Shown here one piece after another: positions 1-64,000 of a stretch of 64,000 nt of DNA. The stretch is from Halogeometricum sp. S3BR5-2 (GTDB lineage Archaea; Halobacteriota; Halobacteria; Halobacteriales; Haloferacaceae). Where the stretch lies: contig NZ_JAMQOQ010000003.1 in the NCBI RefSeq assembly GCF_031624635.1, forward strand, positions 62,001 through 126,000, written 5' to 3'. Made by a program: the position numbers and the translations under genes. Below the pieces are notes generated by a model. That model saw only the letters and a list, made by a program, of their open reading frames with translations, ran no database searches and was not told the DNA's origin. Position 1 is the first letter of the stretch. Every line of letters begins with the position of its first letter.

Positions 1-71
1 AATCTATCCTCGGAGCGATTGCCTGCCGACTTCCCCATTTTAAATAACCTTGTCCTGTAATGTGAAACGTC

Positions 72-1373
72 GTGGAATACCGTCGAACTGCCGTCATCAA
101 ACTCGACACGCCCTCGGACGCCAAACCAGCACTCCGAGAGACAGTCGAGCAATTCAAACACTGCGCTAACCGCGCGAGCGAATGGTGTTGGCACGGGCGT
201 CGCCAGATTCCTCCGGAATCTGGCTGCCAGCCAGAAACGCGGAGCGTTTCTGGTGACGACGACGGATACCACGTTACCTCGAAAGCCACAGCCGAACGCG
301 CCCTCTACGACCCACTCCGCGACGAAACCGACCTAACCGCGAATCTCGTCCAGAAAGGGATTCGCCGAGCGGTCGAAGCCGTCAAGAGCGGAGTCGAACG
401 GCTCAAGCGCGGAGAGAACACGTCCAAGCCCCACTTCTCGGCGGACAGCGTGGTGTACGACAAGCGGAGTGCGACGTTCCACCGCGACCACGTATCCCTC
501 TCTACCGTAGACGGACGCGTTGAGTGCGAGTACATCCTTCCCGACGACACAGAGAAACCGCCGACCAAGTACGTCTCCGATGACGACTTCGAGTTTCGCA
601 TGGGGCACCTCCAGCACCGAGACGGTGACTGGTATCTCCACGCCTCCATGCGGAAAGTCGAAGCCGACGAGACGCCCGACCCGGACACCAAGCACAGAAC
701 AGTCCTTGGTGTCGATTTGGGCGTCAACAACATCGCCGTGGCTTCGACCGGACGCTTCTGGTCGGCGGACGAGTTTAACCACTGGCGTCGGGAGTACGAG
801 AAGCGTCGTGGGTCGCTCCAACAGTGCGGTTCTCGACACGCCCACGAGAACGTCCAGTCCATCGGGCGTAAAGAGGACGGTCGGTTTGAACAAGACCTCC
901 ACACGATAGCGAACGAACTTCTTGAGGAAGCCATCGAGTACGGCTGTTCGCATATCGTGTTCGAGGACTTGACGCATATCCGCGAGAACATCCCCGACGC
1001 GACGTGGCAACATGTGTGGGCGTTCCGACGCCTCTACGAGTACGTCGAATACAAGGCCAAGGAATACGGCCTTAGCGTCGAACAAGTTCCGCCGGAGAAC
1101 ACGTCTAAGCGGTGTTCGACGTGCGGATGTACCCACGACGACAACCGTAATGGGGAGTCGTTTGAGTGCCAGAAGTGTGGGTACGAGAACCACGCGGACT
1201 ACAACGCGAGCAAGAACATCGGCTTTCGGTATCTCCGTCGTCGGCAAAACGCAGACGATGGAGGCGCACCCGTAGGTGTTGCGCTAAATCGCGGGACGCT
1301 GAACGTGAGTGGCGAGTATTCGCCCGCCAGCGATGGCTTGAACGGGAGTCCACGCGAAAGCCCACGATTTTAG
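72..1373 (+). CDS. tnpB: TnpB RNA-guided endonuclease (IS605-type OrfB)
   Basis: This 433-residue protein is a TnpB nuclease, in the family from which Cas12 arose. The three RuvC acidic motifs are present: GVDLGVNN (first Asp), VFEDL (Glu) and ADYNASKNIG (last Asp). A four-cysteine zinc finger (CSTCGC then CQKCGY) precedes the last one, so the nuclease looks intact. Such proteins cut DNA next to a short target-adjacent motif using an RNA made from the element's 3' end. It starts at a GTG. About residues 44-60 are encoded by an in-frame insertion of two back-to-back palindromes (203-253) between the N-terminal CANRASEW region and the conserved GYHVTSKATAERALY segment. Whether this loop is tolerated is unknown. 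Confidence 0.93.
   Translation: MEYRRTAVIKLDTPSDAKPALRETVEQFKHCANRASEWCWHGRRQIPPESGCQPETRSVSGDDDGYHVTSKATAERALYDPLRDETDLTANLVQKGIRRAVEAVKSGVERLKRGENTSKPHFSADSVVYDKRSATFHRDHVSLSTVDGRVECEYILPDDTEKPPTKYVSDDDFEFRMGHLQHRDGDWYLHASMRKVEADETPDPDTKHRTVLGVDLGVNNIAVASTGRFWSADEFNHWRREYEKRRGSLQQCGSRHAHENVQSIGRKEDGRFEQDLHTIANELLEEAIEYGCSHIVFEDLTHIRENIPDATWQHVWAFRRLYEYVEYKAKEYGLSVEQVPPENTSKRCSTCGCTHDDNRNGESFECQKCGYENHADYNASKNIGFRYLRRRQNADDGGAPVGVALNRGTLNVSGEYSPASDGLNGSPRESPRF
203..253 (+). repeat. Paired-palindrome cassette inside tnpB
   Basis: Hairpin A (203-223) has arms ccagattcc and ggaatctgg around a tcc loop. A 7-nt spacer (ctgccag) follows, then hairpin B (231-253) with arms ccagaaacgc and gcgtttctgg around gga. 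The cassette is exactly 51 nt, so it adds 17 codons without shifting the frame. The end of A, the spacer and the start of B form a third small palindrome (tggct, gcc, agcca at 221-233). The same two-hairpin layout occurs at the 3' end of the second tnpB (19988-20039) with different stem sequences. Confidence 0.75.
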
Positions 1374-1384
1374 TCGTGGGTTAC

Positions 1385-2044
1385 TTACTCGTAGGGTTTC
1401 CCACCCGGACCGAAGAGCAACTCGCCGATAGCGCTCTTCGCGCCTTCTCGAAGCCGTCGGGACAGCAGTCAATCGTTAACGCCGATGAGTTCCGCCAGCT
1501 CTTCTTGGGTGGTCTTACGAGGGACGTCCCAGTACCCGCTCTCGTAGGCCGTAGCCAAGATGTCGTGTTGTTCCGACGTGAGCGGTCCCTTTTCCGGCGG
1601 CATCAGCGGATTGTACAACTCGAGCAGTTCCACGTCGATATCCTGCCGCTGACACGCCCGACGGAACCGCTCGAGATCCGTCTGCTTTCGAAACTGGAGC
1701 CTGAAGTCCCACGACTCGGCCGTGCCCGTGGCCGTCAACACGTCGACACCCAAATCGACGAGAGTTCGAACGAGCGCGTCGACATCGGGGCTCCAATCGA
1801 CGGAGTAGAGGACCCGAGTGGGCGTTCGGGTCAGCAGGGTGATGTCCTCGACCAACGGATCGTTCGTCAGCGTCTCCGCGACGGCGCCTTCGCTCCCGCT
1901 GTCCACCCAGAACAGCGGCATAACTCCCGTCTGCGTCGGCACGAGTTGTTCGAGTTCTATCTCGACGTCCGGGTAGTCTTCGAGAATTCGTCCGAGGGGA
2001 AACTCGCGTGCAGGGACGCGAACGTCGGTGATGATAGTAACCAT
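1385..2044 (-). pseudogene. HTH-10 (bacterio-opsin activator-like) regulator, in-frame TGA
   Basis: The frame encodes an N-terminal regulatory domain starting MVTIITDVRVPA and a C-terminal HTH-10 domain. It is closely paralogous to the neighbour at 2099-2767. After GVND a TGA (1469-1471) stops translation at 191 residues, but the same frame continues as LLSRRLREG then AIGELLFGPGG to a TAA at 1385-1387. That tail aligns with the paralogue's MSQRLRRGT and AELLYGTG. The stop falls inside the DNA-recognition part of the helix-turn-helix, so the product should not bind DNA normally. The frame's natural end coincides with the right end of the adjacent TnpB element. A single substitution (for example TCA or CGA to TGA) would explain it. 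Confidence 0.8.
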
Positions 2045-2098
2045 CTCACGCCGTCTCCGAATGGACAATTTCCAGTCGGGAGGGGTCCGAACCCGGCA

Positions 2099-2767
2099 TC
2101 ATGACCCCTTAGATCGTTGCTGTCGTCCGGTTCCGTACAGGAGCTCCGCCACGGCGATTTTCGTTCCCCGACGAAGGCGCTGCGACATCGAGTTGTCGCT
2201 GATTCCGACGAGAGCGGCTAGTTCTCTCTGGGAGATGCCGCGCGGGACGTCCCAATAGCCTTCCTCGTATGCCGTCGTGAGCGCGTCCTGTTGCTCGGGC
2301 GAAAGCGGTCCCGTCTCCTGCGGCATCTGTGGATTGTATACTCTCAGCAGTTCGATATCGATGCCTTCGTCTTTGCAGGTTCGGCGGAACTGACTCAACT
2401 GCTCGCGGTCCGTGAACTGGAGGCGGAACTCCCAGAAGTTGGCCGTGCCCTCCGCGGTCAGCACGTCGACGTTGAGGTCGACTATCGCCCGAACGAGCGA
2501 GTCGACCTCGGAACTCCAGTTGACCGAGTAGAGGATTCGGTCGGGCGTCCGGGTCAGTTGGCTGATCTCTTCGACGAGGGAATCTTTTTGGAGAGTCTGT
2601 TCGACCTCCCGTTCTCTCTCGGATTCGACCCAGAACAGCGGGATGATTTGCTCACGCGTGGGGACGATACGTTCGAGTTCTATCTCGACGTCCGGGAACT
2701 CCTGTAGGATGCGTCCGAGTGGAAACTGGTTTGCGGCTACACGGATATCGGTGATGGTCGTGACCAT
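2099..2767 (-). CDS. HTH-10 domain transcriptional regulator
   Basis: This 222-residue protein has the haloarchaeal two-part layout. The N-terminal half (MVTTITDIRVAANQFPLGRIL onward) is the variable sensor-like domain. The C-terminal HTH-10 domain covers about residues 160-215 (GPLSPEQQDALTTAYEEGYWDVPR, then ELAALVGISDNSMSQRLRRG). Proteins of this family resemble the DNA-binding part of bacterio-opsin activator Bat; the ligand cannot be read from sequence. It is the intact tandem paralogue of the interrupted gene at 1385-2044, only about 50 nt away and in the same orientation, so the two arose by local duplication. It may now be the only functional copy. Confidence 0.88.
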   Translation of the reverse strand: MVTTITDIRVAANQFPLGRILQEFPDVEIELERIVPTREQIIPLFWVESEREREVEQTLQKDSLVEEISQLTRTPDRILYSVNWSSEVDSLVRAIVDLNVDVLTAEGTANFWEFRLQFTDREQLSQFRRTCKDEGIDIELLRVYNPQMPQETGPLSPEQQDALTTAYEEGYWDVPRGISQRELAALVGISDNSMSQRLRRGTKIAVAELLYGTGRQQRSKGS

Positions 2768-3153
2768 GGGTTGAGACGTTTCATTTGGGAAGACGGAGTG
2801 CGCTCCAACTCAGCTCACATCCGACTTTGTCGTCGCCGTAGTCTCGAACGGTGAATACGGTATCGAGGCACAAGAACTCGGATTATCGATATCGAGCCCA
2901 TTGACGTGGTCTGTTGGGGAGCGTCGTCGACGAGGTGTCGCTCCGCGGTCCCGTCTCTGATAGTGTCATATACATAATTGTTATCAGATTTCTTTTTACC
3001 TTTCAGTCCATCATAAGAAGAGAGCGCAAGACCACTACTCTGGATTCGGTCGATCATTCTCGCTCTGAGCGGAGTCGTGAGGATCAGCCGGGAATGGGTG
3101 TGGGCCCACTATCGAGATTCTATCCATATTTGGCAACTACGCTGAGAGCGAAT
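2768..3153. other. Intergenic region with AT-rich promoter-like tract
   Basis: No convincing gene is seen. An AT-rich block around 2965-3010 (atatacataattgttatc) stands out from the GC-rich surroundings and could hold archaeal promoter elements. The minus-strand ORF at 2815-3057 lacks haloarchaeal codon bias and is not called. Confidence 0.4.
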
Positions 3154-3339
3154 ATGACACAGTCGAAACAGCCGACCACGAAAGCGGAGTTCCGTGAACA
3201 ACTCGAAGAACTCATCCGAACCGCCGAGGCGAACGATATCGATATCGCCGGCGGCTACTCCTTCAGAACCGACGGCGACGGTGCAGACTGGGGTCTCGAA
3301 CTGCTCGAGGTAGTCAAACCCGACGAGGACGACGCCTGA
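3154..3339 (+). CDS. Small haloarchaeal hypothetical protein (61 aa)
   Basis: The ATG at 3154 opens a 61-residue acidic protein with clear haloarchaeal composition and codon use: AEFREQLEELIRTAEANDID, then GGYSFRTDGDGADWGLELLEVV and an acidic tail. A predicted helix is followed by short beta strands. The longer frame reaching back to 2914 has poor codon bias and starts in AT-rich DNA, so the later start is preferred. It is convergent with the mini HTH-10 gene 12 nt away. I do not recognise a named family with certainty; similar small proteins accompany haloarchaeal two-component genes. Confidence 0.7.
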   Translation: MTQSKQPTTKAEFREQLEELIRTAEANDIDIAGGYSFRTDGDGADWGLELLEVVKPDEDDA

Positions 3340-3351
3340 GGAGGAACGGTC

Positions 3352-3561
3352 TCACTCGTCGAGTGTCGCCCGGAGATGCGTATCGAGCGCCCGCCGTAGC
3401 CGACGCGAGGTTTCGGTGTCCGTGAGTCCGGCGAGGGTACTGAGTTCGACCAGGGAGATTCGACGGGGAACCTCGAAATAACCCTCCTCGATGGCGAGTT
3501 GGAGTAGTTCACGTTCTTGCTCGGAAAGTGTTTCGTGAGAGTCCATCTGAATGCATCCCAT
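3352..3561 (-). CDS. Single-domain HTH-10 protein
   Basis: About 69 residues from MGCIQMDS (64 if MDSHET is used) consist of nothing but an HTH-10 domain: ETLSEQERELLQLAIEEGYF, VPRRISLVELSTLAGL and SRRLRRALDTHL. The usual 130-150-residue N-terminal sensor domain is absent. The extra codons further upstream are AT-rich and hydrophobic and look non-coding. A stand-alone DNA-binding domain could act as a constitutive or competing regulator at sites used by the neighbouring full-length paralogues. It is the third HTH-10 unit in 2.2 kb. Confidence 0.75.
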   Translation of the reverse strand: MGCIQMDSHETLSEQERELLQLAIEEGYFEVPRRISLVELSTLAGLTDTETSRRLRRALDTHLRATLDE

Positions 3562-3823
3562 GGCAGATAATCGCTCACTAAGGAAAATACTACCGAATGG
3601 TAGTATGAATTTACATCTATGCAGAAGGAAAAAACGTGGCGGTCCTAAAGGAAGCAGCGAGCGCTCCACGGGTCATCTGACATGCTGAGCAGGCCGCTCG
3701 TGTCGCTTTCCACACGACAGCGCGAATTCGCCGCCGACAGAGCGGCCGCAGAAGTAATCGACGGCAACGACTGGCACGGCGAGCGGCCTCGTTTTTCGCC
3801 CGGCTTCGAACGCGCCTGTTTTC

Positions 3824-3916
3824 CATCTGCTGAAGCAGTACGACGGATCCATCGCGGTCGAGGAGAACAACCTCGAAGGAACCGTGTTCGTCGTTCTGCT
3901 TCGGAAAGCTGAGTGA
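3824..3916 (+). pseudogene. C-terminal relic of a haloarchaeal histidine kinase
   Basis: One frame reads HLLKQYDGSIAVEENN then LEGTVFVVLLRKAE and a TGA stop. This matches the last about 30 residues of haloarchaeal histidine-kinase ATPase domains, whose typical ending is a YGGSV..VEDN.PEGTVF.V.L pattern. Upstream of the His codon no matching ATPase sequence remains and the flanking DNA (3670-3820) is not coherent coding sequence. It is therefore a decayed 3' end, left beside the HTH-10 cluster. Confidence 0.6.
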
Positions 3917-3954
3917 TGCTCCCCGTCAGAGACGCTCCCCTGATTAGCAGGATG

Positions 3955-4626
3955 CTAGCGCACCCACTCGGTCGCACGCGGCGAACTGGCGATGACGCCG
4001 TCCACGCCCCGCCGGTCGAGCGCCCACGCTCCGAGTCGCGAGTCGACGGTCCACGCGTTCACTATCATCCCCGCCTCGTGTGCCTCTTGGGTGACGTTCG
4101 TCAGGAGACACAGCCACGCGTTCGGATGAACGTACGTGCAGTCGAGGTCTTTCGCGACGCCGAGGTCGTCGCCGGGTTGTAGACCGAGCACGTACGCCAA
4201 CTCGACGCCGGCGCTGCCGTTCGCGCGAACCCGCCGAATCGCGTCGGCGTCGAACGAGGAGACGATGACCTCGTGCTCGACCGAGCGAGCGACGTCGAGA
4301 GCCTGTTCGACGATTTCGGGGTCCTTGAGTTCGAGGTTCACTCCGGTGTCGGACGGAATGGCGTCGAGAACCGTCCGGAGCGTCTGGACGCCCTCGCCGT
4401 CGTGGGCGTCGAGGCCGGCGAGTTCCGTCGCGGTCAGGTCGTCGACGCTCGTCACGCCGTCGATGGCGATGTCGACGAGGGCGTCGTGGACGACCACCAG
4501 TTCGCCCGACGCACAGCCTCGCACGTCGATTTCGATCATGTCGGCGTGTGGGGCCGCCTGTTCGACGGCCGCGACGGTGTTCGCCGAGTACTGGCCGTCG
4601 AACCCGCGGTGGGCGATGAGACGCAT
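3955..4626 (-). CDS. Glycerophosphodiester phosphodiesterase
   Basis: The enzyme hydrolyses glycerophosphodiesters to glycerol-3-phosphate and an alcohol. This 223-residue protein begins MRLIAHRGFDG, the diagnostic start of the GDPD TIM barrel. Catalytic and metal residues visible are His6-Arg7, Glu32 and Asp34 (EIDV), and His47 (VVHD), followed by the NLELK strand and a C-terminal VNAWTVDS and GVDGVIASSP end. No signal peptide is seen, so it is cytoplasmic. The start at 4626 puts the catalytic HRG at the N terminus as in the family; the upstream extension is Arg/Pro-rich and rejected. A decayed copy of its last third lies at 18486-18686. Confidence 0.88.
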   Translation of the reverse strand: MRLIAHRGFDGQYSANTVAAVEQAAPHADMIEIDVRGCASGELVVVHDALVDIAIDGVTSVDDLTATELAGLDAHDGEGVQTLRTVLDAIPSDTGVNLELKDPEIVEQALDVARSVEHEVIVSSFDADAIRRVRANGSAGVELAYVLGLQPGDDLGVAKDLDCTYVHPNAWLCLLTNVTQEAHEAGMIVNAWTVDSRLGAWALDRRGVDGVIASSPRATEWVR

Positions 4627-4810
4627 CGGTCGCTCGTGGATTCGCGGGGGGCGCCGAAATGGGTTCGGGCTTCGACCGAGAATGTGCGGAAGGAGACGGC
4701 TCTTTGACCGTATCCCGTCGATTGTCACCCCTGAACAAGGGAGAGGCGTACTGTGGTCATCGTGTATATGGAGGCTGATTTACGGAGAGTCGAGTCCGAG
4801 GGGCAGATAC

Positions 4811-5899
4811 TCAGGAATCCGACCGGAGCGCGACTATTTCGGCGCGGTAATCTTCGATGAACGCGCCGGGACCGCCGCAACTCACCGTCCCGGCGTCGGT
4901 TTCGAGGTAGAGGCTCGTCTCCAACGTGTAGTCGTTCGTGGACGGTTCGACGAACGCCTGTCGCACGTCTACGACTCGCCCGGAGAGTTGGGTGCCGTCT
5001 TCGGTCACGACGTCGGCCCGGAGTTCGGTGCCCTGTTGATAGTGGAGGAACGCGTGGAAGACCGCCTGCCGGAACCAGTCGAACGTCGCGGGAAGCGGTT
5101 CGGCCTCGGACACGTACTGTGTCGTCGAGGCGGGCCAGTAGGCGCTGAGGAACATCCCGAGCACCGACCCCGAGAGGTGTCCCTGCGAGACGGTGACGGC
5201 ATCCTTGTCGTTGTGCGTGAGCGAGAGCACGTCGGGGTCGCCGATCATCGCGGACTCGTCGTCGACGGCGTAGAGGAACGGGAGGCTCTCGTGCCAGTAC
5301 CGAACGACGTCCGCGACGTCGGTGAACTCGCGTTCGACGTCGTCGGTCCCGTCCCGTTCGCCGAGGAGCAGAAAGGTGAACACCCCTCGGTCGACGGCCG
5401 CTCTGAGTTCGGCTTCGATTTCGGGGTAGACGTGGTCGGGGATAGCGACCAGCGCCTCGTGTTCGGCCTCCGAGAGGCCGGAGCGCAACCGGTTGAGCGC
5501 GGTGGTCCGGGACTTCACCATCCGAATCTCGGGCGTCTGCGAGGTCGAGTGGTTGAACCGCTCTTCGAGCGAGGGGGTGATCGACTCGAGGCGTTCCTTC
5601 AGCGAATCCATCGCCTCCTCCGGGGGGAGCGCACTGATGGTCGTCGGCGACGCGTGGTCTTTCACCCGGACGAGTCCGCGCTCTTCGAGTCGCTCGGCGA
5701 TGCCGTACACCGCCCGTTGCGTCACGTCGGCGTTCTCCGCGACGGTTCGCGTCGTCGCCTCCCCTCGCGAGAGGAGGGTGAGGTACGTATCGATCTCCGT
5801 ATCGGACAGTCCGAACACGCTCAAATCCGCTCTGAGCGACGCGTCGTCTCGTCCGTTCGATCGACTCATGCTATCGGTGTGTCGTCCTTGCTGGGTCAT
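4811..5899 (-). CDS. TrmB-family sugar-responsive transcriptional regulator
   Basis: The 362-residue protein has the TrmB architecture. An N-terminal winged helix (about 20-95: LSDTEIDTYLTLLSRGEATTR, TQRAVYGIAERLEERGLV) is followed by a coiled segment and a large C-terminal effector domain (about 125-355). TrmB proteins bind sugars or sugar phosphates and control sugar uptake and glycolytic or gluconeogenic genes. Here it lies next to a binding-protein transporter and two alpha-glucosidases, so alpha-glucosides are the likely effectors (inference). A second Met 10 residues in (MSRSNGRDD) is an alternative start. Confidence 0.85.
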   Translation of the reverse strand: MTQQGRHTDSMSRSNGRDDASLRADLSVFGLSDTEIDTYLTLLSRGEATTRTVAENADVTQRAVYGIAERLEERGLVRVKDHASPTTISALPPEEAMDSLKERLESITPSLEERFNHSTSQTPEIRMVKSRTTALNRLRSGLSEAEHEALVAIPDHVYPEIEAELRAAVDRGVFTFLLLGERDGTDDVEREFTDVADVVRYWHESLPFLYAVDDESAMIGDPDVLSLTHNDKDAVTVSQGHLSGSVLGMFLSAYWPASTTQYVSEAEPLPATFDWFRQAVFHAFLHYQQGTELRADVVTEDGTQLSGRVVDVRQAFVEPSTNDYTLETSLYLETDAGTVSCGGPGAFIEDYRAEIVALRSDS

Positions 5900-5948
5900 A
5901 ACATATAGCTGCTCGCACTCGTAGCTCGAGAGATGCCGGCGGCGCCGC

Positions 5949-6404
5949 TCAGTCCATCCCGACGGTCACGTAGCCGTCGAAATCGAGGATGACGCGTTGG
6001 GCGCGGTCGCCGAAGATGGCCTTCTTCGTCGGCGATCGTCGGTACCCCGAGAGGAAGATGTGATCACAGTCGGTTCGGTTCGCGACGCCGAGAAGCGCCT
6101 CGGCCTGCTCGTCCTCCTCCGCAATGATCGTCCGGAGTTCGTACTCCACGTCCGGTTCGAGGACGTCGTTCGCCGCGTCCTCGACGTCCGCGGAGACGCC
6201 GTCGAGGACGTCGTCTGCCGTGTAGTTCGTGTGCTCCGCTCGGCCGATCGCCCCCAGCGTCTTCTCGATCGTCTCGTACGCGTCGGGCGTCGCCAGTGCG
6301 ACGACGAGGAGGTCGGTCTCCGCTCCGACGGCGAGCGCTCTCGCCCGCTCCAGTAGCTCTCTGTCCCGGTCCGCCCGTTCGACGGTGACGAGTACGCGTG
6401 TCAT
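5949..6404 (-). CDS. Universal stress protein (UspA family)
   Basis: This 151-residue single-domain Usp starts MTRVLVTVERADRD, the first beta strand of the Usp fold, and contains a long helical middle. Near the end is HIFLSGYRRSPTKKAIFGD, matching the family's nucleotide-binding region (G-2x-G-9x-G-S/T) only loosely, so ATP binding is uncertain. The C-terminal strand VILDFDGYVTVGM is typical. Haloarchaea carry many such cytoplasmic proteins. It lies between the TrmB gene and the transporter operon in the same direction, 36 nt from the small membrane protein upstream. Confidence 0.85.
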   Translation of the reverse strand: MTRVLVTVERADRDRELLERARALAVGAETDLLVVALATPDAYETIEKTLGAIGRAEHTNYTADDVLDGVSADVEDAANDVLEPDVEYELRTIIAEEDEQAEALLGVANRTDCDHIFLSGYRRSPTKKAIFGDRAQRVILDFDGYVTVGMD

Positions 6405-6440
6405 ATCATACAGTCGTGTTTTCGTCGCGTCGATTCGGTT

Positions 6441-6641
6441 TCATGCGTACAACTCCTCGAAGGGGTCCCAGTCGAGATAGATGAACACGGAGGACCCGAC
6501 GAACATCACGCCGAGCATCGCGAAGCTCGCGACGGCGACGGCGAACGTCCCGGTCCCGGCGTCGATGAACGGCACGGAGAGTCCCAGGAACGCGAGGAGG
6601 AACGTGCTGGTGACGAAGAACGCCCGCCAGACGGCCGTCAT
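6441..6641 (-). CDS. Small two-helix membrane protein
   Basis: The 66-residue protein has two hydrophobic segments (about residues 6-27 and 32-55) with an acidic turn and a short acidic tail (DWDPFEELYA). No family is recognised. It follows the ABC ATPase gene by 33 nt in the same direction and precedes the Usp gene, so it may be cotranscribed. Composition and codon use are haloarchaeal. Confidence 0.65.
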   Translation of the reverse strand: MTAVWRAFFVTSTFLLAFLGLSVPFIDAGTGTFAVAVASFAMLGVMFVGSSVFIYLDWDPFEELYA

Positions 6642-6674
6642 CGACGTCCCCCTCCTCGGAGTGGCGCTGGCGCG

Positions 6675-7817
6675 TCAGTCATCGCTCTCCTGCGGTGCGG
6701 AGTCGGCTTCGACGCCGTCGAGCGGTTCGCTGCGCCAGTACTCGTGGTTGGGATCGGTCCGGTGGCAGGCCGCACAGCGAGCCCCCGGTTGCGCGGCGTC
6801 CTCGCCGAGTTCGGGCGCCTCGCTCCGGCACACTTCGCGCGCCTCGGGACAGCGGGTGTGGAATCGACAGCCGGACGGGGGATCGACCGGGTCCGGAATG
6901 TCGATCGACCGGACCGGTGGGTCCGTCATCTGCCGTTCGCTCGGGTCGAGGTCGGCGGTCGCCCACCGGAGCACCTTCGAGTACGGGTGCTTCGGGTCGC
7001 GAAGCACCTCCTGGGGCGGGCCGATTTCGACGATCTCGCCGAGGTACATGATGCCGACGCGACCGCCGGCCTTCTCCGCGAGGTAGCGGGCGTTCGAGAG
7101 CGTGTGCGAGATGAAGACGAACGACGTGTCGAACTGCCGCTGTAGTTCGAGGAGCAGGTCCATCGTCTCCACGCGGAGCGAGACGTCCAGGGCGCTCACG
7201 GCTTCGTCCGCGAGAATCACGTCCGGGTTCATGAGCAGCGCGCGGACGAGCGCGACGCGTTGCTGTTCGCCGCCGCTCAGTTGGTGCGGGTATCTGTGCG
7301 CGTAATCCTGCGGCGGGTCCATCCCGACGCGGTCCAACAGCGCGAAGATACGCGCGCGGCGGTCCTCGGTGGACATATCGGAGTTCCACCGCTTCAACGG
7401 CGCTTCCAGCGACGTCAGCACCTTTCGGTTGGGATTGAGCGCGGCGCCCGGGTCCTGGTGGATGATCTGGAGCGCCCGTCGGATGTCGCCGTGCGGAACG
7501 GTCACCTCGCCGGTTCCGTCCTTGGCGTCCCACACGTCCTGTCCGCGGTACGTCACGGTTCCGTCGGTGGGGCGCTGCACGCCGATGATGGTCTTTCCGA
7601 GCGTGGTCTTCCCGCACCCGGACTCGCCGACGAGGGCGAGCACGTCGTTCTCTTCGATGTCGAGAGAGACGCCGTCGACGGCTCTCACCCGCTTCGGTTC
7701 GTTGCGTATCGAGTCGACGAACCCCTGCTCTTTCTCGAAGTGGACGGAGACGTCGTCGAGCGAGACGACCACGTCGTCGCCACCGGTCGCTCGGCTCGCG
7801 TCGGTCCGGTCGCTCAC
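6675..7817 (-). CDS. ABC transporter ATP-binding protein, DppF/OppF type
   Basis: This 380-residue ATPase is the second nucleotide-binding subunit of a peptide/oligosaccharide importer. Walker A is GESGCGKTT, the signature is LSGGEQQR and Walker B is DVILADEAVSALDVS; Glu of the usual DEPVSALD is retained as DEAVSALD. The C-terminal oligopeptide-type zinc/Fe-S-like cysteine region (CRFHTRCPEAREVC, then CAACH) is present. The GTG start overlaps the upstream TGA in a GTGA, which shows translational coupling and rejects the longer ORF reaching 7952. It is the last transporter gene of an operon running from 12930. Confidence 0.9.
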   Translation of the reverse strand: MSDRTDASRATGGDDVVVSLDDVSVHFEKEQGFVDSIRNEPKRVRAVDGVSLDIEENDVLALVGESGCGKTTLGKTIIGVQRPTDGTVTYRGQDVWDAKDGTGEVTVPHGDIRRALQIIHQDPGAALNPNRKVLTSLEAPLKRWNSDMSTEDRRARIFALLDRVGMDPPQDYAHRYPHQLSGGEQQRVALVRALLMNPDVILADEAVSALDVSLRVETMDLLLELQRQFDTSFVFISHTLSNARYLAEKAGGRVGIMYLGEIVEIGPPQEVLRDPKHPYSKVLRWATADLDPSERQMTDPPVRSIDIPDPVDPPSGCRFHTRCPEAREVCRSEAPELGEDAAQPGARCAACHRTDPNHEYWRSEPLDGVEADSAPQESDD

Positions 7818-8866
7818 GACTGAACCACCTCCGGTTCGAGGGGAACGGCCGCCTCGGCCTCCTCGTGGTGGAAACACGCCGTTCGCTGGTCGTCTCCCAC
7901 GTCGAACCACGGCGGGGTCTCCCGCCGACACTCGTCGGTCGCCAGCGGACACCGCGGGGTGTAATGGCAGCCGTCCGGCGTGTGAGCGGGGTTCGGCGCG
8001 CTCCCGGGAATCGGCTGCATCGTCTCCAGCGGTGCGTCGATGCTCGGAACCGCCCGGAGCAACGCTCGCGTGTAGGGGTGTTGTGAGCCGCGGACGACGC
8101 GCGTACTCGGACCGACCTCAACGAGTTCGAACGCGTAGAGGATGGCCAAGCGGTCGGCCAAACCGGCGACCAGCGGCAGGTCGTGCGTGATGAACAGGAT
8201 GGAGAGGTCGTACTTCTCCTTGATGTCGTCGAGCAGGCTCAGGATGGACCGCTGCATCAGGAGGTCGAGCGCCGCCGTGGGTTCGTCCATCAACAGCACG
8301 TTCGGCTCCAAGACCAGCGACAGGGCGATGAGCGCTCGCTGACTCATCCCGCCGGAGAGTTCGTGCGAGTACGAGTCCAGCACCCGCTCGGGGTTCAGAT
8401 ACAGGTCGGAGAGGAGTTCGCGCGCGCGCTCCATCCCCTCGTCCACGTCGTATCCGTGGGCTTCGAGCGTCTCCTCGAAGTGTCCCTCGATGGTCATCGT
8501 GGGGTTGAACGACGACAGCGCCCCCTGGAACACCATGGCGATCTCCTCCCAGCGGAACTTGCGGAGTTCCTCGTCGGATAAATCGAGGACGTCGACCGGT
8601 TCGGCGGTCGATTCGGGGAAGTACTGAACCGTGCCGGTCGTGATTCCCGGCTCCTCGACGGCGTCCATCATCGCGTTGGCGAGCATCGATTTGCCCGATC
8701 CCGACTCGCCGACGACGCCGAGTATCTCTCCCCGTCTGAGGTCGAGACTCACGTCGTCCAGTACCATCGCCGCTCGGTGCTCCAGGTCGTAGGTGACGCT
8801 CGCGTCTCGGACCTCGACGATCGGGTCGTCGGCGCGGCGTCCGGCCTCTGTTCTGCTTCGTGGCAT
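7814..8866 (-). CDS. ABC transporter ATP-binding protein, DppD/OppD type
   Basis: The first nucleotide-binding subunit of the importer, 350 residues from MPRSRTEAG. It shows Walker A GESGSGKSM, signature ELSGGMSQR, Walker B NVLLMDEPTAALD and switch His in LFITHDLP, then the oligopeptide-type C-terminal Cys motif (CHYTPRCPLATDEC). The ATG at 8866 lies one base after the upstream permease stop. The longer reading frame is an Arg/Thr-rich artefact overlapping that permease. The two ATPases form a heterodimer with the permeases encoded just upstream. Confidence 0.9.
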   Translation of the reverse strand: MPRSRTEAGRRADDPIVEVRDASVTYDLEHRAAMVLDDVSLDLRRGEILGVVGESGSGKSMLANAMMDAVEEPGITTGTVQYFPESTAEPVDVLDLSDEELRKFRWEEIAMVFQGALSSFNPTMTIEGHFEETLEAHGYDVDEGMERARELLSDLYLNPERVLDSYSHELSGGMSQRALIALSLVLEPNVLLMDEPTAALDLLMQRSILSLLDDIKEKYDLSILFITHDLPLVAGLADRLAILYAFELVEVGPSTRVVRGSQHPYTRALLRAVPSIDAPLETMQPIPGSAPNPAHTPDGCHYTPRCPLATDECRRETPPWFDVGDDQRTACFHHEEAEAAVPLEPEVVQS

Positions 8867-8867
8867 C

Positions 8868-10043
8868 TCAAATCCCTCCCGCCTTCGTCGTCTCGTTTCC
8901 GTCACCGTCTCCGTCTCCCGCGACGGACTCGGCGTGGCGCGCGCGAACCCGCGGGTTGAACACGCGGTCGGCACCCTGCGCGAGGAGCGTCAAGCCGAGT
9001 GCGAGGATGATCACCGTCACCATCGGCACGAGCAACCAGTGGAAGGCCGTGGGCGACGACGTCGCGCCGGCGCGGTTGACCGCGGCGTTCATCATCACCC
9101 CCCAGTTGGTGCTGTTGTAGGGGAGGACGCCGAGGAAGTACAGTCCGACGGAGCCGAAGATGACCGCCCGCGCCTGCTGGACGAAGTTCATCGTGATGTA
9201 CGGCATCAGGTTCGGGATGATGTCGCCGGTGACGATGGTCGGCGTGCCCATGCCCATGATGCGCGACGCCTCGACGTACTCGTCGTCGCGGATGGTCAGC
9301 ACCTGCGAACGAATCGCGCGAGCTAACCCCGCCCACGCGTTGATGGTGAGCAGCACGCCGATGACGACAGGGTTCCCCTGAATCTGCAGCGCCGTCGCGA
9401 GCACGATGGTCAGCGGAAGACCCGGGATACTCAGCATGATGTCCGAGAACGTCATCAGCACGCTGTCCGTCCGCCCGCCTTTGTAGCCGGCGACGGTGCC
9501 GACGGCCGTCCCGAGGACGACGGTGAACACCGCGCCCGCGGTTATCATCACGAGCATCGACGGCGTGGCGTGGACCACCTGCGAGAGGATGCTCGTCCCC
9601 GACGCCGTCGTCCCCAGCGGGTACTCCAGCGTTCGGAACGCGCCGACGAGAAGCGGCCCCTGGTTCGGTCGCGGTTCGGTGACGATGTAGGGCGCGACGA
9701 GACCCATGAAGAGGTACGCCGCGACCACGAGGAGGCCGAATCTGGCGCGCCAATCGTTCCAGACGATTCGCGCGGGTGCGAGGATTCGCTCGTCGAACCA
9801 CTGGCGACGACGCTCCGCGTCTGTCATCGACACCTCGGCCATCTGTTCGAACTCCGAGACGGTCCGCCCGCCGTCGGCGATTCGTCGTCCCTTGCCGTCG
9901 TGTCCGGTGATCGCCGAGCGAGCGTCGCGTTCTGTTCTGGCCGAATCGGCGTACTCGCCGCCGACGGCGTCCACAATCGGGTCGGATGCGCTCTCGTCGA
10001 GTGACGCGTCGGCGCCGTCGTCCGGCCGGTCAGTAGGACTCAC
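8868..10043 (-). CDS. ABC transporter permease, DppC type
   Basis: A 391-residue inner permease subunit. A long hydrophilic N-terminal extension (about 100 residues, Asp/Glu/Arg-rich, cytoplasmic) precedes the first membrane helix (ARFGLLVVAAYLFMGLV). The binding-protein-dependent permease loop appears as EASRIMGMGTPTIVTGDIIPNLM. I place the start at the GTG at 10043 because a perfect GGAGGT ribosome site lies 7 nt upstream of it, inside the end of the upstream gene; the GTG at 10052 sits on that site and is unlikely. The overlap with the upstream permease stop indicates coupling. Confidence 0.88.
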   Translation of the reverse strand: MSPTDRPDDGADASLDESASDPIVDAVGGEYADSARTERDARSAITGHDGKGRRIADGGRTVSEFEQMAEVSMTDAERRRQWFDERILAPARIVWNDWRARFGLLVVAAYLFMGLVAPYIVTEPRPNQGPLLVGAFRTLEYPLGTTASGTSILSQVVHATPSMLVMITAGAVFTVVLGTAVGTVAGYKGGRTDSVLMTFSDIMLSIPGLPLTIVLATALQIQGNPVVIGVLLTINAWAGLARAIRSQVLTIRDDEYVEASRIMGMGTPTIVTGDIIPNLMPYITMNFVQQARAVIFGSVGLYFLGVLPYNSTNWGVMMNAAVNRAGATSSPTAFHWLLVPMVTVIILALGLTLLAQGADRVFNPRVRARHAESVAGDGDGDGNETTKAGGI

Positions 10044-11040
10044 GCGAGGCACCTCCCTTGGCCCGCGGGTCGATCCAGCCGTACGTCAGGTCCGCGATGG
10101 TGATGCCGATGACCATCGCGACGGTGATGAGGATGAACGCGCCCATCATCAGCGGCGAGTCGCGCGCGTTGATGGCCTGAATCAGGTAGAATCCGATTCC
10201 GGGGTACGCGAAGATGTTCTCGATGATGACCGCGCCGCCGAACACCGTCCCGATGGCGATCATCAGCCCCGTGTACATCGGGAGAATCGCGTTCCGAGCG
10301 ACGTATCGCATGGCGATGCGCCGGGTCGGAAGCCCCCGGAGTCTGGCGACTCGAAGGTAGTCCTCGCCGAGGACGCGGATGCTGTTCCCGCGCATGCTGA
10401 GCGCCCACCCGCCGAACCCGACGATGGCCATCGAGAGGATGGGCAGGGTGCCGTGGTACAGCACGCTCATCAAGAAGGGGACGTTGAGTCCCGGCGTCAA
10501 CTCCGAGGCGTACCGACCGCCGGTCGGGAACAGTTGAAACCGGTAGCCGAGGAACGCGACGAACAGCAGTGCAACCACGTACCCCGGCGTGGAGTTGAGG
10601 ACGAGTCCGACGGCGGTCGAGACGACGTCGAACCGCGAGCCCTCCCCGTAGGCCATGAACGCGCCGAGCGACACCCCGACGATGAACGCCAGAAACAGCG
10701 CGGTCGCCGTCAGGAACACCGTCCAGGGGATGGCCGGTCCGATGACGCTCGCCACCGACTGGTCGTACCAGATCGACTGGCCGAAGTCCCCCTGGAAGAT
10801 GGAGATCACGTAATCGAAGTACTGGACGTACAGCGGTTCGTCCACCGCGATGTTCGTCTGCGCGGCGATTCGGCGGTTCAACTCGGCCGAGGAGAGGTCG
10901 CTTCCCCCGCGCTGGATCATCTGCGCCCGCAGGTAATCCAGCGGTCCCCCGGGGAGCAGTCTGATGAGACCGAAACTGGCCGAGACCACCACGAAGATGG
11001 TGAGTACCGACCGCCCGAGTCGTTTGAGTACGTAGCTCAT
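10030..11040 (-). CDS. ABC transporter permease, DppB type
   Basis: This 336-residue permease begins MSYVLKRLGRSVLTIFVVVSAS, the typical first helix of DppB/OppB proteins. It carries the LLPGGPLDYLRAQ periplasmic entry and the permease motif DYLRVARLRGLPTRRIAMRYVARNA that contacts the ATPase. Six membrane helices are apparent. It pairs with the DppC-type permease downstream, whose coding sequence overlaps it by 14 nt. Confidence 0.9.
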   Translation of the reverse strand: MSYVLKRLGRSVLTIFVVVSASFGLIRLLPGGPLDYLRAQMIQRGGSDLSSAELNRRIAAQTNIAVDEPLYVQYFDYVISIFQGDFGQSIWYDQSVASVIGPAIPWTVFLTATALFLAFIVGVSLGAFMAYGEGSRFDVVSTAVGLVLNSTPGYVVALLFVAFLGYRFQLFPTGGRYASELTPGLNVPFLMSVLYHGTLPILSMAIVGFGGWALSMRGNSIRVLGEDYLRVARLRGLPTRRIAMRYVARNAILPMYTGLMIAIGTVFGGAVIIENIFAYPGIGFYLIQAINARDSPLMMGAFILITVAMVIGITIADLTYGWIDPRAKGGASRESY

Positions 11041-11052
11041 TGTTCGAGCGCG

Positions 11053-12930
11053 TCACTCACTGGCCGTGGATAGCTTCGAGACGAGCGACCCGGGCGCGAC
11101 CGTCTCGCCGTCGCGAACCTGGTCGTGCAGGACGGGCGCGTCCAACTCGCTCGGCACGTTCCAGTAGCCCGAATCGGAGCTGTCGTACATGAACTTGTAG
11201 TGGAAGTACGGATGCGAGTTGTCGTAGGAGGCCCACCCCTGCAGGCCGACGACGAAGTTACCGTTCACGTAGTCCTGTCCCCAGTAGGCCGAGTTGTCCT
11301 TCATCACGGGTTCGGCTTCGATGCCGAACTGGTCCAGTTGGGAGACGGCCGTCTGAGCGCCGGCGACCCAATCGGAGAACCCGGAGGGTCCCTTGATCGG
11401 GATTCTGAGCGGCTGGCCGTCTTTGCCCCACGTGCCACCCTGCTTCTGATAGCCTGCCTCTTCGAGGAGGGACGCCGCCTTCTCGGTCTGCGATGCGCCG
11501 CGACCGTACGTCTGGAACTGGTCGGTGACGCCGTCCAGCCACGTTCCCTCGACCTGCCCGCTGAACTCGCTCGTCAGTCCCGTCGGATAGGTGACGGCGA
11601 TCTTCGAGTTGGTGCCGGCGCCGGAGTTCGTCGCGACGGCTTCGCGGTTGATGACGTGCGCGAGCGCCTTGCGAACGCGCGGGTCGCTCACGGGTTCTTC
11701 CTCGTGGTTGAACACCAGTCCCATCCCCCAGTGTCGGGGGATGAGGCTCGTCTGCACGGAGTCGGGGAGCTGGTTCAGCTTGTTGCTCGGGACGAACAGC
11801 GTCGCCGATCCGTCCGTCTCCTCGTTGATGAGCGAGTTCCACCGGCTCTGGTTCGACGGTTTGTAGAGGTACTCGACCTCGGGGAAGTTGATGTTCCCGG
11901 CGTCCGGGTGCTCTTCGAACTTCGAGACGAGCGTTCGCTGGGTGTCCGCGTTCTCGAACTCGAACGGGCCGCTTCCGACCGGTTCGGGAACCGCCAAGCC
12001 CGTGAGTTCGCCCAGGACCGCCGAGCGCTCGTCGGCCGACCCCGCCTCGTCGAGTCGCGTCACGAACTCGCCGTACGTCTCCTCGTGTGCGACGAGGTAC
12101 TTCGGCTGGAGGTACGCCAGCAGGATGTCCTCGTTCACCCGCGTCGCGAGCGTCAGTTCGGCGGTTCGCTCGTCCACCGCGGTGACGCGGTCCGCGACCG
12201 CCCCCTCGTCGTCGGGCGCGACGAACCGACCGAGGCTGCCGCCGTTGTAGATGTCGAGTTTGATCTGGTTCACCACGTCCGTCGCGGTGACCGGAGTGCC
12301 GTCGTGCCACGTCTGCCCCTCGCGGACGGTCATCGAGAGGGTGTCCCCGTTCAGTTCCCAGTCGGAGACGAGGTACCCGGAGTACTCCTGGGTCTTCAGG
12401 TTGTAGTTCATGAAGCGGTCGAACAGCGTCCGACGGGGCTCGGCGAAGTTCTTCGCGTTCCACGTGTTGTACTGGGAGTCTTTCGGAACGGCCCACTGTG
12501 CGAGCGTCAGCCGCTCGTCGGAGCTCCCGTCCGTCGCGGTCCACTCGCCGTAGCGCGGCAGCCAGTCGGTCGGCCAGTACGTCTGGATCTTGGGGCTGTC
12601 CTTCGGCGGGACGTCCCAACTGTCCGTGGTCTGGAACGACTGCGCGAGCTTCTCCTGGAGCGGCAGCACCGGGAGCGTCTGGTTCGTCACGTACGCGAGC
12701 TCCTGAATCAGCGAGAGCGACTCGCTGTCGACCTCGACCGCCGTCGCCGTCGATTCGGTCCCGGTCGCCGACGCGTCGCCCCCGCCCTGGGTCTGCGTCG
12801 CCGCCTGCGTCGCCTGTTGCCCGCCACAGCCCGCGATTCCCGCCGTGATGCCCGTTGCGCCGACCGCCCGTACGAATCGCCGCCGCGAGAGCGGCGACCG
12901 ATCCGAATCTGTTGTGTTATTTTTCCACAT
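11053..12930 (-). CDS. Extracellular solute-binding protein, family 5 (Tat lipoprotein)
   Basis: The 625-residue binding protein begins with a twin-arginine signal (LSRRRFVRAVGATG) and a lipobox ending GIAGC, so it is exported folded and lipid-anchored. The mature part has the family-5 pattern: WHDGTPVTATDVV in the first lobe and RVRKALAHVINREA in the second. Family 5 binds peptides but also oligosaccharides in archaea. With the divergent alpha-glucosidases and TrmB neighbour, an alpha-glucoside ligand is plausible (inference). It is the first gene of the transporter operon; the next gene starts 12 nt after its stop. Confidence 0.9.
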   Translation of the reverse strand: MWKNNTTDSDRSPLSRRRFVRAVGATGITAGIAGCGGQQATQAATQTQGGGDASATGTESTATAVEVDSESLSLIQELAYVTNQTLPVLPLQEKLAQSFQTTDSWDVPPKDSPKIQTYWPTDWLPRYGEWTATDGSSDERLTLAQWAVPKDSQYNTWNAKNFAEPRRTLFDRFMNYNLKTQEYSGYLVSDWELNGDTLSMTVREGQTWHDGTPVTATDVVNQIKLDIYNGGSLGRFVAPDDEGAVADRVTAVDERTAELTLATRVNEDILLAYLQPKYLVAHEETYGEFVTRLDEAGSADERSAVLGELTGLAVPEPVGSGPFEFENADTQRTLVSKFEEHPDAGNINFPEVEYLYKPSNQSRWNSLINEETDGSATLFVPSNKLNQLPDSVQTSLIPRHWGMGLVFNHEEEPVSDPRVRKALAHVINREAVATNSGAGTNSKIAVTYPTGLTSEFSGQVEGTWLDGVTDQFQTYGRGASQTEKAASLLEEAGYQKQGGTWGKDGQPLRIPIKGPSGFSDWVAGAQTAVSQLDQFGIEAEPVMKDNSAYWGQDYVNGNFVVGLQGWASYDNSHPYFHYKFMYDSSDSGYWNVPSELDAPVLHDQVRDGETVAPGSLVSKLSTASE

Positions 12931-13056
12931 GCTTCACCTACGTTTGTTACATACGCCTCAATAAAATTTCGGGTAGAAACTATTCTTCGCAATATTAGGC
13001 TTTTTTAAGCAGCCGCTCTCCGACCCAGTAGAGAGCGGAAGGACGTTTCCCCATAC
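12931..13056. promoter_or_regulatory. Divergent promoter region, transporter versus alpha-glucosidases
   Basis: The AT-rich block 12955-13015 contains TATA-like stretches (caataaaattt near 12960; gcttttttaag near 13000) between the binding-protein gene on the minus strand and the glucosidase pair on the plus strand. A short inverted repeat (ccgctctcc and gagagcgg, about 13011-13038) lies toward the glucosidase side. It is a natural place for a TrmB operator, but no canonical site can be proven by eye. Confidence 0.4.
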
Positions 13057-13185
13057 ATGGAGACAACACTCACACTCGCCCGACCGACGACAGAGACCCG
13101 CGCGACCGCACGTCGCGCACAGACCGCCCGTGCCGTCCACCGAACGCGACGCCACCGGAACGAACGCAGCCGCGAGGACCGATGA
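13057..13185 (+). CDS. Possible arginine-rich leader peptide coupled to alpha-glucosidase
   Basis: An ATG at 13057 opens 42 codons whose TGA overlaps the glucosidase start as ATGA. The product (METTLTLARPTTETR, then an Arg/His/Thr-rich half with about 14 Arg in all) is unlike ordinary haloarchaeal proteins, which are acidic. The exact stop-start overlap suggests translational coupling, but the composition is also what a GC-rich leader would give by chance. It could instead be the untranslated leader of the glucosidase mRNA. Confidence 0.3.
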   Translation: METTLTLARPTTETRATARRAQTARAVHRTRRHRNERSREDR

Positions 13186-14942
13186 GCGTCTCCGAAACGA
13201 GTCCGGCGCTCGACCGCGCGTGGTGGAAGGAGGCGGTCGTCTACCAGATCTACCCCAAGAGCTTTCGCGACTCCGACGGTGACGGCGTCGGCGACATTCC
13301 CGGCATCATCGACCGAGTCGACTACCTCGACGAGTTGGGCGTCGACGCCGTCTGGCTCTGTCCGGTGTACGAGTCGCCGCAAGCGGACAACGGCTACGAC
13401 ATCAGCGACTACCGGTCGATAGCCGACACCTACGGCGACTTGGACGACTGGGAGGAACTGCTCGACGCCCTCCACGACCGCGACATCCGCCTCGTGATGG
13501 ACCTCGTCGTCAACCACACCTCCGACGAGCACGAGTGGTTCCAGCGGTCGCGGCGCCGCGAAGGGGCGTACGAGGACTACTACATCTGGCGCGACGGCGA
13601 CACGGACGAAGACGGCGAGCCGACGCCGCCGAACAACTGGGAGTCGGTGTTCGGCGGGCCGGCGTGGTCGTACGACGACGCGCGCGAACAGTGGTACCTC
13701 CACCTGTTCGACGAGAAGCAACCGGACCTCGACTGGCGCAACCCCGACGTCCGCGAGGCGGTGTACGACATGATGGAGTGGTGGCTGGAGAAGGGTATCG
13801 ACGGCTTCCGGATGGACGTCATCAACCTCATCTCGAAGACGGAGGGACTCCCCGACGGCGACCCCGACTCGGGCCTGACGGGAGCGGAGCACTTCTTCAA
13901 CGGCCCGAACGTCCACGAGTACCTCGGCGAGATGCGCGATGCGGTGCTCTCGGACGACGACCTGCTCACCATCGGGGAGACGCCCGGCGCGGACGTTGAG
14001 GACGCCCGGCAGTACGTCGGCCCGGACGGCGACGGTCTCTCGATGGTGTTCCAGTTCGAGCACGTCACCTTCGACCACGACGAGCACAAGTGGGACGCCG
14101 GCGACTGGTCGCTCGTCGAGTTCAAGCGGACCTTAGAGAAGTGGCAGACCGGCCTCGCAGACGACGGGTGGAACAGCGTCTACCTGAACAACCACGACCA
14201 ACCCCGGATGGTCTCGCGGTTCGGCGACACGGGCGACCGAGGCTCGTCGGCCGACCGGACGCCGTCCGGTGACGACGAGGGGTACCGCCGGAAATCGGCG
14301 AAACTCCTCGGAACGCTCACGCACACGCTCCACGGGACGCCCTTCGTCTATCAGGGCGAGGAGATCGGCATGACGAACGCCTCGTTCGCCTCGCCCGACG
14401 AACTCCGCGACGTCGAGGCGATGAACTTCGTTGAGGAGGCCCTCGAGGAGGGACGCGCCGACTCCTACGACGACGTCCGCGACGCAGTGGAGTACGTCGC
14501 GCGCGACAACGCCCGAACGCCGATGCAGTGGTCGGACGACCCCAACGCGGGATTCACCGACGAGGACGCCGACCCGTGGCTCAAGTGCAACGCGAACTAC
14601 GAGACGGTCAACGTCGAAGCCGCCCGCGCCGACGAGGACTCCGTCTTCAACTACTACCGCGACCTCATCGACCTCCGCCACGACCGCGACGTCCTCGTCT
14701 ACGGCGAGTTCGACCTCCTCCGTCCCGAGGACCCCGACATCTTCGCGTACACGCGGACGCTCGGCGACGAACGCGGACTGGTCGTGCTCAACTTCGCGGC
14801 GAACCCCGTCGAGTTCGCGACGCCCGAGCGTCTCTCCGTCGACGGTCTCGAACTCGCGGTGTCGAACGCCGAGGCCTCGGGGGCGCCCCCGGAGACGTTC
14901 GAACTGGGACCGTACGAGGCCCGCGTCTACCTCACGTCGTAA
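13182..14942 (+). CDS. GH13 alpha-glucosidase, probably alpha-1,6-acting
   Basis: This 586-residue cytoplasmic GH13 enzyme (no signal peptide) cleaves short alpha-glucosides. It has the QIYPKSFRDSDGDGVGDIPGI start, region I DLVVNHTSDEH, region II GFRMDVINL with nucleophile Asp212, region III acid/base Glu in LLTIGETPG and region IV NNHDQPR. The residue after the nucleophile is Val213; in oligo-1,6-glucosidases Val at this place goes with alpha-1,6 specificity, so isomaltose-type substrates are predicted. It is followed 42 nt later by a paralogue. Its ATG overlaps a possible leader ORF. Confidence 0.92.
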   Translation: MSVSETSPALDRAWWKEAVVYQIYPKSFRDSDGDGVGDIPGIIDRVDYLDELGVDAVWLCPVYESPQADNGYDISDYRSIADTYGDLDDWEELLDALHDRDIRLVMDLVVNHTSDEHEWFQRSRRREGAYEDYYIWRDGDTDEDGEPTPPNNWESVFGGPAWSYDDAREQWYLHLFDEKQPDLDWRNPDVREAVYDMMEWWLEKGIDGFRMDVINLISKTEGLPDGDPDSGLTGAEHFFNGPNVHEYLGEMRDAVLSDDDLLTIGETPGADVEDARQYVGPDGDGLSMVFQFEHVTFDHDEHKWDAGDWSLVEFKRTLEKWQTGLADDGWNSVYLNNHDQPRMVSRFGDTGDRGSSADRTPSGDDEGYRRKSAKLLGTLTHTLHGTPFVYQGEEIGMTNASFASPDELRDVEAMNFVEEALEEGRADSYDDVRDAVEYVARDNARTPMQWSDDPNAGFTDEDADPWLKCNANYETVNVEAARADEDSVFNYYRDLIDLRHDRDVLVYGEFDLLRPEDPDIFAYTRTLGDERGLVVLNFAANPVEFATPERLSVDGLELAVSNAEASGAPPETFELGPYEARVYLTS

Positions 14943-14983
14943 CGCTCTCCGAACGAACGCAATTCGATACAACGAACCGACAC

Positions 14984-16810
14984 ATGTCTCAGAACAACCC
15001 GAAGGGGGCGCGAGAACGGAGCGGAACCGCGAGAACGAACGACGATGCGAGCGCCGAAATCGACCGTGCGTGGTGGAAAGAGGCGGTCGTCTATCAGATA
15101 TATCCCCGGAGCTTCAACGACTCGAACGGCGACGGCGTCGGTGACATTCCCGGCATCACGGAGAAGGTGGCTTACCTCGACGAGTTGGGGGTCGACGTCG
15201 TCTGGCTCTGTCCGGTGTACGGCTCTCCGAACGCGGACAACGGCTACGATATCAGCGACTACCGCTCGATCATGGACGAGTTCGGGACGATGGCCGACTG
15301 GGAGGAACTCCTCGACGCCCTCCACGACCGCGACATGCGACTCATCATGGACCTCGTCGTCAACCACACTTCCTCGCAGCACGAGTGGTTCCAGCGGTCG
15401 CGGCGCCGGGAGGGGACGTACGAGGACTACTACATCTGGCGCGACGGCGATACGGACGAAGACGGCGACCCGACGCCGCCGAACAACTGGAAGTCGTTCT
15501 TCGGCGGGCCGGCGTGGACGTACGACGACGAGCGCGGTCAGTGGTACCTCCACCTGTTCGACGAGAACCAACCCGACCTGAACTGGCGCAACTCCGACGT
15601 CCGCGAGGCGGTCAGAGGGATAATCACCGCGTGGTTGGAGCGCGGCATCGACGGCTTCCGCATGGACGCCCTGCATCACCTCTCGAAGGCCGAGGGCCTC
15701 CCCGACGGCGACCCCGAGGAGTCGCTTCCGGGCTCGGAGTACTACACGTACGGTCCGAACCTTCACGAGTACATCCGGGAGATGTACGACGAGACCCTCT
15801 CGAACTACGACGTGATGACCGTCGCCGAGATGGGAGAGATGAGCGCCGAGCGAGCGGCGACGTATCTCGGCGAGGACGGCGCCGGTCTGGACATGATCTT
15901 CGAGTTCGAACACCTCGGCGTCGACGTCGGTCCGAACGGCCAGTGGGACCCCGACGACCGGAGCGACTGGGACCTCTCGGAGTTCAAGGAGATAATCGAC
16001 CGCAAACAGCGCGGGCTGGCCGACGACGGGTGGAACGCGCTGTTCCTCGGAAACCACGACGTCCCCAGAATCGTCTCGCGGTTCGGCGACGTCGACGAGC
16101 GGAGCTCGTCGGCCCACCGGACGCGGTCTGGTGACGCCGATGCGAACCGACGCAAATCGGCGAAGCTCCTCGCGACGTTCCTCCTGACGATGCGCGGGAC
16201 GCCGTACGTGTACCAAGGCGAGGAGATCGGCATGACGAACGTCGACTTCGAGAGCCTCGAGGAGATAGACGACCCCGCAACCCGCGGTATCGTCGAGGAA
16301 CTCATCGCCGAGGGGAGAGTCGAGTCCTACGACGAGGTGCGCGAGACGGTGAATCGGCGGAGTCGGGACCACGCTCGGACGCCGATGCAGTGGTCGGACG
16401 ACCCCAACGCGGGGTTCACCGACGAGGACGCCGACCCGTGGCTCAAGTGCAACGCGAACTACGAGACGGTCAACGTCGAGGCCGCTCGCACCGACGAAAA
16501 CTCCATTTTGAGCTACTACCGTGACCTCATCGACCTCCGCCACGACCGCGACGTCCTCGTCTACGGCGACTACGAACTGCTCCTCCCGAACGACGAGCAA
16601 CTGTACGTCTACACCCGAACGCTCGGCGACGAGACGATACTGGTCGTTCTCAACTGGTCTGACGAACCTGCGACGGTCGACGCGGGAGACCTCGACGTGG
16701 CAGGCGCGGACGTGGTCGTAAGCAACTACGACGACACCCCGACGAACCCGGACGGAGAGGCGTTCAGACCCTACGAGGCGACGGTCTATCGACTGGCGTC
16801 CGAGAGATAG
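14984..16810 (+). CDS. GH13 alpha-glucosidase, probably alpha-1,4-acting
   Basis: A 608-residue tandem paralogue of the preceding enzyme with a slightly longer N terminus (start MSQNNPKGARERS). Catalytic motifs are intact: DLVVNHTSSQH, GFRMDALHH with nucleophile Asp228, acid/base Glu in VAEMGE and GNHDVPR. The residue after the nucleophile is Ala229 rather than Val, as in alpha-1,4-specific enzymes, so maltose-type substrates are likely. The longer ORF starting at 14528 is out of frame with the upstream gene and rejected. A stretch near the C terminus is almost identical in DNA to the first gene (14519-14630 and 16379-16490). Confidence 0.92.
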   Translation: MSQNNPKGARERSGTARTNDDASAEIDRAWWKEAVVYQIYPRSFNDSNGDGVGDIPGITEKVAYLDELGVDVVWLCPVYGSPNADNGYDISDYRSIMDEFGTMADWEELLDALHDRDMRLIMDLVVNHTSSQHEWFQRSRRREGTYEDYYIWRDGDTDEDGDPTPPNNWKSFFGGPAWTYDDERGQWYLHLFDENQPDLNWRNSDVREAVRGIITAWLERGIDGFRMDALHHLSKAEGLPDGDPEESLPGSEYYTYGPNLHEYIREMYDETLSNYDVMTVAEMGEMSAERAATYLGEDGAGLDMIFEFEHLGVDVGPNGQWDPDDRSDWDLSEFKEIIDRKQRGLADDGWNALFLGNHDVPRIVSRFGDVDERSSSAHRTRSGDADANRRKSAKLLATFLLTMRGTPYVYQGEEIGMTNVDFESLEEIDDPATRGIVEELIAEGRVESYDEVRETVNRRSRDHARTPMQWSDDPNAGFTDEDADPWLKCNANYETVNVEAARTDENSILSYYRDLIDLRHDRDVLVYGDYELLLPNDEQLYVYTRTLGDETILVVLNWSDEPATVDAGDLDVAGADVVVSNYDDTPTNPDGEAFRPYEATVYRLASER

Positions 16811-16886
16811 AGATAGCGGGGGGAATCGTCGAGGCCGGAGACCGATTCGCCGAGACCCGCTGTCAGGCGGTCAGGTAGCCGCGAGT

Positions 16887-17960
16887 TCAGTCGTCGGGAG
16901 CCGACTCCTCCTCCCAGTCGAAGAGCGGCGCTCGCTCCGAACTGTGGAGCACGAACGGACCGATGGCGCCCGACTCCTTCGCGATCGAAGCAGTCCGGAG
17001 CACGTAGGCGGTGAAGATAAAGAACGGGATCAGCGCGAGCGTCACGCCGGCGTTGATCACCCAGGCGAGGACGGGCACGTCGAGCACCGCTCCCGACACG
17101 GTCGCCGGTTTCAGATAGAGCGACGCGAAGACGGAGACGATGAGCGCCGGAATGCCGGTGAAGAGAATCCGGCGCGACAGGTTGACTAGCTCCCACTGGA
17201 GATAGTGCGCCTTGAAGAACTCCTCCGCCGGACCGAACAGCTCCAAGATATCGACGAGATCGCCGATCGCCTCTTTCGCGTCGTCGCTCAGGCTCTCTTG
17301 GTGTTCCCAGTACAACCGGCGAACCAGGTAAATCTTCCACGAGTAGTTGTACGACAGGGCGGCTCGCATGATCGTGAACTCGCCGAACGGGGCGTCCGCC
17401 AAGTCGTCGGTGATCTCGTCGGCGCTCGTAGCAATCCGATCGACCAGTTGGTCGACCCGGTCTCGAAGGAGTCGGTCGGAGTTCCCGTCCACGGCCTCTC
17501 GAACCGCCTCGGCCCGATCGACGCTCGTGTTGATGAGCGTGCTGAGGAACCGGTCCGGCTCCGGGGGGCCGGTCCACTGGAACTCCCGCTCTGCGTCCTT
17601 CCTGAACGCCATCGACTTGTCCATTCGCTCGCGCTGTCGGCCCAGCGACCCGAACTCCTCGGAGAGCACGAGTTGGTTGATCGAGACGACGAGCGTCATG
17701 CCGGTAATCAGGACGCCGATGAGCGTCTGAAACAGCGTCTCGATCGTATCCCCCTCGGCCAGTATCGACAGATACGGAACGTCGAGCGTGCTGAAGAGCG
17801 TCAGCGAACAGAAACAGCCGAGCGTCAGGATAGCCGTGACGGTCAAACGGTTCGCACCGAACAGGAACCAGCCTCTGAGTGATCGATCACGATCCATTAT
17901 GCTCCGCGCGGAGATGCCGGTAGTGGAACGGACGGTTCGAGACTCATCGCTCACCCGCAA
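16887..17960 (-). CDS. Haloarchaeal membrane protein of unknown function
   Basis: 357 residues (336 if the internal MDRDRSLRG start at 17897 is used). Two membrane helices near the N terminus (about 35-60 and 80-105) and two near the C terminus (about 270-330) flank a large, charged, helix-rich central domain (about 110-265). This could be a coiled cytoplasmic module between helix pairs. The tail is acidic. No enzymatic motif is seen and I do not recognise a characterised family. It is convergent with the alpha-glucosidases and stands alone. Confidence 0.75.
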   Translation of the reverse strand: MRVSDESRTVRSTTGISARSIMDRDRSLRGWFLFGANRLTVTAILTLGCFCSLTLFSTLDVPYLSILAEGDTIETLFQTLIGVLITGMTLVVSINQLVLSEEFGSLGRQRERMDKSMAFRKDAEREFQWTGPPEPDRFLSTLINTSVDRAEAVREAVDGNSDRLLRDRVDQLVDRIATSADEITDDLADAPFGEFTIMRAALSYNYSWKIYLVRRLYWEHQESLSDDAKEAIGDLVDILELFGPAEEFFKAHYLQWELVNLSRRILFTGIPALIVSVFASLYLKPATVSGAVLDVPVLAWVINAGVTLALIPFFIFTAYVLRTASIAKESGAIGPFVLHSSERAPLFDWEEESAPDD

Positions 17961-18137
17961 CCACGAATCAGAGATTCATAAGACGTCGGGCTCCTCGGGA
18001 CGTGTCTGCGGCCGAAATCGCCGCCCCCTCGAACCGCGCGCCGCAGTCGTTCGGGTTCGAGAACCGAATTTCGGGACTCTCGCCGGGTCCCCCTGTAGAG
18101 TCTGTACAGAAGCCGCTAGCTCGGAGTGATAGCCTCC

Positions 18138-18172
18138 AAAAAATACAGGTCGCTCGCCGCTGTGAGCGGCGA
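18138..18172 (-). terminator. Transcription terminator of the cspA-like gene
   Basis: Just past the cspA stop, a hairpin with arms tcgccgct and agcggcga around a 3-nt loop (18154-18172) is followed on the minus strand by a run of six T (18138-18143). The position and strand fit an intrinsic-type terminator for the gene at 18183-18389. Confidence 0.55.
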
Positions 18173-18182
18173 ATCCGTTTCG

Positions 18183-18389
18183 TTACTGTCGGACGACGTT
18201 CGACGCGCGAGGCCCCTTGGGCGAGGACTCGATGTCGAACTCGACCTCGGTACCTTCCGTGAGGTCTTCGCCGCCGACATCCTCCATGTGGAAGAAGACG
18301 TCTTCGTCGTCGTCGAGGTCGCCGTCGTCAGTCGAAATGAAGCCGTAACCGCCCGTATCGTTGAAAAAATCAACCTTGCCGTGTGCCAT
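18183..18389 (-). CDS. cspA: Cold-shock domain protein (CspA-like)
   Basis: The 68-residue OB-fold protein begins MAHGKVDFFNDTGGYGFIST. RNP1 is GGYGFI and RNP2 is DVFFHMEDV, the usual single-stranded nucleic-acid-binding motifs. The end KGPRASNVV is typical of haloarchaeal CspA, as is the acidic insertion DDGDLDDDED between strands. The start three codons downstream of the first Met is chosen by family alignment. It probably acts as an RNA chaperone. It is flanked by a terminator and by decayed genes upstream. Confidence 0.93.
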   Translation of the reverse strand: MAHGKVDFFNDTGGYGFISTDDGDLDDDEDVFFHMEDVGGEDLTEGTEVEFDIESSPKGPRASNVVRQ

Positions 18390-18485
18390 TACAGACAAAC
18401 ATTGAGTGGTGGGAGGGATAATCCTTCCGAGGGTCGAGGTACCACGACCACAGGGCGGGTGAAGCCGGGATACGGGAGAGCGAAT

Positions 18486-18686
18486 TCACTCGACCCGCTC
18501 GGTCACGCGCGGCGAACTGGCGATGACGCCGTCGACGCCCCGTCGTTCGAGCGCCAACGCCCCGAGTCGGGAGTCTACGGTCCACGCGTTCACCGTCATG
18601 CCCGCCTCGTGTCCTTTTCGGCGACGTTCGTCAGGAGACACAGCCACGCGTTCGGGTGGACGTACGTACCGTTCTGGACGCGGTCG
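18486..18686 (-). pseudogene. C-terminal fragment of a second glycerophosphodiesterase
   Basis: The minus strand encodes GTYVHPNAWLCLLTNV, then after a 1-base deletion (near 18618) HEAGMTVNAWTVDSRLGA and GVDGVIASSPRVTERVE with a TGA. This matches the last about 65 residues of the intact GDPD at 3955-4626 with high identity in protein and DNA. Everything upstream of it is missing; the sequence joins the stop of a truncated transporter ATPase. It is a duplicate that decayed after a deletion. Confidence 0.8.
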
Positions 18687-18857
18687 TCAGTCGTCAGTCG
18701 GTGTCGCCTCGCCTACGTCGATGCTCCCCATCTCGGAGATGTCCTCGACGACCGGCGAAGACGTGTATCCGAAGTCGACCTCGGATAGTTCGATGACCGA
18801 CTCGGTACTGCTCGCCGCCTCCGAGCCCCTAGCACCCGCAGGATTGTGTGTACTCAT
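18687..18857 (-). pseudogene. 5' remnant of a metal ABC transporter ATPase (ZnuC-like)
   Basis: A 56-codon frame starts 7 nt after the end of the ZnuA-like gene. Residues 20-41 (SVIELSEVDFGYTSSPVVED) are the opening strand of a ZnuC-type ATPase, but the frame then runs SEMGSIDVGEATPTDD to a stop before any Walker A motif. A deletion has fused the start of the ATPase gene to another coding tail, possibly the end of a membrane subunit, and then to the glycerophosphodiesterase fragment. No permease gene remains. Confidence 0.65.
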
Positions 18858-18864
18858 CGGGCGC

Positions 18865-19959
18865 TCACTCGAAGTTCATCCACTCGTCGGCCCAGCCGTC
18901 GGGTCCGGCTTCCTCGGGAGTCTTGGTACCGAGGACGACTTCGAGCGTGGGACCGTTGATGTTGTACGCGACTTCTTCGTACCCCCAGTCGTTCTCGACC
19001 CAGTCGTCCCGAACCCCCGCGTACGGCGTCACCGGGAAGTACCCCTCGACCTGGGTTTCGGTGAGCAGTTGCTCCGCGGGTTTCCGCGATTCGAAGACGC
19101 CGTTGGCGATGTATTTGATGTCGTTCTCCTCGATGAACTCCTTCGCCTCGGCGATGTCCGAGGGCTTGACGTCGCCGCTGGCCGCGAGGTTCGTGACGAG
19201 GGGCTCCATCTGTGCGCCGTACCTGACGCCCCAGTACTGGAAGGCGTTGTGCGCGGCCAGTTGCACGGCATCCCGCTCGGACTCGTCGAAGATCGCCCGG
19301 AAATCCTGGTCGATCCGTTCGAGAACGTCGGATTTGTACGTCTCGGCGTTGTCCCGGAGCGCGCCTTCCTGTTCGGGGACGAGTTCGGCGAGTCCTTCGG
19401 CGATGGTATCGACCGATATCATCGCCCGCTGCGGGTCGAGCCAGAAGTGCGGGTCCTTACCTTGCTGCTCGCCGACGCCCTCTTCTTCGGGATCGAGCGT
19501 GGCCGCGAGATCGACCAGTTCGACACCCTCGCGGACGTTGATCAGCCGCGTGTCGACGTCGTCGTCTTCGAGCGTCTGAATCGCGCGGTCGGCCCACGGC
19601 TGGAATCCCGGCCCGACGTGGAGGAACGCGTCCGCCTCGATGATGTCTCGCGTGACGCTCGCGTTCGGCTCCCAGCCGTGACCGTGCAGTCCGGTCGGAA
19701 CGAGGTTGCTCACCTGAACGGACGTCCCGTCGACGATGTTTCGTGCGAAGTCGTAGAAACTGAAGAACGACGCCACGGCGACGGCGGGGCCGTCTCCGTT
19801 CGCGCCCTCGTTACCTGAGCCGTTCGTGGGTTCGGCGTCGTTGCTACCGCCGCTGGCCGTACATCCGGCGAGGCCGGTGGCAAGGATCCCCGCACCGGCA
19901 GTGATGGCGTTTCTGCGTGAGACTCTGTACTCCGCTTGCGACCGCGTCGTGTCGTCCGT
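18865..19959 (-). pseudogene. znuA: ZnuA-like metal-binding protein, 5' end lost at TnpB element
   Basis: The frame encodes a cluster-A-1 (Zn/Mn) solute-binding protein: a lipoprotein leader VSRRNAITAGAGILATGLAGC, a Gly/Asn/Glu spacer, then VASFFSFYDFA. Candidate metal ligands are in GLHGHGWEP and DPHFWLD. In frame the leader reads back to GEDVTDDTTRSQ, where an ATG is expected but GTC is found, and the frame enters the right end of the TnpB element. No ATG, GTG or TTG occurs before the GTG at 19776, which would give a product without export signal. With the ATPase and permease also gone, the gene is probably dead. Confidence 0.75.
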
Positions 19960-19987
19960 GACATCCTCACCCGCCCTAAAGGGCGTT

Positions 19988-20039
19988 CACAAGACGCGGC
20001 GCGTCTTGTGCAGCCCATCAGAACGGCTCCACCGTTCTG
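19988..20039 (-). repeat. Paired-palindrome cassette at the tnpB 3' end
   Basis: In tnpB orientation, hairpin A (20039-20019) has arms cagaacgg and ccgttctg, extended by a T-G pair around a gga loop. Then comes an 8-nt spacer (atgggctg) and hairpin B (20010-19988) with arms cacaagacgc and gcgtcttgtg around gcc. Order, arm lengths and loops copy the cassette at 203-253, but the stems are unrelated. The tnpB TGA overlaps the end of hairpin A, so the cassette supplies the last residues (RTVEPF) of the protein and sits inside the expected guide-RNA region. Confidence 0.75.
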
Positions 20040-21325
20040 AGGACGGGGCTTCCTACAAGGGAAGCCTCGTCGTCGGAGGTTTCAGAACTGAAGTCCCCGA
20101 GCGTCGTCTGTCGGGATTGCCGACTCTGCTCGCGGTGTCCTGTGGTGCTGTCACAAGCACTCCCATCCTGTGGCGAGTCATCGGTGTGCAGTTTCAACGC
20201 ACACCTCTCTCCCCACGGGTTGACGCGACGTGCGATGTTCACACTCGCGTTAATGTCTGCTTGGTACTCCGTCACCCAACACTCGTCGTTCGTACAGCGG
20301 AACATGGCTTGAGAACTACGAGAACCGATGTGTCCACACTCATGGCACGCCTGACTCGTGTACGCAGGATTCACGAATCGGACACAGATACCCGCGTCAC
20401 GGGCTTTGTCCTCGATTCGGCCAGTGAGTCGTGCGAACGCCCAGTTGTGGAGACGGCGGTTCATCCACTTGCCGTAGTCCAAATGTTCGCGGATGTACGA
20501 CAGGTCTTCGAGAACGATAACGGGGTTCTCGAACTGTTGGGAGTACTCGACGGCTTCACGAGACGCCTTCTCGACAATATCTGTGAGGGCGTTTTGGTAG
20601 TGGTCGAATCGTTCTTGAATACGCCACTCGGCGTCTCGCTCTTGGAGGCGACGGAGCGTCGTGAACATCTCTTTGCGGAGGTGTCGGGCACGACCGCCGT
20701 CGTAGATGTGCGGTTGGGTTGGCGTACCGTCCCGAAGGGCACAGCCCGTCAGGAGTTTGGATTCGCCAATATCGAAGCCGATGTACGTCGGCTCGTCTGG
20801 TTCAGTTGGCTCCGCAACTTCATACTCGACAGTGACGTGAAGCACCCAATTCGTTCGATGCTCTTGCAGTCGAAACTCTCCGACAGAAACGTCGCCGTCG
20901 AGGAGGTTGTCCCACAACTCTCGCTGTGCAGGATTGATACGGAGCGGAATCCAGAAGGCGTTACCACGTCCTGCCTGTGGGACGCGCCAGCAGAACTCGT
21001 GTCGTCGCTCCTCGGAGTGGTCGAGACGCCAGCCACGATTCGTGAATCGAACGGGGTGGTCGTCTTTCAACTCCGAAGCGTTGTACGTGTCCCGCAGTTT
21101 CGGGACATAGTTCTTGAGCGCGTCTTTCGCGTAGGACGTAAGCGTGTACGGCGTCACAACGTCGTTGACCGCTGTCTGCGTGTCAGCACCACTCTCGAAC
21201 GATTCGGAGAGGGCGCGACGGTAGGCAGCCACAGTCCGTTGAAGACGACGCTCTTTGTGCGCTGTTGGGGGCGCGAGCGTGGCCTGCAACGTCTTAGTGG
21301 CAGTCGCGGTCACGGTAGAACACAC
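20018..21325 (-). CDS. tnpB: TnpB RNA-guided endonuclease (IS605-type OrfB)
   Basis: A 435-residue TnpB from a different subgroup than the copy at 72-1373. RuvC acidic motifs are all present: GFDIGESKLL (Asp), VLEDLSYIRE (Glu) and ADINASVNIARR (Asp). The zinc-finger cysteines are ACHECGHIG and CTNDEC, so nuclease activity is probably intact. The N terminus (TKTLQATLAPPTAHKERRL) is typical of haloarchaeal TnpB. The exact start is uncertain; a GTG four codons downstream is possible. The C terminus is rewritten by the palindrome cassette. The element lies against the 5' end of a metal-transporter gene. Confidence 0.93.
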   Translation of the reverse strand: MCSTVTATATKTLQATLAPPTAHKERRLQRTVAAYRRALSESFESGADTQTAVNDVVTPYTLTSYAKDALKNYVPKLRDTYNASELKDDHPVRFTNRGWRLDHSEERRHEFCWRVPQAGRGNAFWIPLRINPAQRELWDNLLDGDVSVGEFRLQEHRTNWVLHVTVEYEVAEPTEPDEPTYIGFDIGESKLLTGCALRDGTPTQPHIYDGGRARHLRKEMFTTLRRLQERDAEWRIQERFDHYQNALTDIVEKASREAVEYSQQFENPVIVLEDLSYIREHLDYGKWMNRRLHNWAFARLTGRIEDKARDAGICVRFVNPAYTSQACHECGHIGSRSSQAMFRCTNDECWVTEYQADINASVNIARRVNPWGERCALKLHTDDSPQDGSACDSTTGHREQSRQSRQTTLGDFSSETSDDEASLVGSPVLRTVEPF

Positions 21326-21371
21326 GAAACCATGAAAGTTAAAGCTAACGAATAACTAAGTTGTAGCATAG

Positions 21372-21506
21372 ATGCCGAACCTGAACATCGAAGTGAGCGA
21401 CGAAGAATACGAGAAACTGAGCGAAGTAAAGGAAGCACACGGCCTGACGTGGCGAGGACTCGTCATTCAGGGTGCGAAAGCACTGGACACCGAGGGGCCA
21501 CTGTAA
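21372..21506 (+). CDS. Small accessory protein divergent from tnpB
   Basis: A 44-residue ORF opens at 21372, 46 nt from the tnpB start on the other strand. The product (MPNLNIEVSDEEYEKLSEVK, then HGLTWRGLVIQGAKALDTE) has the beta-strand, helix, helix shape of a ribbon-helix-helix DNA-binding protein. Codon bias is good. It occupies the place of tnpA in a complete IS605 element but is unrelated to the Y1 transposase. A role in repressing tnpB or its guide RNA is inference. Confidence 0.7.
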   Translation: MPNLNIEVSDEEYEKLSEVKEAHGLTWRGLVIQGAKALDTEGPL

Positions 21507-21565
21507 GTCAAGGGGTACTGTGTACGAACGCGATTCCTCCCCGTCCTTTAGGACGGGGGTTCCTC

Positions 21566-22490
21566 GCTACCGCAAGATGATTGGCTAGTCGTGACAGGGC
21601 GAAAGGTATAGTAGTTCCTATCGAAATCAAAGTTTAGACTAGTCTAAGTTACAGTCGTGTCTCGCGACGAGATTGCGGGGACGGATGCGCGCGGAGAAGT
21701 GGCCCTCGCAGAGGAGCGGACCTCACAGAAAGCGAGACGGCAGCGACGAGTCGTTCACGCTCGCCGACGAACGACGTCTCGTCGACGGCCGATTGTCGAC
21801 CCCGTCGCCCACACGCAGTGTCAGGTACGGAAACTGGGTGTTTTCGCTGGGTCGAACGGCGTACACCCCGCTGAAGACGCGTTTTGTCCGGATGAAACCG
21901 GAGAATCCGGTCTGTCGGAAAGTACACTCGCACTCGCCCCCGGAGAGTGACGGTGCAGAGAGCGTGTAGAATCGGTCGACCATCGAGTCCCTGAATCACT
22001 CTCGTCGTCGACGCTGCGATATCCACCGGTCGACGGAATCGTCCACAGACCGACTGAAGCGGTCGTCTTCGGTTCGGCGTCGACCGCGGGCGCTCGACAA
22101 ATTCGAGCGCGACGGCGGTGCGCCCAATCCCGAAATCCCGGTACACCCGGACGAAACGGGAGTGTATCCTCGGAATCCGGATTTCGGACATCGGCGTCGA
22201 CGGAGCGCTCGCGACGGATTCGGTTGCTCAACTGAGTTCGTCCCGCGCGAGAACCCGTGAGACGGCCGTATTCGAATTTCCGGACCCTTCGCTTCGAGTC
22301 GAGAGTCGACACCGGTAGACGACGTCAGCGAGAACCGCTACACGCCACAGCACGGGCTACACTCCGGCGACGAGAGGGGTGTAGGCCGCTTTCCGCCCCC
22401 GATATCCATTACTCGATAGCTGATATGTCAGATTCGACGTACGCCGTTTCCACTCGACGGTGGGTGACGAAGTGAAAGGACGACCCCGGG
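21566..22490. other. Gene-poor tract with fragmentary coding signal
   Basis: About 0.9 kb without a convincing intact gene. On the minus strand two frames show haloarchaeal codon bias in succession. One begins MSEIRIPRIHSRFVRVYRDF near 22191; another covers about 21980-21723 (CTFRQTGFSGFIRTKRVFSG, VYAVRPSENTQFPYLTLRVG). The bias then appears to move to a third frame. This is what a frameshifted, decaying gene would look like, next to an insertion element and the broken znu locus. I cannot name the ancestral protein. Confidence 0.35.
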
Positions 22491-23522
22491 TCAGATGCCG
22501 ACGAGGAGGTCGAACACGCCGGCCGTCTCGCCGACCACCCAGACGACGAACGCGCCGTACACGAACAACAGCAGGTACGCTTCCGCGCCGGTGAGCGCCA
22601 AGTCGGTCCGGAGAAGCGTGAACAGGAGGACGGTCGCGACCGTCAGGACGCCGAACATGGGGGCGGCAACGGCGAACGAAACGGTCGCGCTCCCGACGAT
22701 GAGCACCCCGACAGGGATTGCGACGAGGAGGTCGAACGTGTTCGAACCGAGCACGTTGCCGAGACTCGTTATCCCCTTGCCGTCCTTGGCCGCCCGAACG
22801 CTCACGAGGGCGTCGGGAAGACTGGTCGCGGCGGCGATAATGGTCACGCCGGCGAGGAACTCGGGGATACCGAACGCGGCGTTGAGCGTCTCGACCGCCC
22901 CGACGAGCAGTTCCACGCCCACGAGAATCGTTCCGAGTCCGAGCGCCAGCGTCCCCCAACTGCGGACGACGTCGATATCGCCCGCCGGCGTCTCGCTCTC
23001 GTAATCGCTCACGTCCTGCCACTGAATGAACAGGTAGAGCCCGTACATGGCGAGCGGGATGGCCGCGAGCGGTCTCGTGATCCGACCGTTCAGTCCCGGC
23101 CCCTCGGCCGGGAAGTAGATGACCGCGAGGGCGAACGTGATGATGAGCGCGGAGACGGCGATCATGTAGAACTGCGCCTCCTTGTACACGATCGTCCGGT
23201 CCGCTCCGACCGAGGTCTTCGACGCGATGCCGGAGAGTGCGGGAATCACGAGGACGTTGAAGACGGCGGAGCCGACGATCGCGCCGACGCCCATCGAGAA
23301 CGAACCGGAAATCGCGGTGATAACGACGCTGGCGAGTTCGGGAAAACTCGACCCGACCGCGATGATAATCGACCCCTGAACGACTGCCGGGAGCCCGTAG
23401 TAGGCGGCGAGATCCTCTGCGGCGGTTTCTAACCAGCCGCTCCCAACCCAGATGATACCGGTCGTGACGAGAACGACGAGGACGGCGACACTCGGCGTTT
23501 CCGGGATGATTCCTAAGGCCAC
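22491..23522 (-). CDS. Ca2+/Na+ antiporter (CaCA family, YrbG-like)
   Basis: 343 residues with about ten membrane helices and the two inverted alpha-repeats of cation/Ca2+ exchangers. Repeat 1 is GSSFPELASVV with VGSAVFNVLVIP; repeat 2 is ATSLPDALVSVRAAKDG with NVLGSNTFDLL. The second repeat carries Asp where the family normally has Glu in the PE motif, which may affect ion choice. The protein should exchange Ca2+ for Na+ (or H+) across the cytoplasmic membrane. It stands alone; the upstream gap of about 220 nt holds its promoter. Confidence 0.9.
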   Translation of the reverse strand: MALGIIPETPSVAVLVVLVTTGIIWVGSGWLETAAEDLAAYYGLPAVVQGSIIIAVGSSFPELASVVITAISGSFSMGVGAIVGSAVFNVLVIPALSGIASKTSVGADRTIVYKEAQFYMIAVSALIITFALAVIYFPAEGPGLNGRITRPLAAIPLAMYGLYLFIQWQDVSDYESETPAGDIDVVRSWGTLALGLGTILVGVELLVGAVETLNAAFGIPEFLAGVTIIAAATSLPDALVSVRAAKDGKGITSLGNVLGSNTFDLLVAIPVGVLIVGSATVSFAVAAPMFGVLTVATVLLFTLLRTDLALTGAEAYLLLFVYGAFVVWVVGETAGVFDLLVGI

Positions 23523-23748
23523 GGGAACAACTCTGAATCCGGGGCCTTATGTGTGAGACATTCGGACCGCCGACGCTTACCGGGTATCGAACGCCGCACG
23601 TGGCGGAGAACAACCGGCGGCGACGGCGCCGTCGAACGCGTCCCGGGGCGCGTCGACTGCGGAGCGGTCGCGCGTATCGGGTGCCGGAAGTCGGCCGATC
23701 ACTCGACCGAGGCGCTGCCGACATCGACGACGGACACTAGTTGGGCGT

Positions 23749-24813
23749 TCACGCGAGGTCCTCGGTGTCGTCCCGTTCGACGCCCGAGAACTCGAGCACG
23801 TAGTCCGCGCCGAACGCCTCGCTGGGCGTGGAGACGCCGGCGTCGGCGTCACCGTCGAGCACGCGTTCCGCGGCGTCGACGGCGGTCTCCGCGGTGAGGC
23901 CGTACGTGTCGGGCGTCCGGAGGCCGGCCGACGCGGTATCGCCGTCCGCCCCTTCGACTTCGGCGGCGATGCGGTTGATGCTCTGTGCGCGCTCTGCCGC
24001 GGTCGGACCCTCGACGACGGCGTCGACCACCGCTTGGAGGGCCGACTGGACGGGATCCCAGCCGAGAACCGTCGAGAACCCGCGAGCGCGCTTCATCGCC
24101 GTCTGCGCGTACTCGGGGACCGTCGCGTAGGTCTCGACGTTCGGGACGCCCGTCGCGTGGTAGGCCGCCGAGACTTCCCCCCAAGGGACGGTGACGGCCG
24201 GTTTGGCTTCCCCTTCGAAGTCGAACTCGCGGCGCTTCCAGGCGAGCGGAACGCTTCGGAGCCGACCGTCCTCGCGGACCGCCCCCGGACTACCGGCCTG
24301 TTCGAGGATGGCCTTCACCGTTCCGGGCGAGAAGGTGCCGAGTCCGTCGATCGCGATTCTGAGGTGCGTCGGGTCGTCGACCTGCTCGGCGAGGTAACTC
24401 GTCAGGCAGTTCGTCGGCACGACGTCGAAGCCGACGGCGGGCAGGACGGTGATTCCGGCGTCGGTCGCCTCCCCGTCGCGCCGGGCGGTCTCCTCGAGGA
24501 CGTCGTACCGGCCGGCGATGTCGAGGTAGTCCGTCCCCGTCTCGACGCAGGCGTCGAGGAGCGGTCGGGCGGTCGCCGAGAACGGGCCGGCGCAGTTCAG
24601 GACCGCGTCGGCGTCGGCGACCTGATTCTCGACGACGTCGGGGTGTCCGAGACTGAACGTCCGGTGGTCGAGTCCGAACTCGGTCGCCTGCGTTTCGAGC
24701 GGTTCCGCCCGGCGACCGGCCAGGATCGGTTCGAAGCCTTGGTCGACGGCTCGCTTCGCGATCAGCGACCCGGCGTAACCGTACGCGCCGTAGAGTAGGA
24801 GGTTCTCGGTCAC
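23749..24813 (-). CDS. Saccharopine dehydrogenase-like oxidoreductase
   Basis: The 354-residue protein starts with a Rossmann fold (LLLYGAYGYAGSLIAKRAV, then ILAGRR) followed by VLNCAGPFS and DYLDIAGR, typical of the saccharopine-dehydrogenase/trans-acting enoyl-reductase family. Members reduce or transfer hydride with NAD(P)H, and in archaea may act on lipid or amino-acid intermediates; the substrate is not apparent here. It is cytoplasmic and flanked by gaps of over 200 nt, so probably monocistronic. Confidence 0.85.
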   Translation of the reverse strand: MTENLLLYGAYGYAGSLIAKRAVDQGFEPILAGRRAEPLETQATEFGLDHRTFSLGHPDVVENQVADADAVLNCAGPFSATARPLLDACVETGTDYLDIAGRYDVLEETARRDGEATDAGITVLPAVGFDVVPTNCLTSYLAEQVDDPTHLRIAIDGLGTFSPGTVKAILEQAGSPGAVREDGRLRSVPLAWKRREFDFEGEAKPAVTVPWGEVSAAYHATGVPNVETYATVPEYAQTAMKRARGFSTVLGWDPVQSALQAVVDAVVEGPTAAERAQSINRIAAEVEGADGDTASAGLRTPDTYGLTAETAVDAAERVLDGDADAGVSTPSEAFGADYVLEFSGVERDDTEDLA

Positions 24814-25093
24814 GGACGTGACTTGGAGTCGGTGTCCGGATAGGTCTCGTGGCAGAGCGCCGCCGCGGGGTCGGCGAACGCGATGGCCACCCGAGAGAGA
24901 AGTACTAACTCCCGGTCACTGTCCCGGTATCTGGGGTGCCTCTGAGTGACGAGAGTCAGTGCAAACTGGTATCGGGGGGTATCCGTCATAGCTGTTCCTA
25001 CTTTCGCCGGAACGACGACCCCGGCGGAGAGTTCGCTCCGTCCGAGAACGCACGTCGATCGGTGCGAGCGTCGTCCGCCGATATTCGCGACCC

Positions 25094-25402
25094 TCAGTAC
25101 AGCGGGTCGGGTTCGTCACCGGCCACGGGTTCGACGCCGAGCGCCTCGGCGATGGTTTCGAGTTCTCCTTTCGAGAAGTTTCCCTCGTCCGCCTCCCCGA
25201 CGGCCGCCGCGATGCCCACGGCGGCGCGAATCTGCCGACGCATCGTCTGCGTCGACTCGACGGGCGCCTCCGTCGCGGTGATGTCCAGATGCGCACACAG
25301 CGCTCCGAGTTCCTCCTTCGTGAACGGCGCGGTGACGTCTCGCTTGAACCGTCCGACGCCACCCCGGATCCCGTTGCGGATATCGTGTTTCGTCACGCCC
25401 AT
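25094..25402 (-). CDS. Haloarchaeal hypothetical protein (102 aa)
   Basis: From MGVTKHDIRNGIRGG the protein holds two similar helical units: TKEELGALCAHLDI in the middle and SKGELETIAEALGV at the end. Each resembles a small helix-hairpin module, so it may bind nucleic acid or protein as an internal repeat (inference). The longer frame reaching 25492 extends into AT-rich promoter DNA and is rejected. It is divergent from the sugar-acid island and separated from it by an AT-rich gap. Confidence 0.7.
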   Translation of the reverse strand: MGVTKHDIRNGIRGGVGRFKRDVTAPFTKEELGALCAHLDITATEAPVESTQTMRRQIRAAVGIAAAVGEADEGNFSKGELETIAEALGVEPVAGDEPDPLY

Positions 25403-25733
25403 GCACCCAGTCTCAGTCCGTATCGACAAAATCGCTGTGACTACCGCATTGCCATCCGTGTTCTGTACTGGCCGAGCGTACTCCAAATTCATCTCTGTAT
25501 TCGTGTGTAGAAATATATGATAGTATTATCGACCGTAGTACGTGGGCATCTTGCAGACCAATCTGGAGAATACAAAAATGTTGTCGGCAATGTGAGGCTA
25601 GAATCGGCGTAAATAAGACCTGAATCGGTACGACAGCTGTATTCTCGGTGAAGTAGTGATCTCTCTCCGTCACCGGACGTACCCGATTCCATCCGACGGT
25701 GGGTTATTAGACATCTGCCCCCGGAGGCACTCT
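25403..25733. promoter_or_regulatory. AT-rich divergent intergenic region before the sugar-acid island
   Basis: 331 nt of markedly lower GC content, with several TATA-like stretches (for example agaaatatatgatag around 25510-25525) and no credible ORF. It probably carries the promoter for the mannonate dehydratase pair. A ribosome site (ggaggc) lies 6 nt before the ATG at 25734. Confidence 0.45.
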
Positions 25734-26708
25734 ATGGTCGAACCAGCACTCATCCTCCCGCCGACCCCGGACGACCGATGGCACCTCGCGACCCAGATGG
25801 GCGTCGAGAAAGCCGTCATTCACCCGCTCGAAATCGGCGACGGGCGGACCCAGTGGACGTACGACGACCTCTTAGGCTTGGACAACTGGCTCGCGGAGGT
25901 CGGATTGGAGTTCGCGGTCCTCGAAGGATCTGTCCCCATCTCGGACCGCGTGCGCCTCGGTCGGTCGGGGCGCGACGAGGACATCGAGACGTTCAAGCGG
26001 TTCCTGCGGGCGTGCGGGTCCGTCGGTATTCCCGTGGTGTGTTACGACTGGATGGTCGGCGTCCGGTGGGCGCGAACGCGCGCGCACGTGCCGGCGAGAG
26101 GCGGGTCGTACGTGACGGCGTACGACGCCGACGACACGGCGGAGCATCCCCCGGCATCGGGCTACGAGGGGGTCGACCGAGCGCAACTCTGGGAGGCGCT
26201 CGAATACTTCCTCGGGGAAGTCGTTCCGGTCGCCGAGGAGGCGGGCGTCAAACTCGGCCTCCATCCGGACGACCCGCCGCGCTCGGAACTCAGAGGGATT
26301 CCGCGCATCGTCACCTCCGTCGACGCCTACGACCGGGTCCTCGACATCCACGACAGCCCGTCGAACGGAATCACGTTCTGTCAGGGCAACTTCGCGGCGA
26401 TGGGTGCGGACATTCCGGCCGCAGTCGAACGCTTCGCGGACCGCATCCAGTTCGTGCACTTCCGCGACGTTGAGGGAGACGCGGACCGGTTCGTCGAGAC
26501 GTGGCACGACGCCGGACCGACAGACATGCTCGCCGCGATGCGCGCCTACGTCAAGCACGTCGGCGATGACGTCCCGATGCGGCCGGATCACGTCCCGACG
26601 ATGGCCGGCGAGGACAACTCGAACCCGGGATATCACACGAAGGGGCGGCTCTTCGCCGTCGGCTACATGCGGGGACTGCTCGAAGCCGCGCGCGCCGGCG
26701 AGCGCTGA
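25734..26708 (+). CDS. uxuA: Mannonate dehydratase homologue (UxuA family)
   Basis: UxuA dehydrates D-mannonate to 2-keto-3-deoxygluconate in hexuronate breakdown. This 324-residue TIM-barrel protein shows the full metal-ligand set of the family: His177 (LGLHPDDPP), Cys216 (ITFCQGN), His242 (FVHFRDVEG) and Asp285 (MRPDHVPTM). It is shorter than bacterial enzymes (about 350-390). The ATG at 25734 has a good ribosome site (ggaggc); the upstream extension is not coding-like. A paralogue follows 53 nt later. Related substrates such as other aldonates cannot be excluded. Confidence 0.85.
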   Translation: MVEPALILPPTPDDRWHLATQMGVEKAVIHPLEIGDGRTQWTYDDLLGLDNWLAEVGLEFAVLEGSVPISDRVRLGRSGRDEDIETFKRFLRACGSVGIPVVCYDWMVGVRWARTRAHVPARGGSYVTAYDADDTAEHPPASGYEGVDRAQLWEALEYFLGEVVPVAEEAGVKLGLHPDDPPRSELRGIPRIVTSVDAYDRVLDIHDSPSNGITFCQGNFAAMGADIPAAVERFADRIQFVHFRDVEGDADRFVETWHDAGPTDMLAAMRAYVKHVGDDVPMRPDHVPTMAGEDNSNPGYHTKGRLFAVGYMRGLLEAARAGER

Positions 26709-26761
26709 CCCACTCGGTGGTCGAAGATACGCTTATTCCGTCGCTCCGCGAGGGGACCGCC

Positions 26762-27802
26762 ATGAGTCAGACAGACGACTCGCCGTTCGACGAACTACCC
26801 CTCCGAATCGGGCTCGGGCAGTTCAGAGAGCCGACCGACGACCGCCTCCGATTCATCAAACAGCTCGGCGTCGACGACGTGTTGCTCAACATGTATCGGT
26901 ACTCGCCCGACTACCCGCATCTCCCCAACGAAGACCGGCCACTGCTCGCCACCCCCGAGGAGTGGACCGTAGACGCCTTGGTCGAACTCCGCGAGCGAAT
27001 CGAACGGGCGGGACTCCGATTGAACGCCATCGAGAACGTCCCCATCGCGTTCTACGACCACGTCATGCTCGGCGGTGACCGGCGAGACGAACAACTCGAC
27101 GACCTCCGACGGATCGTGCGGAACCTCGGCGAGGCGGGGATTCCGATGTTCGGCTACCACTGGATGCCGAGCGGGGTGTGGCGAAACACTGAGGTGGCGG
27201 TCAGAGGCGACGCCCGGGCGTCGGGGTTCGACCTCGACGCGGCCGACGACAGCCTCACCCACGAACGAGAGTACACCGAAGCGGAACTCTGGGAGAACTA
27301 CGAGCGCTTTCTGCGTGCGGTCCTGCCGGTCGCCGAGGAGGTCGGAGTGAAACTGTGTCTCCACCCGAACGACCCGCCCGTGGACTCCCTCGGCGGCGTC
27401 CCGCAACTCTTCAGAAACTTCGAGAACTTCCAGCGCGCGATGGACCTCGTGCCGAGCGACAATCACGGGTTGGAGTTCTGTCTCGGTTGCTGGTCGGAGA
27501 TGGGCGAGGACCTCGAAGCCGCGATTCGCTACTTCGGGTCCCGCGGAAAGTTGTACTACGTCCACTTCCGAGACGTCGAGGGGACCGTCCCCCGATTCAA
27601 CGAGACGTTCTTGGACCAGGGAAACTACGACTCCGCTCGAATCTTCGGACTGCTCGACGAGGTCGGCTTCCGCGGGATGATCATCCCCGACCACGTCCCG
27701 CACGTGGAGGGCGATTCCACCTGGGACCACCGGGGTCGCGCGCACGCCGTCGGCTATCTGCAGGGATTGCTCGCCATGCACCGCGCCTGCGCTGAGACGT
27801 GA
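26762..27802 (+). CDS. uxuA: Mannonate dehydratase homologue (UxuA family), second copy
   Basis: A 346-residue paralogue of the preceding gene, with ligands His201 (CLHPNDPP), Cys240 (LEFCLGC), His268 (YVHFRDVEG) and Asp310 (IIPDHVPHV). The extra length and numbering are close to characterised bacterial mannonate dehydratases. Sequence divergence from its neighbour is large outside these motifs, so the two probably act on different sugar acids or form a hetero-oligomer. The preceding 54 nt contain a TATA-like cgcttattc but the pair is likely one transcript. Confidence 0.85.
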   Translation: MSQTDDSPFDELPLRIGLGQFREPTDDRLRFIKQLGVDDVLLNMYRYSPDYPHLPNEDRPLLATPEEWTVDALVELRERIERAGLRLNAIENVPIAFYDHVMLGGDRRDEQLDDLRRIVRNLGEAGIPMFGYHWMPSGVWRNTEVAVRGDARASGFDLDAADDSLTHEREYTEAELWENYERFLRAVLPVAEEVGVKLCLHPNDPPVDSLGGVPQLFRNFENFQRAMDLVPSDNHGLEFCLGCWSEMGEDLEAAIRYFGSRGKLYYVHFRDVEGTVPRFNETFLDQGNYDSARIFGLLDEVGFRGMIIPDHVPHVEGDSTWDHRGRAHAVGYLQGLLAMHRACAET

Positions 27803-27876
27803 CTATGGGGAGAGTGCGTTCCTCGAAACGTACGTCCGCCGACCGGCGTTCTCGCGTGAATTCTGTCGTGGGTGCC

Positions 27877-28641
27877 CTACGCGTAGGTGACGTTCAGTTC
27901 GATGACGTTGACCGTCTCCAGGAGCTTCTGTGCGAGTTCCTCCTCCAAGTACTCGCCCTGGACGCGATTCGACGGACCGGAGACGCTCACCGCACCCAGG
28001 ATGCGGTCGTTGTTGCTGAGAATCGGGGCCGCGACGCAGCGGAGCCCGCGAATGCGCTCGCCGTCGTCGAACGCCAATCCCCGTTCTCTGATCGTTTCGA
28101 GTTCTTCGTACAGCACTTCCCGGTCGGTGATGGTGTTCTCGGTGACGGGTTCGAGCCCGTGAGTGTCGAGAATCTCCTCGACTCTCGACTCGTCTAGGTT
28201 CGCCAAGATGGCCTTTCCGAGGGCGGTGCTGTGAAGCGGCACGCGCGTTCCGACGTGCGACTCGACGCGGACCGCGTTCGCCCCCCGGGCCCGGTGGAGG
28301 TACGACCCGCGGCCGTACTCTTCGATCATGAGGTTCGCGAGTTCGCCGGTCGACTCGGCCAACTTGTCCACCTCGGGGGTCGCGATCTCGAAGATGTTCG
28401 ACCGCTGGCGAGCGTAGGCGCCGTACTCTAAGAACCGAATCCCGACGTGGTACTTCGACTCCTCCTTCACGACGAGTTCCTCCTGCAGCAGCGTGCTGAG
28501 GTAGTTGTGAATCGTGCTCTTCGGCATGCCGAAGTGCGCCGCGAGTTCGGTACTGCCGGCCCCGTCCAGTTCCATCAGTGCATCGAGGATTCTGAAGGCT
28601 ATCTCCACCGACTTCACCCCGTTCTTGGCTTTCTGCGTCAT
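27877..28641 (-). CDS. IclR-family transcriptional regulator
   Basis: The 254-residue protein has an N-terminal winged helix (about 8-70: SVEIAFRILDALMELDGAG, MPKSTIHNYLSTLLQEELVV) and a C-terminal GAF-like IclR effector domain (about 80-250) with GKAILANLDE, GLAFDDGERIRGLRCVAAPI and GAVSVSGP. In haloarchaea, IclR proteins control sugar-acid pathways, sometimes as activators. It is convergent with the dehydratase pair and probably regulates the island; the effector may be a keto-deoxy acid (inference). Confidence 0.9.
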   Translation of the reverse strand: MTQKAKNGVKSVEIAFRILDALMELDGAGSTELAAHFGMPKSTIHNYLSTLLQEELVVKEESKYHVGIRFLEYGAYARQRSNIFEIATPEVDKLAESTGELANLMIEEYGRGSYLHRARGANAVRVESHVGTRVPLHSTALGKAILANLDESRVEEILDTHGLEPVTENTITDREVLYEELETIRERGLAFDDGERIRGLRCVAAPILSNNDRILGAVSVSGPSNRVQGEYLEEELAQKLLETVNVIELNVTYA

Positions 28642-29156
28642 ACTGTCACTAATGATTGCGATAGATATAGCTCTGTGCTATACTGTCGAACGGTCTACGC
28701 TAATCGGGAGCACGGTACGCTCATTACGTCGTCCGTCCTGCATTGCCGGATATCGGTTCGGTATCGGCGTCGGGTTCGTCGTTCTCCGCGATGTTCGGCA
28801 TCGTAGCACGCGGTTCAGAATTCGAGCCAAGAAAAATTACAAATCTATTCTTGTAATGGTCATCCCGTGGCGGCCGCACCGTGTATCGAAACGACTGACA
28901 GAGAGCCGGTTTCACATTGCCGCGCTTCCGTTCAGCATTGTGGGACGAGCTTCCTGCGAGAACGAGACAATCGCCTCGAAGCGGCTATTACCGTAGGCAT
29001 CCAGTACGAGGGGAAGGCGGCCGCAGTGATTCGATTTCGCGTCGATAGACGCGTAATCCGCTGAAAATTAGCTCCCGGCTGCCGCCGTACAGTCGGGTTC
29101 TCGGCGGGATGTGCTGGCCGGTCGACGAAACCGTTCGGGGGAGGAGAAGAATCCGA
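28642..29156. other. Intergenic region between iclR and the FAH-family gene
   Basis: 515 nt with no supported gene. The part next to iclR (28642-28700) is AT-rich with TATA-like atagatatagc and should hold the iclR promoter. An AT-rich patch with a short inverted repeat (attacaa and ttgtaat, about 28836-28856) lies in the middle. Confidence 0.4.
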
Positions 29157-30029
29157 CTAAACCTCCACGACCGGGTTCACGAGCGTCCCGATACCCTCGA
29201 TGTCGATAGAGACGACGTCGCCTTCAGTCAGCGTGAAATCCTGCGGGGGAACCAGCGACGTACCGGTCATCAACACCGCGAGTTCCGGAACCGCGTTGTG
29301 AGAGGTAAAGTAGTGGACGAGTTCCTCGTCCGTCCGGACCATCTCGGCCGTCGAGGTCGACTCCGAGAAGAGCGTCTCGCCGTCCCGCGCGATCTCCATC
29401 GACATCCGGAGGTCGTGCGGATCCGCGATCGATTCGGCGGGCACCACGCACGGGCCGATGGAGCAACAGCGGTCGTAGATTTTCGCCTGTGGGAGATACA
29501 GCGGGTTGCGTCCCTCGATAGCTCTGCTCGAAACGTCGTTGCCGACGGTGTAGCCGACGATCTCTCCTCGATACAGAACCACGGCGAGTTCCGGTTCGGG
29601 GACGTTCCAGTCCGAATCGCGCCTGACTCCGACGGCCTCCTCGGGACCGACGGTCCGACTGGGGGTCGCCTTGAAGAAGATCTCGGGGCGGTCCGCATCG
29701 TAGACGTCGATGTAGACCTCGGCCATCGAACTCTCCGACTTCCGCGCCTCCTCGCTGATCTCGTACGTCACCCCCGCAGCCCAGACTTCCTCCGGGACGA
29801 GGGGGAGCAGCCGGTCCTCCACGAGCGCTCCTCGCGGGACGGTATCGGCCGAATCGATCTGCCGACGAGTGAGTTCGACCATCGACGCACCGGCCACGGA
29901 TGCGGCGTGAGCGAGTTCGCCGAACCCCGTGAGACCGGGATGTGCGGACGTCAAATCGAACACTCCCTCGTCGGTTTCGACCACGAATCGCCGGACGTGC
30001 CCCTGCCCCGCTAGCTGATAGTACCGCAT
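29157..30029 (-). CDS. FAH-family 2-keto-3-deoxy sugar-acid dehydratase (XacE-like)
   Basis: The 290-residue protein closely resembles haloarchaeal 2-keto-3-deoxyxylonate/arabinonate dehydratase (XacE), from recalled family sequence. Shared segments include MRYYQLAGQG, AAGVTYEISEEARK, YIDVYDADRPEIFFKATPSR, YTVGNDVSSRAIEG, KIYDRCCSIGPC and ELAVLMTGTSLVP. Metal ligands of the FAH fold are expected in the EPELAVVL strand and the GNDVSSR loop. XacE makes 2-oxoglutarate semialdehyde from pentonate intermediates, so pentose or hexuronate-derived keto-deoxy acids are the likely substrates. It is divergent from the PPC-domain gene. Confidence 0.82.
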   Translation of the reverse strand: MRYYQLAGQGHVRRFVVETDEGVFDLTSAHPGLTGFGELAHAASVAGASMVELTRRQIDSADTVPRGALVEDRLLPLVPEEVWAAGVTYEISEEARKSESSMAEVYIDVYDADRPEIFFKATPSRTVGPEEAVGVRRDSDWNVPEPELAVVLYRGEIVGYTVGNDVSSRAIEGRNPLYLPQAKIYDRCCSIGPCVVPAESIADPHDLRMSMEIARDGETLFSESTSTAEMVRTDEELVHYFTSHNAVPELAVLMTGTSLVPPQDFTLTEGDVVSIDIEGIGTLVNPVVEV

Positions 30030-30199
30030 ACCACTTCATCACCGGATTTCGATAAAACGTTACTGGTGATTTTACTTGCTCGTGTCTGACATCTTATCTG
30101 TCCCGCGGCGTTCGTGATACGAGGGATCTCGATGGCCGATGACGACCGGGAGAGACGTTCTGCTGTCCACCTGTTCGTAGAGATGGTAACAAACCCCAC

Positions 30200-30247
30200 A
30201 ATCGTTATATACTCTCCCGGCAACAGTGAGGCCGTAGGAGACTACCA
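30200..30247 (+). promoter_or_regulatory. Promoter and ribosome site of the PPC-domain gene
   Basis: A TATA-like ttatata (30205-30211) lies 37 nt before the ATG at 30248, and taggag at about 30236 forms a ribosome-binding site. The expected transcript would have a short leader. Confidence 0.5.
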
Positions 30248-30682
30248 ATGGAAACTTTCGAATCAGACGACGGGCACGTGTTCGTACTGCTCCAACCGGG
30301 TGACTTAGCCCTCGAATCGATCACCGAGGCGTGTGAGAAACACGACGTCGACTCCGGCGTCGTGGTCTCGGGCATCGGGACGTTCCGGAACCTCAACTTC
30401 CACTACGTCCCCACGACCGACTTCCCGGCGGAGAAAGCCAAACGGAACACGTTCTTGAACTTGGACGGCGCGTGGGAGATCGGAACCATCGACGGCGCCA
30501 TCGCGGACGGGAAGCCGCATCTTCACCTCGTCGCCTACAACGGCGAGGAGACCGTGGCCGGTCACATCGAAGACGGGTGCGAGGTGCACATCCTGAGCGA
30601 ACTCGTCATCCGAAAGATCGACGGGCTCGAACTGACCCGAAAACCGAACGAGAAGAACGTGAGCACGCTCCAGCGGCGATAG
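30248..30682 (+). CDS. PPC/DUF296-domain protein
   Basis: A 144-residue single PPC domain, the fold of plant AT-hook-associated and bacterial DUF296 proteins, which form trimers. Diagnostic features are VLLQPGDLALESITEACEKH, SGVVVSGIGTFRNLNFHY, and PHLHLVAYNGEETVAGHIED with a conserved His-x-His. There is no AT-hook. DUF296 proteins in bacteria and archaea often sit in sugar-acid or aromatic clusters with no assigned reaction; a metal-binding or DNA-associated role is possible. It is 63 nt upstream of the SDR in the same direction. Confidence 0.82.
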   Translation: METFESDDGHVFVLLQPGDLALESITEACEKHDVDSGVVVSGIGTFRNLNFHYVPTTDFPAEKAKRNTFLNLDGAWEIGTIDGAIADGKPHLHLVAYNGEETVAGHIEDGCEVHILSELVIRKIDGLELTRKPNEKNVSTLQRR

Positions 30683-30745
30683 CTGTCGGAGACGAACGCC
30701 CGTCTCGACAAGTCTATACCGAGATACTCGAACCCGATCCAAACC

Positions 30746-31510
30746 ATGCCTGATTATCCACCTGTCACCGTACGCGAAAAGACCGCCGTCGTCATCGGCG
30801 GCACCAGCGGTATCGGAGAGGCCATCGCACTCGCGTTCGCCGAGGACGGCGCGAACGTCGTCGCGACGAGCCGAACCGACTCGGCCGTCGCGGAGACGGC
30901 GAGGAAAATCGAATCCTACGGGGCTCGAACGCTCGAACAGTCGTGTGACCTCACCGACCGAGACTCCATCGAGGCGCTCTGCGAGGCGGTCGTCGCCGAG
31001 TTCGGGGACGTCGACGTGCTGGTCAACTCCGGTGCGGCCGCCGCGCGCAAGCCGTTTCTCGACCTCGAAGAGGAGGAGTGGGACCACGTCCTCGACGTGT
31101 TGCTCACCGGCGTCTTCCGCTCGTGTCAGGTATTCGCGAGGGAGATGACCGAGGGTAGCATCGTCAACATCTCGTCTATGTCCGCGGACCTCGCACGCGC
31201 TCGGCTGATGCCGTACTGTACGGCCAAGTCCGGAATCAACGCGCTGACGCGATGTGCGGCCCGAGAGCTGGCACCGGACGTGCGGGTGAACGCCATCGCA
31301 CCGGGGTTCGTGATGACGCCTCTCACCGAAGAAGAGTACGGCGAGGGAACGGCACTCCGCGCCGGAATCGACGAACGCGCGTTGACCGGCCGCGTCGCCC
31401 GCCGCGAAGAGATAGTCGGGTCGGCGGTGTATCTCGCCAGCGACGCGGCGAGTTACACCACGGGAGAAGTGTTGTTCGTCGACGGCGGGTTCACCAGAAA
31501 CGCGCTCTGA
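30746..31510 (+). CDS. Short-chain dehydrogenase/reductase (SDR)
   Basis: This classical SDR of 254 residues has the cofactor motif GGTSGIGEAIA, NSGAA in place of NNAG, catalytic Ser in NISSM, and Tyr-x-x-x-Lys in YCTAKSG; the end SYTTGEVLFVDGGF is typical. In this context it could reduce or oxidise a uronate, aldonate or keto-acid intermediate, for example as a fructuronate-type reductase needed upstream of mannonate dehydratase (inference). It ends back-to-back with the convergent oxidoreductase gene with no gap. Confidence 0.88.
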   Translation: MPDYPPVTVREKTAVVIGGTSGIGEAIALAFAEDGANVVATSRTDSAVAETARKIESYGARTLEQSCDLTDRDSIEALCEAVVAEFGDVDVLVNSGAAAARKPFLDLEEEEWDHVLDVLLTGVFRSCQVFAREMTEGSIVNISSMSADLARARLMPYCTAKSGINALTRCAARELAPDVRVNAIAPGFVMTPLTEEEYGEGTALRAGIDERALTGRVARREEIVGSAVYLASDAASYTTGEVLFVDGGFTRNAL

Positions 31511-32575
31511 TCACCCGAGCGTCGACGGCGCCTCGATTCCGTACTCCGCCCCGACCGCCGTCAGTTTCTCGAAGACGCTCCCGTTGACCGGTACGCCGCG
31601 CTCGCGGTTGGCGATGAGCGCTTTCGATTCGATTTCGCCGGGCAACAGCACCTCGTCGACGCCGTCCTCCGTTTCGACGGCTTTCAGCCCCTCGACGAAC
31701 CGGCCGACGTGCTCGAGGAACGCGTCGAGTTCTCTGAAGGTGGCGACGTCGATCGCGAGGTAGAAGTGACCCAAATCCATCGACTGGTCGTACTCGCCGT
31801 ACAGCGACCCCACGTCGGCGCTGATGTTCGCACCGGACAACACGCCGCTCAGGAGGTCGACGATGACGCCGAGGCAGTACCCCTTCGGTCCGCCCAGCGG
31901 TCTGAGCGCCGTAATCTGGTTCGGGTCGGTGGTCGGGTTCCCCTCCGAGTCGACGCCCCACTCCTCCGGCACCGATTCCCCTTTCTCGGCCGCGACGTGG
32001 TCGATCTTCCCCATCGCGACGACGCTCGTCGCCATGTCGAGGGTGATGGGGTACTCGAGCGGAGACGGAACGGAGACCGATATCGGATTCGTTCCGAGAT
32101 ACGGCTGTTTGCCGCCGAACGGAATCACTTGAGCGGGGACGTTCGTCATCGCGAAGCCGATGCAGCCGTGTTCGGCCGCCATCTCGGTGTAGTAGGCCGC
32201 GGTCCCGAAGTGGTTGCTGTGTCTGACGACGCCGACCGCAACGCCCGTCTCCGCCGCCATCTCGATGAGTCGGCGCATCGCCTCCGTTCCCGCGCTCTGT
32301 CCCGGGCCGTGGTCCGCGTCGACGACCAACGCGCTCGGCCCTCGCTCCGTGAGGGTGATCTCCGGATCCGGGTTGTATCCGCCCGCCTCGAGGTGCTCGA
32401 CGTACGGTTCGAGTCGTGCGACGCCGTGCGAGTCGACGCCGCGGAGGTCCGCTCGGACGAGCGCCTTCGCGACGGTTTCGCAGTGCGGGGCGGTGAGACC
32501 CGCCGCCCCGAGGAGGTCCTCGGCGAACTGTTCGAGTGCTTCCGGTTCGAATCGAAGCGTGTCTGCTCGTGTCAT
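31511..32575 (-). CDS. Ldh2/malate-L-lactate dehydrogenase-family oxidoreductase
   Basis: The 354-residue NAD(P)H enzyme belongs to the Ldh family, whose members include malate, sulfolactate, ureidoglycolate and 2,3-diketo-L-gulonate dehydrogenases. Visible motifs are ADLRGVDSHGVARL near residue 50, VRHSNHFGTAAYY with the catalytic His, LGTNPISVSVP and DMATSVVAMGKI for the cofactor. Given its setting, reduction of a sugar-derived 2-keto acid is likely. It is divergent from the ABC transporter operon and could share its regulator. Confidence 0.87.
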   Translation of the reverse strand: MTRADTLRFEPEALEQFAEDLLGAAGLTAPHCETVAKALVRADLRGVDSHGVARLEPYVEHLEAGGYNPDPEITLTERGPSALVVDADHGPGQSAGTEAMRRLIEMAAETGVAVGVVRHSNHFGTAAYYTEMAAEHGCIGFAMTNVPAQVIPFGGKQPYLGTNPISVSVPSPLEYPITLDMATSVVAMGKIDHVAAEKGESVPEEWGVDSEGNPTTDPNQITALRPLGGPKGYCLGVIVDLLSGVLSGANISADVGSLYGEYDQSMDLGHFYLAIDVATFRELDAFLEHVGRFVEGLKAVETEDGVDEVLLPGEIESKALIANRERGVPVNGSVFEKLTAVGAEYGIEAPSTLG

Positions 32576-32754
32576 TACATTCAGCTCTCCTAAGCGGTAT
32601 CTTCATATTAAGTGTTGGTATCGTGCCGACCCGCTGGGCGTCTCCCGAACCGTACCGACACTCGAGGGTGCTCATCGAGGCCCTTCTTCGTCTATGTCCA
32701 GAGTGCAACGCTCGGAGCCGCTGAAGGGAGATGACAGCGGTATTCCAATTATCA

Positions 32755-32801
32755 ATAGATAAGTATATATACAACAGAGATAATCGTTATAAACGTGAGT
32801 C
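32755..32801 (+). promoter_or_regulatory. Promoter of the sugar ABC transporter operon
   Basis: An AT-rich block contains tatatata (about 32764-32770) about 35 nt before the ATG at 32802, fitting a transcript with almost no leader. The preceding 150 nt is the divergent control region shared with the Ldh-type gene. Confidence 0.5.
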
Positions 32802-34319
32802 ATGGCACAAGATAACACCTCGGACAGCAGCGGCGGAAACGTGCGTCGCCGGCGGTTCTTACAGGGAGCGGGCGCGTCGAGTGTCGCCCTGCTCGCCGGT
32901 TGTGCGGGCAGCGGCGACGGCGGAGATACCGGCAACGGAGGGACCGACGGCGGAGACACCGGGACTGACGGGGGTGGAAACGGCGGGACGACCACCGGGT
33001 CGACCGGACCGAAGTACGAGGGTCTCACGATTCGGTACTGGAACCGGTTCCACAACAACTCGGGCAGAGCGTCCGAGGCGATTAGGGGCGCAATCGACCG
33101 CTTCGAGGAGGAAACCGGTGCGACCGTCGACGTGAACTACTCGGCGGGCGACCCCGGACAACGCTGGCTCACCCTCGCGCGGGAGGGAGAGCGTCCCCAC
33201 ATCATGGACCAGGTGTCGGGGTTCGTCGGGCCGTTCGTCGAACTGGGTATCGCCAAGCCGTTCCCGGAGTATCGAGACCTCTTCAGCACCGAACTCCTCG
33301 ACCGCACCGCGTGGCTGATGGACCCCCTCGGCGAGCAGGCGTACGGGGGGTACGACGGAATCGCTCACGAGTTCAAGTTCAGCAGCGAACCGCCACGGCT
33401 CTTCCTCGCCCGGAGAGACCACCTGGAAGCGGCGGGGCTCGACCCGGAGAGCGACTTCCCCCCCACCGACTTCGAGGACAGCGTTCGCATCGCCGAGGCG
33501 CTTCAGGAGGACGGACCGGGGAACTACGGCTGGCAGATCTACGGCTCGTCGGGCGACGTCACCGACACCTGCACCGAAGACTGGCCGGTCGCACAGGCGG
33601 GACAGGAGGGGAAGATCCTGAACGCGGACTGGACCGACACACAGATCGACGGCGAGCCGATCAAGACGACCTACGAGAACTTCGTCTCGCTCCACGTCGA
33701 GCACGAACTCTCCAGTCCGGGGACGGTCTCGATGTCCGACGAGGACGGGACCCAACTGCTCATCAGGGGCGAAGCGAGCATGACGCAGATTCCCGCCGCG
33801 ACCTACGCGGACCTGCTCGCCAACGCCGAGGACCAAGTGATGAACGGCGACTTCATCTTCGGGCCGGCGTGGAAGGGCGAATCCGGGTCGCGGGGAATCA
33901 CGGGCGGCGACGGCGTCGTCTTCATCAACCCGCCGGACGGCGCGGACGAAGCCGAGTGGGACCGAGCGCACGAAGCGGCCGCCGACCTGCTCGAGAACTA
34001 CCTCTACCACTCGATGGAGTTCCAGCGGACGATGTTCAGCACCATCGGCGGCGCGAACATCCGCGACGACGTGACCCCGGAGGATATCAGGGCGGCCGTC
34101 GACGACCCGGCGGGCTACGACCAGACGCAGATCATCGAGGCGACGAACACATGCATCACCGACCAGGAGGGGTACTACATCCAGGAGGCGGCCCCCTTCT
34201 TCGGACAGATCCAAGGCGAGATCATGCCGGGGTACATCCAGCAGGCGCTCCAAGGACAGATCACCGCGAGCGGGGCGCTCGACCAGGCCGCACAGGAGGC
34301 GCGCGATCAGTTCTTCTGA
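32802..34319 (+). CDS. Carbohydrate-binding lipoprotein, SBP family 1
   Basis: This 505-residue protein has a Tat signal (VRRRRFLQGAGASSVALL) with lipobox LLAGC, then a Gly/Thr/Asp-rich linker (about 35-70) that holds the binding domain away from the membrane. The mature domain begins TIRYWNRFHNNSGRASEAIRG and carries the family-1 pattern including LLIRGEASMTQIPAA in the second lobe. It delivers sugars or sugar acids to the permeases encoded next. Location in the uronate-type island suggests oligouronates or glycosides (inference). It is the first gene of a four-gene importer operon. Confidence 0.9.
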   Translation: MAQDNTSDSSGGNVRRRRFLQGAGASSVALLAGCAGSGDGGDTGNGGTDGGDTGTDGGGNGGTTTGSTGPKYEGLTIRYWNRFHNNSGRASEAIRGAIDRFEEETGATVDVNYSAGDPGQRWLTLAREGERPHIMDQVSGFVGPFVELGIAKPFPEYRDLFSTELLDRTAWLMDPLGEQAYGGYDGIAHEFKFSSEPPRLFLARRDHLEAAGLDPESDFPPTDFEDSVRIAEALQEDGPGNYGWQIYGSSGDVTDTCTEDWPVAQAGQEGKILNADWTDTQIDGEPIKTTYENFVSLHVEHELSSPGTVSMSDEDGTQLLIRGEASMTQIPAATYADLLANAEDQVMNGDFIFGPAWKGESGSRGITGGDGVVFINPPDGADEAEWDRAHEAAADLLENYLYHSMEFQRTMFSTIGGANIRDDVTPEDIRAAVDDPAGYDQTQIIEATNTCITDQEGYYIQEAAPFFGQIQGEIMPGYIQQALQGQITASGALDQAAQEARDQFF

Positions 34320-34379
34320 TCGCGGTCGCCGCGACCCGCGCGGAGTCAGCGATACACAACCCATGACACATTCCACCTC

Positions 34380-35315
34380 ATGTCGACTGTAAGAGTGAAA
34401 CTGGACGTCGCCAGAGAGCGCCTCGATCACACGAGGGCGGCCTTCAGTCGCGATTGGTTGACGTACAGTATGCTGGCGCCCGTCCTCCTCATCATGGGAG
34501 TGCTCGTCTGGGGCTCGCTCCTCGACGGCATCTGGATGAGCTTTCACTCGTTCGACTTCCTCGGTCGGCGGGAGTGGGTCGGCCTCGAGAACTACCAGTA
34601 CATCGTCGGCTGGGACACGTTCTGGACGTCGGTCAGAGCGACGATCATCTTCGGGTTGGTCACGTTCTCCCAGTTGGCGATCGCGCTGGTCGCCGCCGTC
34701 GCGGTGAAACACGCTCGCTTCCGCGACTACATCAGCGCGCTGTTCGTGATTCCGTACACGATTCCGGGATTGGTGTCCGGGACGCTCTGGGTGTTCATCC
34801 TGCACCCGGACCTCGGTCCGATCCTGCCGCTGCTCGTCGACATCGGGCTTCTCGAACAGACCATCTACTGGGGGACGCAGGGTGACACCGCGATGGCGGT
34901 GATCATGTTCGCGGCGACCTGGGCGTACTGGCCGCTCGTGTTCATCATCCTCACCGCGTCGCTCGACGGAATCCCCGAAGAGCAGTACGAGACCGCGCGC
35001 GTGTACGGCGCGAGCAAGGTCCAAGCGTTCTTCCACATCACGCTTCCGCAACTGAAGGGTGCGATTCTCGTCGCCGTCAGCCTGCGAACCATCTACAACC
35101 TCACCAAGGTCAGCCAACCGCTGCAAATCACGGGCGGCGGACCCGGCTTCGACACGTCCGTGCTCGGGATTCTCGTCTACCGATTCACCGAGGGTTCACA
35201 GCGCTTCGGACTCGCGATGAGCGTCGGCGTGATTCTGGTGCTCCTGACGATGCTCTTCGTCGTCCCCTACATCAGGTCGTTCGAGCGCAACGCCGACACC
35301 GGAGGCATGACGTGA
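34380..35315 (+). CDS. Sugar ABC transporter permease, MalF/UgpA type
   Basis: 311 residues, six membrane helices starting YSMLAPVLLIMGVLVWGS. The cytoplasmic EAA loop that docks the ATPase is EEQYETARVYGASKVQAFFHITLPQLKG. The stop overlaps the GTG of the next gene (GTGA). Together with that gene it forms the heterodimeric channel of the importer. Confidence 0.92.
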   Translation: MSTVRVKLDVARERLDHTRAAFSRDWLTYSMLAPVLLIMGVLVWGSLLDGIWMSFHSFDFLGRREWVGLENYQYIVGWDTFWTSVRATIIFGLVTFSQLAIALVAAVAVKHARFRDYISALFVIPYTIPGLVSGTLWVFILHPDLGPILPLLVDIGLLEQTIYWGTQGDTAMAVIMFAATWAYWPLVFIILTASLDGIPEEQYETARVYGASKVQAFFHITLPQLKGAILVAVSLRTIYNLTKVSQPLQITGGGPGFDTSVLGILVYRFTEGSQRFGLAMSVGVILVLLTMLFVVPYIRSFERNADTGGMT

Positions 35316-36175
35316 GACTGAGCATCGACACCATCGGCGGCTCGCGGTCGGGGCTACAGCTCGAAGACGTCGTCTTCAAGGCCGCGGTGTACGGCGTGAT
35401 CCTCGCGCTGGTGCTGCTGATCGTGATACCGCTGTTGGTCGTCGTCTCGGTCGCGTTCACGCCGACCAGCGAACTGTTCTCGAATCCGTCCGCGTGGTTC
35501 CCGCAGAACCCCACCCTTCAGTGGTGGTCGGTCGGATTCGCCGAACTGCAGGAGGGGCTCCTCCACAGCCTGGTCATCTCCGTCGGCACCGCGCTCATCG
35601 CGCTGGTCATCACGATTCCGGGCGCGTACGTGTTCGGTCGCAAGGAGTTCGTCGGCAAACAGTTCGTGTTCTACGCGATCATCCTCTCCTTGCTGTTCCC
35701 CTCTATCGTGCTCGTCGTTCCGATTACGGCGCGGTGGCTTCAGTGGGGTCTCTACGACTCCTATATCGGCCTCTGGATCGCGTTCCAGATCTTCATCACC
35801 CCCTTCGCGATCTGGATTCTCCGCGATTACTTCAGCAAACTCCCCGAGAACTTAGAGGAGGCGGCGCAGGTGTACGGCTGTACCGAGTTCGGCGCGTTCG
35901 TCCGAGTCATCCTCCCCATCGCGAAACCCGCGCTCATCGCCGTCGGGTTCCTCGCGTTCCTCAACGGCTGGAACGAGTTCCTGTTCGCCAACCTGCTCAC
36001 CACGAGCAGCGGGGTCCAGCCCGCGATCGTACAACTGTATGCGACTCTGCACTCCGGGCAGGGCGAGAGCATCCCGTGGTCGATGTTGATGGCGCAGGCG
36101 CTCATCATCGGGACGCCGCCGGCAATTCTCTACTTCGTCGCGCAGAAGGGACTCAGGGGGGCGTTCGGTCCGTGA
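35312..36175 (+). CDS. Sugar ABC transporter permease, MalG/UgpE type
   Basis: 287 residues beginning at the overlapping GTG (MRLSIDTIGG). There are six membrane helices; the EAA loop is ENLEEAAQVYGCTEFGAFVRVILPIAKP, and the typical NGWNEFLFANLL segment follows. It ends 134 nt before the ATPase gene. Confidence 0.92.
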   Translation: MRLSIDTIGGSRSGLQLEDVVFKAAVYGVILALVLLIVIPLLVVVSVAFTPTSELFSNPSAWFPQNPTLQWWSVGFAELQEGLLHSLVISVGTALIALVITIPGAYVFGRKEFVGKQFVFYAIILSLLFPSIVLVVPITARWLQWGLYDSYIGLWIAFQIFITPFAIWILRDYFSKLPENLEEAAQVYGCTEFGAFVRVILPIAKPALIAVGFLAFLNGWNEFLFANLLTTSSGVQPAIVQLYATLHSGQGESIPWSMLMAQALIIGTPPAILYFVAQKGLRGAFGP

Positions 36176-36308
36176 GTCCCACTCCGTTCGACCGCCTCCC
36201 GAGGCGTCACGAGGCGAGCGGTTCCGAACATGCGGCCGATCGGAGCGAACGCCGCGGACGAAACGCTTATTCGTGTGCTTCGAGACCAAATACCATGGTG
36301 AGATACGT

Positions 36309-37457
36309 ATGAACGAGGTCGTCAGTGACGAATCCGGGCGGAAGGCGCGGAACGACACCGGTCGGACCGGCGAGCCGGTCATCCGGATCGCCGACCTCCG
36401 CAAGACGTTCGACAGCGGTTCGATCGTCGCGTGCGAAGGCGTGAACCTCTCGATCGACACCGAGGACTTCGTCGTGCTCCTCGGCCCCTCGGGGTGCGGG
36501 AAGACGACGACGCTGCGGTGTATCTCCGGACTCGAACTCCCCGACAGCGGCGAAGTCGTCATCGACGGGGTCGACATGACCGGCGTCAAGCCGAAAGACC
36601 GGAACCTCGCGTTCGTCTTCCAGAGCGTCGCGCTGTTTCCCCACAAGAGCGTTCGGGGGAATCTGCAGTTCGGTCTCGACATGTCCACGAAGCTCTCGAA
36701 AGCCGAGAAGAAAGAGCGCGTCGAGGACATCGCGAAGATGCTGGGCATCGAGGACAAACTCGACCAGAAGCCGAGTTCGCTCTCCGGCGGCCAACAGCAG
36801 CGCGTGAGCCTCGGCCGGGCGATGGTCATGGAGCCCGCGGCGTTCCTGCTCGACGAACCGTTCTCGGCGCTCGACGCGAAGCTCCGCAAACGGATGCAGA
36901 CGGAGATAAAAGAGCTCCAAGGGCGTCTCGAAACGCCGATGGTGTTCGTCACGCACGACCAGGAGGAGGCGATGGCCATCGGCGACAAAATCGTCATCAT
37001 GGACGGGGGAGTCATCCAACAGATCGGCTCCCCGTACGAGGTGTTCAACGAACCGGTAAACCAGTTCGTCGCGGAGTTCATCGGCTCTCCCTCGGTCAAC
37101 ACCATCGAGAGTCGCCTCTCGCGGTCGTCCGGTGGATTCGTCCTCGAAAACGACCTGTTCTCGCTCCCGCTCGACGCCGAACTCCCCGCCGCTGTTACGG
37201 ATGGCGAGCCGGTGACGTTCGCTATTCGTCCGCAGTACATCCACGTCGCACAGCCGGGCGAGGAACTGTTCTCCGGAACCGTCAAACTCGTCGAGCCGCA
37301 GGGTGACCGGGACACCGTCTACCTCGACGCGGAGGGGCGCGAGATTCGAGCGGTCGTGCCACAGAACACCGTCGCGCCGGAGGAGGAAGCGCTCTCCCTG
37401 ACTATCGAACCGGATAAGTTCTGGATCTTCGACGAGTCGGGGGGACGACTCTCCTGA
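36309..37457 (+). CDS. Sugar ABC transporter ATPase, MalK/UgpC type
   Basis: This 382-residue ATPase has Walker A GPSGCGKTTT, Q-loop FVFQSVALFPH, signature SLSGGQQQRV, Walker B AAFLLDEPFSALDA and switch His FVTHDQEEAM. It also carries the MalK-type C-terminal OB (TOBE) domain (FAIRPQYIHV, GTVKLVEPQGD) used for regulation. MNEVVSDES at 36309 is preferred as start; the 12 codons upstream are weak. It should energise the permeases of this operon and may serve other sugar importers lacking their own ATPase. Confidence 0.92.
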   Translation: MNEVVSDESGRKARNDTGRTGEPVIRIADLRKTFDSGSIVACEGVNLSIDTEDFVVLLGPSGCGKTTTLRCISGLELPDSGEVVIDGVDMTGVKPKDRNLAFVFQSVALFPHKSVRGNLQFGLDMSTKLSKAEKKERVEDIAKMLGIEDKLDQKPSSLSGGQQQRVSLGRAMVMEPAAFLLDEPFSALDAKLRKRMQTEIKELQGRLETPMVFVTHDQEEAMAIGDKIVIMDGGVIQQIGSPYEVFNEPVNQFVAEFIGSPSVNTIESRLSRSSGGFVLENDLFSLPLDAELPAAVTDGEPVTFAIRPQYIHVAQPGEELFSGTVKLVEPQGDRDTVYLDAEGREIRAVVPQNTVAPEEEALSLTIEPDKFWIFDESGGRLS

Positions 37458-37924
37458 GATCGATCTCAGACGCCGAAGCGACGGCTCTCGAACGAGCCGC
37501 TGAGCCGTTCTCTTCTGTCTTCCGGAGATAGCAACGCCGCCCCATGGATGATTTCGTATTCGTGCCCTGTATCGCTCGATGAAGCCGTGTAGACGTGTCA
37601 GACGCGTATGTGCGGGTGAATGAGGTCAAAGTAGTATTTTAGAGAGAGAAATAGAAACATAATCAATCGTTAGGTATCGTCGGGAGAAATCGGCGGTCAG
37701 GAGACCAACTGCCCGGCGGAAGTCAGCGACATCGCTCCTCGTGGCTTCGATACCGCGTCCGATTCCGTTCGAGTGAGAGGGAACTCGTACCGGCTTTATC
37801 GGCGCTTCACACAGGGGTTACGCAGTGGTCGTTCGGGTCTCCACGCCTCTGCAATGATGTCCGAGCGATGGACGGAAACCGGGTTGCGACCCGCTGACCG
37901 TCGTCACGGCGCTCAGTAGCGACC
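37458..37924. other. Intergenic region after the sugar transporter
   Basis: 467 nt with no credible gene. An AT-rich patch (37628-37675) lies in the middle; the rest has no coding bias. It separates the convergent malK-type gene and the truncated SDR. Confidence 0.4.
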
Positions 37925-38466
37925 TCAGACGTAGCCGGCGTCAACTTTTATCGGACGCCCGGTCACGTACGACGCGTCGTCGCTGGCGAGAAAGGCGACG
38001 CATGCGGCGACCTCCTCGGGTTCGCCCCATCGGTTGAACGCTGTCCGCATCGGGGCTTGGTCTCTCATCTCGTCGCTGAACCACGTCCGAATCATCTGCG
38101 TGTCGATGAGTTCCGGACAGATGGCATTGACTCGGATGCCGTACTCGCCGAGTTCCGGGGCGACCGACTCCGTGAAGTGAAGCACCGTCGCCTTCGTCAT
38201 CCCGTACGTGGTGATGTTCGAGGGGAGCCATCCGGCCATCGAGGAGGTGTTGACGATGGAACCGCCCCCCTGTTCGTCCATGATGGGAAACACGGCGTGA
38301 CAACCGTTCCAGACGCCCTTGACGTTCACGTCGATCAGTCGGTCGACGTGGTCGGGGTCCGTCTCCGCGAACCCCTGCATCTCGCCGATGCCCGCGTTGT
38401 TGAACAGCACGTCGACGCCGCCAAGTTCGTCGTTAGCTTCCGCCAACGCGGCGTCGAACTCGTCTA
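37925..38466 (-). pseudogene. 5'-truncated short-chain dehydrogenase
   Basis: The frame encodes the C-terminal three quarters of a classical SDR: LDEFDAALAEANDELGGVDV, NNAGIGE, catalytic Ser in VNTSSM, Tyr-x-x-x-Lys in YGMTKATV, and the end YVTGRPIKVDAGYV. The N-terminal Rossmann half with the GxxxGIG cofactor motif is absent. Upstream of LDEF the frame hits TAA (38477-38479) inside an abrupt AT-rich stretch (tattttatatacac). The TTG that could start it would give a cofactor-less protein. The breakpoint at about 38466-38475 suggests deletion or insertion of foreign DNA. Confidence 0.8.
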
Positions 38467-38604
38467 GTGTCTTATTTTATATACACTAAGTTCCGTTTTT
38501 TGGAGCCAAAATTTGGTATGCTATCTCCGTTACTACGGTTCGAGAGTTCTGTTTCGCCGAACGACGACCGGAAATCAGATTTGGTCGCGAAGCCAAAGAC
38601 AGCT

Positions 38605-39555
38605 ATGGGTGCCATCGAAGTCGACGAACTCACGAAGGACTACGGAGACGTCCTCGGCATCGACTCGCTCACCTTCACCGTCGAGGAGGGCGAAGTCTTC
38701 GGCTTTCTAGGCCCTAACGGCGCCGGGAAGACGACCGCGATTCGGACGCTTCTCGGCCTCCAGTCGCCGACCGGGGGGAGCGCGCGGGTTCTCGGTCGGG
38801 ACATCACCGACGAGCGAGCGTTGACGAAGGCCCGCCGCGACATTGGCTACCTCCCGGCCGAACCGGTGTTCGACGAGCGTTCGACCGGGCGGCGACTGCT
38901 GCGTTACTACGGCGACCTCCGGGGCGACGAGCGCAGCGACGAACTGCTCGAACGGTTCGCGCCGCCGCTCGACCGGAAGGTCGGCAGCTACTCCCGCGGG
39001 AACAAGCAGATGCTCGCCATCGTGTTGGCGCTCATGCACGACCCGAAACTGATCATCATGGACGAACCCACGAGCGGGCTCGACCCCCTGAAGCAGGACC
39101 GCTTCATCGAGTTCATCGCGCGGGAGCACGAGCGCGGGAAGACCGTCTTCTTCTCCTCGCACATCCTGAGCGAGGTCCAGAAAATCTGTGAACGGGTCGG
39201 TATCGTCCGCGCCGGCCGCCTGGTCGAACTGGAGGACATCGAGACGCTGCTCGGTCGGTCGGGAAAGGTCGTCCGCGTCCGCGTCGCGGAGCGCGTGGAA
39301 CCCGAGGCGTTCGCGCTCCCCGGCGTCCACGACCTGACCCTCGGCGCCGACGGGACGGGGGGAGTCGGGTCGAGTCGGAGCGGGCCGGGGACGACGCTCA
39401 CGTTCACCTACACGGGCGCGTACAACGACCTGATCGCGCGGCTGAGCGAGTACGACGTTCGGGACGTCGAGGTCGATGAGGCGCCGCTCGAAGACGTGTT
39501 CATGCGGTTCTACGGCGACGTTCCCGCCGACGGAGGTGTCGGTGGCGATGCGTGA
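38605..39555 (+). CDS. ABC-2-type transporter ATPase
   Basis: A 316-residue export-type ATPase starting MGAIEVDELTKDYGDV. Walker A is GPNGAGKTT, the signature region SYSRGNKQML (SRG in place of SGG), Walker B KLIIMDEPTSGLDPL and switch His FFSSHILSEV. The DrrA/CcmA-like C-terminal domain is interrupted by a Gly/Ser stretch (about residues 250-265). Its last codons overlap the permease start. The upstream ORF extension to 38467 is AT-rich and rejected. The exported substrate is unknown. Confidence 0.9.
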   Translation: MGAIEVDELTKDYGDVLGIDSLTFTVEEGEVFGFLGPNGAGKTTAIRTLLGLQSPTGGSARVLGRDITDERALTKARRDIGYLPAEPVFDERSTGRRLLRYYGDLRGDERSDELLERFAPPLDRKVGSYSRGNKQMLAIVLALMHDPKLIIMDEPTSGLDPLKQDRFIEFIAREHERGKTVFFSSHILSEVQKICERVGIVRAGRLVELEDIETLLGRSGKVVRVRVAERVEPEAFALPGVHDLTLGADGTGGVGSSRSGPGTTLTFTYTGAYNDLIARLSEYDVRDVEVDEAPLEDVFMRFYGDVPADGGVGGDA

Positions 39556-40333
39556 AATCGCCCGGTACGAGACGGAGCGACGGCTTCCGAGCGCGGTCGC
39601 GCTCTCGGTCGGCCTCTCGCTGTACGCGGGGCTGTTCTTCGCCATCGGACCGTCGATGATCCAAGAGATCGACTTCGAGCAGTACGCCGAGGCGTTCCCG
39701 CCGGCGCTGCAGTCGGCGTTCGGCGTCGAGGCCATGGGGTCGCTCGAAGGGCTGTTCGCCGCCGAACTGTACCAGTTCGGCTGGATACTGCTGCTCGGTC
39801 TGTACTTCGCGTACAGCGCCGGCGCGCTCGTCGCCGAGGACGTCGAGAACGGCCGACTGGACCTGCTGTTGTCGACCCCCGTCTCGCGCGTCTCCGTCCT
39901 GCTCGGGAAGTTCGCGTCGCTGCTCGCGCCGCTTCTCCTCGTGAACGTCGTCGTCGCGGCCGTCGTCTACGGCGGCGGCGTCCTCATCGACGACCCCCTC
40001 CCGTTCGCGGACGTCGTGATGACGCACGTCCTCTCGATTCCGTACCTGCTCGTCTGTGCGGGTCTGGGCCTCCTGCTCTCGGTGCTCGCCAGCAGCGCGA
40101 GCCTCGCCCAGCGCGGTGCACTCGGCGTCGTCTTCGGGCTGTTCATGGTCGAGTCGTTCGTCGCCGGGACGGACTACGAGTGGCTCGGCACGCTCAGTCC
40201 GACGCACTACTACGACCCGATGGCCGTCCTCGTCGACGGGACGTACGACTGGGCCGGTGCGGTCATCCTCCTCGAAGCGGCGGCCCTGCTGGTCGTCCTC
40301 AGCGCGTTTCGGTTCCAGCGGAGGGACCTATGA
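39548..40333 (+). CDS. ABC-2-type transporter permease
   Basis: 261 residues with six membrane helices and the ABC-2 layout: MREIARYETERRLPSAVALSV at the start and GALVAEDVENGRLDLLLSTPVSR, the conserved E-x-G-x-x-x-x-LLSTP cytoplasmic segment. The ATG is inside the last codons of the ATPase gene (a GTG six bases upstream is an alternative). Its TGA overlaps the next ATG (ATGA), so three genes are coupled. Confidence 0.9.
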   Translation: MREIARYETERRLPSAVALSVGLSLYAGLFFAIGPSMIQEIDFEQYAEAFPPALQSAFGVEAMGSLEGLFAAELYQFGWILLLGLYFAYSAGALVAEDVENGRLDLLLSTPVSRVSVLLGKFASLLAPLLLVNVVVAAVVYGGGVLIDDPLPFADVVMTHVLSIPYLLVCAGLGLLLSVLASSASLAQRGALGVVFGLFMVESFVAGTDYEWLGTLSPTHYYDPMAVLVDGTYDWAGAVILLEAAALLVVLSAFRFQRRDL

Positions 40334-41922
40334 ACCGACGACAACTCCTCGCCGTCGTCCTCGTCTCGCTCCTCGTCGTTCCGGGGTCCGCCGCGGGGGC
40401 GGTCCGCGGGTCGCCGGACCTCGCGGTCGCCCTCGGCGACAACCGCGTGACCGTCGGCGAGAGCGGGACGCTCGAACTGACCGTCGCGAACCGCGGCGAC
40501 TTAGACCTCGCATCGGTATCCAATCCGGCGCTCAACGAACGGGTGACGACGGCGCGGGGCATCGAACTGTCGCTCGACGCGGGCGACGCACCGCTCACCG
40601 TCGAGTCGGGACCGACACTCGTCGGCGGACTCGCCAGCGGGCAGAGCGCGGCGGTCGGATTCGACGTCGCCGTCGACGAGGACGCGGAACCGGGGACGTA
40701 CACGCTGCCGGTGACCGTCGAGTACGCGTACACGAGTTCCATCGCCGAGGTGACGGGCGCGACGACCGAACGCACCGTCGAACGGGAGACGACCGTCACG
40801 GTGGTCGTCGAGGACGGCGCCTCGTTCCGCGTGGTGGAGACGGCGACGGACGCGCAGGTGGGCGAGGACGGAACCCTCTCGGTGACGCTGGCGAACGACG
40901 GGTCGGCGCCGGCCGACGACGCGACGGTGGCGCTGTCCTCACCGAACGGGGCCGTGACGTTCGGCGGGGCGCCGGAGGCGGCGCGGTACGTCGGGTCGTG
41001 GGACCCCGGCGAGACGCGAACCGTCGCGTACGACGTCGCCGTCGACGGCAATCGAACGCCGGGGAGTTACGCCGCGCAGGCCGTCGTCTCCTACCTCGAT
41101 ACGGACGGCGAGGCGAGGCGCTCACAGCCCCTGAGCGTCGGAATCGACCCGCGCCCGGAGACGGCGTTCTCGGTCCGGTCGCTGAACGCCTCGCTGTACG
41201 TCGGCGAGACGGGGACGCTCTCCGGAACCGTCGTCAACGAGGGTCCCGACCCGGTCCGCGGCGCGGTCGTGACGCTCCGAACGGACGCCGAACACGTCCG
41301 ACCGGTCGACGGTTCCGTCGCCGTCGGGACGCTCGAACCCGGCGAACGGGCCGACGTCGCGTTCACCGCCGCGGTGAGCGACGACGCGACACCCGGCGCA
41401 CGTCCGTTCTCGATGACGGTGGAGTACGAGACGGGAGCGGGGTCGGTGACGACGAGCGACCCGATACGAGTCACCGGACAGGTCCGGCCGGACCGCGACC
41501 TCTTCGCCGTGGAGGCGCGGAACGCCACGTTCGCGCCGGACAGCAGCAACCGCCTCGAAGTCGTCGTCACCAACACCGGCGAGACGACTCGGCGGGACGT
41601 CGTCGTCGGACTGGAGCCGGCTCAACCGTTCACGAGCGTCGCACCCGAGGCGTACGTGCCGGCGCTCGCGCCCGGGGAGTCGGCGACGGTCGCCTTCGAG
41701 GTGTCCGTCGACGAGGACGCGGTGCCGAGCACGCACGCCCTCGGCCTGAACGTCACCGCCGAGACGCCGGGAGCGCCCACCGACGTCACCGAGTCTCACC
41801 GCGTGCGCGTCGACGTCGCCGAGGAGAGCCAGTCCGACGATATCGTCTCGCTCGTCGTCGTCGCCGTCCTCGGCGCGGTGCTCCTCGCGGCCGTCGGCTA
41901 CTGGTGGTACCGGGGACGGTAG
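40330..41922 (+). CDS. Secreted multi-repeat CARDB-like protein with C-terminal anchor
   Basis: 530 residues: a Sec signal peptide (MNRRQLLAVVLVSLLVVPGSAAGA), then four Ig-like repeats of the CARDB/NEW3 kind, each built around a V-x-x-G-x-x-G-T-L pattern (VGESGTLELTVANRGD, VGEDGTLSVTLANDGS, VGETGTLSGTVVNEGP and SNRLEVVVTNTGE). A single membrane helix (VSLVVVAVLGAVLLAAVGYWW) and a YRGR end follow. It is translationally coupled to the ABC-2 permease, so it may be the exported partner domain of that transporter or a surface scaffold for its substrate. Confidence 0.88.
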   Translation: MNRRQLLAVVLVSLLVVPGSAAGAVRGSPDLAVALGDNRVTVGESGTLELTVANRGDLDLASVSNPALNERVTTARGIELSLDAGDAPLTVESGPTLVGGLASGQSAAVGFDVAVDEDAEPGTYTLPVTVEYAYTSSIAEVTGATTERTVERETTVTVVVEDGASFRVVETATDAQVGEDGTLSVTLANDGSAPADDATVALSSPNGAVTFGGAPEAARYVGSWDPGETRTVAYDVAVDGNRTPGSYAAQAVVSYLDTDGEARRSQPLSVGIDPRPETAFSVRSLNASLYVGETGTLSGTVVNEGPDPVRGAVVTLRTDAEHVRPVDGSVAVGTLEPGERADVAFTAAVSDDATPGARPFSMTVEYETGAGSVTTSDPIRVTGQVRPDRDLFAVEARNATFAPDSSNRLEVVVTNTGETTRRDVVVGLEPAQPFTSVAPEAYVPALAPGESATVAFEVSVDEDAVPSTHALGLNVTAETPGAPTDVTESHRVRVDVAEESQSDDIVSLVVVAVLGAVLLAAVGYWWYRGR

Positions 41923-42061
41923 GTGGGTTCGGCGCGAGTTCGACGTGGGAATCGGACGGTCGCCGGACGAGTCACGGATTCGGGTCGACTCCGCGCCCCG
42001 AAGCGGGGGCACGCGACGCGAACGGAAAGATTTCAAAGTGCGGTGAGCGACAACCGGACGC

Positions 42062-42439
42062 ATGTCCCCCGAGAGATCCCTCCCGGTCGCCGTCGTGTTC
42101 GGACTCCTCGCCGGCGGTCTCGTGTATCTGCTCTTCCTTCCGGACTGGTATCCGGCGGTCGGAATCGCCGCCATCTACGCCGGTGCGGCGTATTTCTACC
42201 TCGCCTTCGACATCTCTCTGCTCGGCGCGCAGATCGAGTTCTCCGACCGCCCGGACAAGGCCGGCTACGCGGTCGGGCTGTTCGGTCTGAGCGTGAGCCC
42301 CCTCGCACTCGGCGAGTACGTCGGGCTACGGGACCCGGCCGTTATCGGCATCATCGTGTGGATGGTCGGTATGATGGCGTTCCTCCTCTTGGCGACGACG
42401 GCCGCACAGGCGGATTCAACGGAGCGCCGAGGAATCTGA
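42062..42439 (+). CDS. Small four-helix membrane protein
   Basis: 125 residues with four hydrophobic helices (about 7-25, 30-52, 65-90 and 95-115) and a polar tail. No family is recognised. It lies 139 nt downstream of the CARDB-like gene in the same direction and is probably a separate unit. Confidence 0.75.
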   Translation: MSPERSLPVAVVFGLLAGGLVYLLFLPDWYPAVGIAAIYAGAAYFYLAFDISLLGAQIEFSDRPDKAGYAVGLFGLSVSPLALGEYVGLRDPAVIGIIVWMVGMMAFLLLATTAAQADSTERRGI

Positions 42440-42585
42440 GAGGCACGAAATCGGGGTCGTTCTATGGTGTCATTCGTTTATCATTGTAAATACGACAGTG
42501 CGCATCTACGGCCGTTTCTCGAATCCGGAGAGGGGACGGTCGGGACTCCCGGCGCGAGCAGTTCCGCGTCCGCAGAGAAAGAAGT

Positions 42586-43710
42586 CTACGGCGGCTGAGA
42601 GAGCGCGTACAGGGTTCCGTCCGTCGACTGCGCGAAGACGCGCTCCTCGCCGGCGCCCAGAACGTACCGCTCCGTCGGAAGCGTCGTCTCGGACTCCTCG
42701 ACGAAGGAGATGTTCCGAAACCACGTGAGCGACCCGGTGTCCACCCCGACGACGAACAGCCCCTCGGTCGATGCGGTCTGCGTCACGGGCGCATCGAAGC
42801 GCGTCTCGTAGCGTTCCGCGCCGTCGTCGACCGAGAGTTCGTACAGCGTTCCGAAGGTGCCCGAAGGCGGGTTCGTCGTCGCCTCCGCGACCAGTAGCGA
42901 CGACCCGGCGCGGTGAAAACCCTGAACGCGGGCGTCGCTTCCGAACGACGTCCGCCACTGGAGGTCGCCGGTCGTCCGGTCGAGCGACGCGACGGTGCCT
43001 TCCGCCCCGACGTAGACGCGACCCCCGACCGGGAGCGGACCGACGGTCGCCGTCGACCAGTCGTCGGGCCGAGCGACCCATCGAGGCGCGCCGTCGCCGT
43101 GAGCGAGGGCGACGATGCCGCCCCGGTCGCCGAAGTAGACGGCGGCCTCGTCGGCGGCCAGTTGGTCCTCGGGGGCGACGACGACCGTGAAGTCGAGGCC
43201 GTCGACCGAGGTGCGTTCCCAGCGGCGCGTTCCGTCGCTCGTCTCGAGGGCGACGAGCGAGCCGTTAGCCGCGTACAGGGTATCGTTCGCGACGGTGAGC
43301 GCCGACGCGAGGTTGCTCACGCCCCGCGTCCACAACTGCTCGCCGCTCGCCGCGTCGAACGCGCGTATCCGCGCCCGCGCGCCGCGGGGGCCGCCCTTCT
43401 CGCCGACGTACACGCGGCCGTTCGCGGCGGTGAGCCCGGTCATCCGTCCGAGGTCGACCTCCCACCGACGCGTTCCGCTCGCGGCGTCGAACACGGTGAG
43501 CCGACCGTTCTCCAGTCGTCCGTCGCGGTAGCCGCCGACCGCGAGCAGGCCGTTCGTCGTCACCGGCGGGGACAACGACGTCGGAGCGGGAACCGAGGCG
43601 CTCCACTGCGTCCCGGCCGGTGACTGCGCGAGAAGCGAGTCGATGCAGCCGGCGAACGCCCCAGCGGCGAGGGTACCGCCGGTAGCGAGGAACGAGCGAC
43701 GGGAGGGCAT
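42586..43710 (-). CDS. PQQ-type beta-propeller lipoprotein
   Basis: 374 residues from MPSRRSFLATGGTLAAGAFAGC: Tat signal plus lipobox Cys, so membrane-anchored outside the cell. The body is an eight-bladed-type propeller of PQQ/BamB-like repeats, seen as recurring V-x-D-A-A-S-G-x-x-x-W blocks (VFDAASGTRRWEVD, AFDAASGEQLWTRG, ALETSDGTRRWERT, SLDRTTGDLQWRTS). No catalytic residues of PQQ dehydrogenases are evident, so a scaffold role is more likely. The Arg-rich extension to 44178 is not coding. Confidence 0.88.
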   Translation of the reverse strand: MPSRRSFLATGGTLAAGAFAGCIDSLLAQSPAGTQWSASVPAPTSLSPPVTTNGLLAVGGYRDGRLENGRLTVFDAASGTRRWEVDLGRMTGLTAANGRVYVGEKGGPRGARARIRAFDAASGEQLWTRGVSNLASALTVANDTLYAANGSLVALETSDGTRRWERTSVDGLDFTVVVAPEDQLAADEAAVYFGDRGGIVALAHGDGAPRWVARPDDWSTATVGPLPVGGRVYVGAEGTVASLDRTTGDLQWRTSFGSDARVQGFHRAGSSLLVAEATTNPPSGTFGTLYELSVDDGAERYETRFDAPVTQTASTEGLFVVGVDTGSLTWFRNISFVEESETTLPTERYVLGAGEERVFAQSTDGTLYALSQPP

Positions 43711-43766
43711 AGCGGGACGTGACCGACCGAATACGATAAGTTTTCTGAAATCTTCGGACCGGCGGT

Positions 43767-44045
43767 TCACTCGGTGCGCGCCACCGGGTCGTCCGCGTCG
43801 GCGTCGGGTCGGTCCTTCCAGACGACGGTGCGCTGGCTGCCGGTGACGTACCGGTAGCCGGCGTACAGGAGGTTCGGCACGCCCATCGCCCACCAGATAG
43901 TCAGGATGGCGATGACGAGGTGGATCCCCGGACTGCCGAACTCGCGCCGGACGAGCGTGACCCGGTCCGGAGTCTCCTCTTCGATCTTCCATCCGGATTC
44001 GACTTTCGCGGTGACCTCGCGCCGATAGGAATCGGAGTAGTCCAT
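43767..44045 (-). CDS. Small haloarchaeal membrane protein
   Basis: 92 residues: a charged N-terminal beta-like domain (YRREVTAKVESGWKIEEETPDRVTLVRREFG), one or two membrane helices (about 40-66) and an acidic tail with repeated Asp-Ala. The family is not named with confidence. It lies 56 nt upstream of the propeller lipoprotein in the same direction. Confidence 0.75.
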   Translation of the reverse strand: MDYSDSYRREVTAKVESGWKIEEETPDRVTLVRREFGSPGIHLVIAILTIWWAMGVPNLLYAGYRYVTGSQRTVVWKDRPDADADDPVARTE

Positions 44046-44773
44046 GCGCTCCCGTACGAGGTCGTACGGAAAAGCGGTTGCGTGTCCGAACGTGGCGTGG
44101 GTAGCGTTCGAATAGTCTCCGCCAATACGTCGCTATCTCCTTCGGCCCTCTCGTCGAGAAAGGCCAGAGGTTGTACAATGTATTATGTTCGTATCGCGGT
44201 CAATCACTCCGTAGGACAGTCGTTCGGTGAGTTGGTCGGAAGTTCGTCGTCCGCGGTTGGAATCGAAGTCCGCCGAAACGTCCGCTCTGCTCGCTCGTGG
44301 GTGGGACGACAGTCCGTGACGGGACAGGGCTCTCACTTCAGTGCCGAGAATAACCGAGCGCTGAAGCCGTCTCTCGTCGGTCGATGCCACCAGTTCGATG
44401 AGTGAGTAATCGACGACTCCGTCGTCCGCATCGGTGACCGACGGTCGGCGAGAGTGACCGTGGACGAACACAGCGACCCTGGAAGATTCACTCGGCGAAC
44501 TCCGTCGGAAGCGACCGGAGACCGACGGCGTCGAGCGCGAAAACGCGGAGGAACTCAACGTGAAGCAGCGAGAAAAACGGTGTGGAGACGTAACTACGCG
44601 TGGAAGCATTTCTATAGAAGTAATTGGATAGTGCTATCAACCTACGTCACCATACCACCGCCCGGCTACTCCACTTCAGAACCGCTCGTCCGGGGACGAG
44701 GACGGACTCCCTGAAGCGTTCGCCGCCGAGGAGGTATCGGGATGCGTTAGGAAGGAGAGAACGCACTCCCCGG
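44046..44773. other. Gene-poor 0.7-kb region
   Basis: No intact gene is supported. The plus strand at about 44477-44607 reads as a charged helical peptide in one frame (LEDSLGELRRKRPETDGVER) with fair codon bias but no start, a possible relic. The tract is slightly richer in AT near 44600-44660. Confidence 0.35.
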
Positions 44774-45436
44774 TCACCGGTTCGCGGACCTCGCGTCGAG
44801 GCGTTCGGCGAGTTCCCGCGAGATACCGGAGAGGTGAGCCGACCCGAAGACGGCGACGACGAGGCCGCCAACGGAGTTGTAGAAGAGGTCCAACACCGTG
44901 TCTTCGAGACCGTACTGCGTGAGGACCGAATCGGAACCGACGAGAGCGGCGGCGACGCTGATGTAGAACTCGAGCAGTTCCCAGACGACGCCGAACGCCA
45001 GGACGAACAGGAGCATGAAGACGAAGAGGAACTTCGGGGGCATGTGGACGAACTCCGAGTGTTCGTCGAGGGCGACCACGGTCGCGTAGGCGACGCCGGC
45101 CACGAGCGACGACGAGAGCGCGTGCGTCATGTGGTCCCACCACCACGTCGCCGAGTACGGACTCAGGAAATCCAGCATCGGAAGCGGGAGCGTCCCGAAG
45201 GCGTGGAGGAACATCGCGACCGTGATCCAGAGGACGAGGCCGACGTTCATCGTGAACGCGTAGTTCCGTTCGAGGTACGCCGGAAGGAACGTCACGAGGA
45301 GGCCGACGGCCGCGTTGACGATAACCCCGGAGTTGCGCGCGAGGAGGCCGACGACGAGAATCCCGACCATCACCGCCTGGAGGAGGCGGACGAGTTGGCT
45401 CTGCCGGCGTTCGGAGACGTACGTCGCGAGTCTCAC
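44774..45436 (-). CDS. Polytopic membrane protein (DUF2238-like)
   Basis: 220 residues and about six membrane helices. A conserved-looking central block (WWWDHMTHALSSSLVAGVAY) and a later LAFGVVWELLEFYI and DTVLDLFYNSVGGLVVAVFG resemble bacterial YjdF/DUF2238 membrane proteins, where the Asp-His and Trp-Glu residues are conserved; the assignment is tentative. It overlaps the upstream membrane-protein gene by 4 nt, so the two are likely cotranscribed. Confidence 0.75.
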   Translation of the reverse strand: MRLATYVSERRQSQLVRLLQAVMVGILVVGLLARNSGVIVNAAVGLLVTFLPAYLERNYAFTMNVGLVLWITVAMFLHAFGTLPLPMLDFLSPYSATWWWDHMTHALSSSLVAGVAYATVVALDEHSEFVHMPPKFLFVFMLLFVLAFGVVWELLEFYISVAAALVGSDSVLTQYGLEDTVLDLFYNSVGGLVVAVFGSAHLSGISRELAERLDARSANR

Positions 45437-46038
45437 GTCGTCTTCACCCCGGGAGACGAGTCACCGTCGAGGTTCGCTTCCAACTGCCGTCTGAAGTACC
45501 AGCGGAACGCGACGGCCGAGACGACGCTCACCACCAGCACGACGCTGAACACGCCCATCAGTTCCTGATTGGTCTCGACGAACGCCGTACCGAGGTAGCG
45601 AGCGGACGCCGCGGACCCGAGCGCCCACACCCCCGCCGTCCCCATCGTCGTGATCATCACGAACCCGATGGCGAAGTTGGGCGTCATCCGCACCGTCGTC
45701 GTCATCTGAAGAGCGACGACGACGAGCAGGGCCAGCATACCGATGCTGAGTGCGAAGACGGCGTCCCCCAGAATCTGCCGGTCGTACGTGCCGACGAGTA
45801 ACGGGAGCGAGGCCAGAAGCAGCATCAACCACGGGACGGTCTTCGTCCAGGAGCGATGGACCAGTGCCGGTGTGGCGGCGACGAAGGTCGTGACGACGGC
45901 GAACGCCGCGACGATGATCCCTCCCGTGAGAAGGTTACCGACTCCGACCGCCGCGATAACCGCGGTCAGTATCCACGCGACGGCCGCGTTCGCCCGGTCG
46001 TCGACGACGAACCACTCCTCCGGAAGTGCCTGGCTCAT
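45433..46038 (-). CDS. Polytopic membrane protein of unknown function
   Basis: 201 residues with six hydrophobic helices, a short charged N terminus (MSQALPEEWFVVDDRAN) and a basic-to-acidic tail (YFRRQLEANLDGDSSPG). The stop overlaps the start of the next gene, so the two products may form a membrane complex. No enzymatic residues are evident. Confidence 0.75.
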   Translation of the reverse strand: MSQALPEEWFVVDDRANAAVAWILTAVIAAVGVGNLLTGGIIVAAFAVVTTFVAATPALVHRSWTKTVPWLMLLLASLPLLVGTYDRQILGDAVFALSIGMLALLVVVALQMTTTVRMTPNFAIGFVMITTMGTAGVWALGSAASARYLGTAFVETNQELMGVFSVVLVVSVVSAVAFRWYFRRQLEANLDGDSSPGVKTT

Positions 46039-46744
46039 GATGGGTTCTCCCGAGAGGCGACCCGGCGACCGTCTCCGTCGAACGCCGCCGCCCGCCTCTT
46101 ATCACCTGCTAGAGCACGCCAGTCGTAATCAACCTATTCCCGACCGCTCGCACGTCACGGAAGGGGAACGCGGCGCGATTCGGCGAGTTCACCTCGAACT
46201 CGGACGATATGAGCAGAACTCCCTCCGCTCTTGGTCCGCCCGCGAGAGAGTCTTTTTCCCTTTACAAAGCTAATCGCGTAACGAAGACGTCGCGGAGGCT
46301 CCGCGACGCACACGCGTGCAATTACGATTCGGGTGCCAGTATCTCGTGGCGGCTCGGTAGGGCCAAAATGCTCGAATCGATAATCGTACTTCGGCCGTCA
46401 ATACGTATATCAGTTTCTTAGACGCGTTCCGTAAGCGACCGTCTCATATAAAGAGAGAACCAATCAGTATTTATTTATGTATTCTGATTTGTACAATTGT
46501 TCCGCGGTGATATGTCTACACTCGTACGCGTATATCTCATATCGGAGAATATATCTCGATACGTGACGCTCGAATCGAAAACGGATGGCCGCTCGAAGAT
46601 AGCTCCCTTGGGTGAAGATACCGAGGCGTCCATCCGCACTCGGATTTCTCAAGATCGCCTCAGAAAACGTCTGAGTCATCTAAACCGGTCGTTAAGTGGA
46701 TTCAGCGTCCGAATAGTGTTGTACGAAGAGTATAATGGTTATAC
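46039..46744. other. Intergenic region with AT-rich tract
   Basis: 0.7 kb without a supported gene. 46440-46580 is unusually AT-rich for this genome and contains many TATA-like stretches; the plus-strand ORF at 46497 there lacks codon bias. A GC hairpin sits at 46288-46308. Confidence 0.4.
46288..46308. repeat. Isolated 9-3-9 palindrome
   Basis: Arms cgtcgcgga and tccgcgacg around a ggc loop give the same 21-nt geometry as hairpin A of the tnpB cassettes. It is followed by a short palindrome (cacgcgtg, 46311-46318) rather than a 10-3-10 hairpin. No T run follows, so it is not an obvious terminator. Confidence 0.5.
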
Positions 46745-46882
46745 ATGAAGACGAAGACGGATACGAAGCAGTACGGCGGAACGATTTCGGCCCGCGGGGT
46801 CGCCATCTCGGTCGGCTATACGATGTGGCTGCTCGTCACGTCGGCGCTGCAGGGTCTGCGAGAGCGACTGCAGGGGGTGTGA
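46745..46882 (+). CDS. Possible small membrane-associated protein (45 aa)
   Basis: An ATG at 46745 downstream of AT-rich promoter-like DNA opens a 45-codon frame with good codon bias: MKTKTDTKQYGGTISARG, then one short hydrophobic helix (VAISVGYTMWLLVTSAL) and a charged amphipathic end (LRERLQGV). It could be a genuine small protein or the start of a lost larger one. No family is recognised. Confidence 0.45.
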   Translation: MKTKTDTKQYGGTISARGVAISVGYTMWLLVTSALQGLRERLQGV

Positions 46883-47047
46883 CGGCGTCGGGTTGCGCTC
46901 GGTCCCTCAGCATAGCCTCGCGCATCGGGTGGTCAGAGCGATGAACCGATAATCGTCGCCCGTATAGCCGAACAGCGAGCGAACGCGACGGACGAGGACG
47001 ACGGCCGTCGTCGCCTCCCCGAATCCTCCATGCATCCATGGGCCGTC

Positions 47048-47992
47048 TCAGACGATCCGATTGGCCAGCGACTCGCCTGCCCGCCACCGCCGGTAGTTGT
47101 CCACGAACAGTCGCGTGAACCGCACCGAGAAATCGTCGGAGCGACCGCCCACGTGCGGCGTCACGACGGTGTCGTCGCGCCCCCAGAGCGGCGAGCCCTC
47201 CGGGAGCGGTTCGTCCTCGAATACGTCCAGTCCAGCGCCCCGTATCTCCCCCGCCTCGAGGGCGGCGAGCAGGGCGTCTTGGTCGACGACCGGGCCCCGC
47301 GCCACGTTGACGACGGCGGCCGAGTCGGGGAGCGCCTCGAAGACGCTCGCGTCGATGACGTGGCGAGTCTCGTCGGTGAGCGGCACCGTCAGCACGAGCA
47401 GTTCCGTCTCGGGCAACAGGTCGTAGAATCGTTCGGTGGCGACGACGCGGTCCGGTGGGAGAACGCCGGAGTATATCGACGGCGTCCGTTTGACGCCGTA
47501 CACCTCGAATCCGAACGCGCGCGCTCGCCGCGCGACGGATTCCCCGATGTTCCCGAGTCCGAAAACGGTCATCCGCCTGCCCTCCCAGAGCCACATCTCG
47601 TCGCCGACGCGCCGGCTCCAGTCGCGCCGGCGCTGGTTGTCGAAGAGCGGACCGAGTCGTCGCGAGAGCGCGAACGCGAGGGCGAACGCGTGTTCGCTCA
47701 CGGCCGTGTCGTGAAGCGTCTCCGCGTTGGTGAACGTCACGCCGCGGTCGGCGAACTCCGCCAGCGGAAAGGCGTCGTAGCCGATGCTCGTCGACTGGAT
47801 CCACGTGCCCGCCGAGAGCGACTCCAGAAAGTCGTCCGTCCAGTTCTGCGGGTTCGTCACGAAGATATCCGCGTCTGCGAGGTGGTCACGGACGTCCGCG
47901 TCCGACTCGGCCGCGACGACGGTCAGACCGTCGGTCGCTTCCCGGACGGTACTGGCGATCGGCGTGTCGTGGTAGATGACCGCTGTCGACAT
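47048..47992 (-). CDS. D-2-hydroxyacid dehydrogenase
   Basis: 314 residues with the D-isomer-specific fold. The NAD motif is VFGLGNIGESVARRARAFGFE and the catalytic set is Arg in NVARGPVVDQDALL, Glu in VFEDEPLPEGSPLW and His in VTPHVGG. It interconverts 2-keto acids and D-2-hydroxy acids; the natural substrate (glyoxylate, hydroxypyruvate or phosphoglycerate) cannot be fixed from sequence, but the length and lack of an ACT domain argue against SerA. Monocistronic. Confidence 0.9.
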   Translation of the reverse strand: MSTAVIYHDTPIASTVREATDGLTVVAAESDADVRDHLADADIFVTNPQNWTDDFLESLSAGTWIQSTSIGYDAFPLAEFADRGVTFTNAETLHDTAVSEHAFALAFALSRRLGPLFDNQRRRDWSRRVGDEMWLWEGRRMTVFGLGNIGESVARRARAFGFEVYGVKRTPSIYSGVLPPDRVVATERFYDLLPETELLVLTVPLTDETRHVIDASVFEALPDSAAVVNVARGPVVDQDALLAALEAGEIRGAGLDVFEDEPLPEGSPLWGRDDTVVTPHVGGRSDDFSVRFTRLFVDNYRRWRAGESLANRIV

Positions 47993-48209
47993 CTGATAAG
48001 CCGACCTTCGGTGGCGTACGTGGTGAACGTATCCCTCCCTATCGCTCGACGACGGTTCGTGCTCGTGGGGCCCCTTGGAACTCGCGGGAAGCGGCGTGGA
48101 ATTATGATATAACGAGAATTTTAGTTTCTTAAGACATATACAACCGTGGCAAATTATGAAAACGGTGCGACAGGTCCAAATACCATGATGCTATTCTGTA
48201 AGACACAGT

Positions 48210-50252
48210 ATGGATGAGTTTTCATCTCGGGGGGTTTTCCGAGTGGCGGTCACAGTCACGTTGGTCGCGATGGTGTGCGTATCGCCGGGCGCGGCGGTAG
48301 CGTCGACGGGGCTGTCTCCCGGAACGGTCGACGACGTCTCGGACTCGCAGTTCGTCGAGGCGTCGGATTCGGTGTCGGTCTGGCGAAACGCCCCGTTTCC
48401 GCTGCGCGTGAACGCGGCGTCGAGTAGCGGGACGGTCGTCGAGAACCAGCGGATGACGGTCCTCGCCGAAGAACAGAGCGCGGAGATACGGCTCAACAAA
48501 CCGCAGTTGGCCGTGTTCAACCCCGACGACGAGATCGAGATGAGCTTCCAGTCTCGCTCGCCGGTCTCGACGCAGGCGTTCGAGGACGCCGAGGTGCAAC
48601 TGCTCGTCGCCAAGGCCGGGACGAACTCGTCGGCCCTGCTGTCGGGGTCGGACCTCTCGACGAACGGCCTCCTCGACACGCTGACGAACGCCGAGCAGTC
48701 CGGGAACGTCGCCTTCGAGCTTCGGGACCTCGGTCGCCTCCAGGATGGAGCGACCTCGACCTCGTACGACGTCTCCGCGTCCGGGCCCGCCCGCGGACCC
48801 GGCCAGTACGCATTCTTCGTCGTTCAGACGACCGAGGGCGACGGATTCAGCGTCGACGGCGGAGCGCTCTCCGTCGACGGGAACGTTCGCGTTCTCGGGG
48901 CGGACATCGCCGTCGTGCAGGCCGCCGAGGCCTCCGCGTCCGTGACGACCGAGGACGCCGTGCCCGGCGACGCGGTGACGTTCGACGTCGATTCGACGTT
49001 CACCCACTCGGACGTGAGCCACGCCGTCGTCCTCTACAACGAGTCGCAGTACGCGGACGGCTGGACTCGGTTCACCGTGAACGGGTCGATGGACGAGACG
49101 CTCTCGGCGGACCAGGTGACCGCCACGAGCACGATTGTCGGCGTGAACGGGACGCGGAACGTGACGGGAACGGCGAACATCGGCGGCGTGACGGTCGGTG
49201 ACGGCGTGGTGCGCGGCGAGACGCGCGTCGGCGGCGTCGTCGATTGGCTGGCCGACCGGCCGAACGGTCCCTCCGGGGACGCCGACACGCCCGGACAGAC
49301 GACCGGGTCGTGGCTCGATGCCTCGGTGACCGCGGTCTCCTCTACGGACGGGGCGACCACGATCAGCGTCCAGTCGGAGGAGAGTTGGGCCGACGGAACG
49401 TACCGGTACGTCTACCTCGCGCAGGCGAGCGGACAGAACAACCTCTCGACGACGACCGGAACGGTCGAACTCGGGGCGGACGAAAACAGAGAGGACGAAT
49501 CGGGCGGAGGAAGCGGTGACGACGGCGGTAACGACGACGATGGCCGCAGCGGTGGCGGCGGTGGCGGCGGCGGAAGCGCAGCCCCCGCCGACCCGGAGCC
49601 CGCGGAGCCCGCGGAACCCAACAGGGGAGACATCAGCGATGGTCGGGCCGACCTCGCGGTCGGCACGGGAATCACTGAACTTCGCGTCGGCTTCCTCGCC
49701 GGCGGCGCCGGCGGCTCCGTCACGGCTCAGGAACTGAACGTTCGACCCGACTCGGTCCCGGCGATTCCGAACGCGAGAGAACTCGGGTTCGTCGACATAA
49801 CGGTCCCCGAGGACCGAACCGACGGCGAGGCGACGCTCCAGTTCGACGTCGACACCGAGATGCTCGACGGCGTTCCCTCGGACCGACTCGTCGTCTACCA
49901 CTACCACGACGGCGAGTGGTCGGCCTTGGAGACGACCGTCGTCTCGACGGAGGGGACGGTCGTCACCCTCGAAGCGACGACGCCCGGGTTCTCGCTGTTC
50001 GCGATCGGGACGGCGGACGCGTCGGCCGATTCGGACGAGTCCGGAGCGGGCTCGAACGACGCGACGTCCGGTGACGACGGAGTGTCGGCGCCCGACACAG
50101 AGAACGAACCCGCGGACGCAGAGGCGCCCGACGGCGGACCGGCGGACAACGGTCCCGTGCAGGAGCAGGGCGGGTTCGACGCCGTCCTGATCGGTGCCAT
50201 CGCGCTGTTCGCGGTTCTGGCGGGGTTCTACGTCTACCGAGGCGCCGAATAA
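48210..50252 (+). CDS. Secreted surface protein with PGF-pre-PGF domain
   Basis: 680 residues. A Sec signal (about 5-30) is followed by an extracellular domain (about 35-425) shared with the protein at 54812-56209, then a low-complexity Gly/Asp/Pro linker (about 430-475). The PGF-pre-PGF domain (about 485-605) reads ELRVGFLAGGAGGSVTAQEL, GFVDITVPEDR and YHYHDGEWSALETT. An acidic stalk and a C-terminal membrane helix (FDAVLIGAIALFAVLAGFYVY) follow, so it is wall-anchored. No classic PGF-CTERM tripeptide precedes the helix, so ordinary membrane anchoring is likely. Many NxS/T sites suggest glycosylation. Confidence 0.88.
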   Translation: MDEFSSRGVFRVAVTVTLVAMVCVSPGAAVASTGLSPGTVDDVSDSQFVEASDSVSVWRNAPFPLRVNAASSSGTVVENQRMTVLAEEQSAEIRLNKPQLAVFNPDDEIEMSFQSRSPVSTQAFEDAEVQLLVAKAGTNSSALLSGSDLSTNGLLDTLTNAEQSGNVAFELRDLGRLQDGATSTSYDVSASGPARGPGQYAFFVVQTTEGDGFSVDGGALSVDGNVRVLGADIAVVQAAEASASVTTEDAVPGDAVTFDVDSTFTHSDVSHAVVLYNESQYADGWTRFTVNGSMDETLSADQVTATSTIVGVNGTRNVTGTANIGGVTVGDGVVRGETRVGGVVDWLADRPNGPSGDADTPGQTTGSWLDASVTAVSSTDGATTISVQSEESWADGTYRYVYLAQASGQNNLSTTTGTVELGADENREDESGGGSGDDGGNDDDGRSGGGGGGGGSAAPADPEPAEPAEPNRGDISDGRADLAVGTGITELRVGFLAGGAGGSVTAQELNVRPDSVPAIPNARELGFVDITVPEDRTDGEATLQFDVDTEMLDGVPSDRLVVYHYHDGEWSALETTVVSTEGTVVTLEATTPGFSLFAIGTADASADSDESGAGSNDATSGDDGVSAPDTENEPADAEAPDGGPADNGPVQEQGGFDAVLIGAIALFAVLAGFYVYRGAE

Positions 50253-50635
50253 AACCCGACAGACTCGCTCGGACGGACGGAGAGTCGGCCGTCGGGGATT
50301 CTCGGTTCCTCGACGGCGTCGGACTCGGGAACGATTTTCTCGCGGACGAGAACGGCAGATTCGATTCTTCTCGGATGTTTCTCTCGACGTGACCGCGCTC
50401 TGCGCCCCGCGGACGAGTCGTTGTTCTTCCTTTTCCGGAGCACACCGTCCTTGGAGAATCTCGATATCGATAGTATCACAGTAGGTATTCGAGAGAATTT
50501 CCGGAGTAGTAGCGTAGTCGTCGTACGCAGCCTTTTCGCGGGTTTATTGAGCTAATGGAGTTGTACTCGCCGCCTAGATATCAAGTATGATATCTGAGAC
50601 CGAGAATACAAGAGCAGTCGGTTCGACGTGAAGTC
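50253..50635. other. Intergenic region before the rhomboid-like gene
   Basis: 383 nt with no supported gene. The part 50480-50610 is AT-richer with a TATA-like gagctaatg and tatcaagtatgatatc inverted repeat (about 50579-50595) that could be part of the promoter or an operator for the rhomboid-like gene. Confidence 0.4.
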
Positions 50636-51532
50636 GTGAGAGCAGCGATACGTCGCCGGATCGGGGGTTCGCGGGAGGTGAGCCGCGCCGCCGAGGCGAC
50701 GGCGAATTCCGATTCTCATCCGAAAGAACGAATTCGACCGGTAGACGTCGCGTTCGTTCTCGCCGTGCCGTGCCTCCTCGTCGGGGTCTTTCTACTCCCA
50801 GCGGCGGTTCGGCGGGGACTCGTGCTCTCGTACGCGCACCCGACGGCGCTCACGATGTACGCGTCGCATTTCGTCCACCTGCAGGCGTCGGCCCTGCTGT
50901 CGAATCTGCTCGTCTTCCTGTTCGTCGTCCCGCCGGCGCTGCTGGCGAGCGTCCGAAGCGGTCGACGACGGCGGTTCTACGTCGTCGCGTTCACCGCGCT
51001 CGCGGTGTTCCCGTTCGCGCTGTCGTCGTTGAACATGCTGTTTCCGCGACCCCGCGTCGGACTCGGGTTCTCCGGCATCAACTTCGCCTTCGTCGGTTAC
51101 CTCCCGCACGCGCTCGCCGACCGGATGGAGGCGGATCGCCCGGCGTCGACACGGACCGCGAGAACCGTTCTGCCGGCCGTGTTCTTCGTCGGCGCGGCGG
51201 TCGTCGTCCTTCGGATGTGGGCGCCGCTGGGAGTGACGCCCCGCGCCGGGGGATGGCTCGCCGCGGTCGGCGCCGCTGGCTTCCTTGCGGTCGGGACCTG
51301 CGTCCGACCGGTCGTTCGGCGCCCGTGGTCGCGGACGCGTTCGCTCGTCGAGACGGTTCCGCCGCTGGTACCGTTCGGCGGCGCGCTGTTCGTGCTCGTG
51401 ATCGTCGCCGGCTTCCCGTCCGGCGGGTACGGCGGGCGCGTGATCACGAACGTCTTCCTTCACTTTCTCGGTTACTCGTTCGGCTACATCGTCCCGTACG
51501 TCGCGTTCCGAGTGCTCGACGTCTTCGACTGA
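50636..51532 (+). CDS. Rhomboid-like intramembrane protease
   Basis: 298 residues with about seven membrane helices. Motifs match rhomboid proteases in order: HLQASALLSN in helix 2 (His81 and Asn90 at the spacing of the oxyanion-hole His and Asn, the second His replaced by Ala86), a GFSG loop with candidate nucleophile Ser146, and HFLGYSFG in the last helices with candidate catalytic His276 and the HxxGxxxG helix contact. The match is by motif and spacing only, since overall sequence is divergent. Next to a surface glycoprotein with a C-terminal membrane helix, it could act as a sheddase (inference). The GTG start is uncertain. Confidence 0.6.
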   Translation: MRAAIRRRIGGSREVSRAAEATANSDSHPKERIRPVDVAFVLAVPCLLVGVFLLPAAVRRGLVLSYAHPTALTMYASHFVHLQASALLSNLLVFLFVVPPALLASVRSGRRRRFYVVAFTALAVFPFALSSLNMLFPRPRVGLGFSGINFAFVGYLPHALADRMEADRPASTRTARTVLPAVFFVGAAVVVLRMWAPLGVTPRAGGWLAAVGAAGFLAVGTCVRPVVRRPWSRTRSLVETVPPLVPFGGALFVLVIVAGFPSGGYGGRVITNVFLHFLGYSFGYIVPYVAFRVLDVFD

Positions 51533-51610
51533 GTCGGGGATTCAGCCTCACGGATTCGTCGGCGCGCCGCGGCCGACAGGGGCGCCGAGCGGCGGCGCGG
51601 GAAAACGCGA

Positions 51611-53044
51611 TTACGGCTGACGGGCCGCCGCCGGTTCTCCGTCGGCGGGCGCCCGAGCGCGGGGAAAGCGAATCCGAATCCGGTTTCCGTCGGCGGTCGA
51701 GTCGAGCGAGATGTCGCCGTCGGAGAGTTCGACGACCCAGTAGACGAGCCAGAGTCCGAGTCCGGTGCTGTGGAACACGTTCGTCATCGCGTGCGGGTCT
51801 CTGAGCACGTGCGCCTCGATGTCGGGGATGGGCGGCGCGTCGTCCTCGACGCGGAGTTCGACGCCGTCTCGGGTCCGCCCGACGGAGACGGACACCGACG
51901 GTCGGTCGCGGTCGCTGTGTACGACCGCGTTTTCGAGGAGTTCCGCGACCGCGAGTCGGACGTTACTCAGCGCGTAGACCAACGCGCTGTCGGGCAGCGA
52001 CGACTCGATTTCGGCGTCGGGAAACCGCCGTCTCGCCCGGTCGACTTCCCCGCCCGCGACCGCCGTCAGGTCGACCGCGTCCCTCGTCGCCTCGCGGTTC
52101 AGGATATCGACGATTTCGCGCTCTTTCTCCGCGCTCTCGAGCAGTCGCTCGGCGGCGTTCCGGATTCCGGCGGTGAGGTGCGACGTGTCGCCCGTCGTCT
52201 CGTCGATGAGGTCGGCGTTACCCAAGACGACGTTGAGCGCGTTCCGGAGGTTGTGCCGGAGCAGGTTGTCCATCACCGAGAGCTGTCGTTCCCGTCGGTG
52301 TCGGTCGGTTATCTCCCGGCTGAACCCGCTGATGCGGACGACCTCCCCGTCCTCGAGTATCGGTTGCGCCTGCGCCCACACCCACACGCTGTAGTTCCTC
52401 CCGGGGTTCACGCGGTACTCCATATCGGCTGACTCACCGTCGACGAGGCGGGCTATCGCCCGTTCGACCGCCGGGACGTCGTCAGGGTGAATCGCCCTCA
52501 GGAACGCGCTCGCATCGGTTTCGAGTTCCTCGACCGGGCGTCCGTACACCGTCTCGTAGGCCGGGTTGACGAACAGGAGTTCTCCGAACTCCCCGTCGAA
52601 CATCCACAGCACCTCGTCGGTCACCGACGAGATCTCCTGCAAGCGAGCGGTGAGTTCCCGGTGCTGACGCTCGGCCTCCACCCGGTCGCTGACGTCGCGC
52701 GAACTCACGACGTAGCCGTCGAGTCGCTCGCTGGTCGCGTTCGACATGCGGCTCTCGAACCAGACCCACGAGTCGTCAGCGGCCCGATAGCGGTACTCGA
52801 CCGTTCCTTCGGAGAACGTCTCGCTGTCGATCGTTCGCTCGAAAACCTCCCGAACGGTGTCGAAGTCGTCGGGGTGGACGTACGCGAGTGCGTTCTCGCC
52901 GACTAGCTCGTCCGTCTCCCACCCCAAGAGACGGGTGACGGCGTCGTTCGCGTACAGGACGGTCGCCTCCTCGTCGATGACCAGAATCTTGTCTCGGGTG
53001 TAGTCGAGGAGGACGTCCGCATCCATTGAACGGAGGTTAGACAT
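51611..53044 (-). CDS. PAS-PAS sensor histidine kinase
   Basis: 477 residues, no membrane helix, so cytoplasmic. Two PAS/PAC units (about 8-125 and 135-252; WETDELVGENALAYVHPDDF, VYGRPVEELETD and RISGFSREITDRHRRERQ) precede the kinase core. The phospho-acceptor is His264 in LLRHNLRNALNVVLG, the N box is AELLENAVVHS and the G2 box is STGLGLWLVYWVVE. No receiver domain or response regulator is next to it, as is usual in haloarchaea. PAS ligands (redox, light or small molecule) cannot be told from sequence. Confidence 0.92.
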   Translation of the reverse strand: MSNLRSMDADVLLDYTRDKILVIDEEATVLYANDAVTRLLGWETDELVGENALAYVHPDDFDTVREVFERTIDSETFSEGTVEYRYRAADDSWVWFESRMSNATSERLDGYVVSSRDVSDRVEAERQHRELTARLQEISSVTDEVLWMFDGEFGELLFVNPAYETVYGRPVEELETDASAFLRAIHPDDVPAVERAIARLVDGESADMEYRVNPGRNYSVWVWAQAQPILEDGEVVRISGFSREITDRHRRERQLSVMDNLLRHNLRNALNVVLGNADLIDETTGDTSHLTAGIRNAAERLLESAEKEREIVDILNREATRDAVDLTAVAGGEVDRARRRFPDAEIESSLPDSALVYALSNVRLAVAELLENAVVHSDRDRPSVSVSVGRTRDGVELRVEDDAPPIPDIEAHVLRDPHAMTNVFHSTGLGLWLVYWVVELSDGDISLDSTADGNRIRIRFPRARAPADGEPAAARQP

Positions 53045-53231
53045 CAGAACATATTAATCTTCTTACTGATACAATATCGCGAAAAACACCGATTCGCGTG
53101 ATTCCAGTTCGGCCGTTCGAGCGGCGAGGGCCGGCGGTTGCGGATGTCGACTCCGCTCGAACCAGAGTTTCGGATCGGTCCGACGGGTCAGCGGGCGGGG
53201 TGTTGGCAGTGTTCCGATATATCTGGAGTCG

Positions 53232-54146
53232 TCAGAGATACGGTTCGCACACCCGTTCGACGCCGTCCTCGAACGACACCTCGGGTTCCCACCCGGTCGC
53301 CTCGTGCATCTTCGTGTAGTCGGCCATCGTGTCGTGGACGTACACCTCGAAGGGGTTCTCGACGTACGCGGGTTCGACGTCGGTGCCGAGGGCGTCGTTG
53401 ATCATCGAAACCATCTCGTTGAACGAGTAGCTCTCGCTCGTCCCCAGGTTGTAGATGCCCTGTAACCGGTGTTCGGCGGCCAGTACGAGGCCGCGGACGA
53501 TGTCGTCGACGTGGGTGAAATCGCGGGTCTGGGACCCGTCGCCGAACAGTTCGGGTCGCTCGCCGTTGGCGATTTTGTGGGCGAACTGCGCGACGGTGTT
53601 GGCGTACTCCCCCTTGTGCTCCTCGGCGCCGCCGAAGCCCTGGTACACGGAGAAGAAACGCATCCCGGCGAGGTGCATATCGTAGTGGTGGTGGAAGTAC
53701 TCGGCGTAGCGTTCGCGGGCGAGTTTCGACGCCTCGTACCCGGTCCGCGCGACGACGTCCATGCTCTCCGGAGACGGTTCGGTGCGGGAGCCGTAGATGG
53801 AGGACGTCGTCGCGTAGACCACGGTGTCGCAGCCGTCGTTTCGCGCCTGCTCGACGGCGTTGACGAAGCCCTCGATGTTCACGCGGGCGCCCGTCGTCGG
53901 GTCCTCCTCGTGCATCTTGTAGGAGGAGAGCGCGGCGAGGTGATACAGCACGTCCACGCCCTCGGTCGGCAGGTCGTCGTCGAGGACGCTCGCGTCGACG
54001 AACTCCACGTCCGAGGAGAGGTTCTCCGGCGTTCCGAGGTAGAGGTCGTCGACGGCGACGACGTCGTTGTCTTCGGCGAGACGATTGGCGAGATTTGAGC
54101 CGATGAACCCCGCCCCACCCGTCACGAGAATTCGCTTGTTCTGCAT
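53232..54146 (-). CDS. NAD-dependent sugar-nucleotide epimerase (GalE-like)
   Basis: 304-residue extended SDR. The NAD motif is VTGGAGFIGSNLANRL, AVDDLYLG follows, the catalytic Ser lies in ATTSSIYGS and Tyr-x-x-x-Lys is YEASKLAR; the C terminus has the typical sugar-nucleotide-binding pattern. UDP-glucose/UDP-GalNAc 4-epimerase-like activity is likely, and in haloarchaea such enzymes feed S-layer glycosylation. Its position between heavily sequon-bearing surface proteins fits that role (inference). Confidence 0.9.
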   Translation of the reverse strand: MQNKRILVTGGAGFIGSNLANRLAEDNDVVAVDDLYLGTPENLSSDVEFVDASVLDDDLPTEGVDVLYHLAALSSYKMHEEDPTTGARVNIEGFVNAVEQARNDGCDTVVYATTSSIYGSRTEPSPESMDVVARTGYEASKLARERYAEYFHHHYDMHLAGMRFFSVYQGFGGAEEHKGEYANTVAQFAHKIANGERPELFGDGSQTRDFTHVDDIVRGLVLAAEHRLQGIYNLGTSESYSFNEMVSMINDALGTDVEPAYVENPFEVYVHDTMADYTKMHEATGWEPEVSFEDGVERVCEPYL

Positions 54147-54305
54147 TCGGCTATGAGATTACGGCTGGATGACAAAGGAGTACCGGTGGCGAGACCCGAG
54201 GGCGACGAATCGACGTGCGAGAGAACCGCGCCCGTCGAGGAGTCGGGCCGACCTAGCCACTGAGGTGTTCCGCTTACCCTCCCGAGGTCCTTGGTCTGTC
54301 ACACG

Positions 54306-54497
54306 ATGACGACCACGAACCCGGACGAGGCCCTCACCGTGACCTGTCCCGACTGCGACGGCGAGTTCTCCGTGGAGATGACTTCGCGCGTCGAACGCGC
54401 CGACTACGACCCGGACGGCGTCGTCGACGCCGACTGCGGCCGGTGCGGGCGGAACTTCGCCGTCGGGTTCCAACGGCGCCGCGGTCCGAAGGCCTGA
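54306..54497 (+). CDS. Small zinc-ribbon protein
   Basis: 63 residues with two CxxC knuckles: VTCPDCDGEFS and DADCGRCGRNFAVGF. The spacing fits a rubredoxin-like zinc ribbon, and a basic end (FQRRRGPKA) could bind nucleic acid. The ATG at 54306 (MTTTNPDEAL) is chosen over the earlier one, whose extra codons lack bias. The function is unknown; such proteins may aid transcription or protein contacts. Confidence 0.8.
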   Translation: MTTTNPDEALTVTCPDCDGEFSVEMTSRVERADYDPDGVVDADCGRCGRNFAVGFQRRRGPKA

Positions 54498-54811
54498 GGC
54501 GGCGTTCGATACCGTGTTCGCTCGGCGACAGTCACCGACTCCGCCGGACGTCGATACTCGAACGCGGAGCGAACCCGGCCGTCGACCGGCGTGAGCGACC
54601 GGGAACGACGGCCTCGCCGCTGAACCGTAGCGTTTCGGGATGTGCGAGTCGGCTCGTTCGATAGGTTTTGATACTATACATTCACGTATCTACTGGTTTC
54701 AAAAGTAGACTTACTTCCTAGATTTATATTCTCACATAACTCGGGCACTTTCTGTGGCAAAACGTGTAATCGTGACGAAAATACTATCACAGTCGCCCGA
54801 GAGTCGCAAGT
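54498..54811. other. Intergenic region before the second surface protein
   Basis: 314 nt, no gene. 54660-54780 is AT-rich with TATA-like ttatattctc (about 54723) and should carry the promoter of the gene at 54812. Confidence 0.4.
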
Positions 54812-56209
54812 ATGGTTAGGCTGTTCACGGATGGCGTGGCGAGAGCGGTAGGAGCGTTGCTCCTCGTTGTCGTCCTCTGTGTCTCACCGGTCGCAGGCGT
54901 AACGGACGTTTCAGCACAACAGACGGGCACCGTCGAACGGGTGCCGGACACGCAGTTCGTGAAGGCCACGGACTCCGTGTCGGTGTGGAAGAACGCGCCG
55001 TTCCCCCTGCGCGTGAACGCCTCGGCGAGCAACGGAACGGTCGTCGAGAATCATATGATCACGGTCAAGGGGCAGGGCGCGGAGGTTCGCCTCAACAAGC
55101 AGCAGTTGGCCGCGTTCAACTCCGACGAGGAGATTCAGATGAGCTTCGAGTCGCGGTACCCCATCACGACGCGCGCCTTCCAGAACGAGGAGGTGCAACT
55201 GCTCGTCGCGAAGGCCGGACCGAACGCGTCGACGACGCTACAGAGCACGCCGCGCACGTCGGTGAACGGCGCGCTGGACTCGCTGATGAACGCGAACGCG
55301 TCGGGTAACGTCTCCTACGAACTCGTCGACCTCGGCGAACTGGAGAAGGGGGCCATCGAGGCGTCGTACGACCTCTCTGAGGAGGGCGAGGCCCGCGGAC
55401 CGGGTCAGTACACGTTCTTCGTGGTGCAGGACACGGAGGGTGAGGGCTTCACCGTCGATAACGGTTCGCTCGCCGTCGACGGGGAGGCCCGGGTCCTCGG
55501 AATGGACGTCGCTCTCGTGCAGGCCGCGGAGGCGTCCGCGTCCGTGACGACGGAGAACGCGACGCCCGGCGACGAGGTGACGTTCGACGTCAACTCGACG
55601 TTCACCCACTCGAACGCGAGCCACGCCGTCGTCCTGTACAACGAGTCGCAGTACACGAGCGCTCGGACGCGCATCGCCGTCGACGGCCCGCTCAACGGCA
55701 ACGTCTCGGCGAATCGGGTCTCGGTCCGGAGCACGCTCGTCGGCGTGAACGGCACGGCGAGAGTCGTCGGTAACGCCTCCGTCGCCGGCGTGGGCCTCGA
55801 CAACGAAACGGTCCGCGGTCACACGACGTTCCGCGGCCTCGCCGACTGGATCATCGAGGGCGCGAACGCGAGCGACCGGTCGAACGGCGACGAGGCCGCC
55901 GCGCCGGGCAGACCGGACAGTCCCGGCAACTCCGGTGACGCCGGTCGCCCCGACAACCCCGGTAACTCGGGCGGCGCGCCGATGATGGGCGAGCAGACGT
56001 ACCTCGACGCCTCCGGCACCCTCGCCGTCTCCACGAACGGGACGGGCACCGTCGACGTTCAGACGGGCGAGGACTGGGAGGAAGGCACCTACCGCTACGT
56101 CTACATCGGACAGGCGAAGGGGCAGAACAACCTCTCGACGACGACTGGCACGGTCGAACTCGGTAACGCGACCGTCGAGAACGAGAACGAGAGCGAAAGC
56201 GAACGGTAA
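54812..56209 (+). CDS. Secreted surface protein lacking an anchor
   Basis: 465 residues: a signal peptide (about 10-35, AVGALLLVVVLCVSPVAGV) and one extracellular domain paralogous to residues 35-425 of the protein at 48210-50252. Near-identical stretches are VSVWKNAPFPLRVNAS, VQLLVAKAG, VVQAAEASASVTTE (here LVQAAEASASVTTE) and GQNNLSTTTGTVELG. It stops where the paralogue continues into its linker, PGF-pre-PGF domain and membrane helix, ending in an acidic Asn/Glu/Ser tail. Over a dozen NxS/T sequons imply glycosylation. It may be released or bound to the anchored paralogue. Confidence 0.87.
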   Translation: MVRLFTDGVARAVGALLLVVVLCVSPVAGVTDVSAQQTGTVERVPDTQFVKATDSVSVWKNAPFPLRVNASASNGTVVENHMITVKGQGAEVRLNKQQLAAFNSDEEIQMSFESRYPITTRAFQNEEVQLLVAKAGPNASTTLQSTPRTSVNGALDSLMNANASGNVSYELVDLGELEKGAIEASYDLSEEGEARGPGQYTFFVVQDTEGEGFTVDNGSLAVDGEARVLGMDVALVQAAEASASVTTENATPGDEVTFDVNSTFTHSNASHAVVLYNESQYTSARTRIAVDGPLNGNVSANRVSVRSTLVGVNGTARVVGNASVAGVGLDNETVRGHTTFRGLADWIIEGANASDRSNGDEAAAPGRPDSPGNSGDAGRPDNPGNSGGAPMMGEQTYLDASGTLAVSTNGTGTVDVQTGEDWEEGTYRYVYIGQAKGQNNLSTTTGTVELGNATVENENESESER

Positions 56210-56316
56210 CGGGAGAGAACCGCCCGGTCCGACCGTCGGACCGGTGACGTCGGGACCGCTTTTTTGGAGGTTCGAGAAGTTCGAGACAGCGAGGGACTCG
56301 GCCCGTTTCGGAGGCG

Positions 56317-56445
56317 CTATTCGACTTCGACCCCCCAGTACTCCGCCAGCGCTCGCTCGACGACTTCGGACTGGTCGCTTTCGGATTCGAGTCGCTCGAC
56401 GAGTTTCAGGTCGATGCTGAGCGTCTTCCGAACCTTTCTCCCCAT
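56317..56445 (-). CDS. Small ribbon-helix-helix protein (42 aa)
   Basis: The ATG at 56445 opens 42 codons with good bias: MGRKVRKTLSIDLKLVERLE, then SDQSEVVERALAEYWGV. A basic beta strand followed by two helices with the SEVVERAL pattern is the CopG/RHH DNA-binding fold. It is short but complete for this family. It could autoregulate or control the neighbouring secreted protein or transporter genes; no toxin partner is adjacent. Confidence 0.7.
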   Translation of the reverse strand: MGRKVRKTLSIDLKLVERLESESDQSEVVERALAEYWGVEVE

Positions 56446-56862
56446 GAGAGGTGTATCTGCATAAACATACATATGATTTACTTCGGTTTATCGTACTCGT
56501 CTCGGACGGGGCTGTGCGGCCGAATCGATAATGTTAGTTTAGTAGTACTTTCCCGTCGTCCGAGGTACGACCGAGTCGAGACGACCGAGTCGGCCGACGC
56601 GGGTCGAATGCGGAGTCGCCCTCCGGAGGGCGAACGAGACCCACCGGCGGCGGGGGTAGTTTTTTACTACCGACGGCAAATATTCCATTTGTCCGTTACC
56701 CGCGTACCGATGGGACCGAGTTTTGACGCGGCTAGTACTGTAACGGTTCTACACGGACGATAATCCGAGAATTCGACGCGTCGCGCGGCCGGGAATCGAT
56801 TGCGTCGACGCCCCGAGTACTGCGGACACGGTGGTGTGGTAAATGTCATCACGTCGACTCGT
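56446..56862. other. Intergenic region with palindromes
   Basis: 417 nt without a gene. It has a perfect 18-nt palindrome (arms tcgccctcc and ggagggcga, about 56617-56634) and a hairpin with arms ggtagt and actacc over a T-rich loop (about 56656-56672). These may terminate transcription from either side. The stretch beside 56445 is AT-rich and carries the small RHH gene's promoter. Confidence 0.45.
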
Positions 56863-59800
56863 CTATCGCTCCGCACGGAGCAGTCGGTCGGGGTCGGCGA
56901 CGAGGAAGACGTACCCGACGCCGAGCGCGCTTCCCACCGCGAGGAGCAGCGCTCCCAGCCCCGACCCGACGAACAGCCCCGCCGACAGCGGGACGCCGAG
57001 TCGAATCCCGAAGACGACGAGCACGTCGGCCCACGAGAGCACTTGGAGGCAGGCGAACGCCGCGGTGAAGGCGACGACCGTCGCCGGGAGCGCCAGCGTG
57101 ACCGCGTCGCGCGCCAGCGCCGCGAGCAGTTGCCGACGGCTCGCACCCGTCGCGCGGTAGATGCCGATGCGGCGGCGGTTCGCGTGGACGGCGTGGGCGA
57201 ACGTGGCGGCCGTCCCGCCGACGGTGCTCGCGCCCGCGAGGACGACCATGACGAGAAACAGCACGCGGACGTTGCCGAACACGCCCTCGACGGCGCGGCC
57301 GACGCCGCTGCCCTGCGAGTACTCGCCCTCGAAGTCGACGGTCGAACTCACCCGCTCGTCGCCCGTCACCTCGTACGTCGTCGTCGCGAGGACGGCGCCG
57401 TCGGAGACGACGCGCAGGTCGTACGCTCCCGGGGCGAGCGTCCCGTTCAGTCCCGCGTCGGACGCCGGGAGCGTTATCTGCTGGACCTCGCCGCCCGCCA
57501 GTCTGACCGTCCGCCGCTCGGTTCCGCCGGGCGTCACGAGCGAGACGTTCCGGACGAGGAGCCGTCCCCACGGGTTGCCCACCTGCACGGTGACGGTGGG
57601 CCTCGTGAGTTGCGTCCCCGACTCCGGCGAGACGGAGACGCGGCCGCTCAGTCGCTGCGGCGCCCCCTCCTCGACGACGAGCGCGTGCCGTTCGCTCGCG
57701 TAGCCGTCCTTCTCGACGGTCAGCGTGTACTCGCCCGGTTCGGCGGGGACGGGGACGACGGCGCCGCCGCTCCCCCGGGTCTGCCGCGACCGGTCGCCGA
57801 GCGTCACCGTCGCCCCCGACACCAGCGTCCCGTTCGGCGTCGTCGCCGGCACGACCAGCGTCGACCCCGGGGGGGCGCGGGTCGGGTAGCCGTCGGGGAG
57901 TTGCAGCGTCCGCGGGTCGTACACCTCCACCCGCTTCGTCGTCCCGTCGGCTCGAATCGTGTACGCCCCCGGTTCGGAGAAGGTGAACCTCACGTCGGCG
58001 CTCGCCGCCTCGTCGGGAGCGAGCGAGAACGACTCCCTCCGACTCCGGTCGCCGGCGCTGACCGTCACGTTCCGCGTCGTCGCCTCCTCGCCGTAGTTGC
58101 GGACCGTGACCGAGACGACGTACGGGTCGCCGACCTGCACGGAGTCGTTCCCGGCGAGGCTGGTCACGGCGAGGCCGCCGGGTCGCCGCGAGAGCCGTTC
58201 GAACTCCTCGGCGGTGCCGTTCGTCCGGATGAGGTGGACCTCCCCGTCACCCGTCGCCAGCGTCTGTGCGGTGCCCAGCGGAAGCACGAGTTGGTCGTCG
58301 GTGATGCCGGACCCCGAGAAGCGGCCGACGACGGTCACCCGCCGGACGCCCGGCGTGACGCTCCCGCCGAGGGTGAGCGTCTCGCCCACCTCGACGTCCA
58401 GCGTCTCAGCGAGACTCGCGCCGACGACCGCCTGGTCGTACGCCCGCGGAGCGTGCCCGGCGACGAGTCGGGCGTCGGTCACCTGCCCGAAGGCGGTGAA
58501 GTTCGCGCCGCGGACGAGGTACGGGTCGCCGTCGGTCGTCTGGGCGTACAGCACCTCCGGGCTGGCCGCGATGCCCTCGTCGCGGAGGACAGTGGCGTAG
58601 TCCTCGCTGATTCGGCTGTTCAGCGGATGGACCGACCCCGCCTCGGTGACGGTTCCGCTCTCCGTCGTCGCCAGCGGCGCGATGGCGCCGCCGATGGCCG
58701 TGACCAAGAGGAGGACGAGCATGAACACCGTCAGCGTCGTCGTCGTCGGCACCGCGGCGCGCCAGTCGACGAACGTCGGACCCGCGTCCGCGACGAGCGC
58801 TCGGAGGCGTCCGCCGAGCGCGTTCGGTTCGTCTCCCACACCACCGTGTCCGCTGTACCGAGCGCCGCGCGAGTCGCGGCCGACGGCCGTCGGGTCGCCG
58901 CGGACGACCGGGAGCGTGGCGAGGACGCCCGCGAGCAGGCCCATCGCGACGAGGAAGCCGCCGACGAGCAGAATCGCCCGGAGGATGGACGCCGTGACCA
59001 CCGCCTGAATGGAGACGACGAAGCCGGCGTACGTCGCGGCGTTGATGACCGCCTTCACCGCGATGAGGCCGAGCGCGAATCCGAGGAGGACGCCCGTCCC
59101 CGTCAGCCCGAGCACGCGGAGGAGGAGCACGGCGAACAGGCGGGTCGGGGAGGCGCCCGTCGCGCGGGCCACGCGGAGTTCGGGATGACGGTCCCGAATC
59201 GACATCCGCGTGACGCTGTAGACGACGACGACGACGAGCAGACCGCCGCCGACGGCCGCGACGGAGAGCGTCCGGACCACCTGCCCGAGGCCGCCGACGA
59301 GGAACGGCAGCGCCGCGATGAGCGGCGCGCCCTCGTCCCGCCAGGCCGCCCGTCCGTCCGCCGTCGACGCCGAACCCGACGTCGACTCGCCGGTGTCGAC
59401 GACGAGCGCCCCCGCGTCGCCGAGCGACGTCACCGCCTCGGCGGACCCGACGTACCACTCGGCCGGGAAGATGGTGCGCTCGTCGGGATGCGGCGTCACC
59501 TGGACGGAGGTGCCACCGAGACGCTGCTCCGTCGGTCCCTCGACGGGGCCGGTGAAACCGCTCTCGGGCGCCGCGGGCACGCTCGCCGGGTTCCACGCGA
59601 CCGACGCGCTCTCGATTCGCGGCGGCGCGTCCGGCGGGACGCCGACCACCACCTGCGTTCCGCCGCTGCCCTCGCCGTCGTTGCTCCCACCGTCGCTCTC
59701 CCCCGTTTCGGCCGTCGCGACCGGGAAGACGATTTCGTCGGCGTCGCTCGCGTCGGCGGCCGCGACGGCGTCGTCGTACGAATGGTCGTAGCTCACCGTC

Positions 59801-59961
59801 GCCGAACTGCCCAAGTCGCCCTCCAGCGTCGAGACGTAGGAGCCGACGGTGAGCAGCAGGACGACGGAGCCGATGAGGAAGGCCGTCGTGACGGCGACGA
59901 CGGCGACGCTCAGCCACTCCCGGCGCGACCACGACGAGACGAGCGTCGACTCAAACCGCAT
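56863..59961 (-). CDS. MacB/FtsX-type ABC permease with Ig-like insertion
   Basis: 1032 residues. An N-terminal helix (about 15-40) is followed by an extracellular MacB-core-like domain (about 45-220), a first FtsX helix set (about 225-380), a second core-like extracellular region (about 440-610), two Ig-like modules and the final FtsX helices (about 890-1025). The modules are a CARDB-type domain (VQVGDPYVVSVTVRNYGEEA) and a carboxypeptidase-regulatory/PEGA-like domain (GATVTLGDRSRQT, YTLTVEKDGYASERH). Both FtsX sets carry RATGASPTRLFAVLL and RATGASRRQLLAALA motifs. It works with the ATPase at 60040-60738 in mechanotransmission or export of envelope material. Confidence 0.88.
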   Translation of the reverse strand: MRFESTLVSSWSRREWLSVAVVAVTTAFLIGSVVLLLTVGSYVSTLEGDLGSSATVSYDHSYDDAVAAADASDADEIVFPVATAETGESDGGSNDGEGSGGTQVVVGVPPDAPPRIESASVAWNPASVPAAPESGFTGPVEGPTEQRLGGTSVQVTPHPDERTIFPAEWYVGSAEAVTSLGDAGALVVDTGESTSGSASTADGRAAWRDEGAPLIAALPFLVGGLGQVVRTLSVAAVGGGLLVVVVVYSVTRMSIRDRHPELRVARATGASPTRLFAVLLLRVLGLTGTGVLLGFALGLIAVKAVINAATYAGFVVSIQAVVTASILRAILLVGGFLVAMGLLAGVLATLPVVRGDPTAVGRDSRGARYSGHGGVGDEPNALGGRLRALVADAGPTFVDWRAAVPTTTTLTVFMLVLLLVTAIGGAIAPLATTESGTVTEAGSVHPLNSRISEDYATVLRDEGIAASPEVLYAQTTDGDPYLVRGANFTAFGQVTDARLVAGHAPRAYDQAVVGASLAETLDVEVGETLTLGGSVTPGVRRVTVVGRFSGSGITDDQLVLPLGTAQTLATGDGEVHLIRTNGTAEEFERLSRRPGGLAVTSLAGNDSVQVGDPYVVSVTVRNYGEEATTRNVTVSAGDRSRRESFSLAPDEAASADVRFTFSEPGAYTIRADGTTKRVEVYDPRTLQLPDGYPTRAPPGSTLVVPATTPNGTLVSGATVTLGDRSRQTRGSGGAVVPVPAEPGEYTLTVEKDGYASERHALVVEEGAPQRLSGRVSVSPESGTQLTRPTVTVQVGNPWGRLLVRNVSLVTPGGTERRTVRLAGGEVQQITLPASDAGLNGTLAPGAYDLRVVSDGAVLATTTYEVTGDERVSSTVDFEGEYSQGSGVGRAVEGVFGNVRVLFLVMVVLAGASTVGGTAATFAHAVHANRRRIGIYRATGASRRQLLAALARDAVTLALPATVVAFTAAFACLQVLSWADVLVVFGIRLGVPLSAGLFVGSGLGALLLAVGSALGVGYVFLVADPDRLLRAER

Positions 59962-60039
59962 CGGCGTCGCGGGCGCGGTGCGGGTATCGGTGTCGGTCGC
60001 GGAGACGGCGTCGGTCGCCGGGGCGGAACCGGTCGTCGC

Positions 60040-60738
60040 TCATCGCGGGAGCGAGTAGTCTATCTCGTCGTCGACGTCGGCGTCGACGGTCAGTCGGCCG
60101 TCCCGGAGGAGAACGGTCTCCGCGAACCGGGGTTCCAGCCCGCGGTCGTGGCTGATGAGCACCAAGGCGGTGTCCGTCCGCTCCTTGACGCCGAACAGCA
60201 GGTCGAGCACCTTCTCGGCCGTCCGCGGGTCGAGTTGTCCGGTCGGTTCGTCGGCGAGGACGACGTCGGGGCGGTTCGCCAGCGACCGGGCGATGGCGAC
60301 GCGCTGTTTCTCCCCGCCGCTCAGCGTCGCGGGGTACTGCGATTTCAGATCGGAGATGTCGAGCGCGTCGAACAGTTCGCCCAGCCACTCCTCGTCGCGG
60401 CTTCCGGTGTGGTCCTGCGGGAGGGCGGCGTTGTCCCACGCCGAGAGGTCGGGGATGAGCTGGAAGTCCTGAAACACGAAGCCGATGGTGTCGCGGCGGA
60501 TGGCCGCGCGCTTGCGCTCGGGGAGGGAGCTCGCGTCCTCGCCGTTGACGTAGAGCGTCCCGCTGGTGGGCGTGCTCAGGAGGCCGAGGACGTTGAACAG
60601 GGTCGACTTCCCGGCGCCGCTGGGTCCCCGGACGAGGAGGGAGGCGTCGGGAGCGACGGAGAGGGAGACGTCTTCGAGTATCGCGCTCCCCCCGCGCTCG
60701 ACGGTGAGGCGGTCGCCGCGAAGGACGGGACCAGTCAT
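60040..60738 (-). CDS. ABC transporter ATPase, LolD/MacB type
   Basis: 232 residues. Walker A GPSGAGKST, Q-loop FVFQDFQLIPDL, signature TLSGGEKQRVAIAR, Walker B VVLADEPTGQLDPRT and switch His LVLISHDRG. This is the LolD/FtsE/MacB class that drives FtsX-type permeases, and its partner follows 78 nt downstream in the same direction. The start MTGPVLRGDRLTVERGG is short and fits the family. Confidence 0.92.
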   Translation of the reverse strand: MTGPVLRGDRLTVERGGSAILEDVSLSVAPDASLLVRGPSGAGKSTLFNVLGLLSTPTSGTLYVNGEDASSLPERKRAAIRRDTIGFVFQDFQLIPDLSAWDNAALPQDHTGSRDEEWLGELFDALDISDLKSQYPATLSGGEKQRVAIARSLANRPDVVLADEPTGQLDPRTAEKVLDLLFGVKERTDTALVLISHDRGLEPRFAETVLLRDGRLTVDADVDDEIDYSLPR

Positions 60739-60848
60739 GTGGCGAAGCGTTCACACTTCTCCTATGTAGGTCATTTGTTCCGGCGGGTGTCAGGACGACC
60801 ACTCCGACCGGACGCGTGGGCGCGGGCCGGTCGAGCGGATGCCACCCG

Positions 60849-61853
60849 TCAGGTGCCGGACGTCACGCGGGCCGTTATCGTGGGCGCCAGAATCGTGACG
60901 CTCGCCGCGACGGCGGTGCCGACGACGGTCACGACGAGGGGCGGACTCGTGAGGTAGATAGCGACCCACAGGGCCGCGGCCGGGATGCCGGCGACCAGCG
61001 TCCCGCCGAGGCCGAGGCGGCGCGAGGGGCGCACGGCGTACCACGCGACCGCGGCGCCGACCGACCCGCCGAGCCACTGCCCGGCGTTCCACACCTCGCC
61101 GGCCGGGGCGAGGGCGCTCAGGATAACCGCGACGACGCCGATGACGATGCCGAGCAGGAGGACGCGGAGCGGTTCGCCGTCCTCGACGGTCGCGGCGACC
61201 GCGAACAGGAAGACGCCCGCCAGAAGCCCACCGACGACGTCGACGCCGTAGTGGACGCCGAGTATCACCCGCGAGGACGCCACGAGAACGAAGCCCGCGG
61301 CGGCCACCGCCCAGCGAGTCGTCGCCGACCCGATGCTGAGTCGCGAGGCTAACGCGGCGAAGACGGCCGCCGTCCCGAGGGCGTGTCCGCTCGGGAACGC
61401 GAATCCGGTCGCCGTCGTGATGGACTGGAACGCCCCTCCGAGACCCGTCGGGAGCCACGCCGGGGCCGTCGCAACGTCGGCGGCCGGGGGCCGCGGCGCG
61501 CGAAAGAGGTTCTTGAGCAGGTCGGTGAAGGAGAACGCCGCCAACGTCACCGCGAGGACGAACACCCCGTCGCGCGGCTGCTCGACGAACTCGCGGTCGG
61601 TTCCGAGCATGTACACGAGGCTGGCGACGAGCAGCAGGAACCACGGGTCGCCGAACTGCGTGATACCGCCGGCGACGGTGAGCACGAGACCCAGGTTCGC
61701 CGAGGCGACCTCGAAGAGACCGAAACTCCGCTCGGGAACGGTGCTCAGGGCGAACGCGAGCGCGACGAAGCAGACGGCGGTCACGACGGCGATACCCACG
61801 CCTACTTTCCGGTACCGTCCGTCGGACTGTCTGAGTTGGCTTCCTTCGAGCAT
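60849..61853 (-). CDS. PAP2-family membrane phosphatase
   Basis: 334 residues with about ten membrane helices. All three phosphatase motifs are present: Lys114 to Arg121-Pro122 (KNLFRAPRP), PSGH at 154-157, and Ser194-Arg195 with His201 and Asp205 (SRVILGVHYGVD). PAP2 enzymes remove phosphate from lipid phosphates or polyprenyl diphosphates; in archaea, recycling of the dolichol carrier used in N-glycosylation is a reasonable role. The membrane tail beyond 210 is longer than in minimal PAP2 proteins. Confidence 0.9.
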   Translation of the reverse strand: MLEGSQLRQSDGRYRKVGVGIAVVTAVCFVALAFALSTVPERSFGLFEVASANLGLVLTVAGGITQFGDPWFLLLVASLVYMLGTDREFVEQPRDGVFVLAVTLAAFSFTDLLKNLFRAPRPPAADVATAPAWLPTGLGGAFQSITTATGFAFPSGHALGTAAVFAALASRLSIGSATTRWAVAAAGFVLVASSRVILGVHYGVDVVGGLLAGVFLFAVAATVEDGEPLRVLLLGIVIGVVAVILSALAPAGEVWNAGQWLGGSVGAAVAWYAVRPSRRLGLGGTLVAGIPAAALWVAIYLTSPPLVVTVVGTAVAASVTILAPTITARVTSGT

Positions 61854-61860
61854 TCTCGTG

Positions 61861-61971
61861 TCAGCCCCCGTGAGCGCCGTTCGTCGTTTCGGTCGTCTCG
61901 CCGCGAGGCGCAGACGCGGACCGTCTCGGAGAGCCCAGTTCGTCGCGTGCGGTCGCAGGTTCCGTGTTCAT
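61861..61971 (-). CDS. Possible 36-aa peptide upstream of the phosphatase
   Basis: An ATG at 61971 opens 36 codons that stop 7 nt before the phosphatase start: MNTEPATARDELGSPRR, then a Ser/Thr/Gly-rich end. Spacing suggests cotranscription or coupling, and the upstream AT-rich patch (61984-62020) could be the promoter. Composition is low-complexity, so this may be only a leader. Confidence 0.3.
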   Translation of the reverse strand: MNTEPATARDELGSPRRSASAPRGETTETTNGAHGG

Positions 61972-62075
61972 GGACGTAGTGTTGGGCGTACGGCCCGGAC
62001 GTGTAAGAATGATATGGCAGTCGGCGGGAGACGGACCACGAAAGTCGGAATCCCTCGCTCGTCGGCGTCCGCGGA

Positions 62076-62939
62076 CTACGCCGCCGCGACCGCCCGCCGC
62101 CGGTCGAAGAGGTAGACGACGGCCGCGAGCCAGCACGCGCCGAGGAAGCCGAGCATCGAGACCGGCGCCTCCCACGCGTTGTACGCCGCCAGATAGTGGC
62201 CGGCGACGAACGCGGCGACGGGGACGCCGACGTACGCGGCCACGTTCGGAATCCACGGCGAACCGGCCTCGTGGAACTCTTTCGCGTCCTTGTACACGCC
62301 GAAGAGCGCGAGCGCCGCGGTGAACATCGCGACGAACCACATCAGGACCGCGAGCAGAGCGCCGACGAATCCGTCGGGGTCGAGGCCGAAGAGGAAGCCG
62401 ACGGTCACCGGGAGGAAGACGGCGTAGCCGACGGCGGACAGCCACCACCTCGAATTCGGAACCTCCTCCCGAGCGCCGGTCGGCCCGTCCCGCGCCTCGG
62501 CCCGCCACGAGCGCACCGCCGCGAACCGGTCCCCGACGAGTGCGGCCGCGCGCACGACGAGCACGGTGATGGCGACGCCGACGGCGATTGCGAGGGGGGT
62601 TCCGACGAGAACGAACGCGGTCGCTCTCGGGTCGGAGGGGTCGAGCGTCGAGACCATGTTGGCGAGGTAGACGACGACCATGCCGACCGAGGCGGCCAGA
62701 CCCGCGCGCGTCCCGGCCGCACGTCGCTCCGTCGGCCGGTCGTAGTACAGATAGCCGACGAGAAGTCCGACGACGAGGTAGGCGGCCGCCGAGACGGTCC
62801 CGCCGGCGACTATCCGCTCGTCGGTCACCGCGCCCCACGAGAGCGCGACCGTTATCGGGACCGACGCGAGTCCGAAGGCCGTCGCGAGTCGGAGTTGCGG
62901 GTCGGCCAGCGCCCGGCGGAGGCGCGCGTGGAGGGACAT
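62076..62939 (-). CDS. Polytopic membrane protein, haloarchaeal
   Basis: 287 residues from MSLHARLRRALAD; the first Met 15 codons upstream is an alternative. Four membrane helices in the N-terminal half (with VVGLLVGYLYYDRPTERRAAGTRAGL, a DUF5518-like helix pair) are followed by a charged loop and four more (about 175-280, SRWWLSAVGYAVFLPVTVGFLF, VAAYVGVPVAAFVAGHYL). The two halves may have separate origins. No catalytic motif is evident. Confidence 0.75.
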   Translation of the reverse strand: MSLHARLRRALADPQLRLATAFGLASVPITVALSWGAVTDERIVAGGTVSAAAYLVVGLLVGYLYYDRPTERRAAGTRAGLAASVGMVVVYLANMVSTLDPSDPRATAFVLVGTPLAIAVGVAITVLVVRAAALVGDRFAAVRSWRAEARDGPTGAREEVPNSRWWLSAVGYAVFLPVTVGFLFGLDPDGFVGALLAVLMWFVAMFTAALALFGVYKDAKEFHEAGSPWIPNVAAYVGVPVAAFVAGHYLAAYNAWEAPVSMLGFLGACWLAAVVYLFDRRRAVAAA

Positions 62940-63062
62940 CGTATCAGGTCCGCCGTCGACCGCAGCGACCAAGAATCTTTTCAATTTGTAGACGTTTGTC
63001 TCGTCGACGGCCGTTCGTCGGAGATAGTAAAACTAATCAACACTTTTGCGCGACGTATCGTC

Positions 63063-63329
63063 GTGCCCGACGACCCCGCCGCCGACTCGCTTCGCTACGC
63101 GCTGCGTCCCGAACTGCTCAAACTCTACGGAGTCACCGTTTTCGGGTACCTCGTCACGGCGAACGTTCGGGGAGCGTTCGGCGGGTTCGTCACCGCCCAA
63201 CCGTGGCAGGGGCTCCTCGAACTCCCGTTCGTCCTCCTGGGGCTGGCGCTCTTCTTCGGCGGGTTCGTCGGCGTGCTCCACCGGGTCCTCTCGGACGCGT
63301 CGTCGAATCGAAGGCGAAGCCGACTGTAG
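63063..63329 (+). CDS. Small two-helix membrane protein
   Basis: 88 residues from GTG: an acidic N terminus (VPDDPAADSLRYALRPELLK), two hydrophobic helices (about 22-45 and 50-72) and a basic end. Codon bias supports it. It is divergent from the membrane protein at 62076-62939 across a short AT-rich promoter region (62985-63050). The family is unknown. Confidence 0.65.
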   Translation: MPDDPAADSLRYALRPELLKLYGVTVFGYLVTANVRGAFGGFVTAQPWQGLLELPFVLLGLALFFGGFVGVLHRVLSDASSNRRRSRL

Positions 63330-63403
63330 TGCCGTCTCGGACCGTTCTTCGGGGGTCCCCCGTCGATTGGAGCGTTCGGTTTCGGGGGCTCGGGACGGCG
63401 GCG

Positions 63404-64000
63404 CTAACAGCCCTCACCGACGGCGTCGGCGGGCGTCGAGACGACGACCGGGTCCAGTCCGTTCGCGGTGTAGACGACGTTCCGCGAGTCGAGCCACCCC
63501 TCGTACGTCGACTGCGCGACCGTCTGCGGGGAGGAGGGGAACAGGTGCGCGCCCGTCGTCGTCCACGACCGCTGGGAGACGACCGGACAGGTCGGACTCG
63601 GGCCGCCGGTGAGCCAACTCGCCGCCGGTCCGACCGAGGCGTCGCTGCCGAAGATGTAGATTCCGACGCGGGTGAGCGTGTGGCCGCCGGTCCACGCGCG
63701 GTCGGTGTGCGCGCCGAGGAACGCGACGCCCCGGTACTCCGAGTCGAGCGTCGTGCTCGGCGCCGAGGCGGTGTCCATGTTGAGGTACGCCAGCGGCGCG
63801 GAGGCGACGACGGTGAGGACGACGAGCACCGCGAGGGCGACGGAGAGCGCCCGTTTCAGCCCGTCCGCGGAGGGGCGACCGGAGTCGAGCACGCGCACCA
63901 GCGTCACCGCCGCGACGGCGAGCACCGGGAAGTGCAGGAACGTCTGCGCGCGCATCGCCGTCGCGAAGTACTCCGGCGTGAGCGACGCGGTGAGGCTGAA
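63404..64000 (-). CDS. C-terminal part of a polytopic membrane protein (glycosyltransferase-39-like)
   Basis: The reading frame is open to the window edge. The visible 198 residues include a membrane segment (FLHFPVLAVAAVTLVRVLD), another (ALSVALAVLVVLTVVASAPLAYL), and a C-terminal extracellular domain ending GWLDSRNVVYTANGLDPVVV with a terminal Cys near the stop (GEGC). Helices followed by a soluble outer domain resemble haloarchaeal PMT/GT39-like or oligosaccharyl-type proteins, but the catalytic N terminus lies outside the window, so the name is tentative. Confidence 0.5.
   Translation of the reverse strand, partial: FSLTASLTPEYFATAMRAQTFLHFPVLAVAAVTLVRVLDSGRPSADGLKRALSVALAVLVVLTVVASAPLAYLNMDTASAPSTTLDSEYRGVAFLGAHTDRAWTGGHTLTRVGIYIFGSDASVGPAASWLTGGPSPTCPVVSQRSWTTTGAHLFPSSPQTVAQSTYEGWLDSRNVVYTANGLDPVVVSTPADAVGEGC

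Follow-up and report, generated by a model that had tools for sequence, protein, structure and literature searches.

A tandem Bat-type regulator gene interrupted by an in-frame TGA before its predicted recognition helix in Halogeometricum sp. S3BR5-2

Introduction

A described case of change in a regulator of this kind comes from Haloferax volcanii, where HVO_1357, which carries a BAT and an HTH-10 domain, was mutated repeatedly among selected isolates; in that study, transposon insertions and secondary alterations led to hypermotility (PMC7824242). Here, we analyzed a pair of BAT + HTH_10 regulator genes in a 64,000-nucleotide stretch of the Halogeometricum sp. S3BR5-2 genome (the window), in which one copy is intact and the other is interrupted by a stop codon. 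We consider it reasonably likely, from sequence comparison, that the interrupted copy is one of two tandem Bat-type duplicates and that it lost its function recently.

Results

A nonsense codon in front of the predicted recognition helix

The interrupted gene (1385..2044, minus strand) starts with an ATG at 2044 and runs to an in-frame TGA at codon 192 (1469..1471), resulting in a short product of 191 amino acids. Behind this codon, the same frame continues for 27 sense codons to a TAA at 1385..1387, giving a read-through frame of 219 amino acids. The intact tandem paralogue (2099..2767, minus strand, 222 amino acids) lies 54 nt upstream in the same orientation and is 59% identical. An open run of 27 codons is by itself uninformative (P about 0.41 given the base composition), and the claim of a coding continuation therefore rests on homology: the 27 residues after the TGA align in register with the paralogue, with 12 identities, and their BLOSUM62 score was reached in none of 100,000 shuffles. 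The sequence-only reading had proposed a TGA in the frame of an HTH_10 regulator with a homologous continuation, placed at the recognition helix and with an intact tandem paralogue alongside, and these points are confirmed. Relative to intact homologues the stop is premature, as in a pseudogene.

Both domains exceed the Pfam curated cut-offs in the interrupted gene and the paralogue alike. The BAT domain (PF15915) of the interrupted gene reaches 54.7 bits against a cut-off of 25.8, which is above the 42.7 bits of the intact paralogue. For HTH_10 (PF04967), the read-through frame matches profile positions 1-46 with 42.3 bits, the same extent as in the paralogue, and the short product matches only positions 1-35 of 53 (38.7 bits). 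The TGA thus takes away profile positions 36-46, and a complete HTH_10 domain is absent from the translated short product. An AlphaFold2 model built with seven sequences places helices at residues 157-168, 180-186 and 193-210, although its confidence is low around the third helix (pLDDT about 40-45). Since residue 192 stands just before this third helix and the HTH_10 match is shortened, we infer that the short product would lack the recognition helix and would have lost specific DNA binding.

Near the tandem pair, a stand-alone HTH_10 protein of 66 amino acids (3355-3552, minus strand; 50.6 bits) is encoded, which has no BAT domain. A 61-amino-acid open reading frame without a Pfam match (3154-3339, plus strand) is divergent from the regulator pair.

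Intact relatives and the ancestral state

No close orthologue was found in the four other genomes of the genus, of five covered. A same-genus search returned other internal stops (G000 C2, G002 C23), which were rejected as candidates because each of them genuinely terminates a protein whose HTH domain is complete. In the family sample (170 genomes, E 1e-48), there was likewise no close orthologue, and three matches of 41-42% were obtained besides the genome's own. Close relatives appeared in two genomes of the order sample (392 genomes), once as a tandem pair and once as a single copy: Halalkalicoccus paucihalophilus DSM 24557 carries two intact copies in tandem (59% and 60%), and Halocatena marina DFN5 a single intact relative (62%). 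A further intact relative is located on a Haloarcula pelagica plasmid (57.5%). The search of genome contigs depended on the query, with no relative found using the read-through protein and four relatives found using the alignment.

The full-length frame of the interrupted gene aligns with these intact relatives, and the counterpart of codon 192 in the Halalkalicoccus, Halocatena and Haloarcula sequences is Asn or Thr; no aligned relative is interrupted there. In the second Halalkalicoccus copy, the frame closes at the same point with a similar tail (GPAGEPF-stop, compared to GPGGKPYE-stop in the interrupted gene). Because intact relatives exist, including this copy with its like end, the full-length frame represents the ancestral form, as judged from the aligned sequences. 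In the best tree, the interrupted gene groups with the second Halalkalicoccus copy (AU 0.89, alternatives 0.18 and 0.09); as the alternative trees also stand in the AU test, this pairing is suggestive and not decisive.

The TnpB element at the end of the frame

A TnpB element of 1446 nt overlaps the end of the regulator gene (1..1388, plus strand; its start at -57 lies outside the window). It is flanked on the left by TCAC, has the right end GGGTTACTTAC and contains the tnpB gene (72..1373, plus strand, 433 amino acids), which scores above the cut-off for Cas12f1-like_TNB and below it for OrfB_IS605, with the TnpB nuclease domain (PF07282) at 81.5 bits. The ends at -57 and 1388 were set by comparison with two copies on Halorussus halophilus plasmids. 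These are TnpB-only elements, 86-87% identical, with the same ends, the same left flank TCAC and tnpB as the only gene. Both ends are common to all three copies, whereas the flanking sequences differ, as expected for an element of the IS200/IS605 type. Unlike the Halorussus halophilus copies, the element described here has inserted into a regulator's stop codon. The natural stop had been described as lying directly at the end of the TnpB element; this holds for the position at the element end, but the TAA is part of the right end and does not lie beside it.

We rejected the insertion as the cause of the break, since joining the flanks gives the same last residue: the frame then ends with GKPYE followed by a TGA, and the element's own TAA replaces this TGA. 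The joining takes TCAC as the target, whereas TCAC as part of the element would let the frame run on; we prefer TCAC as the target because the Halalkalicoccus copy ends alike. Most likely, judging from the reconstructed junction, the TnpB insertion did not break the regulator gene.

Inside tnpB, a 60-nt in-frame insert (197-256, plus strand) consists of two perfect hairpins with 10-nt arms and 3-nt loops. It is found in one of the Halorussus halophilus copies and missing from the other, occurs as a single copy in the genome and has matches in 2 of 72,556 plasmid records. This insert resembles a short palindromic element that has entered a coding sequence.

Nature of the lesion

A recent single-base change had been among the origins proposed for the TGA. 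We compared the site to 99 homologous HTH_10 sequences, leaving out the interrupted gene's own fragment, and this origin appears doubtful. In the column of codon 192, only 2 of the 99 homologue codons are one base away from TGA. The next codon, CTG (1466..1468, Leu), is two bases away from all 99 and within one base of none, and the residue at this position is Ala, Thr or Ser in 98 of the homologues and Leu in none. Taken together, no homologue matches TGACTG in more than three of its six bases, and a single point mutation or a one-base sequencing error would therefore be insufficient to explain this hexamer. In a leave-one-out control, a comparable distance was seen in 1/99 homologues at this site and in 25/4,744 codon pairs overall. 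Probably, at least two bases were altered here.

These observations also bear on a sequencing or assembly artefact masking an intact gene, which we regard as unlikely. The assembly is a draft of 22 contigs, and the remainder of the frame is clean and appears conserved, as an artefact would predict. However, correcting one base of the TGA leaves Leu193, a residue without counterpart in the comparison set, and the error would have to cover several bases or consist of two close indels.

Over 15 nt at the TGA, the nearest homologues show five mismatches but only three edits. A mismatch-to-edit gain of this kind was found in 0/99 homologues at the site, and in 30/223 equally divergent 15-mers over all sites. 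These values give only a hint that two close compensating indels might have caused the TGA.

Readthrough and phase variation

The frame downstream of the TGA can still be recognised, as would be expected if the TGA were read through to some degree and a full-length protein produced. We nevertheless consider readthrough, which had been put forward from the sequence, very improbable. A tRNA-Sec search of the genome returned five matches, none above the family cut-off, and these weak matches are ordinary tRNAs for Ser, Arg, His, Thr and Gly according to ARAGORN. In a review of archaeal recoding, the redefinition of stop codons in Archaea is tied to selenocysteine and pyrrolysine (PMC8211752). Among the 44 HTH_10 matches in the genome, an internal stop occurs in the interrupted gene alone (1/44), which, together with the uninterrupted aligned relatives, also argues against readthrough. 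Moreover, Asn190, Leu193 and Glu200 each occur in none of the 99 other homologues, so the helix would be unusual even if it were translated.

A phase-variable gene, alternating between broken and intact forms, had likewise been suggested, and seems barely conceivable here: positions 1440-1500 contain no direct or inverted repeats of at least 8 nt, and the TGA sequence is absent from the paralogous copy.

Age of the interruption and constraint

The 219-codon frame contains no further stop and, compared to the relatives, no frameshift. On account of this otherwise undamaged frame and of a BAT score above that of the paralogue, we propose that the inactivation would be recent. Counts of changed codons were used in place of dN/dS, as dS values (1.3-2.9) were near or at saturation and one pair was not computable. 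Before the TGA, 68-73 of 191 codons are changed compared to four relatives, and the intact second Halalkalicoccus copy shows 71-77 of 191. After the TGA, and restricted to the two copies against which both genes were compared, the interrupted gene shows 12/24 and 15/27 changed codons and the second Halalkalicoccus copy 17/24 and 19/26. Up to the TGA, the HTH has a typical profile score (rank 54 of 100, counted from the lowest). Beyond the TGA, it scores 7th lowest of 100, a value that covers 11 residues and is suggestive only. The substitution patterns do not demonstrate decay, which would fit a recent inactivation and continuing selection on the part before the TGA equally, and also leaves room for an assembly error.

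Such selection would be expected if the short protein were a working regulator deficient in DNA binding, acting as a titrating partner of the paralogue or as a sensor only. The BAT domain is kept whole, codons before the TGA show no excess of changes, and the two genes are co-oriented in tandem with the 54 nt spacing, all of which would suit this role. On the other hand, a stop at codon 192 is shared with none of the aligned relatives, and change after the TGA is not faster than in the intact Halalkalicoccus copy; we hold a working short protein to be quite unlikely. That selection itself fixed the stop, thereby making a kept 191-residue BAT partner of the paralogue (e.g., a dominant-negative or sensing subunit), appears less likely again from the sequences compared.

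Discussion

For the inactivated duplicate that we favor, the following course can be assumed. The second member of the tandem BAT + HTH_10 pair would have been lost by a local multi-base change, recent on an evolutionary scale, which put the TGA directly in front of the predicted recognition helix. The translated product would then be a 191-residue protein that keeps the complete BAT domain and the beginning of the HTH and lacks the recognition helix, a loss that the paralogue might buffer, as the sequence-only reading had suggested. The TnpB element would have inserted into the stop codon in a separate event, with no effect on the protein.

These findings correct the annotation of one gene and illustrate an ordinary fate of tandem duplicates within a large regulator family; gene decay of this type, with a regulator copy broken by a stop codon, is nothing unusual. 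Were the short form functional, it would provide a simple natural test of the role of a BAT domain without DNA binding.

Compared to the Bat-type regulators defined by PF04967 and PF15915, the locus has both domains above cut-off, and the short product retains HTH_10 only up to position 35. The likeness to HVO_1357 of Haloferax volcanii lies in the fact that BAT + HTH-10 regulators can be lost, and the difference in the receiver, HalX and GAF domains that HVO_1357 also carries.
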